A stretch of 64,000 nucleotides of DNA from positions 21,599 through 85,598 of the forward strand of contig JAHBXY010000016.1 of NCBI GenBank assembly GCA_019636275.1. Reading direction: 5' to 3'. Positions within the stretch are counted from its first letter, which is position 1, and each line of letters begins with the position of its first letter. The notes under the pieces were generated by a model. It searched no databases. It saw nothing but the letters and a program-made list of their open reading frames with translations, and was not told where the DNA came from. Positions 1-64,000 of this stretch are shown piece after piece. This DNA is from Planctomycetota bacterium (GTDB taxonomy: Bacteria > Planctomycetota > J058). Position numbers and translations under genes: made by a program.

Positions 1-958
1 GGGCGCCGGTGAGGCGCCGGCGGTGGAAGCGCAGGACGCCCTGGAGCTCGGGCAGCTTGCCCAGGACGGTGAACGCGGCGTAGGCGGCGGCGTCGGCGCG
101 CGAGCGGCCGCGCCGGCGCACGCGGGCGTAGACCCGGGCGGCGCAGGCGGGGTAGGCCAGGCCGAGGAGCAGGCTCCCGCCGAGGGTGAGCGGGGCGCCG
201 CCGAGGGCCACGGCCGGGAGCACGGCGCCCCACAGGACCGCGCGCCGCGCCTCGCGCACCCAGTGACGCTCGGGGCCGGCCCCGTGCAGGTGGGCGCCCT
301 CGGCGTAGGCATGGCCGGCCCGCACGGTGCGCCGCCACCACTGGCCGAAGCGGGTCATCGCGGCGTCGTGCACGACCATCTCCGCGCCGATCCGCGCCAC
401 GCGCCAGCCGCGCCGGCGCACGCGCAGGCACAGCTCCGGCTCCTCGCCGGCGATCAGGTCGGCGCGGAACCACCCGGCCTCGCGGAGCGCCTCCACCCGG
501 ACGAGCGCGTTGCCGGTGGAGGCCGGGATGTCGCCGAGCGGGCCGTCCCACTCGATGTCCATCAGGCGGTTGTAGACCGTCGCCCGCGGGTGGCGCTCGC
601 GCGTGCGCCCGCACACGACGCCCAGCCGCGGGTCGGCCGCCATGGCCGCCGCGCCGGCCTCGAGCCAGCCCGGGTGGACCTCGCAGTCGCCGTCGACGAG
701 CTGCACGAGCTCCAGGTCCGGGTGGCGCTCGAGCAGCCGGAACAGCCCCGCGTTGCGCGCCCGGGCCGCCGTGAACGGCACGCTCATGTCGAGCGCGACG
801 ACCTCCGCGCCGAGCCGCCGCGCCGCCGCCGGGCTGCCGTCGGTCGACCCCGAGTCGACGTAGACCAGCGGCCGCCCGGCGCCGCGGACGCTCTCGAGAC
901 AGCGCACCAGGCGCGCGCCCTCGTTGCGGCCGATCACGACGACGCCGAGCTCGGACAT
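1..958 (-). CDS. Family 2 glycosyltransferase, C-terminus cut by window edge
   Basis: Likely transfers a sugar from a nucleotide-sugar donor, probably for surface polysaccharide or glycoconjugate synthesis at the inner membrane face. The 319 visible residues start at the ATG at 958 (MSELGVVVIGRNEGARL). They show the GT-A start, DSGSTDGS at about residues 35-42, and a DGD metal/nucleotide-binding motif at about 89-91. A hydrophobic stretch at about 240-280 could be one or two membrane segments. A GGGAG-like stretch lies upstream of the ATG. The stop lies beyond the left edge, so length and C-terminus are unknown. The family call is firm from motif order; the acceptor cannot be told. Confidence 0.85.
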   Translation of the reverse strand, partial: MSELGVVVIGRNEGARLVRCLESVRGAGRPLVYVDSGSTDGSPAAARRLGAEVVALDMSVPFTAARARNAGLFRLLERHPDLELVQLVDGDCEVHPGWLEAGAAAMAADPRLGVVCGRTRERHPRATVYNRLMDIEWDGPLGDIPASTGNALVRVEALREAGWFRADLIAGEEPELCLRVRRRGWRVARIGAEMVVHDAAMTRFGQWWRRTVRAGHAYAEGAHLHGAGPERHWVREARRAVLWGAVLPAVALGGAPLTLGGSLLLGLAYPACAARVYARVRRRGRSRADAAAYAAFTVLGKLPELQGVLRFHRRRLTGA

Positions 959-1090
959 CAGCAGGATCTCCCGGTGGACTTCCCGTTTCGACGAGCCTTC
1001 GGTCGCGGGCAGCGGGCCTCACGCCCGGTTCGGCCGCGCCCGAACCTCCAGGCCGCCGCCATCACTCAGGACACACCACACGCCCGCCGG

Positions 1091-1192
1091 TGGTGAGCGC
1101 TTCGATCGGAGCCGCGACGCCCGACCGACCTCCCGCGCACGCCAGCCACATCGCGCTTTCGCGCTGGTGACCGCCTTCGATCGGAGCCGCGA
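1091..1192. repeat. Two imperfect tandem copies of a ~75 bp unit
   Basis: The 18-mer CTTCGATCGGAGCCGCGA occurs at 1100-1117 and again at 1175-1192. Each copy is preceded by TGGTGA plus a few matching bases, so the spacing gives a unit of about 75 bp. It lies in the 356 bp gap between the glycosyltransferase and the Cys-rich gene. I see no gene in this gap. The second copy runs into the dispersed hairpin element. Confidence 0.7.
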
Positions 1193-1311
1193 GCGAGGCG
1201 AGGCCGTGGAGGCCGAGGTGGGGCGGCGCGCGCGCGGGCGACGACGTATCGGCATACTTCGAGCCCGCGCGCGCGCCGCCCCACCCGGCATCCGCGGCCG
1301 CAGCCGTCGCA
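1189..1311. repeat. Dispersed intergenic element, short copy, with perfect 23-bp hairpin
   Basis: A perfect inverted repeat has arms at 1217-1239 and 1263-1285 (23 bp, almost all G-C) around a 23 nt loop. Both outer flanks (CCGCGAGCGAGGCGAGG on the left; GGCATCCGCGGCCGCAGCCG on the right) reappear in inverse orientation in the longer element at 61995-62262. It sits just downstream of the leftward gene ending at 1315, so it could also act as a terminator or mRNA stabiliser. It has no T tract. Confidence 0.75.
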
Positions 1312-1314
1312 GTA

Positions 1315-1707
1315 CTAAGGGCAGGCTTCGCCCAGGCACCGGACGCAGCCGAACCCGTCGCAGGGGCACGCGGTGGCGCTGGTCCAGGACAGGTCGTCCT
1401 CGCAGGCGACGAGCTCGACCGTGTCGACGACCAGGTCCTGGCGGGCCGTGTCGCCCAGGGCCGAGACGAGCGCGGCGTCCTCCTCGGAGAGGCGCACGCG
1501 CACGAGGAGCGGCTCGCAGGGCTCGGCGAGCGCCTCCTGGCAGCGGCGGACGAGGTCGTCGAGCACCGCGCCGCCGGCGCCGGCCGCGGCGAGGGCCTCG
1601 ACCAGCTCGCAGTCCACGCCGCCCTGGCGCACGGCGGCCACCGCGCGCCCGACCGCCTCGCCGGCGCGGCCCGGCTGCCCGAGGACGAGGATCGTCATCT
1701 CCCGCAC
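1315..1707 (-). CDS. Small Cys-rich-tail protein of unknown function
   Basis: A 130-residue protein I do not recognise. It starts at GTG 1707, two bases after the stop of the upstream type II GAPDH gene, with a GAGG ribosome-binding sequence inside the end of that gene; an in-frame ATG at 1698 is an alternative. The N-terminus ([17 protein letters not shown], from the ATG) and middle look like a small alpha/beta domain. The last about 30 residues carry five Cys, the last four in [17 protein letters not shown], which may bind a metal. The tight spacing implies co-transcription and perhaps a joint role with the dehydrogenase. Function unknown. Confidence 0.7.
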
Positions 1708-1708
1708 G

Positions 1709-2764
1709 TCACACCTCGCTGAAGAGGAAGGGGTCCAGCGCCGCGACCCGGCGCTCGTAGGTCTCGGGGTCGATGAGCCACAGCGTCGCGGCCACCGAGG
1801 AGAGGAGCGAGTTGCCGTCCTGCGGCGTGAAGCAGGCGCCGACGACCTCGCGGCCGCCGCGGACGGCCAGCGAGTCGACCGGGACGACCGTCTGGCTGAG
1901 GATCCGCCCGTAGAGCCCGTGGTCGCGGCCGAACGAGAAGACGCGGTTCGCCGAGCGCTTGCGCGTCAGCGCCACGTACGGGTTCTGCCGCAGGCGCGCC
2001 TTGACCTCGTCGAGGGTGATCGCCTCGTCCAGCGTGAGGCTGAACCAGAGCGTGTGCATGTACTGCGTCGGCATCTTGACCACCGACGACCACAGCGGCA
2101 GGTCGAGCCCGAGCGTGGCGAACAGGCCGTGCGCGTCGTGGGCGTGGTGGGTGCCGAAGCGGGCGTCGTCGTGCTTGCCGATCGTCGGGGCGGCGACGAA
2201 CTCCTCGTCCTGGCTGACGTCGTTGGCGCGGCGCATGCAGACGAAGCGCGCGTCCTCGAGGTGCGCGCGGCCGTCGGCGTCGAGGGCGAGGGCGCGCACG
2301 AGCGCGGCGATGTTGTGGGTGTTGCAGGAGACGACGTGCAGGAAGCGGTCCTCGCCGGGGACCAGGGCGCGGTCGTTGACCCCGCGGGCGTAGGGCTTGC
2401 CGAACCCGTGCTCGGAGCCCTGGGCGAGGAACCCGCGCGGCCCCTGGGCCCGCTCGTACCAGCGGCGCTTGTTCTCCAGGCCGGCCGGCGTGCAGTCGAC
2501 GACGACGGTGGCCCGGTCGATCGCCTCCTGCGCCTCGAGGCGCGGGGCGTGGCCGAGGGCGTGGAACTCGGCCCAGCGGTCCGCGTCGGTCGCCAGGCGC
2601 GCGCCCGCGCGGATCAGCGCGTCGAGCTTGCCCTTCTCCTCGGCGATCGGCGTGCGCTTGTGGAAGGTGACCTCGTCGATACCCAGCGCGTCGCGGTTGC
2701 GGGCCAGCATGGCGATCAGCGGCTCGCCGATCGTGCCGGTGCCGAGGACGTGGACGACGTTCAC
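1709..2764 (-). CDS. Archaeal-type (type II) glyceraldehyde-3-phosphate dehydrogenase homologue
   Basis: Predicted phosphorylating oxidation of glyceraldehyde-3-phosphate in the cytosol, the step normally done in bacteria by the unrelated-looking GapA. The 351-residue product starts at GTG 2764 behind an AGGAGG sequence. Residues 8-13 (GTGTIG) form the Rossmann nucleotide loop. VVSCNTHN puts the catalytic Cys at residue 147, matching the VVSCNT motif of archaeal GAPDH. Later RRAND, THHAHD and PTQYMH segments also follow archaeal family order. The usual second Thr after CNT is His here, so activity or substrate could differ. It is followed directly by the Cys-rich small gene and faces korAB divergently. 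Confidence 0.8.
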
Positions 2765-3023
2765 GAGGTGGTTCCCTCCTGGCGCGTGGTTCGGGAGTGG
2801 TTCGGCGGTCGCGGCAGGGAGGAGCAACATGCGGTCCACGTGGAGGTTCGCCACACCCGGGCGCCGCTGGCCTGGCCGCCCGGGGGCGTTCTCCCGGGGT
2901 TGGGGGAGGTTCCGCAGGTCCTGCTCACGGCGCTGCACCTGCACGGCGCCGCCTGGACCGACCCGGACGATCACGCGCACGCGGGGGCGCGAGGTGACGT
3001 CGTCGAGGCGCGTTCGAAAGTCG

Positions 3024-3051
3024 TTGCGCTGAGTGCGAAGTGCCGTAAGCT
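3024..3051 (+). promoter_or_regulatory. Candidate sigma-70 promoter of korAB
   Basis: TTGCGC at 3024-3029 and TAAGCT at 3046-3051 are separated by 16 nt. This would start transcription near 3058 and leave a leader of about 60 nt before the korA ATG. The -35 is imperfect, so this is a candidate only. Confidence 0.45.
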
Positions 3052-3118
3052 ACACGGCTTGGGCGCGCGGGGCGGGGCGCGGGACGCCTCCTCCGCCGCC
3101 CGGTTCAGGAGTGAGCGG

Positions 3119-4981
3119 ATGAGCACCGCGACGACGCACGCGCTGCAGGAGGCGACGCGGGCGACGGTCCGCTTCGCCGGTGACTCCGGCGACGGCATGC
3201 AGGTGACCGGGGGCCAGTTCACCTCGACGTCGGCCATGATCGGCAACGACGTGGCCACGTTCCCGGACTTCCCCGCCGAGATCCGCGCGCCAGCCGGCAC
3301 GCTGCCCGGCGTGAGCGGCTTCCAGATCCAGTTCGGGAGCATCGACATCCACACGCCCGGCGACGCGCCCGACGTGCTCGTGGCCATGAACCCGGCCGCC
3401 CTCAAGGTGAACCTGCCCGACATGCAGCCGGGCGCGACGATCGTCGTCAACGAGAACGCCTTCGTCCCGGCCAACCTGAAGAAGGCCGCCTACGCGACGA
3501 ACCCGCTCGAGGACGGCTCGCTGGCCAAGTGGAGGGTGGTCAAGCTCCCGCTGTCGGACCTGACGCGCGAGGCGCTCAAGGACACCGGCCTCGACCCGGC
3601 CGAGGTCGACCGCTGCAAGAACTTCCTCGCCCTCGGCGTCATGTTCTGGCTCTACGACCGCCCGCTCGAGCCGACGATCGAGTGGGTCAACACGAAGTTC
3701 AAGAAGAAGCCGCAGTACGCCGACGCGAACAACCGCGCCCTGCGCGCCGGCTTCAACTTCGCCGACACGACGGAGCTGTTCACCTCGCACTACCGCGTGC
3801 GTCCGGCCACGCACCTGCCGCCCGGGGAGTACCGGCAGCTGAGCGGCAACGAGGCGATCGCGCTGGGCCTGGTCACGGCGGCGAAGAAGGCCGGCCTGGG
3901 CGCGTTCTACGGCAGCTACCCGATCACGCCGGCCTCGGACATCCTCCACCACCTGAGCGGGCTGAAGCACTACGGGGTGAAGACGTTCCAGGCCGAGGAC
4001 GAGATCGCCGCGATCGGCGGCGCGATCGGGGCCGCGTTCGCGGGCGAGCTGGCGATCACCGGCACGAGCGGCCCGGGCGTGTGCCTCAAGTCGGAGGCGA
4101 TCGGCCTGGCGATCATGACCGAGCTGCCGCTCGTGGTCGTGAACGTCCAGCGCGCGGGCCCGAGCACCGGCATGCCGACGAAGACCGAGCAGGCCGACCT
4201 GCTGCAGGCGCTCTTCGGGCGCAACGGCGAGTCGCCCGTGGCCGTCCTCGCCCCGGCCACACCGGCCGAGTGCTTCACGCTGTCGATCGAGGCGGCGCGC
4301 CTGGCGCTCACGCACCGCTGCCCGGTGTTCCTCCTCTCCGACGGGTACATCGCCAACGGCGCCGAGCCCTGGCGGCTCCCCGACCCGGCGCAGATCGCGC
4401 CGATCCCGGTGCAGTTCGCGACCGAGGCGGCGGGCTTCAAGCCCTACGTGCGCGACCCCGAGACGCTCGGGCGCCTGTGGGCCCTGCCCGGCACGCCGGG
4501 CCTCGAGCACCGCCTGGGCGGCCTCGAGAAGTGGGACGGCTCGGGGAACATCAGCTACGACCCCGACAACCACCACCACATGGTGGCCCTGCGCGCCGAG
4601 AAGGTGGCGCGGATGAAGGTGGCTGACGCCGAGGTGGTCGGCCCCCAGGAGGGCGACCTCCTGCTCCTCGGCTGGGGCAGCACCTACGGCGCGCTCCTCA
4701 CGGCCGCCGAGCAGGTGCGCAAGGAGGACGGCGCCGCCGTCTCGGTGTGCCAGCTCCGCTCGCTGAACCCCTTCCCGAAGAACCTGGGCCAGGTGCTCGG
4801 GCGCTTCAAGAAGGTGATCGTCCCCGAGCTGAACCTGGGCCAGCTGTGCCTGCTCGTGCGCGCCCGCTACCTGGTCGACGCCGAGAGCTTCGCCAAGGTG
4901 AAGGGCCGCCCGTTCCAGGTCGGCGAGGTCGTGTCGAAGATCCGGGAGACGCTCGCGCAGGCGAGCGGGAGGTCGTCGTGA
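3119..4981 (+). CDS. korA: 2-oxoacid:ferredoxin oxidoreductase, fused gamma-alpha subunit
   Basis: With KorB this should oxidise 2-oxoglutarate (or another 2-oxoacid) plus CoA to the acyl-CoA, CO2 and reduced ferredoxin. The 620-residue product starts at ATG 3119, seven bases after AGGAG. Residues about 15-190 are the gamma domain ([16 protein letters not shown] start). The alpha domain follows, with [10 protein letters not shown] near residue 265 and a transketolase C-terminal-like end. The gamma-alpha fusion with a separate small beta subunit is the usual KorA/KorB layout. Substrate choice between 2-oxoglutarate and other acids is inferred from the family, not from residues. Its stop overlaps the korB start. 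Confidence 0.93.
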
Positions 4982-6036
4982 GCAGCGCCAGCCCCGCCAA
5001 GCCTCTGCCCAAGCTCACCCGCAAGGACTTCACCTCGGACCAGGAGGTCCGCTGGTGCCCCGGCTGCGGCGACTACGCGATCCTGGCCGCCGTGCAGAAG
5101 CTCATGCCCGAGCTGGGCATCCCGCGCGAGAAGACGGTGTTCGTGTCGGGGATCGGCTGCTCGAGCCGCTTCCCCTACTACATGAACACCTACGGCTTCC
5201 ACACGATCCACGGTCGCGCGCCGTCGATCGCCACCGGCCTCAAGTGCGCCAACCCCGACCTGACCGTGTGGGTCGTGACGGGCGACGGCGACGGCCTGAG
5301 CATCGGCGGCAACCACCTGCTGCACGCGATCCGGCGCAACGTCGACCTGAAGATGCTCCTGTTCAACAACCGCATCTACGGCCTGACCAAGGGGCAGTAC
5401 TCGCCGACGTCGGAGCAGGGCAAGACGACCAAGTCGACGCCCATGGGCTCGCTCGAGCGGCCGATCAACCCGCTGCGCTTCGCGATCGCGTCGGAGGCCA
5501 CCTTCGTCGCGCGCACCTACGACACCGACCTCAAGCACATGGGGGCGGTGCTCGAGGCGGCGGCGCGGCACAAGGGCATGGCCTTCGTCGAGATCCTGCA
5601 GAACTGCGTGATCTTCAACGACGGCGCCTTCGACGCGCACGTGGACAAGAAGGTCCGCGACGACCAGCTCGTGTACCTCGAGCACGGCAAGCCGCTGATC
5701 TACGGCGCGCAGAAGAATCACGGCGTGCGCATGAAGGGCTTCGGCCTCGAGTTCGTGAGCTGGGCCCCCGGGGCGACGCCGCCCGACGACCTGCTCGTGC
5801 ACGACGTCCACGCGGCCGCGTCGTACTCCTACCTGCTGACGGAGCTCGAGTCGCCGCTGGCCGTCGGCGTGTTCCGGGCCGTGCAGGCGCCGACCTACGA
5901 CGCGCTCATGAACCAGCAGATGGCCGCCGCCCGGCAGAAGAAGGGCGAGGGCCGGCTCGAGGACCTCTACCGCGAGGGCGCGAGCCTGTGGACGGTCGGC
6001 GCCCAGGCCGGCAACGGGAGCGGGAACGGGCACTGA
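4978..6036 (+). CDS. korB: 2-oxoacid:ferredoxin oxidoreductase, beta subunit
   Basis: Thiamine-pyrophosphate-binding subunit, partner of KorA. The 352-residue product starts at GTG 4978, which overlaps the korA stop (GTGA) and follows GGGAGG by six bases. [11 protein letters not shown] near residue 26 and [11 protein letters not shown] carry the Cys residues expected for the iron-sulfur cluster. [12 protein letters not shown] with [14 protein letters not shown] forms the thiamine diphosphate and magnesium site. [15 protein letters not shown] is typical of KorB. Overlap implies translational coupling. The C-terminus ends in a Gly/Asn/Ser-rich tail. Confidence 0.93.
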
Positions 6037-6182
6037 CGCCCCCCTCCCGCCCTTGCACGTGAGGGCGAGGCGCCGGCGACGGGTCTCCGGGCCCGCGATG
6101 CCGCGCCGCGTCCGTGCGGTCCCCGCGCGTTCGGCGCCCCCCCGGTCAGGTAGTAGAGTTCGGCTCGCCCACCGGAGGTCCC

Positions 6183-7385
6183 ATGACGACCGCACAGCGC
6201 CGGTTCGACCTCTTCCTCAAGGAGACCAGCGCCAAGCGCCCGATCGTCATGGGGGCCGACGGCCGGACCACGACCCTGCGCTTCTTCAAGGCGCGCCGGG
6301 TCCACGCGGCCGAGGTCTCCGCTCACCTCGGCTTCGAGCCCGAGGGGGCGGTGCTTCTGCCGGCGTCGCCGGGCCGGGCCGGCGCCGCGCTGGACGTGCT
6401 GGCGGCCGTCCTCCGCTTCGCCGCGGAGAACCCCGATCACCACCTGCTCGTCGCCGCCCACGCTCCGGACGAGCGCCTCTCCCGTGCGCGCGCGCGCGGG
6501 GTCCTCGCCGCGCTGACCGGGAACGAGGGCGCCTGGGCCGAGGTGGGGGCGGGCGCCTCGCCGGGCGAGTGGCAGCGGCTGCTCGCCTGGTCCGCCGCCG
6601 CGTTCGGCTGGCCATGCGACCCCGGCCTGATCGACGGGAAGGTGGGGCCGAAGACGCGGGCGGCGCTGCAGGCCTTCCGCCAGGCCAGCGGCGCGCATGC
6701 GGGGCCCGATGCCGCCCCGGGAGCCGCGGACTGGGGGGCCTTCCTCCGCTGCTACGACCAGGCGCTGGCGCGCCTCCTCGGGCCGGCGCACGACCTCCAA
6801 GCGCTGCGCGCCGGGCTGCGCCTCCTCCCGGCGCCGGCGGTCGGCTGCGCGGCCGAGTGGCCGATCGAGCGCTGCCGCATCGAGGGCCTCCCGGGCAGCG
6901 CCGACGCCCGGGTGGACCTGCTCGCGTTCGCCCCGGAGGACCTGCCGAAGCTGGAGTGCCACGCGGACGAGGCCTGCGCGGCGAAGCGGTGCGACCTCTA
7001 CCGCAAGGGGAAGTACCGGGCCGTGCCGATCGTGGCCGAGGAGCGGCCGGCGATCGTCCGCGGCCTCATGACGGGCCTGTTCTTCGAGACCGACAAGGCC
7101 TTCCTCCTCCCGTCGGCCATGAAGGGCATCCGGCGCCTGAAGCGCTACTACGAGCTGCACCCTGACCAGCAGCTCCTCGTCGTCGGCCACACCGACACGG
7201 TCGGGCAGGCCGACTACAACTTGACGCTCTCCGACGAGCGCGCGGCGGCCATGGCTGCCTACGTGCGAGACGACGTCGACGGATGGGTGGCCTGGTACTC
7301 GGCGCCGAAGGAGAGCAAGCGCCGGGGGACGCGCGAGGACCAGCACATGCTGTCCGCCCTGCCGCCGGACGGGCCGCGCTTCCTA
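6183..7385 (+). pseudogene. N-terminal part of OmpA/peptidoglycan-binding protein, broken by inversion
   Basis: The frame starts at ATG 6183 behind GGAGG. About 400 residues read as family sequence: a degenerate OmpA-like segment (about 50-120), a peptidoglycan-binding repeat (DGKVGPKTRAALQAF, about 150), and a second OmpA domain (FFETDKAFLLPS to VVGHTDTVG, about 297-343). After MLSALPPDGPRFL the frame turns into low-complexity reverse-strand shadow and stops at 7541. The missing continuation (second binding repeat, NRRVEMFFF end, carboxypeptidase-regulatory-like domain) lies on the opposite strand at about 7386-8105. Such proteins anchor to peptidoglycan, often near secretion systems. As read, the gene is split. 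Confidence 0.8.
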
Positions 7386-8105
7386 GACGGCGGGGCGGCG
7401 CGTCCCCGACGGGCGCCTCGCCCGCCTTCCCGCCAGCGAACGACGACTTCGTCGTCGGCGGGCTCGCCTTGGCCTGTGCCTGGCCGGGCGCGACCACGAC
7501 GCCGGCGACCGCGCTCTGGTAGCCCCCCTTGCGCGCGGTGAGCTCGTACGGCCCCGGGAAGAGCTCGTCGAAGCGCACGCGGCCCGCGCCGTCGGTCGTG
7601 CCCTGTCGCGGCTCGACGCCCATGAGCTCGACCTCCGCGTCGGGCAGGGCCGCCTTGGCCTCGGCGTCGGTCACCAGCACGTCGAGCTCGCCCGGGTCGA
7701 GCGACAGGTCGATCGTGAGCGCGGTGAGCTGCCGCCACGTGGGGTACTCGGCGCAGCCCGGGGCCGGGCACTTCGGCTGCGGCGGGGGCTCCACCTGCCC
7801 CGGGAAGAAGAACATCTCGACGCGCCGGTTCGCCTCGTGCTCCACGCCATCGGCCGTGGGCACCTCCGGATGGAACTCGCCGCAGCCGTGGGTGAGGAGC
7901 ACGGCGCCCGCGGGCAGCGTGGCGCCGTCGAGCTCCATGTAGGCGGCGACCAGCTCGCGGCGGGTCTTCGGGCCCGCGATCCCGTCGACGTCCAGCGCGG
8001 TGCCCCGCGCCCCGTTCGACCAGGCCTGGAAGGCCTTCACCGCCGCCGCCGTGCGCGCGTCGGCCTTGCCGTCGGCCGCGAACGCCGGCGACCCCGTCCA
8101 CGTGC
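7386..8105 (-). pseudogene. Inverted C-terminal part of the OmpA/peptidoglycan-binding protein
   Basis: On the minus strand this segment encodes, in order, a peptidoglycan-binding repeat (AFAADGKADARTAAAVKAF, then DVDGIAGPKTRRELV), the conserved OmpA end (HGCGEFHPEV, then EANRRVEMFFF), and a regulatory-like beta domain (ALPDAEVELMGVE to GPYELTARKGGYQSA). That is exactly what the + strand gene ending near 7385 lacks. There is no plausible start codon or ribosome-binding site of its own, and past 7386 the frame runs into the shadow of the N-terminal half. The boundaries are approximate to some tens of bases. Confidence 0.75.
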
Positions 8106-8116
8106 CGCTGGCGCCC

Positions 8117-11100
8117 ATGCCGGCCAAGCTGACGGCCCTGCGCGGCGCCGACGGCGCCTCGTTGCCGCGCGGCGGCGACCCTTACGCCAAGGCCAAGCTC
8201 GCGTCGACGACGACGGTCACGGTCCTGCACGAGGAGGATGCGCGCACCCTCCAGCGCGTCGAGCAGGTCCCGGCCCCCGTCGAGGTGACCGTCCTGCGGG
8301 TCCAGCCCGGCGCGAAGAAGGACTGGACGCTCACCCTCGAGGTGCACAAGCGCTCGAAGGTGGAGAAGGTCCTCCTGAAGAACGACGGGGCCAAGCTCGA
8401 GGGCGGCCGCTTCGACGTCCGCCTGCAGCTCGTCTTCGGCGCGCCGGCAGCCGGGGAGGCCCGCGCCGACCTCGACGGGGTACGCACGATCGACGTCTCC
8501 GATCCGCACCCGGACGGGACGGAGGACCACGCGCGCAAGGTCGTGGTCAAGGGGCTGGACCTCCCGCCGCTGCCGCTCGACGTGGAGCTGCGGCGGCCCC
8601 GCATCGTGCGCTTCGTCGGCGTGGGGCTCCCGCCGGCCCAGGGGCGCTACGAGAAGAAGGGGGCGAAGCCGCCGCCCCCGTCCAAGCCAGGCAGCCGCGT
8701 GGTCGTCCATCAGGACTGGACGGTCCGCCTCGAGTGGACGGTCCTGGGCCGTTTCGACCGGCTCGAGCTCGAGCCGATCGGCGAGCGGCCAGCGGTGGCG
8801 AAGGGCGACCTCGTCACCGGGAGCCTGACGCTCGACCCGGCCGTGAGGGCGCCGCTGCCCAGCGGCGCCTACACGCTGGTCGCCCGGGGAACGGACGACG
8901 CGGCGCCGCGCCACGCCGCGGTGGTCACCGCCGTCGGCATCACCAGGTTCGCCCTGCGGAGCGCGACGGTCCACCAGCTCGAGCACACGGACTGCCACAC
9001 GTTCGACCCGAAGACCGGGTTCCACGTGTCGAAGCCCGTCGACGAGCTCCTCGGGCGGGCCGGCACCTTTCACGCCGCCCAGCCGGCGGTGCCCGGCCTC
9101 CTCCACCTCGGGCACCCGACCCACGACGCGACGCTCTGGTTCGGGCAGGTGGTGGGGACCCTCAAGCCGTCGGTCCGCTATGAGTGGGCGGTGGTCGGCC
9201 AGGACGCCATCGACATCACCCTGGACGTGCGCAACCAGGTGACGAAGGACAAGAAGCCGCTTGCTCCCCATGACGTCACGGAGGCGACCCGGAAGACCGG
9301 CGGCCACGACATCGAGCACGAGGCGCGCTTCAGCCAGCCGACCGTGACCTACCTGGAGGCGGACCTCAACGTCTGGGAGAAGGGGGCCAAGCGCGAGCCG
9401 GGCAGCCGGCTCACCTGCTCGGTCATGCGGCTGCGCATCGACCGGCCGTTCCCGAAGATCGCCGAGGGCGACGCCGGCTTCGGCGCCTACGACGGTCCGC
9501 GCCGGCTCGCGGACGGAGAGGCGGTCTCCAGCTGGGACCACCTGCACTTCGTCTGGGGGCTCGAGGGCGACCACATGTACAACCGCCTGCGGCTGTCGCT
9601 GTGCGAGCCCGGGCCGGGCGCGGACGAGGACCACCCCCTCGCGCTCCTCGAGCTGGACCTCAAGCCGCGAGGCCAGCTCTACAGCTCCGGGGATGTGGCC
9701 ATGCCGGCGCCCATGCCCAAGGCGCTCGAGGGCAAGCACGAGGTCATCGCCGTCGCCGACCTCGTCCGGCCGCCGACCCCCGCGGAGAAGGCCAAGGGCG
9801 AGACCCGTCCCTGGGTCAACACGTGGCGCAAGGAGCTGGGGATCGCCCGGCGCAAGGTCAAGGTCCGCCTCCCCGTCAAGCAGCCGGCGGGCGTCTTCCC
9901 CTGCGTCCAGATCCCCCTGGCGTGCCCGGTGAACAAGGCGCTCGAGCTCCGCCAGAAGTACCTCGACTCGATCGCGGAGCTGGCCCGCGTGCGCGAGAAG
10001 TACGGCGTGGCCCTGCGCGCGGCTCACTTCACCAAGGCGGTCGCCGAGCGGGTGATCGACCCGAGCTTCATGAGCAAGCTCGGCCCGGACGACGTCTGGG
10101 GCAACATGCGGGGCTGGAGCGGCACGACCTCACCGCCCGCGACCGGCTACGGCGACTCGTGGCTCAAGCGCGAGATCGACCGCATGGAGGGCGAGGTCCA
10201 GGCGGCGCTCGCCGCGACCGAGGCTGCCGCCGGCAAGCTCATCGCGTTCATCACCTCGAAGACGAAGCTCTACGGCGGCCGCGACTTCCAGGGGCACCTG
10301 ATCGACGCCCACGTCGAGCACGTCATCAACCCGGGCAAGGACGCCGACCTCGCCGAGAAGCTCTACGGGGTCGGCGCGCCTGCGACCTACGACCCCGCCA
10401 AGAAGGTCTACCGGCAGATCGACCACGCCCTCGCGGTGCTGACCGACTGCCTGTTCATGACCGAGGTCGGGCGCAAGTTCCTGGAGGAGACGACCGACAA
10501 GGCCAAGCTCAAGACCGACTACCTGGCCTTCGACGCGGTCTGGGACTTCGTCGGCAAGGTCGCCGGGGTCACGGAGCCGGTCGGCAAGATCATCTACAAC
10601 GTCTCCCTGGCGCACCACTTCTCGATCCGCCAGTGGACGCACCACCAGGTCAACGCGTTCGTTCAGCACAAGCTGCTCCCGAGCGACCGGCTGCAGCAGT
10701 TCGTCGGGTTCATCGGGGAGCGCCTCGGTAAGACGATCGATGTCGAGAAGGCCCTCTACGAGAAGGCCCTGGACCTCACGGACAAGTCCAAGGCGCTGCG
10801 CGAGCACCTGCGGAGCAGTCCGGTCAAGCTCGACGACCTGGAAAAGTACAGCAAGACGAACGCGGGCGCGGCGGCCAACCTCGGCGGCAAGTGGTTCAGC
10901 TTCGCCCTCGACTCGATGGCCCTGGCGATCACCCTCCACAAGGCGGCATACGACTGGAAGGGCGAGTTCAAGGACTACGCCGCGATCGCCAAGGACCTCT
11001 TCGGCCTGGTCAAGTCCTCGGCCGAGCTGGCGCGCGGCCAGATCCTGTCCCGCGGCGCGTTCCTCGAGAAGGAGGCGAGCGCGGCCTACCTCAAGACCCT

Positions 11101-12256
11101 CTCCACGCGGGCCGCGAACGCGGAGTGGGTCGCGTCGCGGGCGGGCTTCGCCGTCGCCGTGCTCGGCGTCGTCATCTCCGCCATGGACGCCTACGAGGGC
11201 TTCAAGAGCAAGGACTGGGACAAGGTCGTCCTGCACTCCGCGGCGGCGATCGCCACCGTGGTCGGCGTCTTCCTCCCCGGGGTCGGCGCGCTCCTGGGCC
11301 TGGCCATCGCGGTCACGATGGTCTTCGTCTTCGACCACCCGGTCGTCGACTGGCTCGAGGACACGCCCTGGGGCGAAGACGCGGTCTTCACCATCGATGA
11401 GGTCATCGACAAGTTCTACGCGGCGATGTACGACGTCGACATCTACGGTAAGCGCCTCCTCGACTACGACTCGAACCAGGACGCCGTGATCGTCGTGAGC
11501 GGGCTGCTGGGACCCGCGCCGGTCGAGGTCTACCTGACGGTCGTCGTCGACGGCACCTCGCACACCGCGCGCGTCAAGCTCACCGACTCCAAGGCGCCTG
11601 GCGGCGGCAAGCTGACGATCGACGGCAAGGGCCGCGTCCAGTGGCCGGACCAGCTGATGGCCGAGGGCAAGCCGCGCTTCCGCCTCTTCGAGGCCTGGGA
11701 CGTGTTCCCGAACATCAAGCGGACGGACAAGGACCACGAGGTGGAGGTGGCCGTCTACCCGGACAAGGACACGAAGCCGCTGAAGAAGAAGGCGACCATC
11801 ACCTTCCGCCGGCCGCCACGGCCGCGCCTCGATCAGATCTCGGGGCACTACTGGGGGCTCCCGGGCGAGCGCCAGAAGCGGGTGGGGAAGACCGCCACCG
11901 GGGCGGAGTACTTCCAGGTGGACCCGGGCCAGGAGGTCACCGAGGTCTCGTTCCGCGCGCAGTTCGCCGACGGCTGCAAGGTCAAGGTCCAGCTCTACAA
12001 GACGGACTGGGCGCTGTGGAAGGGCGACCTGCTGGACGAGACGACGGTCGTGGTCGTCGACAAGGCCGCCGGCTCGGGGACCGCGACGAGCGTCGTCACC
12101 AAGGCGAAGCTGACGTTCAAGCTCCCGGCGGCGGACGACGACTACACGGGCCAGCTCTGGCTGGTCCTCCACGACCGCGACGGCAAGGAGCTCGAGGACC
12201 GGGTCTCGGGCAAGTTCAAGGTGGCCCGCAGCGCGTACATCGCGAAGAAGGGCTGA
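8117..12256 (+). CDS. Very large protein with hydrophobic hairpins; possible pore-forming effector
   Basis: A 1,379-residue protein I cannot assign to a family. The start is taken at ATG 8117 because residues encoded upstream are the shadow of the inverted fragment; there is no clear ribosome-binding site, so the true N-terminus may have been displaced by the inversion. The first about 500 residues are beta-rich with Ig-like character. A charged helical region follows (about 620-1000). Two long hydrophobic stretches at about 1005-1025 and 1037-1072 (VGVFLPGVGALLGLAIAV) could insert in a membrane, and a beta-rich C-terminus follows. This arrangement and the adjacent OmpA/peptidoglycan-binding gene recall pore-forming secreted effectors, but that is inference. 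No immunity gene is evident. Confidence 0.8.
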   Translation: MPAKLTALRGADGASLPRGGDPYAKAKLASTTTVTVLHEEDARTLQRVEQVPAPVEVTVLRVQPGAKKDWTLTLEVHKRSKVEKVLLKNDGAKLEGGRFDVRLQLVFGAPAAGEARADLDGVRTIDVSDPHPDGTEDHARKVVVKGLDLPPLPLDVELRRPRIVRFVGVGLPPAQGRYEKKGAKPPPPSKPGSRVVVHQDWTVRLEWTVLGRFDRLELEPIGERPAVAKGDLVTGSLTLDPAVRAPLPSGAYTLVARGTDDAAPRHAAVVTAVGITRFALRSATVHQLEHTDCHTFDPKTGFHVSKPVDELLGRAGTFHAAQPAVPGLLHLGHPTHDATLWFGQVVGTLKPSVRYEWAVVGQDAIDITLDVRNQVTKDKKPLAPHDVTEATRKTGGHDIEHEARFSQPTVTYLEADLNVWEKGAKREPGSRLTCSVMRLRIDRPFPKIAEGDAGFGAYDGPRRLADGEAVSSWDHLHFVWGLEGDHMYNRLRLSLCEPGPGADEDHPLALLELDLKPRGQLYSSGDVAMPAPMPKALEGKHEVIAVADLVRPPTPAEKAKGETRPWVNTWRKELGIARRKVKVRLPVKQPAGVFPCVQIPLACPVNKALELRQKYLDSIAELARVREKYGVALRAAHFTKAVAERVIDPSFMSKLGPDDVWGNMRGWSGTTSPPATGYGDSWLKREIDRMEGEVQAALAATEAAAGKLIAFITSKTKLYGGRDFQGHLIDAHVEHVINPGKDADLAEKLYGVGAPATYDPAKKVYRQIDHALAVLTDCLFMTEVGRKFLEETTDKAKLKTDYLAFDAVWDFVGKVAGVTEPVGKIIYNVSLAHHFSIRQWTHHQVNAFVQHKLLPSDRLQQFVGFIGERLGKTIDVEKALYEKALDLTDKSKALREHLRSSPVKLDDLEKYSKTNAGAAANLGGKWFSFALDSMALAITLHKAAYDWKGEFKDYAAIAKDLFGLVKSSAELARGQILSRGAFLEKEASAAYLKTLSTRAANAEWVASRAGFAVAVLGVVISAMDAYEGFKSKDWDKVVLHSAAAIATVVGVFLPGVGALLGLAIAVTMVFVFDHPVVDWLEDTPWGEDAVFTIDEVIDKFYAAMYDVDIYGKRLLDYDSNQDAVIVVSGLLGPAPVEVYLTVVVDGTSHTARVKLTDSKAPGGGKLTIDGKGRVQWPDQLMAEGKPRFRLFEAWDVFPNIKRTDKDHEVEVAVYPDKDTKPLKKKATITFRRPPRPRLDQISGHYWGLPGERQKRVGKTATGAEYFQVDPGQEVTEVSFRAQFADGCKVKVQLYKTDWALWKGDLLDETTVVVVDKAAGSGTATSVVTKAKLTFKLPAADDDYTGQLWLVLHDRDGKELEDRVSGKFKVARSAYIAKKG

Positions 12257-12391
12257 ACGTCAGAACGCCCGGACGGCGCGGAGGGCTGACCTCCCGAGGG
12301 TTCCCGGGGCCCACCGCGCCGCCCACGGCGTGCCGGAATGGTCGTCGTTCGGCCCGCGCTGCGCCAGCGCGGCGTCAGAGCGCCTCGCGCG

Positions 12392-12613
12392 TCAGGACTT
12401 GCGCCGCGCCGGCCGGAGCGCCCGCGCGATCGCCTCGGCCCACTCGGACGGCGCCTCGCACACGACGACCGCGTGGTGCGGGCCGGGCCGCTCGACGCGC
12501 GTCTCGCAGCCGGTGAGGGCGTTGACGCCCAGGAAGCCGTCGAGGTGCTCGCGGAAGTGCTCCGCCGTGCCGGCGCCGTCGGGACCGTGGAAGTCCCACT
12601 CGAGGGTCGGCAC
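12392..12613 (-). CDS. Small hypothetical protein downstream of polA
   Basis: A 73-residue product (MPTLEWDFHGPDG start) beginning one base after the polA stop, so probably translated from the polA transcript. It has an aromatic/His-rich N-terminus, no signal peptide and a basic end. I do not recognise the family. Codon use (G/C at third positions) is like its neighbours, which supports a real gene. The 135 bp between it and the convergent large gene hold only G+C-rich weak hairpins. Confidence 0.6.
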   Translation of the reverse strand: MPTLEWDFHGPDGAGTAEHFREHLDGFLGVNALTGCETRVERPGPHHAVVVCEAPSEWAEAIARALRPARRKS

Positions 12614-12614
12614 G

Positions 12615-15416
12615 TCAGTGCGCCTCGAACCAGGAGCGCCCGCGGCCGACGTCGACCACCAGCGGCACGGTCATCGGGAACGCCCCGGTCATCTCCTCCT
12701 TCACGAGGGCCTCGAGCCGGTCGAGCTCGTGGGGCGGCGCCTCGAACAGGAGCTCGTCGTGGACCTGGAGCAGCATGCGGGCCGCCAGCCGCTCGGCGCG
12801 CAGACGCCGGTCGATCCGCACCATGGCGACCTTGATGATGTCCGCCGCGCTCCCCTGGATCGGCGTGTTGGTGGCCATGCGCTCGGCGTTGGCCCGGAGC
12901 TGGCGCTGCGTCGAGTGGATGTCGCCCAGCGGCCGGCGGCGGCCGAGCACCGTCTCGACGTAGCCGTGCTGGCGCGCGTGCTCGACCTGCGCGTCGAGGT
13001 AGCCCTTGATCCGGGGGTACTTGGCGAAGTAGCCGTCGATGAACGCGCGCGCGTCGGCGACCGACAGCCCCGTGTCGCGCGCCAGGCGCTGCGCGCCCAT
13101 GCCGTAGACGATCCCGAAGTTGATCGCCTTGGCCCGCCCGCGCAGCTCGGGCGTGACGTCGTCGAGCGCCACGTCGAAGATCCTCGCCGCCGTGGCCCGG
13201 TGGACGTCGAGGCCGCGGCGGAAGGCGTCGAGGAGCGTCTCGTCGCCGGAGAGGTGCGCCAGGATCCGCAGCTCGACCTGCGAGTAGTCGGCCGACAGGA
13301 GCTGCCAGCCCGGCTCCCCCGCGATGAAGGCCGAGCGCAGCTGCTTGCCCTCGGGCGTGCGGATGGGAATGTTCTGCAGGTTGGGGTCCGACGACGACAG
13401 GCGCCCCGTGGCCGCGACCGCCTGGTTGAACGACGTGTGCACGCGGCCGGTGCGCGGGCTGATCAGGCCGAGCAGCGCGTCGACGTAGGTGCCGATCAGC
13501 TTCTCGAGCGCGCGGTGCTCGAGGATCTTGGCCGGCAGCGGGTGGTGCGGCGCGAGCTGCTCGAGGACCTCGGCGTCGGTCGACGCCGCGCCGGTGGCCG
13601 TGCGCTTGATCCGCAGCCCCGCCGCCTTGTGCAGCTCGAGCCGGTCGAACAGGAGCGCCGCCACCTGCTTCGGGCTCGACATGTTGAAGTCGCCGCCGGC
13701 GAGCGCCCCGATCTCCTCCTCGAAGCCCTTCAGCCGCCGGCGCAGGTCGTGGCCGATCCGCCCCAGGACCTCGGGGTCGACGCGCACGCCCGTCTCCTCC
13801 ATGCGGCGCAGGACGTCCATGAGCGGCAGCTCCACCTCGCGGTAGAGCTTCACCAGCCCGGGCTCCTGCTCGAGGCGGCGCGTGAACAGCCGGTGCAGGC
13901 GGAACGTGATGTCGGCGTCCTCGCTGCAGTAGGGGAAGATGTCGCGGTCGGGCGCGTCCTTCATCGTGCGCTTGCCCTTGCCGCGGCCGATCACCTCCGA
14001 CGTGGCGATCTTGCGGTAGCCGAGGAAGCGCAGGGCCAGGTCGTCGAGGTTGTGCGTCTTCTGCGAGGGGTCGAGCAGGTAGCTCTCGAGGAGCGTGTCG
14101 AAGGCGATCCCCCGCACCTCGATCCCGTGCCGCGCGAGCACCAGCGCGTCGTACTTCACGTTCTGCCCGCCCTTGGCGCGGGTCGGGTCCTCGAGCACGG
14201 GGCGCAGGCGCTCGAGGTGGCGCGAGAAGTCGAGCTCGAGCGGGAAGAGCTCCGCCTGCGGCGCGGGCGGCGCGGCGAACAGGTCGAACTGCTCGCCCGC
14301 GCGCGCCGCGGCCGGCGCGGCTGCGTGCAGCGCGTGCTCCTCGGCGCCGACGTACCAGGCCTCGCCCTCGCGAAACGAGAAGGCCATGCCCACGACCTCT
14401 GCCTCCTGCGGGTCGAGGCTCGTCGTCTCGAGGTCGAACACGAACTCGGGCGCCTCGCGCAGGCGGGCCACGAGGCCGTCGAGCTCGTCGGGTCCGACGC
14501 GGTGGTGGACGTGCGGGTCGTCGCGCTTGTCGGTCGAGAAGCGGCGCAGGAGCTCGCGGAACTCCAGCTCGGCGAACAGGCGCGCCAGCTCGGGGCGGTC
14601 GGGGTCGCGGCGCACGAGGGCGTCGGGCTCGACCGGCACGGGCGCCGCCGTGTCGAGCGTCACCAGGTCGCGCGACAGCAGCGCCGACTCGCGGTGGTCG
14701 AGGAGCGCCTTGCGGATCGACGGCAGCCGCACCTCCTCGGCGCGCGCGAGGAGGTCGTCGAGGTCGCCGAACTGCTGCAGGAGCTCGAGCGCCCGCTTGG
14801 GGCCGACCCCCGGCACGCCCGGGACGTTGTCCGACGAGTCGCCCACCAGCGCCAGGTAGTCGCGGAAGCGCTCCGGCGGCAACCCGTAGCGCTCGGCGCA
14901 GCCCGCCGGGTCGACCTCCTCGGCGAGCACGCGCGGCGGCAGGTTCTGCCGCCACGGGTTGTAGAGGTGGATCCGCTCCGTGACGAGCTGGCAGAAGTCC
15001 TTGTCGCCCGTGACGATCAGGACGTCGTACCCCTGCGCCTCGGCCTTCTTGGCCAGCGTGGCCACGACGTCGTCGGCCTCGTAGCCCTCGAGGCCCAGGC
15101 GCGGGAGGCCCAGCGCGTCGACGATCCGGTCGACGTAGGGCAGCGCGTCGACGAGGTCGTCGGGCATGCGCGCGCGCGTGGCCTTGTAGGCCTCGTACTT
15201 CGCGTGGCGGAAGGTGCGCTTCGACACGTCGAACACGACGGCGACGCGGTCCGGCTCCTCCTGGTCGAGGATCCGCAGCAGGTCTCGCGTGAAGCCGTAC
15301 GCCGCCGACGTGTTCAGCCCGCGCGAGTTGCGCAGCGGGTTCTTGATGAACGCGAAGTGGCTGCGATACGCCAGCGCGGAGCCGTCGAACAGGAACAGGC
15401 GGGGTCGGTCGGACAC
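12615..15416 (-). CDS. polA: DNA polymerase I
   Basis: Replicative gap filling and repair polymerase, 933 residues, the usual length. All three domains are present: 5'-3' exonuclease (about 1-290, from RLFLFDGSALAYRSHFAF), a 3'-5' exonuclease with intact FVFDLETTSLD near 325, and the polymerase domain with LLSADYSQVELRIL near 705, RAKAINFGIVYGMG, and LLQVHDELLFEAP near 885. The proofreading aspartate and glutamate are retained. The GTG at 15416 is chosen because homology begins there and a TACAAT box lies six bases upstream (15423-15428), suggesting a leaderless mRNA. Confidence 0.97.
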   Translation of the reverse strand: MSDRPRLFLFDGSALAYRSHFAFIKNPLRNSRGLNTSAAYGFTRDLLRILDQEEPDRVAVVFDVSKRTFRHAKYEAYKATRARMPDDLVDALPYVDRIVDALGLPRLGLEGYEADDVVATLAKKAEAQGYDVLIVTGDKDFCQLVTERIHLYNPWRQNLPPRVLAEEVDPAGCAERYGLPPERFRDYLALVGDSSDNVPGVPGVGPKRALELLQQFGDLDDLLARAEEVRLPSIRKALLDHRESALLSRDLVTLDTAAPVPVEPDALVRRDPDRPELARLFAELEFRELLRRFSTDKRDDPHVHHRVGPDELDGLVARLREAPEFVFDLETTSLDPQEAEVVGMAFSFREGEAWYVGAEEHALHAAAPAAARAGEQFDLFAAPPAPQAELFPLELDFSRHLERLRPVLEDPTRAKGGQNVKYDALVLARHGIEVRGIAFDTLLESYLLDPSQKTHNLDDLALRFLGYRKIATSEVIGRGKGKRTMKDAPDRDIFPYCSEDADITFRLHRLFTRRLEQEPGLVKLYREVELPLMDVLRRMEETGVRVDPEVLGRIGHDLRRRLKGFEEEIGALAGGDFNMSSPKQVAALLFDRLELHKAAGLRIKRTATGAASTDAEVLEQLAPHHPLPAKILEHRALEKLIGTYVDALLGLISPRTGRVHTSFNQAVAATGRLSSSDPNLQNIPIRTPEGKQLRSAFIAGEPGWQLLSADYSQVELRILAHLSGDETLLDAFRRGLDVHRATAARIFDVALDDVTPELRGRAKAINFGIVYGMGAQRLARDTGLSVADARAFIDGYFAKYPRIKGYLDAQVEHARQHGYVETVLGRRRPLGDIHSTQRQLRANAERMATNTPIQGSAADIIKVAMVRIDRRLRAERLAARMLLQVHDELLFEAPPHELDRLEALVKEEMTGAFPMTVPLVVDVGRGRSWFEAH

Positions 15417-15474
15417 GGCTCCATTGTAGGGGGACCCGCCGACATCTGGCTCGACCTCGAGGTCCCGCGAGACT

Positions 15475-16314
15475 TCAGCTCCGCAGGCGGTCGCCCTCTG
15501 GGTCGTGGTCGTCCGTCCAGACGAGGCCCGTGGGGTCGCTCGCCGGCCCGGTTCGGCGCCTGCGACGCCAGGGGTGCACCTCGGTCGAGGAGGGGCCACG
15601 ACCTCTCGTCGAGAGCCGGTAGAGGAAGCCGCCGATGCCGCACAGCATGAGGAGGAACAGGAGCCCGTCGGTGGACGAGTCTCCGCGCCCGTGCAGGTAG
15701 CCGCGGTCGGCGTCGAACTGGAAGGAGTCCAGCATCGCCTCGAACGTGCGACGCGTCCGCGGCGCGTCGTCGTCCGCGCTGGACATCGTGAGCTGAACGA
15801 CGCTCACCCGGCCGGGGAACATCGCGCAGACGGTCACGATCCCGTCCTCGTCCGCGCTCTCCGCCGGCCTGCGCGACTCGAGGAGCACGAGGAGCCGCTG
15901 CTCGTCGATCACCGGCCTGCCGAGCTCGACGTCACCGGCGTCCGCAGACTCGAGCGCCTCCCGGAGCTTCTCCGAGCTCAACGACCTCGCGATCGCGCGG
16001 AGCGACGCCCGCCCGACCGCGAGCTCCGACACGAGCAGGATCGGGTATGCGTCGCTCGTCGTCGGTCGGAACGCCGCCAGGTGCCTCAGGCGCGAGGCGC
16101 CCTTCGCCTCCGCCTGAGGGAGCGTCGCCACGAACGCGGCCAGCTCGGCCTCGGACAGCCGCCTCCAGTCGTCGGGCACGCGCAGGGAGCACCCGGCCGC
16201 GGCGTCCCGATACTCGAGCGCGGCCGCCGGCTGCGATGCGAGGGCGAGCACGGCCAAGCTGCAGGCGACCAGGGCCGCTCGGCGCCGAGTCACCGCGCTC
16301 CGCTGCTCGTTCAT
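15475..16314 (-). CDS. Exported/membrane-anchored hypothetical protein
   Basis: A 279-residue protein of unknown function. An N-terminal signal peptide (RRRAALVACSLAVLALAS) ends at AAA-LEY. The body includes CSLRVPDDWRRLSEAEL, resembling small secreted domains that describe stress or transport components. One transmembrane segment (about 225-242, GLLFLLMLCGIGGFLYRL) precedes a short basic cytoplasmic tail. The ATG at 16314 is preferred over the GTG three codons earlier because a TATCGT box ends seven bases before it, fitting the leaderless pattern seen elsewhere here. Confidence 0.75.
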   Translation of the reverse strand: MNEQRSAVTRRRAALVACSLAVLALASQPAAALEYRDAAAGCSLRVPDDWRRLSEAELAAFVATLPQAEAKGASRLRHLAAFRPTTSDAYPILLVSELAVGRASLRAIARSLSSEKLREALESADAGDVELGRPVIDEQRLLVLLESRRPAESADEDGIVTVCAMFPGRVSVVQLTMSSADDDAPRTRRTFEAMLDSFQFDADRGYLHGRGDSSTDGLLFLLMLCGIGGFLYRLSTRGRGPSSTEVHPWRRRRRTGPASDPTGLVWTDDHDPEGDRLRS

Positions 16315-16351
16315 CGTGGCCACGATATCAGGCCGGCCCGCGCGATCTCGC

Positions 16352-16567
16352 TCACGGATCCCGCTCGGCGTGCTCGTCGACGCTGTCGACCGAGTCCGGA
16401 TACTGCTCCAGCAGGCCGCGGTCGTGCGCCAGCGCCCGCGCCATCGCTGCGCGCGCCGTCTCGCCCGCCTCGTCGGCGACCGCGTCGAGCCAGCGCGCGA
16501 GGTCGTCGTCCCCGAGCCCTCGCGTCGCGAGCGCGTCGCGGAGGCCGGCGAGCGTGGCGCTCGTCAC
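16352..16567 (-). CDS. Small acidic helical protein
   Basis: A 71-residue product (MTSATLAGLRDALATRGL start) beginning at GTG 16567, which overlaps the stop of the FmdE-domain gene as GTGA; translational coupling is likely. It is Ala/Asp/Glu-rich and almost all helical, with no signal or Cys. Unknown function; it may assist the upstream lipoprotein or toroid protein of the same operon. Confidence 0.6.
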   Translation of the reverse strand: MTSATLAGLRDALATRGLGDDDLARWLDAVADEAGETARAAMARALAHDRGLLEQYPDSVDSVDEHAERDP

Positions 16568-17076
16568 GGGCCTGCCTGCTCGCTCCTGACCCAGAAGATC
16601 TCGTCGTCGCTCATCACCGCCACGCGCGCGCCCGCCTCGCGCAGGCGGTCCATGGGCGTGTCGAGGAACGCGGCCAGGAACTCGTCCTTCAGGCCCATGA
16701 CGACGACCCGCCCGCTGCGCCGGTCGCGCACGCGGCTCTCGGTCGGCTGCCCGTCGTTGACGAACGCCAGGCTCAGGTTGAGCTTCCCCGGGCTGGCGCC
16801 GGTAGCCGCCTGGAGGCCGTCGGCGATGCAGCTCCACTGCACCTGCCGCGGGCAGGTGTGCTCGACCTCGAGGGCGAACTCGCCGCGGCGGAGGCCGAGG
16901 TCCGTCAGGGCGCGCTCGCCCATGCGGTGGCCGGCGACCGCGAACGGCCCGGCGCCGCCGTGGACGCGCGCGACGGCCTCGAGGATCACCTCGGCCCGCG
17001 GGCGCTCCGGCGCGGGCGCCGGGTCGGCGGCGCAGCCAACGACGAGGACCAGCGCCAGTAGGGCCCGCGCGCTCAC
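16564..17076 (-). CDS. FmdE-domain lipoprotein
   Basis: A 170-residue lipoprotein with a lipobox LVLVVGC (Cys about residue 15) and an FmdE-like domain (HGGAGPFAVAGHRMGERAL, then EHTCPRQVQWSCIADGLQ). FmdE domains are known from the formylmethanofuran dehydrogenase operon and from metal-binding proteins; the conserved His and two Cys that could bind zinc or iron are visible. A periplasmic lipid-anchored form is unusual, so a methanofuran role is not implied. The GTG at 17076 overlaps the stop of the toroid-protein gene, and its stop overlaps the next start; these three form an operon. Confidence 0.75.
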   Translation of the reverse strand: MSARALLALVLVVGCAADPAPAPERPRAEVILEAVARVHGGAGPFAVAGHRMGERALTDLGLRRGEFALEVEHTCPRQVQWSCIADGLQAATGASPGKLNLSLAFVNDGQPTESRVRDRRSGRVVVMGLKDEFLAAFLDTPMDRLREAGARVAVMSDDEIFWVRSEQAGP

Positions 17077-18098
17077 GCGAGCCGCCCTTCGGCCGCGAGC
17101 GCCGCGAGGTCGTCGAGGGCGTCGTACCAGGCGCGCGTCAGCGGCCGCGACGGCCCGCGGCGCACGCGCTCGAGCAGCGCGAACGTGCTCGACGGCCCCT
17201 TGCCCCAGCCGTCGCCCTCGCGCCGGACCGTGCGCGCCAGGGCGTGGTCGTCGCGCGTCGCGGCGAGCGTGCCGTCGGGGGCGACCCGCGCCGCGAGCGC
17301 CTCGAGCGCCTCGACCAGCGCCTCGGCCGGCAGGGCCTCGTCCGCCGCGCGCGCCCAGCGCGTCACGAGCGTCAGGCCGCGCAGCACGTCGTAGAGGTAG
17401 AAGCGCGGGAACACGGGGTCGAGCCAGCTCGCGTCGATCGGGCCGCCCTTCGACAGCGACAGGCAGCCCAGCCGCCGCTGCAGCAGGTAGTGGACGCCGC
17501 GGGCCAGGAACGCGTCCTCGCCGGCGGCGCGCTCGGGCTGGTCGAGCAGGGCCTCGAGCGCGGGGACGGTCGACACGACCGAGCTGCGCGGCGTCGGCCG
17601 CAGGTAGGCCGCCTCGTCGCAGTTCAGCCCGCCGTCGGGGAGCTGGTAGCGCAGGAACCAGCCGCGGCTCCACGGCACCGCCTCGCCCGGGTCGCGCTCG
17701 CCGGCGTGCAGGAGCCGGCTCAGGCAGCCCAGCGCGCAGTGGCACAGGACGTCGCGGTACGGGTCGGTCCCGGGCGGGACCTGGTCCTCGGTGAACGGGA
17801 AGAACGCCAGGTACTTCTCCCGCACGGCGCCGGCGAGGGCGTCGAGCGCCGCCGCGGGCGCCTGGTCGACCAGGCCGAGCTCGAGGAGCGTCAGGAGCTG
17901 CCACCAGGGCGAGTCCCACTTGGGCCAGTAGGGGTCGTCGGCGAGCGACGCCGCCGCGCCGGGGCTGGCCAGGGCGTCGACGACCGCGGCGACCTCGGGG
18001 TCGCTCGCCCGGACGAGGGGCGCGGCGGCGAGGGCCGCGTCGCGGCGCGGGCGCTCCCGCTCGAGCAGCTCGAGGACGGCGGCGCGGGGGTCGGTCAT
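17073..18098 (-). CDS. Alpha/alpha-toroid (terpenoid cyclase/prenyltransferase-like) protein
   Basis: A 341-residue cytosolic protein, all helical. Repeats such as PDGGLNCDEAAYLRP, the HYLLQRRLGCLSLSKGG segment and WLDPVFPRFYLYDVLRGL resemble the squalene-cyclase/prenyltransferase alpha/alpha toroid seen in uncharacterised proteins. The catalytic DxDD or zinc ligands of true cyclases or prenyltransferases are not evident, so an enzymatic role is unproven. The ATG at 18098 lies six bases after TAGGAT (18105-18110). It leads an operon with the FmdE lipoprotein and a small helical protein. Confidence 0.7.
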   Translation of the reverse strand: MTDPRAAVLELLERERPRRDAALAAAPLVRASDPEVAAVVDALASPGAAASLADDPYWPKWDSPWWQLLTLLELGLVDQAPAAALDALAGAVREKYLAFFPFTEDQVPPGTDPYRDVLCHCALGCLSRLLHAGERDPGEAVPWSRGWFLRYQLPDGGLNCDEAAYLRPTPRSSVVSTVPALEALLDQPERAAGEDAFLARGVHYLLQRRLGCLSLSKGGPIDASWLDPVFPRFYLYDVLRGLTLVTRWARAADEALPAEALVEALEALAARVAPDGTLAATRDDHALARTVRREGDGWGKGPSSTFALLERVRRGPSRPLTRAWYDALDDLAALAAEGRLA

Positions 18099-18127
18099 GA
18101 GGGGATCCTACCCGCCGCCCCCGACGC

Positions 18128-18490
18128 TCAGCCCGCCGCGCGCACCAGCGCCAGGGCCACCGCCGCGGGCAAGGCCTGCACGAACAGGATCGCCTTGCTG
18201 GCGGTCGCGGCGCCGACGACGCCGGCGACGACGACGCAGGCGAGGAAGAAGGTCTGCACGGCCAGGGGGTCCTGCGTCCCGGGCAGGAGCCCCCACACGA
18301 GGCCGGCGGCCAGGAAGCCGTTGTAGACGCCCTGGTTGCGCGCCAGGACCGCCGTGGCCTCCGCCTGCTCGGCCGTCATGCCGAACACGCGCCGGCCGAA
18401 GGGCGTCGTCCAGAGGGCGCTCTCGAGGACCATGAACCAGACGTGCGCGAGCGCCACGAGCGCCACGAGCACCTGCGCGGCCGTCCTCAC
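18128..18490 (-). CDS. DUF1304 family membrane protein
   Basis: A 120-residue inner-membrane protein with about four helices. VLVALVALAHVWFMVLESALW and RNQGVYNGFLAAGLVWG are hallmark DUF1304 segments. Biochemical role unknown. Starts at GTG 18490, overlapping the upstream stop as GTGA, so it is coupled to the 165-residue gene. Confidence 0.85.
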   Translation of the reverse strand: MRTAAQVLVALVALAHVWFMVLESALWTTPFGRRVFGMTAEQAEATAVLARNQGVYNGFLAAGLVWGLLPGTQDPLAVQTFFLACVVVAGVVGAATASKAILFVQALPAAVALALVRAAG

Positions 18491-18984
18491 GGCTCGCTCG
18501 CCAGGGGCAGGTGGACCTCGAAGCGGCCGCTCTCGTCCATGGCCTCGCGGATCCGCGCCAGGAGGTCGAAGCGCGACTCGACCAGCCAGCGGGCCAGCTC
18601 GTCCTTCTGCTCGGCCGGCAGGTCGGGCGCGGCGCGCTCGACGAAGCGGTCCGACGCGAACGAGCTGGCGCGCGGGTCGAGCATGCGCCGCCGGTAGCCG
18701 GGCGGGATCCGCCCCTCGACCACCTGCTCCTGCCGCTCCGGATCGACGCGGAAGGCGATCAGCGTGTCGTCGGTGCTCGCGTCGGCGTACTCCATGATCG
18801 GCAGCGTCCCCGGCGTCAGCTCGACGCCGTCGAGGTCGACGCCGTCGCTGCCGAGGGTGCGCAGGAAGTCGGCCAGGAGCCCGCCGAGCCCGCCGAACTC
18901 GCGGATCTTCGTGCGGGCCAGGACGCGCGCGCCCACGCGCAGGCGCACGTAGATGAACACCCTGTCGTCCTCGGTCCGGTCCAC
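18487..18984 (-). CDS. Conserved-looking cytosolic hypothetical protein
   Basis: A 165-residue protein with no recognised domain. No signal peptide or membrane segment. The start is GTG 18984, six bases after TAGAGT (18991-18996). The stop overlaps the DUF1304 start. Charged, with alternating beta and helix (VFIYVRLRVGARVLARTKI; AEQKDELARWLVESRFDLLARI). Confidence 0.65.
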   Translation of the reverse strand: MDRTEDDRVFIYVRLRVGARVLARTKIREFGGLGGLLADFLRTLGSDGVDLDGVELTPGTLPIMEYADASTDDTLIAFRVDPERQEQVVEGRIPPGYRRRMLDPRASSFASDRFVERAAPDLPAEQKDELARWLVESRFDLLARIREAMDESGRFEVHLPLASEP

Positions 18985-18999
18985 GGCCCCACTCTACCG

Positions 19000-20460
19000 T
19001 CAGCGCCCGCGGGGGAGCACGCGGAACTGTGTGGTCATCGCCTTGACGGCGTAGGGGATCTTGGCCAGCACGGTCCGCACGCCCACCCCGCGCTCCGCCG
19101 GCACCGCCCACAGGAACAGGGCCACGCATCCGGCGCGGCTCACGCTGCAGGCCAGGAACACGACCTGCCGCCGGTCGAGCGCCCAGGGGCCGAGGTCGAC
19201 CACCTGCGGCAAGGCGTCGACGATCACCCCCGACGCCGCCGACGAGAGCGCCTGCGCCAGGCCGGCCGTCGTCGCGTAGACGGCGAAGGCGCGCTCCGGA
19301 CGCGGCCCGACCGACAGGCCCAGCGCCAGGTTGAAGATCGCGAAGTTGTAGCCGCTCCACGACACGCCCGAGCTGAGCGCGTCGAGGTAGATCGGCCACG
19401 TCCGCTCCGGCGTCGCCACGAGGTAGTAGAGCGGGTGCGTGGTGATCAGGAGCACGCCCGCGAGCACCACGATCCGGTTGCCGAGGCGCCGCGCGGCGAG
19501 CCCCCACAGCGGCAGGGCCACGGCCATGGCCGCGCCCTGGAGGATCACGAACGTCCCGTTGACGGTCGTGTAGGGGAGCCGCAGCTGCTCGAGCTGGAAC
19601 GGCGTCCAGAAGGGCGCCGCGAAGCCGTTGGTGAACCCGAACACGCCCACGAAGAGTAGGAACCCGCGCAGCCCCGGCCGCCGCACCGCGTCGGCGAAGG
19701 GCGCGACGACCGCCTCGCGCAGGGTGAGCGGAAGTCGCGCCTGCGCCGGCCGCGCCGGCTCGGGCTGCGCGCGCAGGAGGAGGGCGCAGGCGAGCCCCGC
19801 GACGGCCGCGACGCAGAAGAGCAGGGCGAAGCCCTGCGCGCGCAGCGCCTGCGCCGCCGCGTCGGCGACGCCGCCGCGGGGCACGCCGCCGAACCAGCGG
19901 TCGAGCGTGTAGCCGGCGCCGAGGGCCACGGCGATCCCCGTGATCGCGCACAGGTTGTTGCGCAGCGAGAAGAACCCGGCGCGCAGGGGTCCGGGCACCA
20001 GGTCGGCCATCCACGAGACCCACAGGTTGCCGCTGAACGACAGGAGCCCGCAGGAGAGGGCGAACAGACAGAGGAAGGCCGCCAGCGCCGCGTCGCCGTA
20101 GCCGAGGAGGAACGGCAGCGCCGCGCAGGCCGGCCACAGGAGGCGCGCCGCGGCCGACGACACGACGACCGCCGCGCGCCGCTCGCGCAGGCGCGGCGCC
20201 ACGGCCGCCGACACGAGCTGCATGGCGCTCGCCAGGGGCGGGATCGCCGCGAGCAGCCCAAGGGCCACGTCGGACGCGCCCAGCATGAGGGCGAAGCCGA
20301 AGGTGATCGCGTTGCCGCCCACACCCAGGCCGGTGAGCGCCGAGTGGGCCTGCGAGGCCAGCCCCTCGACGATCGAGACGGTCAGGCCGCGCCGGCGCGC
20401 GGCGGTCGGGAGGCGCTCGGCGCGGGCTGGAGCCGTGTCGTCCACGCGGCGCGGGAGCAT
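19000..20460 (-). CDS. MFS transporter
   Basis: A 486-residue inner-membrane protein with about twelve hydrophobic segments in two halves of six. An arginine-rich loop follows helix two (RLRERRAAVVV) and a long loop near residue 225 separates the halves. Substrate unknown; helices of the type seen in Planctomycete or Myxobacterial MFS proteins (SLRNNLCAITGIAVALGAGY). The ATG at 20460 lies behind a weak AGG. It is divergent from the sigma-54 activator gene, leaving about 90 bp for both promoters. Confidence 0.88.
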   Translation of the reverse strand: MLPRRVDDTAPARAERLPTAARRRGLTVSIVEGLASQAHSALTGLGVGGNAITFGFALMLGASDVALGLLAAIPPLASAMQLVSAAVAPRLRERRAAVVVSSAAARLLWPACAALPFLLGYGDAALAAFLCLFALSCGLLSFSGNLWVSWMADLVPGPLRAGFFSLRNNLCAITGIAVALGAGYTLDRWFGGVPRGGVADAAAQALRAQGFALLFCVAAVAGLACALLLRAQPEPARPAQARLPLTLREAVVAPFADAVRRPGLRGFLLFVGVFGFTNGFAAPFWTPFQLEQLRLPYTTVNGTFVILQGAAMAVALPLWGLAARRLGNRIVVLAGVLLITTHPLYYLVATPERTWPIYLDALSSGVSWSGYNFAIFNLALGLSVGPRPERAFAVYATTAGLAQALSSAASGVIVDALPQVVDLGPWALDRRQVVFLACSVSRAGCVALFLWAVPAERGVGVRTVLAKIPYAVKAMTTQFRVLPRGR

Positions 20461-20549
20461 ACCTGGGCGGGCGGGCCGGGCGATGCGCGGCGTCGAGCCC
20501 GCGCAGGCGCACGCTGGACCCTCCTCCTCGCCCCTGGCACCATGCACCC

Positions 20550-22088
<1,539 letters not shown>

Positions 22089-22095
22089 CCCGCAG

Positions 22096-23325
22096 GTGAG
22101 CCAGGAGGCGGGCGGGTTCGACTGGTCCTTCGGCGGCGCGCCGTCGCCACCCACCCCGGCCCCCGACCCGGCGCCCGCGCGCCGGCCGGCCCCGACCGTC
22201 GGCGGCGCGTTCGCCGGCTTCGAGGTCACGGGCGTCCTCGGCCGCGGCGGCATGGGCGCCGTCTACCGCGCGCGCGACCCGGCCACCGGCCGCGAGGTGG
22301 CGCTCAAGGTCCTGCGCGGCGCCCTCGACGGCCCGCAGCGCGAGCGCCTGCGGCGCGAGGGGCAGCTCACGGCCGCGCTCGCGCACCCCGGGATCGTGCG
22401 CATCCACTCCGCCGGCGAGCACGAGGGCGCCGTCTACCTGGCCTACGAGTTGGTCGAGGGCGGGCCGGCCTGCGAGGACGCCCTGCGCACGCTGCCGCGC
22501 CCGGCGCGCGTGGCGCTCCTGCGCGACGTGGCCCGCGCCGTGGGCCACGCGCACGCGCAGGGGGTCGTGCACCGCGACCTCAAGCCGGGCAACGTGCTGA
22601 TCGACGCGGCCGGGCGGCCGCTCGTGGCCGACTTCGGCCTGGCGCAGGCGCGCGGGCTCGAGCGCCTCACGGCCACCGGCGCGACCGTCGGCACGCCGCT
22701 CTACATGGCCCCCGAGCAGTTCGGCCTCACGAGCGACGCCGTCGGCCCGCCCGCCGACGTGTGGTCGCTGGGCGTGATGCTGTATCAGGCGCTCTGCGAG
22801 CGGCCGCCGTTCGAGGCCCCGAGCCTGCTCGAGCTGGGCGCGCGCGTGTGCTCGACCCGGCCCGCGGCGCCGCGGCGGCTCGACCCGACGATCGACGCGG
22901 CGCTCGAGGCCGTGTGCCTCAAGGCGCTCGCGCAGCGCCCCGACGAGCGCTACGCCGATGCGGCCGCGCTGGCCGACGACCTCGACAACGCCCTCGCCGC
23001 GCGCCCGGTCACGGCGTCGCGCTCGGGCGTCGCCGAGCGCCTCGGCCGCCTGACGCGCGGCCGCCGGCGCGCGGCGCTCGCGCTGACCCTGGGCGGGCTC
23101 GGCCTGTGGCTCGGCCTGGGGCACGTGGTCGTCGAGGGCCGGGCGCCCGACGACGCCCGCGCGAGCGCCCGGTCGAGCCGCGGCGACTGCGCCGAGGACG
23201 ACCTCGCCGCCGCCCTCGGCGCCGCGCGCGACCCGGCCCGCGCCCAGGCCCAATTTGCTGCTCGCCCAGGCGCCGGGGCGCCGCCGACGGCCCGGGCTGG
23301 GAGCGCCGGGCCGAGCACGCGGTAG
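22096..23325 (+). CDS. Ser/Thr protein kinase domain (gene broken downstream)
   Basis: The frame from GTG 22096 has a complete Hanks-type kinase domain: VLGRGGMGAVYRARD, the ATP-binding Lys in EVALKVL, HRDLKPGNVLI catalytic loop, VADFGLAQ magnesium loop, and GTPLYMAPEQ. A transmembrane segment (about 335-352, RAALALTLGGLGLWLGLGH) follows. The reading frame leaves the family sequence near 23250 and stops at 23325. The TPR-rich extracytoplasmic tail expected after the membrane segment is found in other frames until 25235. The kinase domain itself looks active. Confidence 0.88.
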   Translation: MSQEAGGFDWSFGGAPSPPTPAPDPAPARRPAPTVGGAFAGFEVTGVLGRGGMGAVYRARDPATGREVALKVLRGALDGPQRERLRREGQLTAALAHPGIVRIHSAGEHEGAVYLAYELVEGGPACEDALRTLPRPARVALLRDVARAVGHAHAQGVVHRDLKPGNVLIDAAGRPLVADFGLAQARGLERLTATGATVGTPLYMAPEQFGLTSDAVGPPADVWSLGVMLYQALCERPPFEAPSLLELGARVCSTRPAAPRRLDPTIDAALEAVCLKALAQRPDERYADAAALADDLDNALAARPVTASRSGVAERLGRLTRGRRRAALALTLGGLGLWLGLGHVVVEGRAPDDARASARSSRGDCAEDDLAAALGAARDPARAQAQFAARPGAGAPPTARAGSAGPSTR

Positions 23326-25235
23326 CCGCCGCGCGCCCGACCCCGCGCGCGCGGCGCCGGCACGAGGCGGCGCGCGCGGGCCCTCGAGGCGCTCGGTCGC
23401 CTCGACGAGGCCGTCGCCGCGCAACGCGCCGCCTGGGCGGCCGGGCGCCGGCCGCCCTCGTCGGGCTGGCGCCTTTCGCTCGAGCGGGCCGGCCGGACCG
23501 ACGAGGCGCTGGCCGTCGCCGAGGAGGCCCTCGCTGCGGCGCCGCTCGACCCGGACGCCTGGGGCGTGCGCGCGCGCAGCCTCGCTGCCGCCGGACGGAT
23601 CGACGAGGCCGGCCGGGCGCTCGAAGACCTGGCGGCGCGCGCCCGCCTGCCGTGGGTCGAGCCCTTGCGCGCCCACGTCGCGGCGGCGCGCGGCGACGAC
23701 CCGCGCCCCGTCCTCGAGGCCGCCGCCGCGTCCTGGCCCGACGACGTCGGGGTGGTCACGGCCCTGGTCGTGCACCTGCTCGAGGCGGGCGCCGCCCCGG
23801 TCGCCCTGGCCCGCCTGCGCTCCTGACGCGCGCGCGGCGGCTGCTCGTCACCTCGAGCGCGCCCCTGGGGCTCCTCGTCGCCCGGCCGGTCGCGCCAGGC
23901 GACGACGTCCCCGAGGCTGTACCCGCGCCGGCGCGCGCTGGCTCCTGGCCGAGGCGGCGCGCGAGGTGGCCTTCCTCGAGCGCCCGCCGCTCCCCGATCG
24001 CCCTCGCGCTTCCGACGAGATGGCGGCGCGCCCGCGCGCGCGCTGCTCGGCGCCGCGCTCGCCGGCCCCTCGACCGCGACGAGCGCGGACGGCCTGACGC
24101 TGCTCGCCCGCGCCGAGGGGCCGGAGACGCCTGCCGGCCTGGCGGCCGCGGGCCGCCCACGCGGCGCGCCTGGACGACGTCGCCGGGCGCGCGTTCTGGC
24201 CTGCGCCCGCGCCGCCGCCGGGCAGGGCGCGGCCGCGCTGGGCCTGCTCGAGGGCGCCCCGCCGACCGCGGTCGCGCGCGCGCGCGGCGAGGCGCTCCTG
24301 CGGCGCTCGGGCGCGGCCCGGAGGCGGTCGCCGCCCTGACCCTCGCCTGTGCCGGCGCCCTGCACGACCCGCGCCGGTCGACGCGCTGGCGCGCGCGCAT
24401 CGACCTCGCCGGCGACGCCGCCGGCGCCGCGGCCGCGGGCGCGCGACCCGCTGGCGCTCAGTGCGGCGAGCGCCGCGCCGAGGCGGACGCGATCACCCTC
24501 CGCGCCCGCCACGAGCTCAAGCGCGCCCCGCACCCGGAGCGCCTGGCGCTCCTCGCGCAGGCGCTCGAGCTCGACCCGCTGCACGCCCGCGCGCGCTTCT
24601 ACCGGGGCCACTTCGAGCTCACGCGGGAGCGCGCCTACGTCGACGGGTTCCGCGGCTTCGTGGGCGGCCTGGCCGCCGACCCGGCGATCCTCGCCGAGGA
24701 GGTCACGGAGCTCCTCGCCGACCTGGGCACGTTCGGCCGCGGCATCACCGGCGGGGCGAGCAACATGCAGCACCTGCTGCGCGACCTCGGCGAGGAGGGC
24801 GCCGGCGGCCGGGACGACCAGCTCCTGCGCGGCCTGCTCTGCGCCGCCATGGTCGAGTACGAGGAGCTGTCCCTTGCCCTCGACCGCGGCGTGCGCGAGC
24901 TCTCGGCGGTCCTCGTCGAGGACCCGGGCGAGGCGCTGGCCTACGTCCTGCGCGGCTTCCTGCACCTGCGTGCAGGGCGGCTCGTCGAGGCGGAGCGCGA
25001 CCTCGAGGTCGCCCGCGAGGCGGTCCCGCGCTGCGGCAACGTGCACCTCTACGAGGCGCTGCTCCTCGCCGCGCGCGGTGCGCCCGACGCCGCGGTGCTC
25101 GAGCGGCTCGCGCGCGCCCGGCAGGCGCGCTACCCGGCGGCCAAGTTCGAGGCGGCGCGCTATCGGGAACTGGTGGTCTACATGCGCCGCGACGCCTTCG
25201 TGCGCGAGGTGTCGCGCATCTTTCGCCTGGAGTGA
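23326..25235 (+). pseudogene. Frameshifted TPR tail of the Ser/Thr kinase
   Basis: Successive stretches of good TPR-like sequence occur in alternating frames: LDEAVAAQRAAWAAG to AGRIDEAGRALEDLAARARL (23395-23826), AAREVAFLERPPLPD in another frame (about 23955-24005), then a clean frame from about 24470 to the stop at 25235 (PERLALLAQALELDPLHARARFY; GEALAYVLRGFLHLRAGR). At least four frame changes are needed to join the kinase to this end. Either the gene is decayed or indel errors cluster here. The unbroken product would be about 1,045 residues. Confidence 0.75.
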
Positions 25236-25238
25236 CGC

Positions 25239-25254
25239 TGGGCGATTTCGCCCA
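25239..25254 (+). terminator. Small hairpin after the kinase gene
   Basis: TGGGCG (25239-25244) and CGCCCA (25249-25254) form a 6-bp stem with loop ATTT, right after the stop codon. No T tract follows, so termination strength is doubtful. Confidence 0.3.
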
Positions 25255-25372
25255 CCCGGGCGGCCGGGCGAGCTCCCAGGAGCTGAAGGGGGGCACCTGC
25301 CGGTGCGCAAGTCACTGCAAGGACGCAAGTTGTTCTGACGTGGGCGCATGCGCGCGCCGGTCCAGAACCCTC

Positions 25373-25401
25373 TTGAATCTGGGAAACCTGCGCCCGAGAA
25401 T
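25373..25401 (+). promoter_or_regulatory. Candidate promoter of the VWA gene
   Basis: TTGAAT (25373-25378) and GAGAAT (25396-25401) are 17 nt apart, giving a leader of about 41 nt before the ATG at 25449. The 5' leader contains a GAGGAAGG ribosome-binding sequence. Confidence 0.45.
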
Positions 25402-25448
25402 CGCGTTCGTCCTGCAGGGTTGGGTCTCACGAGGGAGAGGAAGGCTTC

Positions 25449-26282
25449 ATGCGCAGCACCATCGCGCTGCTCCTGATCGCGACGTTGGCGAGTCCCGTCC
25501 TCGCGCAGAGCGCGGGCCCGGCGCCCGGCGGCGGCACCGGCACTTCGCCCGGGTCGACGCCCGGCGTCTCGACGATGCCGACCGACCTGGACCTGCCGCT
25601 CGAGAAGCCCATGTTCGTCGCGCCGCCCCAGCCGGCGCCCACGCCGGACGACGGCGACCGCGACGACCCGCGCGACGAGCCGCCGCCGGTGATCTACGGC
25701 GAGGAGATCATCAGCGAGACGGACACGATCGTGTACGTCGTCGACATCTCCTGCTCGATGGACTGGGACAACCGCAGCTACACGACCCTCGACGGCCAGA
25801 CGCGGACGGGCAACCGCATGGCCCGCGCGAAGGTCGAGCTGTCGCGCTCGATCCTGGGCCTGTCGCGCAACTTCACCTTCACCGTGATCGCCTACGACTG
25901 CGGCACGCGGACGTGGTCGCGCCAGCTCAAGGAGGCCAACGACTCCAACAAGTCGTCGGCGGTCGCCTGGGTGAACGCGCTCCAGCCCACCGGCGCCACC
26001 GGCACCGGCCCGGCGGTCTCGCTCGGGCTGCAGGTCTCGCGCGAGAACAAGTCGGTCGTGCTCCTCACGGACGGCGCGCCCAACTGCGGCGTGCCCGAGG
26101 ACAACAACTGGTACAACTACAGCGAGAGCGCCGTCCTCAACGCGCACCGGCGCATGATCCGCAACGCCAACTCGCAGGGCGCCACGATCAACGTGTTCGG
26201 GATCGCGGCCAGCGGCACCTACCGCACGTTCTGCCAGAACGTCGCGGCCGACGCGAGCGGGTCGTACTTCGACGTCCCGTAG
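25449..26282 (+). CDS. Exported von Willebrand factor A domain protein
   Basis: A 277-residue secreted protein. A signal peptide (MRSTIALLLIATLASPVLA) is followed by a Pro/Gly/Asp-rich linker to about residue 85. The VWA domain starts with IVYVVDISCSMDWD, an intact MIDAS-type DxSxS (here DISCS), later TGTGPAV and VVLLTDGAPNCG. Binds metal and probably a protein partner at the cell surface. Start ATG 25449 follows GAGGAAGG. The gene ends at 26282 just before a strong two-way hairpin. Confidence 0.85.
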   Translation: MRSTIALLLIATLASPVLAQSAGPAPGGGTGTSPGSTPGVSTMPTDLDLPLEKPMFVAPPQPAPTPDDGDRDDPRDEPPPVIYGEEIISETDTIVYVVDISCSMDWDNRSYTTLDGQTRTGNRMARAKVELSRSILGLSRNFTFTVIAYDCGTRTWSRQLKEANDSNKSSAVAWVNALQPTGATGTGPAVSLGLQVSRENKSVVLLTDGAPNCGVPEDNNWYNYSESAVLNAHRRMIRNANSQGATINVFGIAASGTYRTFCQNVAADASGSYFDVP

Positions 26283-26307
26283 CTCGACCTGCGGGCACCG
26301 AGACGAG

Positions 26308-26332
26308 CGGGCGGGGCGACGAGCCCCGCCCG
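26308..26332. terminator. Bidirectional hairpin between convergent genes
   Basis: CGGGCGGGGC (26308-26317) and GCCCCGCCCG (26323-26332) form a perfect 10-bp stem with a GACGA loop, between the VWA gene (+) and the GH31 gene (-). The right side is followed by TCGTCGTT rather than a pure T tract. It likely blocks transcription from both sides. Confidence 0.6.
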
Positions 26333-26367
26333 TCGTCGTTCCGGAGTCGTTGTTCCGGAGTTCCGGA

Positions 26368-28602
26368 CTACCTGAGCCCCTCGCGCTCCAGCGCGCGCAC
26401 GAAGGCCTCGCCGTGGGCCGAGCCGGCGCGGTGCAGCACCGCCGGCCGGCCGATCGGCGCCGGCAGGCGGACGCGCAGCGGGCGGGCCGGGTCGCCGTGG
26501 ACGGCGCCGGTCCACACGTCCACCCAGCGGCCGGGCGGGAGCGTGGCGTCGACGTGCGCGCGACCCGGGTCGAGCACGGGCGCGACGAACAGGTCGGGGC
26601 CGAGCAGGAAGGCCGCCTGCTCGCGCAGGAGGTCGGGGTGCTCGGGCGCGTGCAGCCAGGGGTGGCGCACGAGCGGCCAGCCATGCGCGGCGGCGTCGGC
26701 CATCAGCGCCCGGCGGTAGGGCTGGAGGGCGCGGAAGACCTTGGTCATGCGCGCCAGGTGCTCGAGCGTCTCGGCGTCCGAGTCGAGCTGGTGGCCGCCG
26801 GCGGCGCCGGGGACGAGGCCCTCGTGGGTGCGGAGCATGACGGTGAAGGCCGACAGCTCCACCCAGCGCAGGAGGAGCTCCTTCGGCCGGCGAAAGAACG
26901 TCAGCGGGCCGAGGGCCACCGTCGTGTAGCCGCCCGCGTCGCCGTGGTTGAGGCTGAAGCCGGAGATCCCCGACGAGAGGAGGCCGGTGAGCGCGCTCTT
27001 GATCCCGTCGTGGCGGTCCCAGGAGCAGAGCTGGTCGCCGAGCCAGAAGAGGCGCGTGGCGCCGGGCGAGCGGGTGAAGCCGCTGCGGCTGAAGAAGACC
27101 ACCTCGTCCTCGAGCCCCGCCTCGGCGACGACCTCGGCCTGGAGCTCGGCCCAGAGCTCGGGCCAGCGGTTGTGCGCGTCGCGCGGGTCGCCGGCGGCCA
27201 GGCGCGCGTCGAACGGCAGCGCCTCGCCGAAGTCGCCCATCCACCCCGAGACGCCGCTGCCGAGGAGCTCGTGGCGGATGAGCTCCTTGAGCCAGGCGCG
27301 GGCGTCCGGCGAGGTCAGGTCGACCAAGGCCGCGTCGAAGCCGCCGTTGCCGATCAGGTAGGGGCGGCCCTTCGCGTCTTGCACGAGGTGGCCGCCGTCG
27401 CGCGCCTGCGCGAACAGGTCGGGGCCGGCGCCGCGGGCCCGCGCGTCGACGAGCCACGGGTTCACGTAGGAGAGGACGCGGTGGCCGCGCCCGCGCAGCT
27501 CCGCCACGAAGCCGGGCCAGTCGGGGTAGGTGGCCGGGTCGGGGGTCCAGGTCCACCAGAGGCGGATCCCGAACGGCGTCTTGCGCTCGCCGACCCAGTC
27601 CTGGAGGAAGAAGCCGGCGACCGGCACGTCGTGGCGGGCCAGCGTGTCGGCGAGGCGCCGGATCCGCGCCGGCCCGCCGACGGCGCCGACGATCAGCCCC
27701 TCGTGCGCCCAGTCGGGCAGCGGGCGCATGCGTCCGGCGTACTCGGTGAACGCCTCGATCAGCTCGAGGGGCGAGCCGCCGAGCAGCACGCGCGCGTGCA
27801 GCGCGTCGCCCAGCACCTCGACGCGGGCGGCGCGCGGGTCGGTGAGGTCGAAGAACGACGGCGCCGCGTCCTCGAGGAACAGCGAGCGGAGGCGCGTCGT
27901 CACGTACTGCGGCACCGGCGCGTAGGTGGTGCTCCAGTCGCCGGCCGCGCCGCCGGCGGCGTTCAGCAGCGTCGACACCGGCTGGACGCCCCGGCCGATC
28001 CCCTGCTCGCGCACGATCACGGGGAGGCGGCGGCCCTTGAGGTCGAGGTAAGTGAACTGCTCGCCGAAGCCGACGAAGCGCTCGTCGGGGTCGCTGCGGC
28101 CGATCAGGGCCACGCGGTCGACCGCCTGCTTGTCGGGGAGGTCGAGGGCCAGGACGACGCGCAGGTGCCGCGCGGCCGCCTGCTCGAGGCGCAGGGTGTA
28201 GGGGAGCGCGCCCGTCGGCGCGGGCGCGCCGAGGACGTGGACGACGCCCGAGCGCGGCAGGAGTCGCCCGCGGACGACGACGGCCGGGCCGTCCTGCTCG
28301 ACCTCGTCGACCGCCTGGCGCCCGGTCCAGCGCAGGTCGCGCTCCTCGACCTTGAAGAAGCCGCGCTGCCCGTGGATCCGCGTCTGCCCTCTCGCCGCGG
28401 CGACGAACGGCCGGCCGGGCCGGCTCTCCCAGAGCGTGCGCCCCGGCGCGCGCGGGTGGCGGACGACGAGGTGCCCCGCGTCAGTCCACGCGACCTGGAA
28501 GTCGCCGGCCGCGAGCGTGACCGGCGCCGGCAGGGGCCGGGCCAGGTCGTCGGCGCGGGCGACCGTCCCGAGGGCGAGGAGCAGCAGGACGCACGGTCGC
28601 AT
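26368..28602 (-). CDS. yihQ: Exported GH31 glycosidase, predicted sulfoquinovosidase
   Basis: Predicted to hydrolyse alpha-sulfoquinovosides such as the headgroup of plant sulfolipid, releasing sulfoquinovose. The 744-residue product starts with a signal peptide (MRPCVLLLLALGTVARA), unlike the cytosolic E. coli YihQ. The catalytic pair is D457 (GWMGDFGEAL) and D523 (WLGDQL), 66 apart against 67 in YihQ. The sulfonate-binding residues are all at matching positions: Q334 and, 13 and 16 residues on, R347 and W350 (PFGIRLWW); Y559, 36 after the acid/base, as in YihQ. GFGEQFTYLDLKGRRLPV is the family signature. Substrate is inferred from these residues. Confidence 0.87.
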   Translation of the reverse strand: MRPCVLLLLALGTVARADDLARPLPAPVTLAAGDFQVAWTDAGHLVVRHPRAPGRTLWESRPGRPFVAAARGQTRIHGQRGFFKVEERDLRWTGRQAVDEVEQDGPAVVVRGRLLPRSGVVHVLGAPAPTGALPYTLRLEQAAARHLRVVLALDLPDKQAVDRVALIGRSDPDERFVGFGEQFTYLDLKGRRLPVIVREQGIGRGVQPVSTLLNAAGGAAGDWSTTYAPVPQYVTTRLRSLFLEDAAPSFFDLTDPRAARVEVLGDALHARVLLGGSPLELIEAFTEYAGRMRPLPDWAHEGLIVGAVGGPARIRRLADTLARHDVPVAGFFLQDWVGERKTPFGIRLWWTWTPDPATYPDWPGFVAELRGRGHRVLSYVNPWLVDARARGAGPDLFAQARDGGHLVQDAKGRPYLIGNGGFDAALVDLTSPDARAWLKELIRHELLGSGVSGWMGDFGEALPFDARLAAGDPRDAHNRWPELWAELQAEVVAEAGLEDEVVFFSRSGFTRSPGATRLFWLGDQLCSWDRHDGIKSALTGLLSSGISGFSLNHGDAGGYTTVALGPLTFFRRPKELLLRWVELSAFTVMLRTHEGLVPGAAGGHQLDSDAETLEHLARMTKVFRALQPYRRALMADAAAHGWPLVRHPWLHAPEHPDLLREQAAFLLGPDLFVAPVLDPGRAHVDATLPPGRWVDVWTGAVHGDPARPLRVRLPAPIGRPAVLHRAGSAHGEAFVRALEREGLR

Positions 28603-28722
28603 GCCCGCCTCCGAGCACGGCTCAGGCCACGCGACGCGCCGGCGTCGTCGCGTGACTTACGCGCGGCGTTCGTCCCAGGCGCGACGATCGACAACGGGGG
28701 TGACGGTCCGGTCGTGGACCGC

Positions 28723-30039
28723 TCAGCGGGGCGCGCCGAGCCACTCGAGCGCCGCGGCGAGCGCCGGGTCACCGCCGGCCGCGTCGCGGTCGGCCGACCG
28801 GAGCGGGACGTCCGCCACGTAGGCCTCCCGGGGCGTCCCGTCGACGTGGAACAGCGCCTCGGCGCCGAGCTCGAGCACGGCGCCCGACGCCGCGAGCGGG
28901 AAGGTGTGCAGCGCGCCGAGCAGGTCGCCCATGTCCGAGCAGAAGGTCCGCGCGCCCGCCGCCGCGTGCAGCCCGATCACGAGGCCCTCGCCCATGCTGC
29001 CCGTCCAGCGGCCGCCGAGCACGGCCACGCGGCCGGAGAAGTGCGGCGTGCGCGGCGCCACGAGCTCGACGAACCGGCGAGGGACCGAGGTTCTGCGCTC
29101 GACCGCCGGCACCTCGTGGACCTGGTAGGGCCGCGCCTCGGTGACGAAGTGGCCGATCACGGCGCGCGCGACGTCGCTGTTGCCGCCGCTCGGCGTGTCA
29201 CGGAGGTCGAGGACCAGGGCGTCGAGGTCGCGGCAGCGCTCGACCGCGGCGTCGAACGCCTGGATCGTGTCCAGCCGGCCGAGCGAGTTGTGGAGGCGGA
29301 TCACCCCGACGCCGTCCACCACGCGGACCTCGAGCGGCGGCCGCGCCGCGACCTCCCGCGCGAGGTCGCGCGGGTTGGCCAGCGAGAGGGCGCGGCTGGG
29401 GCCGCCGTCCGGGCGGAGCGTGAGCGCGCGCCCGCCGCTCCGCCGCCCGTTCACGGCCAGGGTCGCCGCGTAGGCGCGCTGCCTGGCCGTGGGCGCCGGC
29501 ACGAGCGCGAGCAGCGCCGCCGCCGCCTCGTCGATCGGCCGCCCGTCGACCTCCTCGACCCACCAGCCCGGCCGGACACCCGCCGCGTCGGCGGCGGACC
29601 CCGCGCGGACGTCGGCGACCACGAACGCGTCGCCCGCGAGCGACACCGCGAGGTCGCCGCTGGTCGGCCAGACGTTCGGGTCCGAGTCGTCGAGCGGCCC
29701 CACGAGCAGGTGCGGGTCGGTGAAGGCGTACGTCGTCAGGCGCAGGGTCCTCCGCAGGGCGCCGGCGTCGTCCGCGGTCAGCGCCGCCGCGCGCGCGCGC
29801 GCGAGGAGCGCGTCGACGTCGAGGTCCTCGCGCTCGAGATACGCGTAGTAGCGGCGCAGGGCGCCCTCGAACTCGTCCCACGCGGCCCGGGCCTCGAACT
29901 CGCTCGTGACCACGGCCGTCGGCGCCTCGCCGAGGGCCGCTGGATCCGCCGCGCGGCAGCCGACCGCGGAGAGGCACGCGGCGACCAGCGCGAGCGCGCG
30001 GCGCGTGGCGGTCCTCGGCCGTGCGCAACGGATCACCAT
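28723..30039 (-). CDS. S41-family peptidase lipoprotein with PDZ domain
   Basis: A 438-residue lipoprotein; lipobox LSAVGC puts the lipidated Cys at residue 28. A PDZ-like domain (AFVVADVRAGSAADAAGVRPGWWVEE) lies near residue 145. The C-terminal protease domain includes LVLDLRDTPSGGN and GRWTGSMGEGLVIGL, with the catalytic Ser in GSMGEG. S41 proteases cleave C-terminal or unfolded proteins, here at the inner or outer membrane. The ATG at 30039 sits behind GGAG, with a TAGAAT box 17 nt upstream. The general Lys base is not certain. Confidence 0.82.
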   Translation of the reverse strand: MVIRCARPRTATRRALALVAACLSAVGCRAADPAALGEAPTAVVTSEFEARAAWDEFEGALRRYYAYLEREDLDVDALLARARAAALTADDAGALRRTLRLTTYAFTDPHLLVGPLDDSDPNVWPTSGDLAVSLAGDAFVVADVRAGSAADAAGVRPGWWVEEVDGRPIDEAAAALLALVPAPTARQRAYAATLAVNGRRSGGRALTLRPDGGPSRALSLANPRDLAREVAARPPLEVRVVDGVGVIRLHNSLGRLDTIQAFDAAVERCRDLDALVLDLRDTPSGGNSDVARAVIGHFVTEARPYQVHEVPAVERRTSVPRRFVELVAPRTPHFSGRVAVLGGRWTGSMGEGLVIGLHAAAGARTFCSDMGDLLGALHTFPLAASGAVLELGAEALFHVDGTPREAYVADVPLRSADRDAAGGDPALAAALEWLGAPR

Positions 30040-30206
30040 CGGTCGGCTCCGTCGGGATTCTACGCAGGCCGGCGCTCGAAGCAGGCGACCGCCCCGCGCG
30101 GCTGATCGTTCAGCACGAACCAAACACGAACCAGCCTGTCGGTGGCGACGGGTAGGCTACGGGCGCTCGGGGTCGTGCGAGGGCTTACCATGGAGGAGCC
30201 GAGGTC

Positions 30207-30869
30207 ATGTCAATGCCAGGGCTGCACGTGGGGGACGTCGAGGTGCCGTTCGACGTCCAGACGCTCGACGGCTTCCGCGCCTGGATGGCCCGCGTCGAGG
30301 ACCGGGCCGGGCGGGCGTCGTTCATCCAGGGGGACGTCTACCTGGACATGAACGCGCAGAGCTACGACTCCCACGAGCCCGTCGCCGGCGAGGTCAACGC
30401 GGTGCTCCGGCTCCTGGCGCGCGAGCTGGGCACCGGTCGCCACTTCGTCCCGCCGAGCTGGATCACCTGGCCCGCCGCGGGCCTCTCCACCGAGCCCGAC
30501 GGCTTCTTCGCCCGCTACGAGACGCTCCGCTCGGGCCGGCTCGCCGTGCACCCCCAGCGCCGCCACGAGATGGTCGTCGTCCCGGACTTCGTGCTGGAGA
30601 TCGTCAGCGCGTCGTCGGCCTTGAAGGACCGCGTGCGGCTCCTCGGGGCCTATGCCGAGGCCGGCGTCGGCGAGTACTGGCTCGTCGACGCCCGCGACGA
30701 GGCCCGCCCGCCCGAGCTGCGCGTGCTCGTGCTGCGCGGCGACGCCTACGAGGACGTCGCGCCCGACGCCGAGGGCTGGGTGGCCTCGCCCACGTGGGCG
30801 CGCGCGTTCCGCCTGCGGCGCCTCGTCGACCCGGTCGGCCTGCCCGAGTTCCGGCTGGACGTGCGGTGA
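30207..30869 (+). CDS. Uma2 (DUF820) family putative endonuclease
   Basis: A 220-residue protein of the Uma2 restriction-endonuclease-like fold. MNAQSYDSHEPVAGEVNAVLRLLARELG, PSWITWPAAGLSTEPDGFF, and VVVPDFVLEIVSASSALKDR with YWLVDARD hold the DxExK-like acidic residues (P-D, E, Y-W-L-V-D) of the family. Start ATG 30207 (an ATG two codons on is possible). Its stop overlaps the start of the next gene. Confidence 0.85.
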   Translation: MSMPGLHVGDVEVPFDVQTLDGFRAWMARVEDRAGRASFIQGDVYLDMNAQSYDSHEPVAGEVNAVLRLLARELGTGRHFVPPSWITWPAAGLSTEPDGFFARYETLRSGRLAVHPQRRHEMVVVPDFVLEIVSASSALKDRVRLLGAYAEAGVGEYWLVDARDEARPPELRVLVLRGDAYEDVAPDAEGWVASPTWARAFRLRRLVDPVGLPEFRLDVR

Positions 30870-32368
30870 GGCACGACGACGACGCCGCCTGGCTGCGCGA
30901 GCAGGTGCGCCGCGGCCGGCTCGATCCGGAGCGGCTGGCCCTCGCCGCGGCGCTCGGCCACGAGCCGTCGATCGAGGCGCTCGACGAGCCGCCGCCCTGG
31001 TTCGAGCCCGAGGCGTTCTTCGCGCGCTTCGGTCGCGAGGCGCTCGTGCGCGTGGCGCTGGCGGTCGCCGAGGCCGCGCGGCTCCGTGTGCCGGACGGCG
31101 ATCCCGAGGAGCCGCTCCTCGACCACATGCTCGGCGCGCTGCGGGCGTGGTGCGTCGAGCCGCGAGGGACACGCGCGCCCGACGACCTGCTGGGCGAGGG
31201 CGTCATGGCCGCGCAGGAGCGGAGCGGAGCGCGGCAGCCGCGCTTCTGGGCCCTCCAGATCGCCGCCCACGCCTGCGGGCTGACGGCGGGCGAGGCCTCG
31301 CTCATGGATCCCATCTCGAGCTGGCCGTCCCGCCTGGGGTTGACCTCGGAGGCGGTCCTGGCGGCCGCGCGCGCCGACGTCGTGCCCTGGGCCCTCGGCG
31401 GTGAGGACCCGGTCGCCCGCCGCCTGGCCGACGCCGGGGCGCGCCTCGACGCGCACGCCGCGCGTTGGCGCGAGACCGGGTCCGACGACGCCCTGGCCGC
31501 CTGGCTCCTGGCGCGGTACCACGCGGGGAGGGTGAGCGCCGAGCGGCTCGCGCTCGCGGCGGCCCTGGGCCACGAGGGCGCCGCACTGACCCTCGGCCGA
31601 CGGCCCGAGGGCGACCCCCTGGACGCGATCCGCCGCGCGGCCCGCGACGCCGGCCCCGAGGCCCTCGTCCGCCTCGCGCTGGCTGCGGCCCGATCGGCCG
31701 CGCGCGGCGCGACGGTCCGCGAGGTCGAGGCCGCGCTCTCAGCAGGCGAAGCCTGGACGGCCTGCCCCTGCGACGCGCACCGCGCCGCCGTGGTCGGCCC
31801 CTGGCGCGCGCTGCAGACCCTGGTCGAGACCGACGGCGCCGCCCGGACCGCTCATGGGGCGCTCCGCTGGTGCGATGCGCCGGATCGACCCGACCTCTGG
31901 CCGGCGGCCGAGGACCCGGCGGACGACGAGGCCAACGACGACCTCGCGGACGACGACGGCCCCGAGGACGAGGACGACGACACGGACGGCGCCTTCGCCC
32001 GCTTGTCGAGCGCGGCGCGGGCGCTGGCCGAGGAGGCCTGCGATGAGGACGACGACGTGGAGGACGAGGACGTCGACGCCCTGGCGTCGCCCGACGACCT
32101 CGACGAGGTCCTCGAGCGGACCTCGAGCGTGGTCCGGTCGCTGCTCGACAAGTTCGAGCAGCGCCTCCAGCCGCTGACTCCAGGCGACGACGAACACCTT
32201 CCGTTCGTCACCTCGTGCCTCGCCGCCTGCACGAACGCGACCGCCGTCGCCCTCGAGACCCTCGAGGCGAGCGGCCTCGCGTCCGACCCCGCGCGCGCGC
32301 GGCTGCGCCAGGCGCTCCGCGACGCGGTCGCGCCCTGGGCGCTGGGGTTGGACGACCTGGAGCGCTGA
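30866..32368 (+). CDS. Repeat protein with very acidic C-terminal half
   Basis: A 500-residue protein of unknown function. The start GTG 30866 overlaps the Uma2 stop as GTGA. Two copies of RRGRLDPERLALAAALGHE-like sequence lie near residues 12 and 225 (the second reads HAGRVSAERLALAAALGHE). Helical throughout. The region 340-400 is highly acidic with runs of Asp/Glu. It is probably co-translated with Uma2. Related ALGH repeats occur in uncharacterised Myxobacterial and Planctomycete proteins, which I recall but cannot check here. Confidence 0.7.
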   Translation: MRHDDDAAWLREQVRRGRLDPERLALAAALGHEPSIEALDEPPPWFEPEAFFARFGREALVRVALAVAEAARLRVPDGDPEEPLLDHMLGALRAWCVEPRGTRAPDDLLGEGVMAAQERSGARQPRFWALQIAAHACGLTAGEASLMDPISSWPSRLGLTSEAVLAAARADVVPWALGGEDPVARRLADAGARLDAHAARWRETGSDDALAAWLLARYHAGRVSAERLALAAALGHEGAALTLGRRPEGDPLDAIRRAARDAGPEALVRLALAAARSAARGATVREVEAALSAGEAWTACPCDAHRAAVVGPWRALQTLVETDGAARTAHGALRWCDAPDRPDLWPAAEDPADDEANDDLADDDGPEDEDDDTDGAFARLSSAARALAEEACDEDDDVEDEDVDALASPDDLDEVLERTSSVVRSLLDKFEQRLQPLTPGDDEHLPFVTSCLAACTNATAVALETLEASGLASDPARARLRQALRDAVAPWALGLDDLER

Positions 32369-32451
32369 ACCGGTGACGCGATCGAAGTCGACGGTCGGCG
32401 GCGAAGGGCAGTGGGCCGTAGCGTTGTTTCGGTGCTCGTCGGCGGCACCGA

Positions 32452-32964
32452 TCAGAGCGCGCGCTTCTTCTTGTTGCGCCCGGCGAAGGTCGCTGTCTGC
32501 GAGTCGCAGTTGGGGCACAGCAGGCGAAGGTTCGTTAGTCGGTTGTCGGTCCGCTCGCCGTTGATGTGATCGAGCCGCAGCACCAGCGGCTCGCCGCGCC
32601 ACTCGGGAGGCGCGCCGCACAGGGCGCAGCGGTGCTCTAGCAGTCCCTCCCGCAGCAAGCGCTCCTTCAGCCGTGGCGTCCACAAGTAGTCCGAGTCCCT
32701 GACGAGGACGTCCTCGAGGCTCCTGGTCCGGCGCCGGTTGTGTTCAGCCAGTACGCCCGTGCGGTCGCCTCGGTTCGAGGCCTTCCCCGTGAAGTGACTG
32801 GTGTCGAGGCCGAGTTCGCGAATGCGCCGCTTGATCAGGGCGTGGGTGCCGCCCCCGACTCTGAGACCCAGGTGGCGGAAGACGCCGTGGACGGAGCGAG
32901 AGGCCGCCACCGCCTCCGCGAGCTGCTCCTCGGTGCAACGCTTCGGCAGTGCTCTCAGACCCAT
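32452..32964 (-). CDS. HNH endonuclease-like protein
   Basis: A 170-residue protein. The C-terminal half has CALCGAPPEWRGEPLVLRLDHINGE, then NLRLLCPNCD: the two CxxC pairs and the DHINGE HNH core. The N-terminal part (CTEEQLAEAVAASRSVHGVFRHLGL) resembles the DNA-binding helix of phage-type HNH proteins. Start ATG 32964 follows GAGGTGAGCGGAG. Its base composition is less G+C-rich than the neighbours and it lies just beside a tRNA, so a mobile origin is possible. No phage genes are visible nearby. Confidence 0.8.
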   Translation of the reverse strand: MGLRALPKRCTEEQLAEAVAASRSVHGVFRHLGLRVGGGTHALIKRRIRELGLDTSHFTGKASNRGDRTGVLAEHNRRRTRSLEDVLVRDSDYLWTPRLKERLLREGLLEHRCALCGAPPEWRGEPLVLRLDHINGERTDNRLTNLRLLCPNCDSQTATFAGRNKKKRAL

Positions 32965-33218
32965 GACTCCGCTCACCTCTCGCGCGAGAGTTCGCCGAAT
33001 GTTCGTGTGGCATAGCCAGGGAGACCGACACCCACCGGAGTCTCGCTGGCGCGGCGATGTGGGTCGCATGATGCGAAGCGGGTGGTGACGACGTGCTCGA
33101 GGCGCGCGAAGCGTTGCATGGCCGCGGTTGAGATCGCGCCTGCTGATAGCCCGGGGTCACGACCGTGATCGTGGGGGGTGGGTCGTGATCACGTCGTTGA
33201 GAGCAGGAGAGACACGGT

Positions 33219-33301
33219 TGCCGAGGGCGGGATTCGAACCCGCATGCCCTTGCGAGCGGGCGCTTTTGAGGCGCCTATGTCTGCCGTTCCATCACCTCGG
33301 C
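33219..33301 (-). tRNA. tRNA-Leu(CAA)
   Basis: An 83-nt gene with perfect 7-bp acceptor stem (GCCGAGG/CCTCGGC), intact T arm (GGGTTCGAATCCC), an extra long variable arm (CCGCTCGCAAGGGCATG region) typical of Leu, and anticodon loop CTCAAAA giving anticodon CAA (reads UUG). The 3' CCA is not encoded. A near-consensus promoter lies at 33314-33342. Confidence 0.92.
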
Positions 33302-33313
33302 CGGTGGACGTCG

Positions 33314-33342
33314 ACGATACGGCGCGGCGTACAGGCGGTCAA
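33314..33342 (-). promoter_or_regulatory. Promoter of tRNA-Leu
   Basis: On the minus strand TTGACC (33337-33342) and TATCGT (33314-33319) are spaced by 17 nt. Transcription would begin near 33307, a few bases before the mature 5' end at 33301. Confidence 0.65.
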
Positions 33343-33513
33343 TCGGCTCCGCCTGCTCCGAGGAGGCGACCGGCGAGGTGCCGCCTCAACGAGCAGGACG
33401 TGGCAACGCGCGCATCGACCCGATCCATGCCTGATGCGAACGCCTCGGAGGGCAGCGGCGGTCGTGGGGCAACGTCGCCGCGCGCCTCGCGGACGAGGGC
33501 CCGCCGGACGGGG

Positions 33514-33519
33514 TAGACT
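33514..33519 (+). promoter_or_regulatory. Leaderless -10 box of the regulatory-domain protein
   Basis: TAGACT lies seven bases before the GTG at 33527, with no ribosome-binding sequence between. This is one of at least seven such TANNNT-N6/7-start arrangements in the window. Confidence 0.55.
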
Positions 33520-33526
33520 GGGCCCC

Positions 33527-35143
33527 GTGAGCAGCAAGACGGCAGCCCTGGCCGGCGGCGGCGCGCTCGTCGCGGTGGTCCTCGTCGTGTCGGTCCTCGT
33601 CCTGGGCGAGGACCCGCCGGCGCCGAAGATCCTGCCCCCGCCCGTCGCACCGCCGACGACCCCCGACCGGCCGGACCGGATGCCGGCGTCGTTCACGCCT
33701 CCCGACCGCCCGACGTCGGGCGGCACGCAGCTCGGCGACCCAGGCCCCGCCACGACCGGCGGCACGCAGCTCGGCGACCCGACGCCGCCGCCGCGCCGCC
33801 CGACCGACGCGCCGGCGCCCGGCGCGGTCGAGGTGACGTTCCGCTGCACGGACGACGCGGGCGAGGCCCTCGCGGGCGTGTGGATCGAGGTGAAGCGCCC
33901 GAGCGGCGCGCCGCTCGACACGCTCACCAGCGGCGCCGGCGGCGAGGCGCGGCTCGAGCGCCTGCCGCCGGGCGAGGCGATCCAGGGCGTCGCGCGCCAC
34001 CCGCTGAGCAACGAGTCGGTGGCCTTCGGCCCGATCACGATCCGGGCCGGCTCGGTCGTGGCGCTCAAGTTCCGCCGCGGCCGCACGGGCCGGCTGAGCG
34101 GGCAGGTCGTCGACGAGCGCGGGCAGCCGGTCCGCGGCGCGACCCTGCGCCTGATCGACCCCAAGCAGGCGGGCGAGGCGGTCCTCGACAGCGTCGGCAT
34201 GAGCCTCGGCCCCGACGGCACCTTCATGGCCACGGTCGCCGCCGGCGCCTACGCGATCTCGGCCGAGGCGCCGGGCTTCGCCGCGTCCGACCGCGCCTAC
34301 GCCACCGTGGCGCCCGACCAGGAGGCCGGGCCGGTGCACCTCGTGCTCTACCGGCAGGGCCGGATCAGCGGCCGCGCCAGCCTCCCGCCCGACCTGGCGG
34401 CCATGGCGTCGGCGATCGACCTCGTGATCGAGATCACGAGAGGCACCGAGGAGAACCCCTACCAGCGGGTCGACCGCCGCCCGCTCGAGGTGGACATCGG
34501 CTTCAACTTCGCCGTCGACGGCTGCGACCCGGCCCGCTACCGCCTGCGCCTCGAGGCGCCGGCCGCTGGCGGCAACCGCGTCGGGCCCTGGTACTCGCTC
34601 ACGCTCGCGCCCGGCCAGTCGATCGACGGCGTGACGCTCGTCCTCAGCGAGACGGCGCCCTCGGTGCGCGGCGTCGTGCGCGACGACCGGGGCCTGGCGA
34701 TCGAGGGCGCGCGCGTGTCCGTCCGCGGGCGCCAGTCGACGACCGACCGCGACGGCCGCTACACGGTGCACGGCCTGGACGAGGGCGAGGACATCCTCGT
34801 CGAGGCGCGCGCCGACGGCCACGCCGGGGTCACCCAGCAGGCCACCTACGAGGGGGTCGCGCTGGCGATCGACCTCGTCCTGCCGCGCCACGGCGGCGTC
34901 CGAGGCCGCGTGCGCGGTGGCGGCAACGTCCCGGTGCTCGTGTGCCTGCGCTCCGACATGGGCGTGCGCCCCTACCAGGTGGCCGCCGGCGCCGACGGGA
35001 CCTACCTCCTCGAGGGCCTGCCGCCCGGCAGCTACTTCATCAAGGCGGGCCAGGGCGCCAACCCCTTCGACGCCGCCGGCGCCCCCACCGTCGAGGTGCG
35101 CCCGGGCCACGTCGCCGAGGCCCCCGACGTCGCCTTGCCGTAG
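33527..35143 (+). CDS. Membrane-anchored carboxypeptidase-regulatory-like domain protein
   Basis: A 538-residue surface protein. One N-terminal transmembrane anchor (AALAGGGALVAVVLVVSVLVL) is followed by a Pro/Thr-rich linker with an internal repeat (GGTQLGDP at about 65 and 78). Several Ig-like regulatory domains follow, marked by SGQVVDERGQPVRGATLRL, RGVVRDDRGLAIEGARVSV, and DGTYLLEGLPPGSYFIKAG. No catalytic motif is evident. Such proteins usually have structural or carbohydrate-surface roles. The start at 33527 agrees with the TAGACT box upstream. Confidence 0.8.
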   Translation: MSSKTAALAGGGALVAVVLVVSVLVLGEDPPAPKILPPPVAPPTTPDRPDRMPASFTPPDRPTSGGTQLGDPGPATTGGTQLGDPTPPPRRPTDAPAPGAVEVTFRCTDDAGEALAGVWIEVKRPSGAPLDTLTSGAGGEARLERLPPGEAIQGVARHPLSNESVAFGPITIRAGSVVALKFRRGRTGRLSGQVVDERGQPVRGATLRLIDPKQAGEAVLDSVGMSLGPDGTFMATVAAGAYAISAEAPGFAASDRAYATVAPDQEAGPVHLVLYRQGRISGRASLPPDLAAMASAIDLVIEITRGTEENPYQRVDRRPLEVDIGFNFAVDGCDPARYRLRLEAPAAGGNRVGPWYSLTLAPGQSIDGVTLVLSETAPSVRGVVRDDRGLAIEGARVSVRGRQSTTDRDGRYTVHGLDEGEDILVEARADGHAGVTQQATYEGVALAIDLVLPRHGGVRGRVRGGGNVPVLVCLRSDMGVRPYQVAAGADGTYLLEGLPPGSYFIKAGQGANPFDAAGAPTVEVRPGHVAEAPDVALP

Positions 35144-35222
35144 TGAGCTCGACGGCTGCGGACGCCGGACGCCGGGGCGCCACGCGCGCCTCGTGGCGAA
35201 GCGCCACACAGGTCGACGCACC

Positions 35223-35250
35223 TTGACGCCCCGTCGCCACGGCTTATAAC
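35223..35250 (+). promoter_or_regulatory. Near-consensus sigma-70 promoter of the ABC/GldG operon
   Basis: TTGACG (35223-35228), 16 nt, then TATAAC (35245-35250). Transcription would begin near 35257, giving a leader of about 104 nt before ATG 35361. It is the best -10 in this G+C-rich window and drives a four-gene operon. Confidence 0.75.
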
Positions 35251-35360
35251 GTTCTGCCACTCCAGCGCTCAACACTCGCGGCCGCCGGGACTTGCAGTCC
35301 TGGAGCCGCCGCCCGAGCGCGCAGACGGCACTCGAAGACGACGCCAGCGGGGGGGCCGCC

Positions 35361-36329
35361 ATGTTGACCGTCAGGGACCTGCACAAGCGCTACGGGGACC
35401 TCCAGGCGCTCAACGGCGTCTCGTTCGACGTGCGCGCCGGCGACGTCGTCGGCTTCCTCGGCCCGAACGGCGCCGGCAAGTCGACGACGATGAAGATCGT
35501 CACCGGCTACATCCCCGCCACGAGCGGGAGCGTGACGATCGACGGCCTCGACACCACGCGCTACCCGATCGAGTGCAAGCGCCGCCTGGGCTACCTGCCC
35601 GAGAGCACGCCGCTCTACGGCGACATGCGCGTGCGGGAGTACCTGACGTTCCGCGCCCGCCTCAAGGGCGTCGCCCGGCGCGACGTGGCCTCGCGCGTCG
35701 ACTACGTCATGGAGCGCACCTGGCTCGGCGACCGCGCGCGCCAGCTCATCCGCACGCTCTCGAAGGGCTACCGCCAGCGCGTGGGGATCGCCGACGCGCT
35801 GGTCTCCTCGCCCAAGCTCCTGATCCTCGACGAGCCGACGATCGGCCTCGACCCGAACCAGATCCGGCAGGTGCGCGAGCTGATCAAGGAGCTCGGCCAG
35901 AGCCACACGATCCTGCTCTCCACGCACATCCTCGCCGAGGTGGAGATGGTCTGCGACCGGGTGATCATCGTCGCCCGCGGCAAGATCGCCGCCGACGACA
36001 CCGTCGAGGGCCTGGTGGAGAAGCACCGGAGCAACGCCCTGTGGGTCTCGCTGCGCACGCCCGACGAGCTCGACAAGCTCGAGAAGGCGCTGCGCGCGCT
36101 CCCCGGCGTGCTCTCGGCCGACGCCCCGCCGCGCCAGGAGCCGCGCGAGGGCGTGCACCGGCTGCGCCTCACCTACGACCGCGCCCGCGCCGCCGACGAG
36201 GTCGCCGAGCAGGTGGCGCGCGTGGCCTCGGAGATGGGCTGGCCGCTGCAGGAGCTGGCCCCCGAGCGCACGACGCTCGAGCAGATCTTCCACCGCCTCA
36301 CCCAGGGGCAGCAGGAGGTGGCGGCGTGA
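35361..36329 (+). CDS. ABC transporter ATPase, GldA-like
   Basis: ATPase of an ABC-2 exporter. The 322-residue product has Walker A GPNGAGKSTT (about 38), a Q/Y-loop region, signature TLSKGYRQRVG, Walker B KLLILDEPT, and switch His STHILAEV. A C-terminal extension (about 225-322) is shared with GldA-type ATPases. Start ATG 35361 lies behind a run of G. Its stop overlaps the permease start, so both are coupled. Confidence 0.9.
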   Translation: MLTVRDLHKRYGDLQALNGVSFDVRAGDVVGFLGPNGAGKSTTMKIVTGYIPATSGSVTIDGLDTTRYPIECKRRLGYLPESTPLYGDMRVREYLTFRARLKGVARRDVASRVDYVMERTWLGDRARQLIRTLSKGYRQRVGIADALVSSPKLLILDEPTIGLDPNQIRQVRELIKELGQSHTILLSTHILAEVEMVCDRVIIVARGKIAADDTVEGLVEKHRSNALWVSLRTPDELDKLEKALRALPGVLSADAPPRQEPREGVHRLRLTYDRARAADEVAEQVARVASEMGWPLQELAPERTTLEQIFHRLTQGQQEVAA

Positions 36330-37558
36330 CCGACCGCGAGGAGGAGCAGGGCCGCCCCGACGAGGCCGCCCCGCCGCCGCCCGACCCCGAGACGCGGCCG
36401 CCGGCGGACACCGAGACCCCGCGCGAGGTGCCGGCCGAGACCGGGGGCACCCCGCCGCCGGCGCTCGAGCCGGGCGGCCTGACGCCGCCCGCCACGCCGC
36501 CGCCCGACACGACCGTGCCCGACCTCGCCGAGGCCCGCGCGGCGCTGCTCGAGCCCCCGAGCCCCGGCGCGCGCGTCGCGGGCGCTGCGTGGCTGGCCTT
36601 CGGCGCCTTCCTCGTGTGGTTCTTCGCCTCGCATGCCTTCGGCTCGGACCTCGGCACCGAGAACGTGCGCCTGCGGGCCGTGATCCGCGCCGCCGCCGTG
36701 CTCGTACCCGCCTACCCGGCCCTGCTCGGACTCGCCGCCCTCCTCACCGGGCGCCGGCCCGACCCGCGCTGGAACGTCCTCTCGTTGCCGTTCGAGGCCT
36801 GGTGGTACTCGACGCTCGCGACGCTGACCTGGCGCGAGGTGCGGGGCTTCTTCGGCAGACCCGTGGCCTACATCGTGCTGTTCTTCTGGATGGCGGTGAA
36901 CGCGTACTTCTTCATCGTGATCCTCGGCTACTACGGCGGGCCGGAGTCCTGGGGGAAGGACTTCCAGGACCCGCCGTCGCTCTACGTCACACACAACTTT
37001 CTGCTCATGTTCGCCCTGGCCTTCATGTGCCCGGCGCTGACCATGCGCCTCCTGGCCGAGGAGTCGAGCAACGGCACGCTCGAGATGCTGCTGACGTCGC
37101 CCGTGACCGACGCGCAGGTGGCGCTGTCGAAGTTCCTCGGCGCGCTGACCTTCTACGCGGCCATGCTCCTGGGGATCGCCGCCTACCTGCTGATCCTCCG
37201 CCAGTACGCCTCGGAGTGGGACTGGGGCCCCGTGATCGGCGGCTACCTCGGCCTGTTCCTCATCGGGGCGTTCTTCCTGAGCATCGGCGTGTTCACGTCG
37301 TCGGTCACCGACAACCAGATCGTGGCGTTCATCCTGGCCGTGCTGCCGCCGTTGTTCCTCGTGTTCATCTTCCTCATGCAGAGCGCCGTGCCCTTCGACT
37401 GGGCCAAGGACGTGATCCGGCACGTGAACGTCTGGGAGCTCCACCAGGAGTTCGCCAAGGGCATCGTGCACTGGCGCGGCCTGGCGTTCTACCTGAGCAG
37501 CACCATCTTCTTCCTCTTCCTCGCCGTGCGCGGGGTCGAGTCGCACACGTGGAGGTGA
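36326..37558 (+). CDS. ABC-2 permease with long Pro/Glu-rich N-terminus
   Basis: The membrane part of the ABC complex, 410 residues. The first about 75 are cytosolic and Pro/Glu/Asp-rich. Two helices follow (VAGAAWLAFGAFLVWFF; AAVLVPAYPALLGLAALL), then the six-helix ABC-2 core (REVRGFFGRPVAYIVLFFWMA; GTLEMLLTSPVTD is the family signature). Start GTG 36326 overlaps the ATPase stop and follows GGAGGTGGCGG. The N-terminal extension is unusual for the family. Confidence 0.85.
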   Translation: MTDREEEQGRPDEAAPPPPDPETRPPADTETPREVPAETGGTPPPALEPGGLTPPATPPPDTTVPDLAEARAALLEPPSPGARVAGAAWLAFGAFLVWFFASHAFGSDLGTENVRLRAVIRAAAVLVPAYPALLGLAALLTGRRPDPRWNVLSLPFEAWWYSTLATLTWREVRGFFGRPVAYIVLFFWMAVNAYFFIVILGYYGGPESWGKDFQDPPSLYVTHNFLLMFALAFMCPALTMRLLAEESSNGTLEMLLTSPVTDAQVALSKFLGALTFYAAMLLGIAAYLLILRQYASEWDWGPVIGGYLGLFLIGAFFLSIGVFTSSVTDNQIVAFILAVLPPLFLVFIFLMQSAVPFDWAKDVIRHVNVWELHQEFAKGIVHWRGLAFYLSSTIFFLFLAVRGVESHTWR

Positions 37559-37562
37559 GCCC

Positions 37563-39341
37563 GTGACCCAGCCGCCCCTCCAGCCTCCCGAGCGCGAGTC
37601 GGAGCTGCAGTTCCTCGTCAGCGTCGTGTCCATCCTCCTGGGCGGGCTCCTGCTCGTGTTCGCCGCGATCCTCTACGCGTCGAGCGGCAGCGGCCTGGCC
37701 AGCGAGGGCATGCCCCGCTTCCAGATCGCCGCGGCGATCGGCGCCGGGCTCCTGGCGCTGGGCATCTCGCTCGAGTTCCCTCGGCTCATGGACCTCGTGC
37801 GCCAGCGCAAGAGCCTGCACGCGGCCAACGCGCTGGCCATGAGCGCGCTGGCGTTCATCCTGCTGGTGATCGTCAACTTCCTCTCGGCGCGCCACGACTT
37901 CTGGCGCGCCGACCTGACGCAGGAGCGGCTCTACACGCTCTCCGACGAGTCCCGCGCCCTCGCGAACGCGCTCGACCGTGACGTGCGCCTGGTCGTCCTC
38001 AGCGCGGCCGACCAGGACCGCGACATGAGCCCGGTCGAGGCGCTGCTGGGCCAGTACCGGGCCGAGTCCGCCCGCATCCGCGTCGAGCGCGTGGACCTGC
38101 GCCGCAAGGGCCAGGCGGAGCTGCTGGCGCTCCTGAAGGAGCTGGGCCTCGAAGGCGGCCCGCGCTTCGAGGACGAGCTCCTGGGCGTCGTCGTGCAGGC
38201 CGAGCTGGGCGAGGGGCTCTCGGCAGAGCGCCGCAAGCACGTCGCCAAGGCCGAGCTGTGGGAGCAGGCCTTCGACCGCTCGAGCAAGCGCACGTTCCTG
38301 GGCGAGCAGAAGCTCAGCTCGGCGATCCGCGAGGTCCTGGAGGCGAAGCGCGCCAAGCTCTACTTCCTCACCGGCCACGCCGAGGCCTCGATCGACGAGC
38401 ACGGCCACGAGGGCGGCGGCGGCCGCGAGGAGGGGCTCGGGACGCTCGCGGGCATGCTCCGCCAGCGCAACATGGAGCTGGCCGAGCTGAACCTCTCGGA
38501 CGGCGGCCAGGTGCCCGACGACTGCGACCTCCTGGTGATCCCGGCCCCGCGCGTCGCGCTCGACCCGCGCGAGGTGGCCAGCGTCGAGCGCTTCCTCGAG
38601 CGCGGCGGCGACGCGATCATCATGCTCGACCCCGTGGTCTCGAGCCGCGACGGCGGCGGCACGCGCTTCTCGGAGTCGGGCCTCGAGCCGCTCCTGCGCG
38701 AGCGCTACGGCGTCGCGCCCCAGGACGCGTTCGTCTTCACCCCCTTCCAGGACCCGTTCAGCGGCGCGCTGCGCTTCTCGGAGGAGGTCCTGGCCGACGA
38801 GTTCGACGTCGCCCACCAGATCGGCAAGCGGCTCGCGCGCGAGCAGGCGCGGATCGCGCTCCTCGGCGCCCGGCCGCTCAGGACGACGCCGGCGCCCGGC
38901 GCCACCACGTCGGAGCTGCTGAAGACCGGCGCGCGCTCGCCCGCGTTCGCCGTGAACGACCCGTTCGGCATGCTCGCCCGCGGGCGGCCGGTCGAGGACC
39001 CGCAGCGCGGTCCGCTCACCCTGGCCGTGACCAGCGAGCGCGCCGTCGGCGAGGGCGAGGTGCCCGAGCGCAGCCGCGTCGTCGTCGTGGGCGACGTCGG
39101 CTGGGCGCAGAACGCCGCCATCGGCGTGGGCCGCTTCCACAACCTCGAGCTGTTCCTGAACGCCGCCTCGTGGGCCATGAACCGCGACGAGCGCCTCGTG
39201 GGCAAGGCCAGCCGGCCGAAGAGCTATCGGCTGGAGATGCCGCCCGAGACGCTCGTGGCCATGCAGCTCTTCTCCTTCCTCGGCCTGCCGGCCGTGGCCA
39301 TCGGCCTGGGCCTGTTCGCCTGGATGCTCCGGCGGAGGTGA
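37563..39341 (+). CDS. GldG-like ABC-associated protein
   Basis: A 592-residue protein with two N-terminal membrane helices, another near residue 96 (ALAMSALAFILLVIVNFLSA), a large extracytoplasmic domain of the ABC_transp_aux type (FWRADLTQERLYTLSDESRAL is the family entry, then LLVIPAPRVALDPREV), and a C-terminal helix. GldG pairs with GldA and GldF in gliding-type systems, but in other phyla these operons have unknown export roles. Start GTG 37563, four bases after the permease stop. Confidence 0.87.
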   Translation: MTQPPLQPPERESELQFLVSVVSILLGGLLLVFAAILYASSGSGLASEGMPRFQIAAAIGAGLLALGISLEFPRLMDLVRQRKSLHAANALAMSALAFILLVIVNFLSARHDFWRADLTQERLYTLSDESRALANALDRDVRLVVLSAADQDRDMSPVEALLGQYRAESARIRVERVDLRRKGQAELLALLKELGLEGGPRFEDELLGVVVQAELGEGLSAERRKHVAKAELWEQAFDRSSKRTFLGEQKLSSAIREVLEAKRAKLYFLTGHAEASIDEHGHEGGGGREEGLGTLAGMLRQRNMELAELNLSDGGQVPDDCDLLVIPAPRVALDPREVASVERFLERGGDAIIMLDPVVSSRDGGGTRFSESGLEPLLRERYGVAPQDAFVFTPFQDPFSGALRFSEEVLADEFDVAHQIGKRLAREQARIALLGARPLRTTPAPGATTSELLKTGARSPAFAVNDPFGMLARGRPVEDPQRGPLTLAVTSERAVGEGEVPERSRVVVVGDVGWAQNAAIGVGRFHNLELFLNAASWAMNRDERLVGKASRPKSYRLEMPPETLVAMQLFSFLGLPAVAIGLGLFAWMLRRR

Positions 39342-39343
39342 CG

Positions 39344-41944
39344 ATGAACGCGCCCGTCCCACCCTCTGCGCCGGCCCCGAGCAGCCTGCGCACCACGCTC
39401 GTCATGACGGCGATCGTCGGCGTCCTCGCCCTGTGGATCTGGCTGGGCGAGGGCCAGCTCGACCCGAGCGCCACGAGCGCCGACGGCCTGAAGCGCCGCC
39501 GCGTCCTGCCCATGTTCGCCACGGCCGACGTGACGCGCGTCGAGCTCCAGCCGGCCGGCGACGCGCCGAAGGTCGTGCTCGCCCGCGACGCGGCCGACCC
39601 GGCGGAGAAGGGCGCCCCCCCGCCCGAGCCGAAGCCCTGGCGCATGGAGGCGCCCGTGGCCGACGCGGCCGACGGCGGCGAGGTGACGCGCGTCCTCAAC
39701 GCGATCGAGTGGCTCGAGTTCACCGACAAGCTCGAGGGCGAGCACGCCAAGGCCTACGACTTCGGCGAGGTGGCCGTCACGGCGCGGCTCGACCGCCGCG
39801 AGGGCAAGCCGGCGATCTCCTTCGAGCTCGGCCTCGAGCGCCTGGGCAAGCGCCCGCTGCGCCTCGCCTCGGAGCCCGGCGTCGTCTACCTCGTGCGCGA
39901 GGCCCTGCACAAGGACCTGGCCCAGGAGCCCTGGAAGTTCCGCCGGAAGCAGCTCTTCGCCCTCCCGCGCGACCAGGTGACGAAGGTCACGCTGCGCGCC
40001 GCGCCGGCCGAGGCCGGGCCGGGCGTGGCCGAGCGCGAGGTCGCCCTGGCGCGCGTCGACGGCTACTGGCGCGTCGGCGGCGACACGGGCGAGTTCGCGG
40101 CCGAGGCGCTCGTCGAGGAGCTCCTGGGCGAGCTCTACGGGCTCCAGGCCGCGGCCGTGGTCGTCGAGGCGCCCTCGGCCGACGACCTCGCCCGCACGGG
40201 CCTGACCCCGGCGCGCGTCGGCGTGAGCCTCGAGACGCGCGACGGCAAGGTCGAGCGCCTGGAGCTGGGCCTCCCCGTCGAGGGTACGCCCGCGCGGCGC
40301 CACGCGCGCTTCACCGACCGCGCGGCCGCCCTGGCGGTCGACACGGGCAAGGTGGCGAAGGCGCTCGACCGGCCGCTCGACGGCTGGTACTCCGACGCCC
40401 TCGTGCCCCTGCGCGGCTCGGCGGCCACGCTCACCGGCTTCGCCGTGACCACCGCCGAGGGGCAGACCTGGGGCCTGACGAAGAAGGAGGGCCAGTGGCG
40501 CTTCGACGGCGACAAGGTCGTCACGGCGGCGCTCGGCCCGGTCGAGGCCCTGCTCGGCGACGTGCTGGCCCTCACGATCGAGGAGCGGCGCGAGGCGCCC
40601 GCCGACCTGGCGGCGCTGGGCCTCGCCCCGCCGGCGCTCAAGGTGGCGCTCGTGCAGGAGCCGCTGCGCCGCGAGGTGTGGATCGGCGCCCCGATCGAGG
40701 GCCGGCCCGGCGTGCACCACGTCATGCGCGTGGGCGAGCCGCGCGTCTACGCCGCGCGCGTCGACGCGCTCCCCGGGCGCCTCGAGGACGCGCCGCTCGA
40801 GCTGCTCGACAAGACCGTGATCGCGGCCTCCCACTGGGACGCCAAGAAGGTCGTCGTCACCGACCCCGACGGCAAGGTCGTCCTCGAGGCGGCCAAGACC
40901 GACGAGGGCGTGCGCGAGTGGAAGGTGACCACGCCGCCGTCGCCCGACGCGGTGAGCGAGAAGGTCGACCGCTTCATGGAGGCGTTCGAGGCCATGAAGG
41001 TCGAGCGCTGGCTGGCGCAGGACTCGCCCGAGGCGCGCGCCCGCCACGGCCTCGACCGGCCCACGAAGGTGGCGATCACGGTCGAGACCTTCAAGGACGG
41101 CAAGAAGACCGACCTGGTCCGGACGCTGCTCCTCGGCCGCCGCGAGGGCGACCGCGTCTTCGCCCTGGCCGAGGACGGCCCGGCGATCGGGCGCGTCGAC
41201 GCCGGGTTCCTCGAGCGCATGGCGCGCGGGTTCGCCAAGGAGACGCCGATCCTCGAGAGCGACCGCTGGAACGCGAAGGGCCTCCTGGTCAAGGACGGCG
41301 CGACCGTCGTCCTCGAGCTGAAGAAGCCGGCCGAGAACTGGAAGCGCGTCGACGGCGGCCGGGAGGAGATCGTCGAGACGATCGAGGTCGAGGACCTGCT
41401 GCGCGTGTTCGAGAAGGTCGAGGTCGCGCGCGCCGAGCCGCGCACGGACGCGCGCCTGGCCGAGGTCGGCCTGGCGCCGCCGGCGCGGACGATCACGATC
41501 ACGCTCAAGCCCTACGACAAGCCCGAGGAGACGCGGACGCTGCTCATCGGCGCGCGCGCGGGCGAGCGCGACGTGTGGGCCACGGCCGCCGGCGCCGAGG
41601 TCCTCGGCGCGCTCTTCGACGAGCCGCTGCGGACGCTCGACGCCTGGCTGAAGGCCCATCCGCGGGGCCAGGCCTTCCCGCCGGTCGACGACGGCGAGCA
41701 GCAGGGGAGCGCCGCCCCGCCGCCCCCCGGCGGCGGGCCGCAGGACGCCGCGCCGCCGCCGGCCGCGCCGAAGGACGAGGTGGCCTGCGGCGTGTGCGCG
41801 GCCCTGGTGCCGGCCGACGGGCCGTTCACCTTCGTCGACCCGCGGCCCCCGCACCCCGTCTACCACGCCTGCAGCCCCGGGCACCTCGAGGAGCTCAAGG
41901 CCCTGCTGGTCCCCCGCGAGGGCGGCGGAGACGACGGGGAGTAA
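39344..41944 (+). CDS. DUF4340 multi-repeat protein with Cys-rich end
   Basis: An 866-residue protein with one N-terminal helix (TLVMTAIVGVLALWIWL) and at least three DUF4340-like repeats (each with DVTRVELQPA/LEFTDKL/PLRLA-type segments). The start ATG 39344 follows GGAGGTGACG. The last 60 residues have a CGVCAALV ... HPVYHAC cluster that could bind a metal; I have not seen this tail in DUF4340 proteins, though I cannot check. It completes a four-gene operon, and is likely the outer face of the same complex as GldG. Confidence 0.82.
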   Translation: MNAPVPPSAPAPSSLRTTLVMTAIVGVLALWIWLGEGQLDPSATSADGLKRRRVLPMFATADVTRVELQPAGDAPKVVLARDAADPAEKGAPPPEPKPWRMEAPVADAADGGEVTRVLNAIEWLEFTDKLEGEHAKAYDFGEVAVTARLDRREGKPAISFELGLERLGKRPLRLASEPGVVYLVREALHKDLAQEPWKFRRKQLFALPRDQVTKVTLRAAPAEAGPGVAEREVALARVDGYWRVGGDTGEFAAEALVEELLGELYGLQAAAVVVEAPSADDLARTGLTPARVGVSLETRDGKVERLELGLPVEGTPARRHARFTDRAAALAVDTGKVAKALDRPLDGWYSDALVPLRGSAATLTGFAVTTAEGQTWGLTKKEGQWRFDGDKVVTAALGPVEALLGDVLALTIEERREAPADLAALGLAPPALKVALVQEPLRREVWIGAPIEGRPGVHHVMRVGEPRVYAARVDALPGRLEDAPLELLDKTVIAASHWDAKKVVVTDPDGKVVLEAAKTDEGVREWKVTTPPSPDAVSEKVDRFMEAFEAMKVERWLAQDSPEARARHGLDRPTKVAITVETFKDGKKTDLVRTLLLGRREGDRVFALAEDGPAIGRVDAGFLERMARGFAKETPILESDRWNAKGLLVKDGATVVLELKKPAENWKRVDGGREEIVETIEVEDLLRVFEKVEVARAEPRTDARLAEVGLAPPARTITITLKPYDKPEETRTLLIGARAGERDVWATAAGAEVLGALFDEPLRTLDAWLKAHPRGQAFPPVDDGEQQGSAAPPPPGGGPQDAAPPPAAPKDEVACGVCAALVPADGPFTFVDPRPPHPVYHACSPGHLEELKALLVPREGGGDDGE

Positions 41945-42001
41945 CCTCCTCTTGCAAAACTGACCGACCACGTCCACAGTCTCCGCCGGAGGGAGGGGAC
42001 C

Positions 42002-42871
42002 ATGGCGCGGTCGGTCGTGGCGGCGTGCGTGGGGGCGGCGCTGTGCGCCGCGCTGGCTGCCGGGCAGGAGACGCGGACCTTCGACCTGCGGACGACCTAC
42101 CCCTACCGGGCGGGCGACCGCGTGCGGGTCGTCACCGGGTCGAAGCACGAGGGCCTGGCCAACGTGCTCCACCGCGGCAAGCCGGTCCGCGTCGAGAACA
42201 AGCGCGGCGGCTACGAGCTGCGCTACGTCGACGAGGTCCAGGCCTTGCACCCCGGCGGCGGCGTCGTGCGCGTGCAGCGCACCTACGAGCGGGTCAAGGA
42301 CTGGGCCACCGGGCAGGAGGAGCGTCGGCCGCGCCGGGTGCTGCTCGACTACTCGGGCGAGCACATGCGCTTCACGGCCCAGGACGAGGTGCCCGAGGCC
42401 GCCCGGGAGCTGCTCGAGAGCGCGAGCAAGGTGCCGCTCTCCGCCTTCCAGCACCTGCTCCCCCCCGCCCCGATCGTGGCCCTCGGCCAGCGCTGGACGA
42501 TCCCGAACGCCCCGGCGGCGCAGATCTTCCGCCTGGACCCGGCGGCCGTCGTCGAGGCGGGCTCCGCCTGCAGCGGGCGCGTCGACGCGACCCGACAGCG
42601 CCAGGGGGCCGAGCAGGTGTGCCTGGTGTTCGAGTTCCGCCTGGCGTTCACGCGCCTGTACGACATCACCTTCGACCCGCCGGCCGAGCTCGAGGTGCGC
42701 TTCGACATGTGGGAGAGCACGGACGGCGCCGCGCCCGCCGACTCGGGGACGATCCGCGGGACGATCAAGGGCACCGGCCGCGTCCCGGACGCCCCGAAGG
42801 AGATCACGGTGCAGCTCCAGGTGACGGTGACGGGCACCTACCAGCGGGAGCTCCTGTCGACCGCCCGCTGA
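42002..42871 (+). CDS. Exported hypothetical protein
   Basis: A 289-residue secreted protein, starting at ATG 42002 behind GGAGGGAGGGG. Signal peptide (MARSVVAACVGAALCAALAAG). The mature region is beta-rich (RTYERVKDWATGQEERRPR; FTRLYDITFDPPAELEVRF). No recognised domain or catalytic motif. The 57 nt upstream after the DUF4340 gene are short enough for read-through from the ABC operon. Confidence 0.72.
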   Translation: MARSVVAACVGAALCAALAAGQETRTFDLRTTYPYRAGDRVRVVTGSKHEGLANVLHRGKPVRVENKRGGYELRYVDEVQALHPGGGVVRVQRTYERVKDWATGQEERRPRRVLLDYSGEHMRFTAQDEVPEAARELLESASKVPLSAFQHLLPPAPIVALGQRWTIPNAPAAQIFRLDPAAVVEAGSACSGRVDATRQRQGAEQVCLVFEFRLAFTRLYDITFDPPAELEVRFDMWESTDGAAPADSGTIRGTIKGTGRVPDAPKEITVQLQVTVTGTYQRELLSTAR

Positions 42872-42927
42872 CTGTGAGTCCGAGTCGGTGGTGGAGATAG
42901 CGCGGCCCGCGCGCCGAAGACGGGCCC

Positions 42928-43515
42928 ATGGAGCCGCCGCCACCACCCCGCCGCCGCCTGATCAGGTCGGCCGTCGCCGTCGCCTGCGCGTTCCTCGCCG
43001 CCAACGGCGTGGTCGCCCTGGTCGGCCTCCTCGACGCGCCGGCCCCCTGCGACGTGGCCGTGGTCCTCGGCGCGCGAGTGCGCCCCGACGGGACGCCGAG
43101 CGTCCTCCTGCACGACCGGCTGCTCCGCGGGCTCGCCGCCTGGCAGCGCGGCGAGGCCGGGCTCGTCATGGTCAGCGGCGGCCTGGGGGTCGAGGGGCAC
43201 GAGGAGGCCGACGTCATGGCCGCCTGGCTGATCGCCCGCGGCGTGCCGGCGGAGCGCGTCGTCGTCGACCGCGACGGCTGGACGACCTGGCACACGGCCG
43301 TCAACACGCGCGCGCTGCTCGAGGCGCGCGGGCTGTCGTCGGCGCTCGTGGTCACGAGCTACTACCACGTGCCGCGCGCGCGCCTGGCGTTCGAGCGCGT
43401 CGGCGTCCCGCGCGTGGCGACGGCCCGCGCCGCCTACCGGCCGGCCCTGCGCGACGTCTACTCGCTCCCGCGCGAGGTCGTCGGGCTGGCCTGGTACCGC
43501 GTGCGGTCGGTGTAG
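42928..43515 (+). CDS. YdcF/DUF218 family protein
   Basis: A 195-residue protein. One N-terminal hydrophobic segment (AVAVACAFLAANGVVALVG), then the DUF218 signature: CDVAVVLGARVRPDGTPS, VSGGLGVEGHEEADVMAAWL, TWHTAVNTRALLEARGL and SYYHVPRARLAFE. SanA/YdcF-type proteins are implicated in envelope integrity. Start ATG 42928. Its last 58 bp overlap the 3' end of a convergent gene, an unusually long overlap. Confidence 0.88.
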   Translation: MEPPPPPRRRLIRSAVAVACAFLAANGVVALVGLLDAPAPCDVAVVLGARVRPDGTPSVLLHDRLLRGLAAWQRGEAGLVMVSGGLGVEGHEEADVMAAWLIARGVPAERVVVDRDGWTTWHTAVNTRALLEARGLSSALVVTSYYHVPRARLAFERVGVPRVATARAAYRPALRDVYSLPREVVGLAWYRVRSV

Positions 43516-45944
43516 AGGACGAGCGCCGCCGCGAGCAGGGCCATGAGCGACAGCGCCGCGCCGGCCGCCTGGCCGGGCGTGCGGTACGTCCACACGACCG
43601 GGCCCCGGTGGCCGGCCGGCAGGACGACCCCGCGCAGGGCCACGTCGGCCGGCGCGGCGACGAGCGGGCGGCCGTCCGCGTCCGCGGCCGACCAGCCGGG
43701 CGCCCAGGCGTCCGCCAGGAGGAGGACGCCGCCCTGCGGCGCGTCGACCTGCACGACGACGCGCTCCGCCTCGTCCACCTCGAGCGACGCGCGCCCGGCG
43801 GGCGCGTCGGGCGCGGGCGCCGGCGCCAGCCCCTCGATCACCACCTGCCGGCGCGGGTCGAAGCCGGGCCGCGTGACGGCCGCGAGCGCCGCGTCGGCGT
43901 CGGCGACGGCGATCACGTCCGCGGGCGCGAAGAGCCGGGCGCGCGGGAGCGCGCCCGGGTTGCGCCATACGACGAGGTCCGGCCCGGCGTGGTCGCGCTC
44001 GAGGCCGTCGGGCACGGTCGGCGCCTCGTCGGGCGCCGTGAGTACCGCGCGCACGGCCAGGGCGTCGCGCCACGGCGGCGGGAGCCGGAGCGGCGCGAGG
44101 AGCTGCTGCAGCGGGTGCGCGCCCGAGAGGGCGTCGCAGAGGCGCCGCACGCGCCCGGGGAGGAGCGACCCGTAGCCGCCGACCTCGCTCACGCCGGCGG
44201 GCAGGAGCAGGTTGGGGAAGAAGCCGCGGTCGAGGAGCACGCGCCCGTCGCGGGCGACCTCGCGCGCGCGCGCCACGCCGGGCGTGACCGGGAACAGCGC
44301 CGAGGGCGGCGCCGTCGGGTTGTAGACGACGCCGTGGTGGAGGAGCTCGAACGTCAGCAGCCCCACGAGCAGGGCCGCGCCGAGCCGCCGCCGGTCCGGT
44401 CGGCGCGCGGCGGCGAGCGCCAGGGCGGCCACGAGGCCCAGCGCCAGCAGCGCCGGCCCGAGCGTGGGCGACAGGAGCACCCCGCCGCGGCCCTCGCCGA
44501 GCACGCGCTGCAGCGGCAGCCAGGCGGGGAGCTCGTTCGGCACGACCCCGCGCGCGCCCGGAGCCATGACGTCGCGCGCCAGGGCCCGCGCCAGCCGGGG
44601 CGGGTCGTCGGTGAGGCCGGGCGGCAGGAGCGCCTCGACGCCGGCCGGCGTGGCGACGAGCGCCGCCAGGCCGAGGACCAGGGCGCCCAGGGCGGCCCCG
44701 ACCGCGAGCGGCCGCCGACCGCCGCCGAGGGCCGCCTGCGCCCCGGCGGCGGCGAGCGCGGGCACGAGGAGCTGAGCGGCCCACAGCCCGCGCACCGGCG
44801 CCGACGACGCGAACCCGGGCACGAACGCCCACAGCGGCCAGGCCAGCGGCGTGGGGAAGGCCAGCACGACGAGCAGGGCCGCGAGCAGGGCCAGGCCGAC
44901 CGTGCCGGCGCGGCGGCGGACCCCGGCCAGGGCCAGCGCCAGCACGGGCAGGCCGACGTAGAGGACGACTTCGTGCGTGTTGGCGTAGCGCTGCCCGGCG
45001 ACGCGCAGGAGCCCGAAGCCGCGCAGGGGGCTGCCCAGGGCGTCGGGCAGGAGCGTCAGGACGAGGTGGCGCGGGCCCAGACGCACGGTCGAGTCGAAGT
45101 AGTCGGCCCAGGCGATCCGCGCCCGGCCGCCGTCGGCCAGCTCGAGGATCATCGGCAGGAGGCGCGCGGCGGCCAGGAGCGCCCCGAGGCCGAGGGCCAG
45201 CGCGGCGAGGCCGAGCGACCGCAGCGGCGCGGCGCGCAGCGGCGCGCGCACGACGAGCACGGCGCCGACGACCAGGTAGAGGAGCACGCCCGTCTGGTCG
45301 TTGAGCCCGCCGAGCGTCGCGGCGGCGAGCGCCGCCGCGGTGAGGACGGCGTGGCGCGGCGCGCCCGAGCGCGCCGTGGCCTCGGCGCCCCACAGCGCCA
45401 GGGGCGCCCAGCCGGCCAGGACGGTCCGGGCGGAGAACTCGAGCCAGCGCGTGTTCAGCGGCGCGAGCTGCCAGGCCAGCGCCCCGATCAGCGCCGCGCG
45501 CGGGCCGACGCCGCGCCAGCGCAGCCAGCCGAACATGCCCAGGCCGCCCAGCACGACGTGCAGGAGCGACGAGAGCCCCTTGGCGACCCAGGGCGGGGCG
45601 AGCGCGTGGAGCAGCGCGGCCGGCGGGTAGTGGCGGGGCGGCGGCGTGAACGTCCCGTGCGCGTGGCCGAGGGCCGTGTGCGGGTTCCAGGCCGCCGCGC
45701 CCTCGCGCGCGTGCAGCGTCGTGTAGGCGAGCTCGGCCGTGGGCACGTCCGAGAGCGCCGTGTTCCAGACCGGCGTCGCCCGCGCGTAGGGCGCGAAGGG
45801 CGCCGTCAGGTCCCAGCCGACCAGGGCCTCGCCGCCGAGGAAGCGCCCGTGCAGGGCCAGCGCCGTGACGAGCAGGGCCAGCGCGGCCAGCCGGTCGGCG
45901 CGGCGGCGCGACGGGCTCCCCCCCAGCAGGCGCGTCGGCGGCAT
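43458..45944 (-). CDS. Multi-spanning membrane protein, YfhO-like
   Basis: An 828-residue inner-membrane protein with about 12 helices in the first 580 residues and a large extracytoplasmic C-terminus (about 580-790), closed by one last helix. Early residues LAYTTLHAREGAAAWNPHTALG and RHYPPAALLHALAPPW resemble the YfhO family, thought to add sugars to lipoteichoic acid or other glycolipids. Start is ATG 45944. Its 3' end overlaps the YdcF gene by 58 bp. Confidence 0.78.
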   Translation of the reverse strand: MPPTRLLGGSPSRRRADRLAALALLVTALALHGRFLGGEALVGWDLTAPFAPYARATPVWNTALSDVPTAELAYTTLHAREGAAAWNPHTALGHAHGTFTPPPRHYPPAALLHALAPPWVAKGLSSLLHVVLGGLGMFGWLRWRGVGPRAALIGALAWQLAPLNTRWLEFSARTVLAGWAPLALWGAEATARSGAPRHAVLTAAALAAATLGGLNDQTGVLLYLVVGAVLVVRAPLRAAPLRSLGLAALALGLGALLAAARLLPMILELADGGRARIAWADYFDSTVRLGPRHLVLTLLPDALGSPLRGFGLLRVAGQRYANTHEVVLYVGLPVLALALAGVRRRAGTVGLALLAALLVVLAFPTPLAWPLWAFVPGFASSAPVRGLWAAQLLVPALAAAGAQAALGGGRRPLAVGAALGALVLGLAALVATPAGVEALLPPGLTDDPPRLARALARDVMAPGARGVVPNELPAWLPLQRVLGEGRGGVLLSPTLGPALLALGLVAALALAAARRPDRRRLGAALLVGLLTFELLHHGVVYNPTAPPSALFPVTPGVARAREVARDGRVLLDRGFFPNLLLPAGVSEVGGYGSLLPGRVRRLCDALSGAHPLQQLLAPLRLPPPWRDALAVRAVLTAPDEAPTVPDGLERDHAGPDLVVWRNPGALPRARLFAPADVIAVADADAALAAVTRPGFDPRRQVVIEGLAPAPAPDAPAGRASLEVDEAERVVVQVDAPQGGVLLLADAWAPGWSAADADGRPLVAAPADVALRGVVLPAGHRGPVVWTYRTPGQAAGAALSLMALLAAALVLYTDRTRYQASPTTSRGSE

Positions 45945-45995
45945 CCCCCGATCTTCTCCGCCCGGCGGCCCGGGGCGAAGGGCCAGCACTCACCG

Positions 45996-47177
45996 TCACA
46001 CGACGAGGGCGCGGAGCAGCCGCCCGAGGTCGGCGGCGGGGACGGTGATCAGGACGAGCGGCAGCGCCGGGGCGACCGCCACGGTGACGAAGACCAGCAG
46101 GTCCATGTTGTCGATCGGCACCGGCTTGATCCGGCGCACCGTGTCGCTCACCTCCTGGATCGACGCCAGGGACTGGACGTCCTCGCCCGCGAGCAGCGCG
46201 CGCGGGTCGCGCCCCGGGTCCGCGACCCACGTCCGCTCGAACGCCCTCGACGTGTGCGCGCCGAAGACGTCGTAGTCGCGGAGCGCGTGGTGCTTGAGCC
46301 GGGCCAGCGCCGGCGTGAACGCGAGCATGGGGAGGATCCACACGCCCAGGGCGACCCCGGCGAACACCGCGATCGGGCGCTTCAGCTCCTCGACGCCGCT
46401 CCCCCGGTGCAGGACGTCGTTGGCCAGGCTGGCCATGAACACGAGCGACACCGCGAGGACGAGCGGGGCGAAGGCCTGGTGCGCGCGCCCGACGAAGCCC
46501 AGCCCGCCGGCGCGATCCGGGTGCGTGGCGTGGAGGCGGAGGCCGACCCGCGCCACCCGGAGCATCGCCACGGACCAGAAGACGAACCGCGCCACCCACA
46601 GCAGGAGGAGGTACCGGGTGAGCGGGAGGACCACGACGGTGAGCCACCAGCCGGCGAGGGTCGGGACCTCGCGGCCCGCCGCCTCGAACGCGTGCCAGGT
46701 CGTCGCGCCGGCGACGCCCGGGAGCGGGGCGAAGATGATCGACGTGACCGCCACCACCAGCGCCGTCGCCTCGACCGCCCGGGAGTGGACGACGGCGGCC
46801 GCCCGGCGGTAGACGTCGCGGAAGGCCTCCCGGCGCGCGTCGTCGATCAGGTCCGACGCCTCGAACATGGCCTGGGCCTCGCCCAGGCGAGCGCGCGCGA
46901 AGCGCGCCCCCAGGAGCAGCACCGGGAGGCCGACGAGGACGCGCGCCTGGGCCACGAGGTCGTGCAGGAACGGGACGTCGACCGCGTCGCCCCAGGCCAG
47001 CCCCTCGACCGCGGAGAGGAGGAGGAGCGGCAGCCACGTCAACGCCCACAGGGCGGCGACGACCACGATGGGGGGCGCGGCGTCCACCCACGCCGGCAGC
47101 AGGGCCGCGCCGCGGATGGAGGCGACGTCGGGCGGCGGCGGTCGGGTCGCGACCTCGGGGCTCACTCGGGGGCTCAC
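45996..47177 (-). CDS. Multi-spanning membrane protein of unknown function
   Basis: A 393-residue inner-membrane protein. About six to seven hydrophobic segments, for example PIVVVAALWALTWLPLLLLS, VLVGLPVLLLGARFA, LTVVVLPLTRYLLLLWVARFV. A soluble segment (HHALRDYDVFGAHTSRAFERTWV) lies near residue 290. The GTG at 47177 lies one base after the stop of the next upstream gene; a second GTG at 47165 is possible. I do not recognise the family. Confidence 0.7.
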   Translation of the reverse strand: MSPRVSPEVATRPPPPDVASIRGAALLPAWVDAAPPIVVVAALWALTWLPLLLLSAVEGLAWGDAVDVPFLHDLVAQARVLVGLPVLLLGARFARARLGEAQAMFEASDLIDDARREAFRDVYRRAAAVVHSRAVEATALVVAVTSIIFAPLPGVAGATTWHAFEAAGREVPTLAGWWLTVVVLPLTRYLLLLWVARFVFWSVAMLRVARVGLRLHATHPDRAGGLGFVGRAHQAFAPLVLAVSLVFMASLANDVLHRGSGVEELKRPIAVFAGVALGVWILPMLAFTPALARLKHHALRDYDVFGAHTSRAFERTWVADPGRDPRALLAGEDVQSLASIQEVSDTVRRIKPVPIDNMDLLVFVTVAVAPALPLVLITVPAADLGRLLRALVV

Positions 47178-47178
47178 G

Positions 47179-47376
47179 TCAGCGGAGCGCGCGGCGCTCG
47201 CGCGCGAGCAGCTCCAGCCGCGCGCGGATCCCCCGCAGGAGCTCGTCGCGCTCGACCATCTCGTGGCGGTCACGCTCCAGCTTCACGCGGGAGAGCTCGT
47301 ACTCCAGCTCGGGGAGGTAGTTGTCGAGGGCGGCGAGCAGCGCCTCGAGCTCGCGCGGGTCCAGGGGCAGGTTCAT
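47179..47376 (-). CDS. Small coiled-coil protein
   Basis: A 65-residue product (MNLPLDPRELEALLAALDNYL start), helical and charged, with leucine heptads throughout. Start ATG 47376 follows GGAGG by five bases. It is one base from the membrane-protein gene, so the two are co-transcribed. Function unknown. Confidence 0.7.
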   Translation of the reverse strand: MNLPLDPRELEALLAALDNYLPELEYELSRVKLERDRHEMVERDELLRGIRARLELLARERRALR

Positions 47377-47873
47377 GACGGGCCTCCAGGCGGACCGCCG
47401 CAACCGAGGTGCCCGCGCGGCGCCTGACGCGCCGGCAGGCGCGGGGTCATGGGTGACCCTGCTTGCGCGACCTTGACGCAGGCGCCGCCGTGGCTGACCC
47501 CGGCTCAAGTCATTGCCGCGTCAGGCTTCGAGGGCTGGCGTCAGGGGCGGCCACCGGCGCAGATCGTTGGCGCCCTAAGCCCTCCGACGCGCGGCCCGAC
47601 GCCCTCGCCACCCCGTCGGCGGCGGAAGCGCAGCGCGGACCGCACCTTGTCGCACGACGGGGGCGGCGCGGCGGACGCGCCGCGCGGCCCGACGAGGTCG
47701 ACGGCTCCGGTCGGCGGCGAGCCTCCCGAAGATTTCTCGCCCGCGCGCGCTGAAGCGGCCTCCACACGCTCTCCACGCGCGCGGACACGGACGCGCGGCG
47801 CGTAGCGTCGACGACCGAAACGGCGCGCGCCTCGCACTCCACAGGCGCACGCGCGACGTCCGCGAGCGAGCGC
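47377..47873. other. Gap of ~500 bp without recognised gene
   Basis: No reading frame here has a start with a ribosome-binding sequence or family resemblance. There are G+C-rich hairpins (for example around 47664-47690 and 47780-47840) but nothing I can name. It lies upstream of the promoter of the giant RNA and may include its regulatory region. Confidence 0.5.
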
Positions 47874-47902
47874 TTGAGGTCGTCGGCGGCGATCCGTATA
47901 TC
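47874..47902 (+). promoter_or_regulatory. Sigma-70-type promoter of the giant RNA
   Basis: TTGAGG (47874-47879) and TATATC (47897-47902) are spaced by the optimal 17 nt. This is one of few A+T-rich patches for kilobases. Transcription would start at about 47908, exactly where the closing helix of the RNA begins. Confidence 0.7.
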
Positions 47903-47907
47903 TGTCC

Positions 47908-49488
47908 CTCGTCAGGCGCGGGACGAGTCCCGCCCGGACGGCCGAAACGGCGGCGACGCCACGGTCGCGTGGGCAACCACGAGGCCAGCGTCGCGTGACC
48001 GGCCCGTAGGAGGGTCGGGCCCTCGGAGACGAGGCGCTCACCCCTCCGGTGAATCCATGAGCCAGGGCCGGCTCGCGGCGCGCGGTGGCGAGGTCGACGA
48101 GGAGGCAGGAAACCCCAGGAGAGCACACCGCCTCACGCAGGCGGGGGCTGCTCGAGTCCTTCACACCTCCGAGGGCCACGAGGCCAGGCGACGGGTGGCG
48201 CCCGAGAGGGCGCCGCGCGAGCGCGGGTCTCCAAGGTCGAGGGAGGCAGGGGTGCCGCCGAGAGGCGGCACGTGCCGGTCCGCGGTCGCACCGCGGGTCG
48301 GGGCGCCGACGAGGCGCAGGGGGCCGTGAGGCCGTCTGCCCTCACCTGACGGCGAGGAGGTCGCACTCCTCGTCGTCGCGGTGCTAGCTCGCGGCGGACG
48401 CACAGGGGCGCTCCCGAAGGGGGCGTCACAGGGTCCGCCGGGTGACGAGGCCCCGAGGCTCGAGCGGAGCAAGGCTCTGGAGGGGCGAAAGCCCAGGAGA
48501 GCAACGGCCGGCGCGTCCGCGCGCCGGTGCGGCTTCACGGAGGGACGAAGGCTTCGAAGCAGACGAAGCCGGTGACGTCGCGCGCACGACAGGCGGCGCG
48601 CGGTCGAGGACGGCGGGGACGTCGGCGGCGAGAGCCGCCGGCCGAAACGCCGCCCCTAGCCCCGGCGGGGAGCCAGGCAAACGCGTCGTGAGGCGCGGGC
48701 GTCGGTGAAACCCGGGGTGACAGGGCCGCGCGCAGCGGGTCGTGAGCCGGTGTCGCGCCGGAGCGAGCGGAGCGACGCTCGCGAGCCAGGTGGTGTGGAG
48801 GCTTCGGCCTCGACGCGCCAGGCGAGCGAGGGTCGCGCAGCTCGCGAAGGGCAGCGACACACGACTGACGCCCGGTGGAGAACTGCAAGGGAGCAAGGTG
48901 GCCCCGAGAGGGGCGCCGACCTCGGTGAGGAGCAAGGCTCTGAAGGGTGAGACCCAGGGGCGGCTGCGGCATGAAAGAAGGCCGTGGAGCCCGGGCGTGC
49001 CAGGAAACCGCTGGGAGGCTGAGAGCGCCTGAGAGCGGAACCGCGGCGGGGTGGACGTCCCGCCGCACGCGCGAGCGATCGCGCGCACGGGGCTGGCCCG
49101 GGTGATGTCGTCGAAGGGGTCGAAGACCTCGTGGGAGTCGGCTCCGGCCCGAGAGGGCCGGACGGCCGGGAGGACGTGAGGAACTCTGGAGGGGATCGAC
49201 TCCACGGAGGCGTGAACCCGAGCTCAACACTCGGGGGACGGCGAGGCAGGACGACCGCGTTCACGCGCGGGGCACCCGAAGGTCCGACGAGGGTGCTGGC
49301 TACCTCGCACAGAGCGCTTCGCAGGAGACCCGACGACCCCAGGAGAGGGCGGCCACACGGCGGCGACGCCGCGCGGCCAGCGACCTCCCGACCCGGGACT
49401 CCGGGGAGGGAAACGGCAGCCGGGCTCGAACGGGCCTGACACACGAGGGGCGGTGGCTCGAGAGGGCCACCGCCCCTCGCCTTTTTGT
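47908..49488 (+). ncRNA. Candidate giant structured non-coding RNA (~1.58 kb)
   Basis: Between a 17-nt-spaced promoter and a strong T5 terminator no frame has a plausible start or domain, yet perfect hairpins are dense. Stems of 5-15 bp with GAGA loops lie at 48021-48034, 48197-48214, 48252-48271, 48623-48640, 48901-48914, 49143-49162 and the terminator; GCAA at 47968-47981, GAAA at 48483-48494, UCCG at 48508-48527 and UUCG at 48798-48811 add others. The ends can pair: 47907-47912 with 49443-49448 and 47913-47917 with 49434-49438. GGAGCAAGGCTCTG recurs at 48466 and 48929. CCCAGGAGAG recurs three times. Such many GNRA/UNCG caps, paired ends and one-unit transcription are features of large ornate RNAs. 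No RNase P, tmRNA, rRNA or group II domain V motif is seen. Class unknown. Confidence 0.8.
49445..49486 (+). terminator. Strong intrinsic terminator with GAGA-capped 15-bp stem
   Basis: Perfect 13-bp stem 49445-49457 / 49466-49478, extended by a U-G and a C-G pair to a GAGA tetraloop (49460-49463), followed by GCC and TTTTT (49482-49486). It is the best intrinsic terminator in the window and ends the + strand RNA. Confidence 0.9.
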
Positions 49489-49627
49489 TCTCTTCCCCAG
49501 GACCCGCAGTTCACGCGCACGCGCTCGGGCGCGCTCGACCCATGACGCTGCCCTCGCAGAGGACGCAGCGCCCGTGCGCGTGCGCGTGGACAAGGCCAAG
49601 GGCGACGTCCACCCGCGCGGCCGGATG

Positions 49628-49990
49628 TCAGGCGTGCTCGCGGATGCGGCTGTCGTCGACGATCCAGAGGCGCCCCGAGAGGTCGAGCCCTGGAGCGTCG
49701 AGCCGCGGCGCGAGGACCTGCTCGATGACCCGCATGACGGCCCGCGCGTTCTGCCGGGCGGGACGCAATACCAGCAGGCCTGGGTAGCGGCCCGGCGGAT
49801 AGGCCACGATGTTGGCGAAGTCGAGGTCGAGGGTGATCAGGGCGCGCCCCTCCTGGGCGCAGGCGGCGCTGATGGCCGGATCCTTGGCCCCTGTGAGCCC
49901 TTCGTCCGCGACCGTGTCCACGTCGTGGCCGCAAGCCCGGAGTGCGTCGGCAGCCTCGAGCGGGAGGTTCTCGTCGAGCTTGAACCTCAA
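49628..49990 (-). CDS. DUF5615 PIN-like protein (toxin-type partner)
   Basis: A 120-residue protein with a PIN-like fold: LKFDENLP-type start (here MRFKLDENLPLEAADAL), HDVDTVADEGL, and LITLDLDFANIVAYPPG carry the acidic residues of the family. DUF5615 proteins are usually encoded with DUF433 as a presumed toxin-antitoxin pair acting on RNA. The start TTG 49990 overlaps the DUF433 stop, so the pair is coupled. It lies about 140 bp downstream of the giant RNA terminator on the opposite strand. Confidence 0.82.
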   Translation of the reverse strand: MRFKLDENLPLEAADALRACGHDVDTVADEGLTGAKDPAISAACAQEGRALITLDLDFANIVAYPPGRYPGLLVLRPARQNARAVMRVIEQVLAPRLDAPGLDLSGRLWIVDDSRIREHA

Positions 49991-50208
49991 GCGCTGAGCA
50001 CACCGCCGCGCGCGAGCTCGGCTGCGAAGAGGAGCGCGGCCTGAACGTCCTCGGGCTCGAGCGCGGGATAGCTGCGGATGAGGTCGGGGACGGCGGCTCC
50101 GTCCGCGAGACCGTCGAGGATCACCGAGACCATGATCCGGGTGCCGCGGATGCAAGGGCGGCCGTGGCACACCTCGGGATCCGCGCTGATCCGGTCGCGC
50201 CAGTCCAT
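49987..50208 (-). CDS. DUF433 protein (antitoxin-type partner)
   Basis: A 73-residue DUF433 protein: CHGRPCIRGTRIMVSVILDGLADG is the family core, a winged HTH-like DNA-binding fold. Start ATG 50208 is preceded by GGTGCGGAG. It overlaps the DUF5615 gene, which it presumably inhibits and represses. The 160 bp upstream hold no gene. Confidence 0.87.
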   Translation of the reverse strand: MDWRDRISADPEVCHGRPCIRGTRIMVSVILDGLADGAAVPDLIRSYPALEPEDVQAALLFAAELARGGVLSA

Positions 50209-50367
50209 CTCCGCACCTGCGTCGAGGTTACCACGCCGAGGGTTGGGCCGTTACGGGCCGTCACAGGCGAGCAGCCGGAGATGGTTGGCCACCTTGCGTG
50301 GGATGTCGACCTCTCGCAGCGCCGCCCCCATCAGGATCAGCGTCAGCCGCCAGGGTTCGAGCCGCGT

Positions 50368-50967
50368 TTAGCCTGGGATCTTCGCGCGGGCTTGCTCAGC
50401 ACCGTCGGCACCCGCCCCATCTTCGAGCACGACGGTCAGCCCACTCTCGTCCTCGATGAGCGTCGGGGTCGCGACCTCGTTCGGGAGGGGCAGCCAGTTC
50501 GAGCGGAGACGCTGCACCTCCTCAGGTGTCAGCGCTGCGCGGATCTCGTCGTGGAACGCGAGGTCGAACGCGCCGTCCCACGCCGTGGCGGGGTGTTCAA
50601 GGCAGCGAAGGGCGTGCACCGCGAGCGCGCGCGGACCGGCGTCTACGGGCAACGCAAGGGCCTCACGAATCCGGTCGAGGGAGGCGGCTCGGGCGGAAGC
50701 GTCACGAACGGAACGAACGGATGATCGACCCTCGGTCGGCCACCAGTCACCGACGCGGCCCGCCGCCAAGAAGACCACGACTTGGGTGTCTTGCTCGAAG
50801 CTCACCGACGGCGGGCAGTGAGTACCGCTGCGGAACGCGACGGTCAGTTCGGCTTCGTCCCCGCCGGCAATCCGCTCGACGACCTTGAGGCTTGCAACGC
50901 AAACGCCTCGCGCATCTGCCGATCCGACTGCGGCCACATCGACGACGCCGATCCAGTCCGACTTCAC
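50368..50967 (-). CDS. Hypothetical protein, possibly lacking its N-terminus
   Basis: A 199-residue product from GTG 50967 with no recognised domain. It begins with VVDVAAVGSADARGVCVASLKVVERIAGG and later GTHCPPSVSFEQDTQVVVFLA, which reads like the mature part of an exported protein. In-frame sequence upstream (AEAVPTEAATIRQLA) also looks coding, and a hydrophobic signal-like stretch lies one frame away at about 51010-51055. A single indel would join them. So either the start is misplaced or there is a frameshift near 51000. Confidence 0.6.
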   Translation of the reverse strand: MKSDWIGVVDVAAVGSADARGVCVASLKVVERIAGGDEAELTVAFRSGTHCPPSVSFEQDTQVVVFLAAGRVGDWWPTEGRSSVRSVRDASARAASLDRIREALALPVDAGPRALAVHALRCLEHPATAWDGAFDLAFHDEIRAALTPEEVQRLRSNWLPLPNEVATPTLIEDESGLTVVLEDGAGADGAEQARAKIPG

Positions 50968-51192
50968 CGCCAGCTGACGGATCGTCGCGGCCTCGGTCGG
51001 GACAGCTTCAGCGCGAGGCGCGAGGGCGACTGCCCCCGAGCAGGACCAACACGAAGCAGCAGCAGCACGTCCTGACCCGTTCGACCACGATCGGAGATCC
51101 TACCTCGACGGTCCGGCGACCCGTCCCCGCGGCGGCTCCTGACGCGGTGGCCCGCGCGCGCGGCGGCCGTTACGGTCGACCCCGGAGGTGAG

Positions 51193-51675
51193 ATGCCGGA
51201 GGCCCCCGAGTTTCGTTGGAACGACCTGTGGATCACGCTCGCCGTCCTCGCCGCCGCCCTGGCCTTCCTGGCCTGGGGCGGGCACAAGGCGCAGCTCGCC
51301 GTGGCCAGCGCGGCCTGGCCGACCGCCGAGGGGGTGGTGACCGCCAACCACACGGAGCGGAGCCACGGCGACCGGCCGTCGTCGCACACCGTGTTCCGCT
51401 ACCGCTACCGGGTCCACGACGTCGAGTTCACCGGCTCGAACTACCGCTCGACCGGCGGCTCGCCGGACGACGGCGTCCGGAAGGACGACCCGATCGTCGT
51501 GCGCTACGACCCCGAGCGACCCGAGCGGAGCCTCGTCCAGCCGGGCCTCGACTGGACGAACTACCTGCAGCTCGGGCTCGGCGGCCTGTTCGCGCTCGCC
51601 GCCCTGCAGGGGCTCGTGCGGCTGGCCCACCGGGCGTGGAGGAGCCGAGGCGCCGCGTCACCCGGGGGCAACTGA
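51193..51675 (+). CDS. DUF3592 membrane protein
   Basis: A 160-residue protein with one N-terminal helix (WITLAVLAAALAFLAWGG), a beta domain with WPTAEGVVTANHTERS, YRYRVHDVEFTGSNYR and DDPIVVRYDPERPERS (DUF3592 features), and a second helix (YLQLGLGGLFALAALQGLV). Start ATG 51193 follows GGAGGTGAG. Function unknown. Confidence 0.85.
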   Translation: MPEAPEFRWNDLWITLAVLAAALAFLAWGGHKAQLAVASAAWPTAEGVVTANHTERSHGDRPSSHTVFRYRYRVHDVEFTGSNYRSTGGSPDDGVRKDDPIVVRYDPERPERSLVQPGLDWTNYLQLGLGGLFALAALQGLVRLAHRAWRSRGAASPGGN

Positions 51676-51712
51676 GCCGCGCCGCCACGCGGGAAGGGGG
51701 CATCGTAGGTGC

Positions 51713-53227
51713 ATGAGCACCGACGCGGCCACCTTCTCGCGCGCGCGGCTCGACGCCGTCCTCTTCGACCTCGACGGCGTCGTGACGCGCACGGCCCACC
51801 TGCACGCCCGCGCCTGGAAGCAGGCCTTCGACCCGGTGCTCGCGCGCGCCGGGCAGCCGCCGTTCGACGCCGAGGGCGAGTACCGGGCGCACGTCGACGG
51901 CAAGCCGCGGCTCGACGGCGCGCGCGCCCTCCTGGCGGCCCGCGGGCTGTCGCTCCCGGAGGGAAGCGACGACGAGCCCGACACCGTGCGCGGCGTCGCC
52001 CGGCGCAAGCACGCGGACTTCCTCGCCCTCCTGGGGGCGGAGGGGGCGCAGGCGGACACGGGCGCGCTCGACCTGCTGCGGCGCCTGCGCGCGGCCGGCT
52101 TCAAGACGGCCGTCGTGACGGCGAGCCGGAGCTGCCAGCAGGTGCTCGCGTCGGTCGACGCGACGGACCTGTTCGACGTCCGGGTCGACGGCAACGACGC
52201 CGCCGACCGGGGCCTCCGGGGCAAGCCGGCGCCGGACACGTTCCTGGCCGCGGCCGAGGCGCTCGGCGTCGCGCCCGCGAGGGCCGCGGTGATCGAGGAC
52301 GCCCAGGCCGGCGTGGAGGCCGGGCGCGCCGGCGGCTTCGGCCTCGTCGTGGGCGTCGACCGCGACCACCAGGCCGCGGCCCTGCGCGCCCGCGGCGCGC
52401 ACGTCGTCGTGCGCGACCTCGGCGCGTCGGTCGTCGAGGACGACCGCCTCCCCCCGCCCGCCCTCGAGCGGCTCGGCGAGCTCGCCGACCGCCTGCGCGC
52501 GCGGCCGCCCGCCGTGTTCCTCGACTATGACGGCACGCTCTCGCCGATCGTCGACCGCCCCGAGCGGGCGGTCCTCCCGCCGGCCACGCGCGAGGCCGTC
52601 GAGCGGCTGGCGCGACGCTGCCCAATCGCCGTGGTCAGCGGCCGCGACCTGGCCGACGTGCGCGACAAGGTGGGCGTCCCGGGCCTGTGGTACGCCGGCA
52701 GCCACGGCTTCGACATCGCGGGGCCCACCGGCGCGCACGTGCATCCCGACGCCGACGCGCGCCTGCCGGCGCTCGACGCGGCGGAGCAGGAGCTCCGGGC
52801 CGCCCTGGCCGGCGTCGAGGGCGTCCTCTTCGAGAGGAAGCGCTTCTCGCTGGCCGTGCACCACCGCCTCGTCGACGACGCGCGCGTGCCCGAGGTCGAG
52901 GACGCCGTCGCCGCCGCCCGCGACCGCCACGACGGCCTGCGCATCGGCCGGGGGAAGCGCGTGCTGGAGCTGCTCCCCGACCTGCCCTGGGACAAGGGGG
53001 CGGCCGTCCGCTGGCTGCTCGACGTCCTCGGCCCCGAGCGGCTGCCGGTCTACCTCGGCGACGACGTCACCGACGAGGACGCGTTCCGGGCCATCGCGGC
53101 CGACGGCGTCGGCGTCGTCGTCCTCGACGGCCCGCGCCCCACCGCCGCCCGCTACCGCGTCGCCGACCCCGACGAGGCCCGCGCCCTGCTCGAGGCGCTG
53201 GCCGCGGCCCTGGAGGCGGCGCCGTGA
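51713..53227 (+). CDS. Fused beta-phosphoglucomutase-like HAD and trehalose-6-phosphatase
   Basis: A 504-residue fusion. The N-terminal HAD domain (about 1-245) has FDLDGVVTRTAHLHARAWK (catalytic Asp pair), VVTASRS and KPAPDTFL, VIEDAQAGVEAGR, as in beta-phosphoglucomutases. The C-terminal domain (about 265-500) is trehalose-phosphatase type: VFLDYDGTLSPIV, VVSGRDLADV, GSHGFDI, KRVLELLP, and GDDVTDEDAF. Together they convert beta-glucose-1-phosphate and trehalose-6-phosphate. The stop overlaps the GH65 start, so enzyme and phosphorylase are coupled. Substrates are inferred from the pairing. Confidence 0.9.
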   Translation: MSTDAATFSRARLDAVLFDLDGVVTRTAHLHARAWKQAFDPVLARAGQPPFDAEGEYRAHVDGKPRLDGARALLAARGLSLPEGSDDEPDTVRGVARRKHADFLALLGAEGAQADTGALDLLRRLRAAGFKTAVVTASRSCQQVLASVDATDLFDVRVDGNDAADRGLRGKPAPDTFLAAAEALGVAPARAAVIEDAQAGVEAGRAGGFGLVVGVDRDHQAAALRARGAHVVVRDLGASVVEDDRLPPPALERLGELADRLRARPPAVFLDYDGTLSPIVDRPERAVLPPATREAVERLARRCPIAVVSGRDLADVRDKVGVPGLWYAGSHGFDIAGPTGAHVHPDADARLPALDAAEQELRAALAGVEGVLFERKRFSLAVHHRLVDDARVPEVEDAVAAARDRHDGLRIGRGKRVLELLPDLPWDKGAAVRWLLDVLGPERLPVYLGDDVTDEDAFRAIAADGVGVVVLDGPRPTAARYRVADPDEARALLEALAAALEAAP

Positions 53228-55620
53228 ACGGCTGGGAGCTCGCGTTCGACGGCTTCGACCCCCGCGCCGAGGCGCTGCGCGAGGCGCTGTGCACGCTCGG
53301 CAACGGCTACTTCGCCACCCGCGGCGCGGCGGCCCACGCCGTCGCCGACGGCGTGCACTACCCCGGCACCTACCTGGCCGGCGGCTACGACCGGCTCGTC
53401 TCGCAGGTCGCCGGCCGCGACGTCGAGAACGAGGACCTCGTCAACCTGCCGAACTGGCTGCCCCTGACCTTCCGCCTCGTCTCCGACGGCCCGTGGTTCG
53501 ACCTGCGCGCCGTGGAGCTGCTCGCCTACCGGCAGGTCCTCGACCTACGCGAGGGCCTCCTCGTGCGCGACGTGTCCTTCACGGACGGCGGCGGGCGCCG
53601 CGTCCGCCTGCGCGAGCGGCGCCTCGTCCACATGGGGCGGCCGTACCTCGCGGCCCTCGAGCTCACGCTCACCGCCGAGGGCTGGAGCGGGCCCGTCGAG
53701 GTGCGGAGCGGCCTCGACGCGCAGGTCGTCAACGCCGGCGTGGCCCGCTACCGGGCGCTCGCCGGGCGTCACCTCGAGCCGCTCGACGCCCGGGTCGACG
53801 ACGACGGGACCCTCTTCGTCCGCGTGCGGACCGTGCAGTCGCGCCTCGAGGTGGCGCTGGCGGCGCGGACGACCGCCAGCGTCGACGCGCCCCGCCGCGC
53901 CGCGGTCGAGCCGGGCCGCGCCGCGCACGACCTCGCGCTCGACCTCGAGGACGGCCGGCCGGTGACGGTCGAGAAGGTCGTGGCCCTGCGCACGTCGCGC
54001 GACTGGGCGATCTCCGAGCCCGGCCTGGCGGCCCGGCAGGCCGTGACCCGCGCCGGCGACTTCGAGGCCCTGCGCGCCGGCCACGCGCTGGCGTGGCGCC
54101 ACCTGTGGCGGCGCTTCGACCTGGCCCTCGAGGCCGCCGACCCGGCCGCCTCGGAGCGTACGGCGCTGCTCCTGCGCCTGCACGTGTTCCACCTGCTGCA
54201 GACCGCGTCGCTCCACACGACCGACCTCGACGTCGGCGTCCCCGCGCGCGGCTGGCACGGCGAGGCCTACCGCGGCCACGTCTTCTGGGACGAGCTGTTC
54301 ATCTTCCCCCTGCTCAACTGGCGGCTGCCGGAGGTGACCCGCGCCCTGCTCCTCTACCGCTACCGCCGCCTCGACGAGGCGCGCGCGCTCGCCCGCGCCG
54401 AGGGGCTCGAGGGCGCGCTGTTCCCCTGGCAGAGCGGCAGCGACGGCCGGGAGGAGACCCAGCGCGTCCACCTCAACCCGCGCTCGGGCCGCTGGGTCCC
54501 GGACGAGACGCGCCTGCAGCGGCACGTCAACGCGGCGGTCGCCTACAACGTCTGGGAGTACTACCAGGTCACGGGCGACGTCGACTTCCTCGCCTACCAC
54601 GGCGCGGAGATGCTCCTCGAGATCGCCCGGCTCTGGTCGAGCCTCGCCGCGCTCGACCCGGCGTCGGGCCGCTACTCGATCGCCGGCGTCGTCGGCCCCG
54701 ACGAGTTCCACACCCGCCTCCCCGGCGCCCCCGCGCCCGGGCTGCGCGACAACGCCTACACGAACGTCATGGCGGTGTGGACGCTGTGCCGCGCGCGAGA
54801 GGCCCTCGACCTCCTCCCCCACGAGCGCCGCGACGACCTGCGCGAGGCGATCGGCCTGCGCGACGAGGAGCTCGCGCGCTGGGACGACATCAGCCGGCGC
54901 ATGCGGGTCGTGTTCCACGAGGACGGCGTGATCAGCCAGTTCGACGGCTACGAGCGGCTCGAGGAGCTCGACTGGGGCGCCTACCGGGCGAAGTACGGCG
55001 ACATCCACCGGCTCGACCGCATCCTCGAGGCCGAGGGCGACACGCCCAACCGCTACAAGGTCTCGAAGCAGGCCGACGTGCTGATGCTCTTCTACCTCCT
55101 CTCGGCGACGCGGCTGCGCGAGCTCTTCGAGCGGCTCGGCTACGCCTTCGACCCCGAGGTGATCCCGCGGACGATCGACTACTACGCCCGGCGGACGTCG
55201 CACGGCTCGACGCTCAGCCGCGTCGTCGACGCGTGGGTCCTGAGCCGCGTCGACCGCCCGCGCTCCTGGCGGCTGTTCCAGGAGGCGCTCGAGAGCGACG
55301 TGGCCGACATCCAGGGCGGCACCACCGCCGAGGGGATCCACCTGGGCGCCATGTCGGGGACCGTCGACCTCGTGCAGCGCTGCTACACCGGGATCGTCAC
55401 CCGCGACGACGTCGTCTGGTTCGACCCGCGGCTCCCCGACGAGCTGCGCTGCCTGCGCATGACGATCGTCTACCGCGGCCTGACCCTCGACCTGCGCTTC
55501 ACGCACGACGCGCTGGAGGTGCAGGCCCGGCCGTCGAACGCGCGGCCGATCCGGATCGGCGTGCGGGGCGGCCTGCACGACGTCTGCGCGGGCGAGGCGC
55601 GCCGCTTCGCGCTCACGTGA
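53224..55620 (+). CDS. GH65 disaccharide phosphorylase
   Basis: Predicted to phosphorolyse trehalose, kojibiose, maltose or a related alpha-glucoside to beta-glucose-1-phosphate and glucose. The 798-residue product has LGNGYFATRGA at its start, WHGEAYRGHVFWDELF, catalytic acid in VVGPDEFHTR, and KQADVLMLFYLL with HGSTLSR for phosphate binding. Start GTG 53224 overlaps the trehalose-phosphatase stop. Its 3' end overlaps the convergent ATPase by 8 bp. The exact disaccharide cannot be told; the neighbour suggests trehalose. Confidence 0.92.
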   Translation: MNGWELAFDGFDPRAEALREALCTLGNGYFATRGAAAHAVADGVHYPGTYLAGGYDRLVSQVAGRDVENEDLVNLPNWLPLTFRLVSDGPWFDLRAVELLAYRQVLDLREGLLVRDVSFTDGGGRRVRLRERRLVHMGRPYLAALELTLTAEGWSGPVEVRSGLDAQVVNAGVARYRALAGRHLEPLDARVDDDGTLFVRVRTVQSRLEVALAARTTASVDAPRRAAVEPGRAAHDLALDLEDGRPVTVEKVVALRTSRDWAISEPGLAARQAVTRAGDFEALRAGHALAWRHLWRRFDLALEAADPAASERTALLLRLHVFHLLQTASLHTTDLDVGVPARGWHGEAYRGHVFWDELFIFPLLNWRLPEVTRALLLYRYRRLDEARALARAEGLEGALFPWQSGSDGREETQRVHLNPRSGRWVPDETRLQRHVNAAVAYNVWEYYQVTGDVDFLAYHGAEMLLEIARLWSSLAALDPASGRYSIAGVVGPDEFHTRLPGAPAPGLRDNAYTNVMAVWTLCRAREALDLLPHERRDDLREAIGLRDEELARWDDISRRMRVVFHEDGVISQFDGYERLEELDWGAYRAKYGDIHRLDRILEAEGDTPNRYKVSKQADVLMLFYLLSATRLRELFERLGYAFDPEVIPRTIDYYARRTSHGSTLSRVVDAWVLSRVDRPRSWRLFQEALESDVADIQGGTTAEGIHLGAMSGTVDLVQRCYTGIVTRDDVVWFDPRLPDELRCLRMTIVYRGLTLDLRFTHDALEVQARPSNARPIRIGVRGGLHDVCAGEARRFALT

Positions 55621-58336
55621 GCGAGCGCCCTTGCCGCCGCGACCACGCCTTGTCGAGCTCGCCGCCGACGATCACGAGCGTCCCCACGGCGACGATCACG
55701 GCCCACTGGCCGGCCGAGAGCGGGACGGTCTGGAAGATCCCCTGCAGCGGCCCCCAGTGCAGCGCGGCGAGATGCGCGAGCAGCGCGGCCACGACGCTCA
55801 CGAAGAGGAAGCGGTTCGACAGCGGCGGCACCTGGAAGACCGAGCGCTCGAGCGACCGGCAGTTGAGGACGTGCCAGAACTGGAAGACGACCATCTGGGT
55901 GAGCGCCACCGTCCGGGCGAGCGTCAGGTCGCCCGTCGCCCGCAGCGTCCACCAGAACGCGGCGAGCGTGCCGGCGGCGAGGATCACGCCCACGACGAGC
56001 ATGCGCCCGAGCATGGCGCGCGTCACCACGCCCTCGGTCGGCGGGCGCGGGCGGCGGTCGAGGAGGCCGGGCTCGCCGGGCTCGAAGGCCAGGGCCACGT
56101 CCTGCAGGGCCTTGGTGACGAAGTTGATCCACAGGATCTGGGCGGCCACGAACGGCAGCGGCCAGCCGGCGAGGAGGGCGACGACGAGCGTCAGCGGCAT
56201 GGCCGCGCCCGTCGAGAGGAGGAAGAAGGTCACCTTCCGGATGTTGGCGAAGACGACCCGGCCCTCCTCGATCGCGCTGGTGATCGTCGCGAAGTCGTCG
56301 TCGGCCAGGACCATGTCCGACGCCTCGCGCGCGACGTCGGTCCCGCCCTTGCCCATGGCCACGCCCAGGTGCGCGGCGCGCAGGGCCGGCGCGTCGTTCA
56401 CGCCGTCGCCCGTGACGGCGACGATCTGCCCCTGCTCCTTGAGCCGCTGCACGACCCGGAGCTTGTGCTCGGGCGCCACGCGGGCGAAGACGTTCACGTC
56501 GCGCAGGCGCTCGTCCAGCGCCTCGTCCGAGAGCGCCTGCAGCTCCTGGCCCTCGAGGGCCTCGCCGCCGAGGCCGAGCCGGGCGCCGATCGCGCGGGCC
56601 GTGTCGACGTGGTCGCCCGTGATCATCAGCACGCGCACCCCGGCGCGCCGGGCGGCCGCGGCGGCCTCGACGGCCTCGGGGCGGACGGGGTCCTCCATGC
56701 CCTGGAGCCCCAGGAGCACGAGCCCGCTCGCCGCGGCCTCGTCGGCGCGGTCGTCCTCGCTCGGGCGCTCGGCCATGGCGAGCACGCGCAGGCCCTCGGC
56801 GGCCAGCGCGGCGGCGGCCTGGCGCGCCGCGGCCACGTCGAGGGGCTCCTCCTGGCCCGAGGCTCCGAGCTGCGCCCGGCAGCGGGCCAGGACCACCTCC
56901 GGCGCGCCCTTGACGCGCAGCCAGCGCCCGTCGGGCCCGTCGTCGAGCGAGGCCATGAACTTCCGCTCGGGCTCGAACGGCAGCAGGTCGACCTGCCGGT
57001 GGGCCTCGCGCAGCGCCGGCGCCGCCGGGCCCGCCTTGGCGGCGACCGCCAGCAGCGCCAGCTCGGTCGGGTCGCCCGCCGGCGGGTCGGCCTCGAGCGC
57101 GCGCGGGTCGGCCTCGCTGGCCAGGACGCCGGCCGCGAGCAGCCGGCCGAGGCCGGGGTCGTCGTCCCCGCGCACGGGCCGGTCGTCGAGGCGCACCTCG
57201 CCCTCGACCCCGTAGCCCGCGCCGCTCACCGCGTAGCGCCGGCCGGGGCCCCACAGGGCGCGGACGGTCATCTCGTTGCGCGTGAGCGTGCCCGTCTTGT
57301 CGGAGCCGATCACGGTCGTGCTGCCGAGCGTCTCGACGGCCGGCAGCGAGCGGATGATCGCCCGGCGCGCCGCCATGCGCCGGACGCCCAGCGCCAGCGT
57401 GACGGTCACGACGACCGGGAGCCCCTCGGGGACGGTCGCCACGGCCATGGCGACGGCCGCGACGAGGATCTCGCCCGCCTCCAGGCCGCGCAGGAGGCCG
57501 ATCGCCACGACCAGCGCGCCGAGGCCGAGCACGGCCACGCCGATCCACTTCGCCAGCCGTCCGAGCGCTGCCTGCAGCGGCGTCGTCGTCAGGCCCACCT
57601 CGCGCATCTGGTGCGCGATCCGCCCCAGCTCGGTCGACGCCCCCGTGCGGACGACGACGCCGCGCGCGCGCCCGCGCGTGACGACCGTGCCGGCGAAGCC
57701 CATGTTGACCTGGTCGCCGGGGACGAGCGTCTCGCTGGAGAGCGGCGCGATGCGCTTGGAGACCGGCGCCGACTCACCCGTGAGCGCCGACTCGTCGACC
57801 TCGAGGTCGCGCGCCTCGACCAGGCGCAGGTCGGCGGGCACGCGGTCGCCCGAGGCGAGGAGCACGACGTCGCCCGGCACCAGCTCGCGGCCGGGGACCT
57901 CCCTCGGCCGGCCGGCGCGCAGGGCGTGGGCCGTGGGCGCGCTCAGGCGCGCCAGGCCGCGGATCGCGGCCCGGGCCCGGAGCTCCTGCACGAAGCCGAT
58001 CACCGTGTTCACGGCCACGACGGCGAGGATCACGCCCATGTCGGTGTAGGCGCGCAGGATCAGCTTCACCGCCGCCGCGGCGAGGAGGATGTAGATGAGC
58101 GGGTCCTGGACCTGGTGCAGGAGCACCCTCCACCAGGGGGTCTCCCGCTCCGCCTCGACCTCGTTGGGGCCGTGGCGCTCGAGGCGACGGCGGGCCTCGG
58201 GGTCGGTCAGCCCGTCGGGGGAGGTCTCCAGGGCGGCGCACACGTCCCGGATGGGACGCGTGTGCCACACCCCGACCGACGGGCGCGCGGGCGCCTGCAC
58301 CGCCGACGAGCCGCCGTCCTTCGCGCTCCGGGCCAT
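55613..58336 (-). CDS. P-type cation-transporting ATPase (P2A/Ca2+-like)
   Basis: A 907-residue pump with the phosphorylation motif DKTGTLT (preceded by IGS), TGES-type A-domain (ALTGESAPVSK), PEGLP in helix 4, KGAPEVVLARC, MITGDHVDTARAIG, and GDGVNDAPALRAAHLGVAM. The cytosolic start is ATG 58336 behind GGAGGG. About ten membrane helices; PEGLPVVVTVTLALGVRRM matches calcium-type or Na/K-type P2 pumps. Ion specificity is not certain. The 5' leader begins right after a permuted tRNA-like gene. Confidence 0.9.
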   Translation of the reverse strand: MARSAKDGGSSAVQAPARPSVGVWHTRPIRDVCAALETSPDGLTDPEARRRLERHGPNEVEAERETPWWRVLLHQVQDPLIYILLAAAAVKLILRAYTDMGVILAVVAVNTVIGFVQELRARAAIRGLARLSAPTAHALRAGRPREVPGRELVPGDVVLLASGDRVPADLRLVEARDLEVDESALTGESAPVSKRIAPLSSETLVPGDQVNMGFAGTVVTRGRARGVVVRTGASTELGRIAHQMREVGLTTTPLQAALGRLAKWIGVAVLGLGALVVAIGLLRGLEAGEILVAAVAMAVATVPEGLPVVVTVTLALGVRRMAARRAIIRSLPAVETLGSTTVIGSDKTGTLTRNEMTVRALWGPGRRYAVSGAGYGVEGEVRLDDRPVRGDDDPGLGRLLAAGVLASEADPRALEADPPAGDPTELALLAVAAKAGPAAPALREAHRQVDLLPFEPERKFMASLDDGPDGRWLRVKGAPEVVLARCRAQLGASGQEEPLDVAAARQAAAALAAEGLRVLAMAERPSEDDRADEAAASGLVLLGLQGMEDPVRPEAVEAAAAARRAGVRVLMITGDHVDTARAIGARLGLGGEALEGQELQALSDEALDERLRDVNVFARVAPEHKLRVVQRLKEQGQIVAVTGDGVNDAPALRAAHLGVAMGKGGTDVAREASDMVLADDDFATITSAIEEGRVVFANIRKVTFFLLSTGAAMPLTLVVALLAGWPLPFVAAQILWINFVTKALQDVALAFEPGEPGLLDRRPRPPTEGVVTRAMLGRMLVVGVILAAGTLAAFWWTLRATGDLTLARTVALTQMVVFQFWHVLNCRSLERSVFQVPPLSNRFLFVSVVAALLAHLAALHWGPLQGIFQTVPLSAGQWAVIVAVGTLVIVGGELDKAWSRRQGRSLT

Positions 58337-58427
58337 CCGCGTCCCTCCGGGGTCCAGGCCGGAGGCGGCGCAAACGTGGGGCCGGGGAGGGGCGCCGGGC
58401 GACGAGGGGTGAGAGACCTTTCTTTGA

Positions 58428-58514
58428 AGGACCTCCCCGGGCAGACCGGGGCGTGCTGCCGTTACACCATGGCCACGCGGGTGCGATCGGAAAGTGGCCA
58501 CCTGGATTCGAACC
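58428..58514 (-). tRNA. Permuted tRNA-Gln(CUG)-like gene
   Basis: On the minus strand the 3' part (T loop TTCGAAT, CCAGG, then TGGCCAC and a T discriminator; 58514-58493) comes first, then a 16-nt spacer (58492-58477), then the 5' part (58476-58428). The 5' part starts GTGGCCA, which pairs perfectly with TGGCCAC, and has a D arm GTGT-AACGGCA-GCAC, anticodon arm CCCCG-GTCTGCC-CGGGG (CUG), variable AGGT and CCT. Joining CCT to GG completes a five-bp T stem CCTGG/CCAGG. No T arm follows the 5' part. The order is that of circularly permuted tRNA genes. Unusual: C37, G1-C72, T73. Might be a decayed remnant. Confidence 0.6.
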
Positions 58515-58583
58515 GATGGAGTCCCTCAGGCATTCGCCCGACCCCGAGTCGACGCGGCCGCGCACGCGACCTGTCACCGGTCG

Positions 58584-58922
58584 TCAGCCCAGGAGGGGCA
58601 GCCGGCGCCGCGCGTCGGGGAGCCGGGCCTCGACCTCGTGGCGGCACGCCGGCCCGCCGCGCGCGAGGTCACGGCAGAGCTGCGGCCGGCGCTCGTAGAT
58701 CGTGCAGCCCCACCGGCCGTCGACCGCCGCCAGCGCGGCGCAGTGGCCGTCGGTCATCGCCAGGAAGCAGCGGTTGCCGCGCCACACCGTCAGCCGCGCC
58801 TGCTCCTCGGGCAGCAGGCGCGCGTGGTCGTCGCCCGTGACGCGCACGTGCTGGTCGTGCGGGGCGAAGCAGCAGGCCGCGCAGTCCTGGCACTCGGGCG
58901 GGTCGAACGGCGCGTCGTCCAC
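58584..58922 (-). CDS. YkgJ-type Cys-cluster protein
   Basis: A 112-residue protein with CQDCAACC at 11-18 plus Cys in NRCFLAM, HCAALA, WGCTIYERRPQLCRD, the YkgJ/CxxCxxCC family pattern that binds zinc or an iron-sulfur cluster. Start GTG 58922 lies directly after the acetate-kinase fusion stop, so the two are coupled. Role unknown. Confidence 0.88.
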   Translation of the reverse strand: MDDAPFDPPECQDCAACCFAPHDQHVRVTGDDHARLLPEEQARLTVWRGNRCFLAMTDGHCAALAAVDGRWGCTIYERRPQLCRDLARGGPACRHEVEARLPDARRRLPLLG

Positions 58923-60731
<1,809 letters not shown>

Positions 60732-60796
60732 GGGACCCCCTCGCAGGCCCGCAAGTCTAGCGCCGCTCCTGCCGATGAGAGGTCCGGAGCGAGGTC

Positions 60797-61993
60797 ATGG
60801 TCACGCAGGTCCTCAAGCGCCCGCAGCCCTGGACGCCCGCCCGGCAGGCCGACGCGGTGCTCTCGATCCTCCGCGGCGAGGCGACCGTCGAGGAGGTCGC
60901 CGGCGCGCACGGCCTCGACCCGGGCGAGGTCGAGGGGTGGCGGGCGCGCTTCCTCGAGGCGGGCGCCGCGGCGCTGGCCGGGGCGCCGCCGCGCGCGGCG
61001 GGCGCGATGCGCGGCGACCGGCGGGTGTGCCGGGACGTCACCGAGGCCGTGGGCCGGACCCCGCTCGTGCGCCTCAACCGCGTCGTCGAGGGCTTCCCGG
61101 GCGAGGTGTGGGCCAAGCTCGAGTTCATGAACCCCATGGGGAGCGTCAAGGACCGCCTGGGGAAGCACCTCGTCGAGCGCGCGGCCGCCGACGGCCGCCT
61201 GGCGCCGGGGGGGACCCTGGTCGAGGCGTCGTCGGGCAACACGGCCATGGGCCTGGGGATGATGGCCGTCCTGCGTGGTTACCGCTGCAAGGTCGCCGTG
61301 CGCGACCGCACGAGCAAGGAGAAGGTCGACGCCCTGCGGGCCATCGGCGTCGAGGTCGAGGTGGTCGACGGCGCCCTGCCGCCCGACCACCCCGAGTCCT
61401 ACGCGCGCGTGATCGAGCGGATCGTCCGCGAGACGCCGGGGGCCTACTTCCCCGACCAGCACAACAACCGCGAGAACAACGAGGCCCACTACCTGACGAC
61501 CGGTCCCGAGCTGTGGGAGCAGATGGACGGCGAGGTCGACTACTTCGTCGCCGGCATGGGCACGGGCGGCACGATCTCGGGCGTGGCGCGCTACCTCAAG
61601 GAGCGCGACCCGCGCGTCAAGGTGATCGCCGTCGACCCGGTCGGCTCGGTCTTCGCCGAGTACTTCCGCACGCGGCGCCTGGGCGCCCCGGCGCCCTACC
61701 TCGTCGAGGGCCTGGGCGACGACTCGCTGTGCGCCTGCGTCGAGTGGGACCTGATCGACGACGTCTTCACCGTGCGCGACCGCGACGCCTTCCAGGGCGC
61801 GCGCGACCTCGCCCGCGACGACGCGATCCTCGCCGGCGGCTCGAGCGGCGCCGCCCTGTGGGGCGTGCGCGAGCTGATCCGGCGGCTCGACGGCTTCCCG
61901 GCGCGGATCGCCACGCTGTTCCCGGACGGCGCGGGCCGCTACATGAGCAAGGTGTTCAACGACGACTGGCTGGCGACCCGCGGCCTGCTCTAG
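60797..61993 (+). CDS. Cysteine synthase/cystathionine beta-synthase with N-terminal HTH
   Basis: A 398-residue PLP enzyme. Residues about 85-395 are the fold II domain: NPMGSVKDRLG with PLP Lys118, VEASSGNTAMGL, GMGTGGTISGVARYLKE, and GGSSGAALWGV. It makes cysteine or cystathionine from O-acetylserine or serine. Residues about 14-58 (TPARQADAVLSILRG, then VEEVAGAHGLDPGEVEGW) form a transposase-type helix-turn-helix not normal for these enzymes, which could bind DNA or just be a leftover. Start ATG 60797. Confidence 0.87.
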   Translation: MVTQVLKRPQPWTPARQADAVLSILRGEATVEEVAGAHGLDPGEVEGWRARFLEAGAAALAGAPPRAAGAMRGDRRVCRDVTEAVGRTPLVRLNRVVEGFPGEVWAKLEFMNPMGSVKDRLGKHLVERAAADGRLAPGGTLVEASSGNTAMGLGMMAVLRGYRCKVAVRDRTSKEKVDALRAIGVEVEVVDGALPPDHPESYARVIERIVRETPGAYFPDQHNNRENNEAHYLTTGPELWEQMDGEVDYFVAGMGTGGTISGVARYLKERDPRVKVIAVDPVGSVFAEYFRTRRLGAPAPYLVEGLGDDSLCACVEWDLIDDVFTVRDRDAFQGARDLARDDAILAGGSSGAALWGVRELIRRLDGFPARIATLFPDGAGRYMSKVFNDDWLATRGLL

Positions 61994-61994
61994 T

Positions 61995-62262
61995 GTGCTC
62001 GACGGCTGCGGCCGCGGATGCCGGGCGAGGGGGGGCGCGCGCGGGTCGTCGGTGTGGCCCGCCTCCGCGAACTCCGTCCCGCGGCTGCGGTGCTGCAGCC
62101 CAGGCGGACCCTATCGCTCGTGCCCGTCCGCAGCCGCGGGCCTCCCGCTCGCTGCGGCGGCCCACCGCGGATCCGGCGATCGATATCGGCCGCGCGCGCT
62201 CCCCCCTCGCCTCGGCCTCCGCGCCCTCGCCTCGCTCGCGGTTGCAATCCACTCCGTTCGAG
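61995..62262. repeat. Dispersed intergenic element, long copy
   Basis: The copy starts GTGCTCGACGGCTGCGGCCG right after the upstream stop codon. Arms of about 19-20 bp at 62025-62044 and around 62190-62210 (CGAGGGGG...CGCGCGCGG and its complement) flank about 140 bp. Both outer ends match, in inverse orientation, the short element at 1189-1311. It has no protein frame of worth. It may be a miniature mobile or REP-like element. Confidence 0.75.
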
Positions 62263-62277
62263 GACAGGCCCTCGGGT

Positions 62278-62487
62278 GCTCGACGGCTGCGGCCGCGGAT
62301 GCAAACCCGGCCCGCTCGATCTGGTTCGAGGGGGCGAGGGGCCGCGCGCGGGTCGTCGGTGTGGCCCGCCTCCGCGAGCTCCGTCCTGCGGCTGCGGTGC
62401 TGCAGCCCATGCGGACCCGACCGCCCGCGCCCGTCCGCAGCCGCGGGCCTTCCGCTCGCTCCGGCGGCCCACCGGGGATCCGGGGCC
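62278..62487. repeat. Dispersed intergenic element, left-part copy, tandem to the previous
   Basis: It begins with the same GTGCTCGACGGCTGCGGCCG and matches the copy at 61995-62175 at most positions (for example CGGGTCGTCGGTGTGGCCCG), with a small insertion (AAACCCGGCCCGCTCGATC). It lacks the right arm and ends at the 3' end of the leftward lipoprotein gene. Confidence 0.75.
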
Positions 62488-63810
62488 CTAGTTCAACGCT
62501 TCGCGCAGGCGGGTCTGCAGGACCACCCAGCCGCGCTCGAGCGCGTCGCGGTGCTCGAGGCCGATCACGGTCCGCCGCAGGAGGCCCTCGACCGCCCCGA
62601 GCGCGTGGAGGAGGCGCGCCAGGTCGCCGGCCGGCTTGCCGCCGCTGCCGGCCGTCAGGGCCGCCGCCTCGCCCAGGAGGTGCACCGCCTGCGCGTGCGC
62701 CCGCCGGACGCGCGCCGTCTCGAGCGGCATGTCGGCCTCCCGCGCCAGGAGGCCGCAGCCGGCCACGAGCGCCTGGCGGCGCGCGTCGTCGCGCGGGCAG
62801 CGGGCCGTCGCCTGGTCGAGCCGCTGCAGGGCCCGGGGGAGGGCCGGCAGCGGCTCGAGGACGGCGGCGGTGGCCAGGACCGCCACCCGGCGCGCCTCGG
62901 CCGCCAGCTCCGACAGGAGCGCCCGGGCGCCCGGGTCGGCCTCGGCGCGGGCCAGCTTCATGGCCGCGTCCGACCGCTCGAGCAGCAGCCGCACGGCCGC
63001 GCGGGCCCCGGCGGTGGTGCGTGGCGGGTGCTGCCCCGTGACGGGGCCGAGGGTCGACTGGAGCCCGGCCCGGGCCCGCGCGGCCCCGTCGCCGCGGCCG
63101 CTCCGCGGCGTCGAGAGCACGGCCAGCTCGACGCTGGCCCCCTCGATCGCGAACGGCCGCCCGGCGCCGAACAGGGTCCAGGCCGTGCCGCGGATCGTCC
63201 CCAGCGGCACGACCACGGGCGAGGTGCCGTCGGGGTAGGTGGTCGGCGCCAGCCGGGCCACGGCCCGCGCCACGAGCTCCTCCTGGCGCGCGTCCTCCTC
63301 GATCACCCACACGACGAGGTCGAACCGGGGCGCCATGGGCACCTCGACCCAGTCGGGGCCGAGCAGCTCGAAGGTCTTCACGCGGTCGGACGGGAGGTCG
63401 AGGGTGGCCGCGCCCAGCTCGTGGACGACGCCGCGCGCCTCGGCCCGGACGACGATCTCCTCGTCGTCGAAGGCGTCGAACTCCCCGCCGAGCGTGACGC
63501 GGCGCAGGCGCACGAAGCAGGCGCGCTGCGGGTCGTCCGGGTCGCCGGCCTGCACGAAGGTCGGCGGGGCGCCGGCCAGCGGCTCGGGCAGCTCGGCGCC
63601 CTCGCGCACCAGCGCCACGCGCAGGGCCTCGACGGCGGGGGCCACGTCGCGCACCGTCTGCGGGCGCGGCGTGACCGGTGTGGCCGGGGCGGCGACCGCC
63701 GCCGGCGCCTCGAGCTCGACCTCGAGCGGCGGCAGCGGCGGCTCGGCCGCGCAGCCGGCGGCCACGACCAGCCCGACGAGCCACCCCCTGCCCCTCGCGC
63801 GCGACCGCAT
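62488..63810 (-). CDS. Lipoprotein of unknown function
   Basis: A 440-residue lipoprotein: MRSRARGRGWLVGLVVAAGC has its lipid-attached Cys at residue 20. A Pro-rich linker and a beta-rich middle (RRVTLGGEFDAFDDEEIVV; APRFDLVVWVIEEDARQEEL) precede an all-helical C-terminal third (about 290-440). No catalytic motif. ATG 63810 is preceded by TACGCT (63818-63823) seven bases upstream, so it is probably leaderless. It is divergent from the last gene of the window. Confidence 0.72.
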   Translation of the reverse strand: MRSRARGRGWLVGLVVAAGCAAEPPLPPLEVELEAPAAVAAPATPVTPRPQTVRDVAPAVEALRVALVREGAELPEPLAGAPPTFVQAGDPDDPQRACFVRLRRVTLGGEFDAFDDEEIVVRAEARGVVHELGAATLDLPSDRVKTFELLGPDWVEVPMAPRFDLVVWVIEEDARQEELVARAVARLAPTTYPDGTSPVVVPLGTIRGTAWTLFGAGRPFAIEGASVELAVLSTPRSGRGDGAARARAGLQSTLGPVTGQHPPRTTAGARAAVRLLLERSDAAMKLARAEADPGARALLSELAAEARRVAVLATAAVLEPLPALPRALQRLDQATARCPRDDARRQALVAGCGLLAREADMPLETARVRRAHAQAVHLLGEAAALTAGSGGKPAGDLARLLHALGAVEGLLRRTVIGLEHRDALERGWVVLQTRLREALN

Positions 63811-63817
63811 GGGCAGG

Positions 63818-63861
63818 AGCGTACCACGGGGGCTCACACGCGCGAGCCGGCGCGATACGCT
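63818..63861. promoter_or_regulatory. Divergent leaderless promoters
   Basis: TACGCT occurs on the minus strand (63818-63823) and on the plus strand (63856-63861), each seven bases before a start codon (63810 and 63869). The two starts are only 59 bp apart, so both promoters lie within the same short gap and may affect each other. Confidence 0.5.
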
Positions 63862-63868
63862 CCGGGGC

Positions 63869-64000
63869 GTGACCCTCTTCGACGTGCCCCTCTTCGACGT
63901 GGCCATCGAGCGCTGGGTCGAGGCCCTGTCCACCCACGGCCCGCCCGCCGAGGTCCGGCGCGCCGTGCGCGCGGCCTACCGGGGCGAGGCCGCCCCCGGG
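63869..64000 (+). CDS. Start of an unidentified gene, cut by window edge
   Basis: 44 residues are visible: MTLFDVPLFDVAIERWVEAL and a basic helical region. No family can be named. GTG 63869 is preceded by TACGCT seven bases upstream, with no ribosome-binding sequence, so it is probably leaderless. Confidence 0.5.
   Translation, partial: MTLFDVPLFDVAIERWVEALSTHGPPAEVRRAVRAAYRGEAAPG

What the first reader, a model, noticed from the sequence alone, without database searches (positions are those of the whole stretch)
47874..49488. Giant structured non-coding RNA of about 1.58 kb with tetraloop-capped hairpins
Seen directly: a 17-nt-spaced TTGAGG/TATATC promoter; about eleven perfect hairpins, seven capped by GAGA and others by GCAA, GAAA, UCCG or UUCG; 5' and 3' ends that can pair (47907-47917 with 49434-49448); and a T5 terminator with a 15-bp stem. 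No protein frame on either strand is convincing. Established: many GNRA caps, end-closing helices and autonomous transcription are traits of large ornate RNAs such as OLE, GOLLD and ROOL. Inference: this may be a new or unrecognised class in this lineage.
Basis: partly seen in the sequence, partly recalled or inferred. Interest (0 to 1): 0.93.

Follow-up and report, generated by a model that had tools for sequence, protein, structure and literature searches.

The report
Unknown giant RNA spanning two phyla
This stretch holds a gene predicted to make a noncoding RNA of about 1,580 bases whose fold is kept by matched mutations in relatives from two bacterial phyla; it matches no RNA family in the Rfam library and is likely a stable structural scaffold, so a whole class of giant RNA may have gone unnoticed.

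Summary
Window 47909-49486 is a stand-alone giant RNA gene: promoter, 5'-3' closing helix, GNRA hairpins, terminator. Rfam gives no match even at E<=10. Homologues occur in 36 of 392 Planctomycetota genomes at >=40 bits and in 77 of 329 genomes of a Myxococcota-side phylum at E<=1e-6; the best score in 200 control genomes was 25.5 bits. One genome has six copies. A tree-aware test on a structure-blind alignment of 69 loci finds 20 covarying pairs, 19 canonical. The consensus fold repeats ten symmetric 3x3 loops whose end positions are G.G or A.A in 86% of cells and swap together. An rRNA-type boxA stands near the presumed 5' end in 29 of 71 loci, 0.56 expected, but in none of the 11 closest to the window; rRNA leaders support it in three genomes and not in five. 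The papers searched do not describe the family. Best mechanism: a stably folded, rRNA-style scaffold RNA (inferred). That it is a structured RNA family is near certain; what it does is not known.

The parts
47874..47902 (+). Predicted sigma70-type promoter (TTGAGG 47874-47879, 17 nt, TATATC 47897-47902); start inferred near 47909
   Evidence: Sequence; boxes recognisable in most of the 11 closest copies
47909..49486 (+). Predicted giant noncoding RNA, about 1,578 nt
   Evidence: Similarity of orthologue and paralogue spans it; covariation
47911..47917 (+). 5' strand of end-closing helix (GUCAGGC)
   Evidence: Pairs with 49434-49440; replaced by GGTCGAGC/GCTCGACC in both copies of G007 and by CTGACGAA/TTCGTCAG in family f60
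49434..49440 (+). 3' strand of end-closing helix (GCCUGAC)
   Evidence: As above; end-pairing statistics
48021..48034 (+). GAGA-capped hairpin
48197..48214 (+). GAGA-capped hairpin, 7-bp stem
48252..48271 (+). GAGA-capped hairpin, 8-bp stem
48492..48947 (+). Long-range helix 48492-48494/48945-48947 and 48498-48502/48937-48941 around a 3x3 loop; its strands are the repeated CCCANGAGAG and CUCUGNAGGG modules
   Evidence: 48500-48939 covaries; 88% and 92% paired cells
48551..48894 (+). Helix 48551-48555/48890-48894 and 48559-48562/48883-48886 around a GAA/AAG 3x3 loop
   Evidence: 48553-48892 and 48561-48884 covary; 91% and 93% paired
48733..48866 (+). Insert (approximate ends) particular to the window's copy; lacking in its paralogue and nearly so in its orthologue
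48880..49042 (+). Conserved core used for models R1 and R2
48952..49119 (+). Helix 48952-48955/49116-49119 and 48959-48964/49107-49112 around a 3x3 loop
   Evidence: 48959-49112 and 48960-49111 covary; 96% and 93% paired
48966..48985 (+). Hairpin GCGGC/GCCGC
   Evidence: helix 5; 48966-48985 covaries
48989..49102 (+). Helix 48989-48998/49093-49102, 10 bp
   Evidence: 204 both-sided cells of 535 paired, 82% paired
49008..49038 (+). Hairpin 49008-49012/49034-49038 and 49016-49020/49026-49030 with a 3x3 loop showing G.G to A.A exchange at 49013/49033
49127..49409 (+). Helix 49127-49130/49406-49409 and 49134-49138/49398-49402 around a 3x3 loop
49184..49347 (+). Helices 49184-49194/49337-49347 and 49200-49210/49317-49327, each around a 3x3 loop
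   Evidence: 49207-49320 covaries
49444..49486 (+). Intrinsic terminator: 14-bp perfect arms and T5

Best explanation
47909-49486 is the gene of a giant structured noncoding RNA of a family absent from Rfam, predicted to be transcribed as its own unit and likely to work as a stable, rRNA-style structural scaffold. Shown by sequence comparison: a unit from promoter to terminator; helices kept by compensatory changes in Planctomycetota and in a Myxococcota-side phylum; ends that can pair; a body of short helices separated by repeated 3x3 purine loops. Inferred: transcription from about 47909; in many relatives (not in the copies closest to the window) a boxA loads Nus factors so that polymerase crosses more than 1 kb of untranslated RNA, as for rRNA; the closed, tetraloop-rich fold resists decay and docks through repeated loop modules into a particle, of itself or with protein. 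No enzymatic or regulatory step is claimed.
For: Structured RNA: in 77 core homologues 26 of 27 pairs show both-sided changes, with 421 such cells against 111 +/- 11 shuffled and 33-89 slid (that alignment is fitted to the model). On a structure-blind MAFFT alignment of 69 loci a null that keeps the tree gives 20 pairs at E<=0.05, 19 canonical in at least 80% of sequences. G.U exceeds A.C 682 to 232 in paired cells, which points to the + strand. Stand-alone unit: a terminator-like site 360-580 nt after the core in 44 of 77 loci (counted); paralogues match over the RNA gene and a short stretch before it, and no match was found farther out. rRNA-style expression: boxA-like TCTTTGA at -720..-340 in 29 of 71 loci, 0.56 expected. 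Scaffold-like build: end pairing, ten 3x3 loops, CTCTGNAG 120 and the CYCANGAGMG strand 100 against 5.4 and 5.0 shuffled. No ORF cluster spans more than 10 of 77 loci, so no shared partner gene within about 6 kb. Up to six copies per genome.
Against: No transcript, localisation, particle or phenotype data: scaffold is inferred from build alone. None of the 11 loci of the window's family and of G007 has a boxA in range, although the 16S leaders of G000 and G001 have one. Only G171, G052 and G449 show a boxA in both the giant RNA and the 16S leader; in G244, G037, G061, G586 and G571 the giant RNA has one and the 500 nt before 16S show none by the pattern. End pairing is uneven: z below -2 in 9 of 25 boxA-anchored loci; against mismatched ends p=7e-4 for those 25, but p=0.08 for the 16 left after I thinned close relatives. 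Presence is patchy (36 of 392; 77 of 329). The one partner tried, TROVE/Ro60, is absent from the window genome.
Confidence: 0.5

Rival explanations
1. It is a trans-acting regulatory RNA: the repeated modules or loops bind a regulator protein or mRNAs and titrate them.
For: Repeated two-strand module about 20-fold over chance, several diverged copies in some genomes, own promoter and terminator.
Against: Repeated strands pair with each other inside the RNA (48498-48502 with 48937-48941), so those are not free for targets; size and long-range architecture exceed what a sponge needs (recalled knowledge).
Confidence: 0.2
2. It is a ribozyme: a conserved pocket of the core catalyses a reaction such as cleavage or ligation.
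For: 55 invariant columns, paired ones included, among 11 core sequences; large size, 930-2,611 nt from boxA to T-run in 25 loci.
Against: No match to a ribozyme family of Rfam; no internal cleavage boundary seen in the paralogue comparisons.
Confidence: 0.12
3. It is an accessory RNA of a phage, plasmid or transposable element, as GOLLD often is (recalled).
For: Patchy presence, two phyla, up to six copies, and a 1,170-bp 99% duplicate 3.8 kb away in L111.
Against: No match in phage or plasmid records (with the window's RNA) or in viral contigs with three exact patterns; chromosomal neighbours are shared within families: one upstream gene family directly before the RNA in 8 of 9 f60 loci compared, farther off in the ninth. 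Insertion scars were not looked for.
Confidence: 0.1
4. It is a chance pattern of a GC-rich intergenic stretch or a decayed protein gene.
For: GC-rich sequence makes chance hairpins common: up to 17 in other pieces of the window.
Against: Covariation, conserved ends, GNRA/UNCG caps 11 against 0.25, homologues in over 100 genomes.
Confidence: 0.01

Closest known systems
GOLLD, ROOL and OLE RNAs (large ornate bacterial RNAs)
   Same: Large, structured, with long-range folding. GOLLD and ROOL form RNA-only cages and OLE a dimer (PMC12286853, abstract and passages), the model for the scaffold reading. Their intergenic, noncoding nature is recalled.
   Different: No match to their Rfam models in the region or in two distant homologues at E<=10; a ladder of 3x3 G.G/A.A loops; boxA in many members; gene families of up to six; 930-2,611 nt from boxA to T-run in 25 loci.
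Ribosomal RNA precursors (boxA and leader-trailer helix)
   Same: boxA near the presumed 5' end in 29 loci and a helix closing the RNA ends, the two features described for pre-16S rRNA (PMC10250234, passages).
   Different: No match to rRNA families; the closing helix read here is 7-8 bp; the copies closest to the window lack boxA.
Candidate large ncRNAs from the GC-IGR pipeline (e.g. smtA motif)
   Same: Long structured RNA of unknown function found by comparison (PMC11109978, passages).
   Different: That survey favoured low-GC genomes and its main text does not contain Planctomycet or Myxococc, which may explain why this family was missed.

Membership tests
GOLLD / ROOL / OLE (Rfam models) | Sequence-structure match to the family's covariance model | tested here: not met
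   No match at gathering over the window, none at E<=10 in 47800-49560, none to these in two distant homologues at E<=10
GOLLD / ROOL / OLE | Homo-oligomeric particle of defined stoichiometry | not testable with these tools
   Needs purified RNA and cryo-EM; feature from PMC12286853
rRNA, RNase P, tmRNA, group I/II intron, HEARO | Match to Rfam models (ARAGORN for tmRNA) | tested here: not met
   ARAGORN found only a tRNA-Leu elsewhere in the window
rRNA-type transcription unit | boxA near the 5' end | tested here: inconclusive
   29 of 71 loci with enough upstream DNA; 0 of the 11 loci of the window's family and of G007. Same-genome 16S leaders: present with it in 3 genomes, not found in 5
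rRNA-type transcription unit | Helix closing the 5' and 3' ends | tested here: met
   Met for the window; compensated sequences in three groups; uneven elsewhere and not significant once close relatives are thinned (p=0.08)
Ro60-bound RNA | TROVE protein in the same genomes | tested here: not met
   None in the window genome; 14 of 250 genomes match at E<=0.001, 4 of them with the RNA
Phage or plasmid RNA | Occurrence on phage or plasmid records | tested here: not met

The most novel reading that the evidence does not exclude
A new class of giant RNA, spread over two bacterial phyla and multiplied into gene families, is made under rRNA-type antitermination and folds into a self-assembling particle built from a new repeating element, a 3x3 loop flanked by interchangeable G.G and A.A pairs.
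Probability: 0.3. Interest if true: 0.97.

Novelty: categorically new. Interest (0 to 1): 0.9.

Why it matters
Bacterial RNAs over 1 kb that are neither rRNA nor coding are very rare (recalled), and GOLLD, ROOL and OLE proved structurally surprising (PMC12286853, abstract). This family is of that size or larger, occurs in 113 of 721 genomes sampled in two phyla (36 of 392 and 77 of 329), and has its own recurrent loop element and, in many members, an rRNA-like expression signal. It gives structural biologists a covariation-backed target and makes it directly testable whether RNA-built particles are a wider bacterial strategy.

Tried and rejected
Protein frames on both strands: no convincing ORF in the window; among three long paralogues short matches appear on both strands and in different ORFs, none dominating. 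Shared partner gene: all-against-all of ORFs around 77 loci gave family-specific neighbours only. Phage, plasmid and viral origin: no hits. Ro60/TROVE co-occurrence: no. The window-specific insert as a genomic repeat: beside itself one match of 74% over 107 nt and seven shorter, weaker ones. R1's helix 1 (71% paired cells) and helix 3 (82%) are weaker than the rest and differ from the pairing; I do not rely on them. A Lysobacteraceae contig (L131) hit by the pattern scan was not confirmed by R1 at E<=1 or R2; its genome gave R1 scores of 17.8 and 18.9 bits only. Scanning with R2 repeats much of its own training set (65 loci); R1, trained only on G000-G003 and G005-G007, had found 39 of 392 and 50 of 329 genomes at E<=0.01 on its own.

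Dropped rows: the structure-blind alignment holds 69 of the 77 loci (long insertions, cut cores or short flanks left out); R2 used 65 of 77. The end-pairing test covers 33 loci with both ends placed; 8 of them, from the window's family and G007, were placed by the closing helix itself and are excluded. The covariation null rests on 20 simulated alignments. The Fisher tests on 3x3 loops do not correct for relatedness.

Full report
What is there. Between upstream minus-strand ORFs without a Pfam match and a DUF5615/DUF433 pair from 49628 lie a promoter (47874-47902), a closing helix (47911-47917 with 49434-49440), many capped hairpins and a terminator (49444-49486). Eleven GNRA/UNCG-capped hairpins stand against 0.25 expected. 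Rfam has no match at gathering over 64 kb and none at E<=10 in the region.

Relatives. The own genome has a second copy, 74-80% identical, on another contig. A same-genus genome has both copies, 37 kb apart on one contig. That contig has the same length (169,687) as a record titled Planctomycetota bacterium ACE_NR_PLAN1, which places the window in Planctomycetota. Further copies lie in the same family and order. The 11 copies align over the RNA; in at least two (L042, L044) parts of the 5' region lie further upstream than my cut, and a terminator-like site was detected in 8 of 11.

Spread. A covariance model of a 163-nt core (48880-49042; R1) finds 39 of 392 genomes of the phylum at E<=0.01 and 11 of 12 of the class at E<=0.1. 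A pattern scan of named genomes returned 17 stretches, all MAGs by title: 12 Planctomycetota, four titled Myxococcales or Deltaproteobacteria, one Lysobacteraceae. R1 confirms the four at 63-102 bits and not the last. With R2 (65 sequences), 36 of 392 Planctomycetota genomes reach 40 bits (counted; 55 of 392 at E<=0.01, the weaker ones not trusted). In the phylum of G392, which I take to be Myxococcota from its record title, 77 of 329 genomes match at E<=1e-6 (50 of 329 with R1 at E<=0.01). Many of these loci had gone into R2, so R1's counts are the independent ones. In 200 genomes of the phylum around the Lysobacteraceae-titled contig, 11 match R2 at E<=0.01 but none above 25.5 bits, which sets the noise.

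Covariation. On the fitted alignment of 77 cores 93.2% of cells pair and 26 of 27 pairs change on both sides. To avoid fitting bias I aligned 69 loci (-420 to +470 around the core) with MAFFT without structure, built a tree, and simulated substitutions along it at random positions (20 simulations, in the manner of R-scape as I recall it). Twenty column pairs exceed the null; 19 are canonical in at least 80% of sequences, and they include partners 439, 339 and 323 nt apart. The twentieth is a G.G to A.A exchange. RNAalifold on the same alignment gives 29 helices in one nested plan.

A repeating element. Ten internal loops of that consensus are exactly 3x3. Of their 1,312 end positions 676 are G.G and 449 A.A; G.A or A.G, 107. 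The two exchange together within single loops, with Fisher p below 1e-4 at one end or both in 9 of 10 loops (relatedness not corrected). The middle position is mostly free. The loop strands recur in the sequence: CTCTGNAG 120 times and CYCANGAGMG (with a near variant) 100 times in 76 kb of RNA, against 5.4 and 5.0 in Markov shuffles and 2.6 and 1.7 in the same length of flanks. I know no named motif that fits; G.G/A.A replacement in the HIV Rev site is recalled, and one paper search listed a single paper, not opened.

Ends and expression. In family f60 the RNA begins with GCTCTTTGAAAAACAAG (or close variants), then CTGACGAA, which pairs with TTCGTCAG just before the terminator. The first string resembles boxA of rRNA leaders (sequence recalled; PMC4807359 and PMC10250234 describe its role, seen as abstract start and passages). 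TCTTTGA-type boxA occurs at -720..-340 in 29 of 71 loci, 0.56 expected from the flanks. I then read 500 nt before 16S in 10 genomes (of 23 asked, 11 had a 16S match, one of them without its 5' end). G171, G052 and G449 show boxA there and in the giant RNA. G000 and G001 show it in the 16S leader only. G244, G037, G061, G586 and G571 show it in the giant RNA but not, by this pattern, in the 16S leader. So the rRNA parallel is suggestive, not settled. From boxA to T-run the RNA measures 930 to 2,611 nt, median 1,142, in 25 loci (one long value, L090, may rest on a chance boxA). Of three long paralogues in G449, one pair matches over 2,749 nt at 72%; the third matches both in two blocks of about 1.3 kb together.

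Genomic behaviour. In the ten within-genome groups and in G684 and G589, matches cover the RNA gene and up to about 230 nt before its boxA, where there is one; none was found farther out. In G399, with six copies by R2, four match one another over about -300 to +780, one in parts, and one over only 69 nt with one other. Neighbours are stable within families, e.g. a gene that I read by eye as an NtrC-type activator directly upstream in 8 of 9 f60 loci compared, and differ between families. So it looks inherited as a chromosomal gene and duplicated as a unit.

Mechanism. A closed, tetraloop-rich, ladder-like RNA without a shared neighbour gene, preceded in many lineages by a signal that protects rRNA transcription, most resembles a structural RNA. 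I give 0.97 to a real structured RNA family, about 0.5 to the reading as stated, 0.2 to a regulator and 0.12 to a ribozyme.

Literature. Searches listed no description of such a family; the library is limited to openly licensed papers, and beyond passages of three papers I saw listings only.

Noticed in passing
window 49628-50208: DUF5615 (PIN-like) and DUF433 genes side by side on the minus strand, a toxin-antitoxin-like pair, just downstream of the RNA.
   Followed up: no
window 51713-53227: HAD hydrolase fused to trehalose-phosphatase.
   Followed up: no
L111 (G010), two cores 3.8 kb apart: Two copies of the RNA gene 99% identical over 1,170 bp, a recent duplication.
   Followed up: partly
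L184, L195, L197 (G449): Three members of about 2.6 kb from boxA to T-run in one genome, the longest measured here.
   Followed up: partly
window 48733-48866: Insert of about 130 nt seen only in the window's copy; weak similarity (74% over 107 nt) to G000:C250.
   Followed up: partly
L230 and L229, 16S leaders of the own and same-genus genomes: The rRNA leader has a boxA (GTTCTTTGAAAATTG) although the giant RNA of these genomes has none in range.
   Followed up: no
window 33219-33301: tRNA-Leu (caa) on the minus strand; Rfam did not report it at gathering.
   Followed up: no
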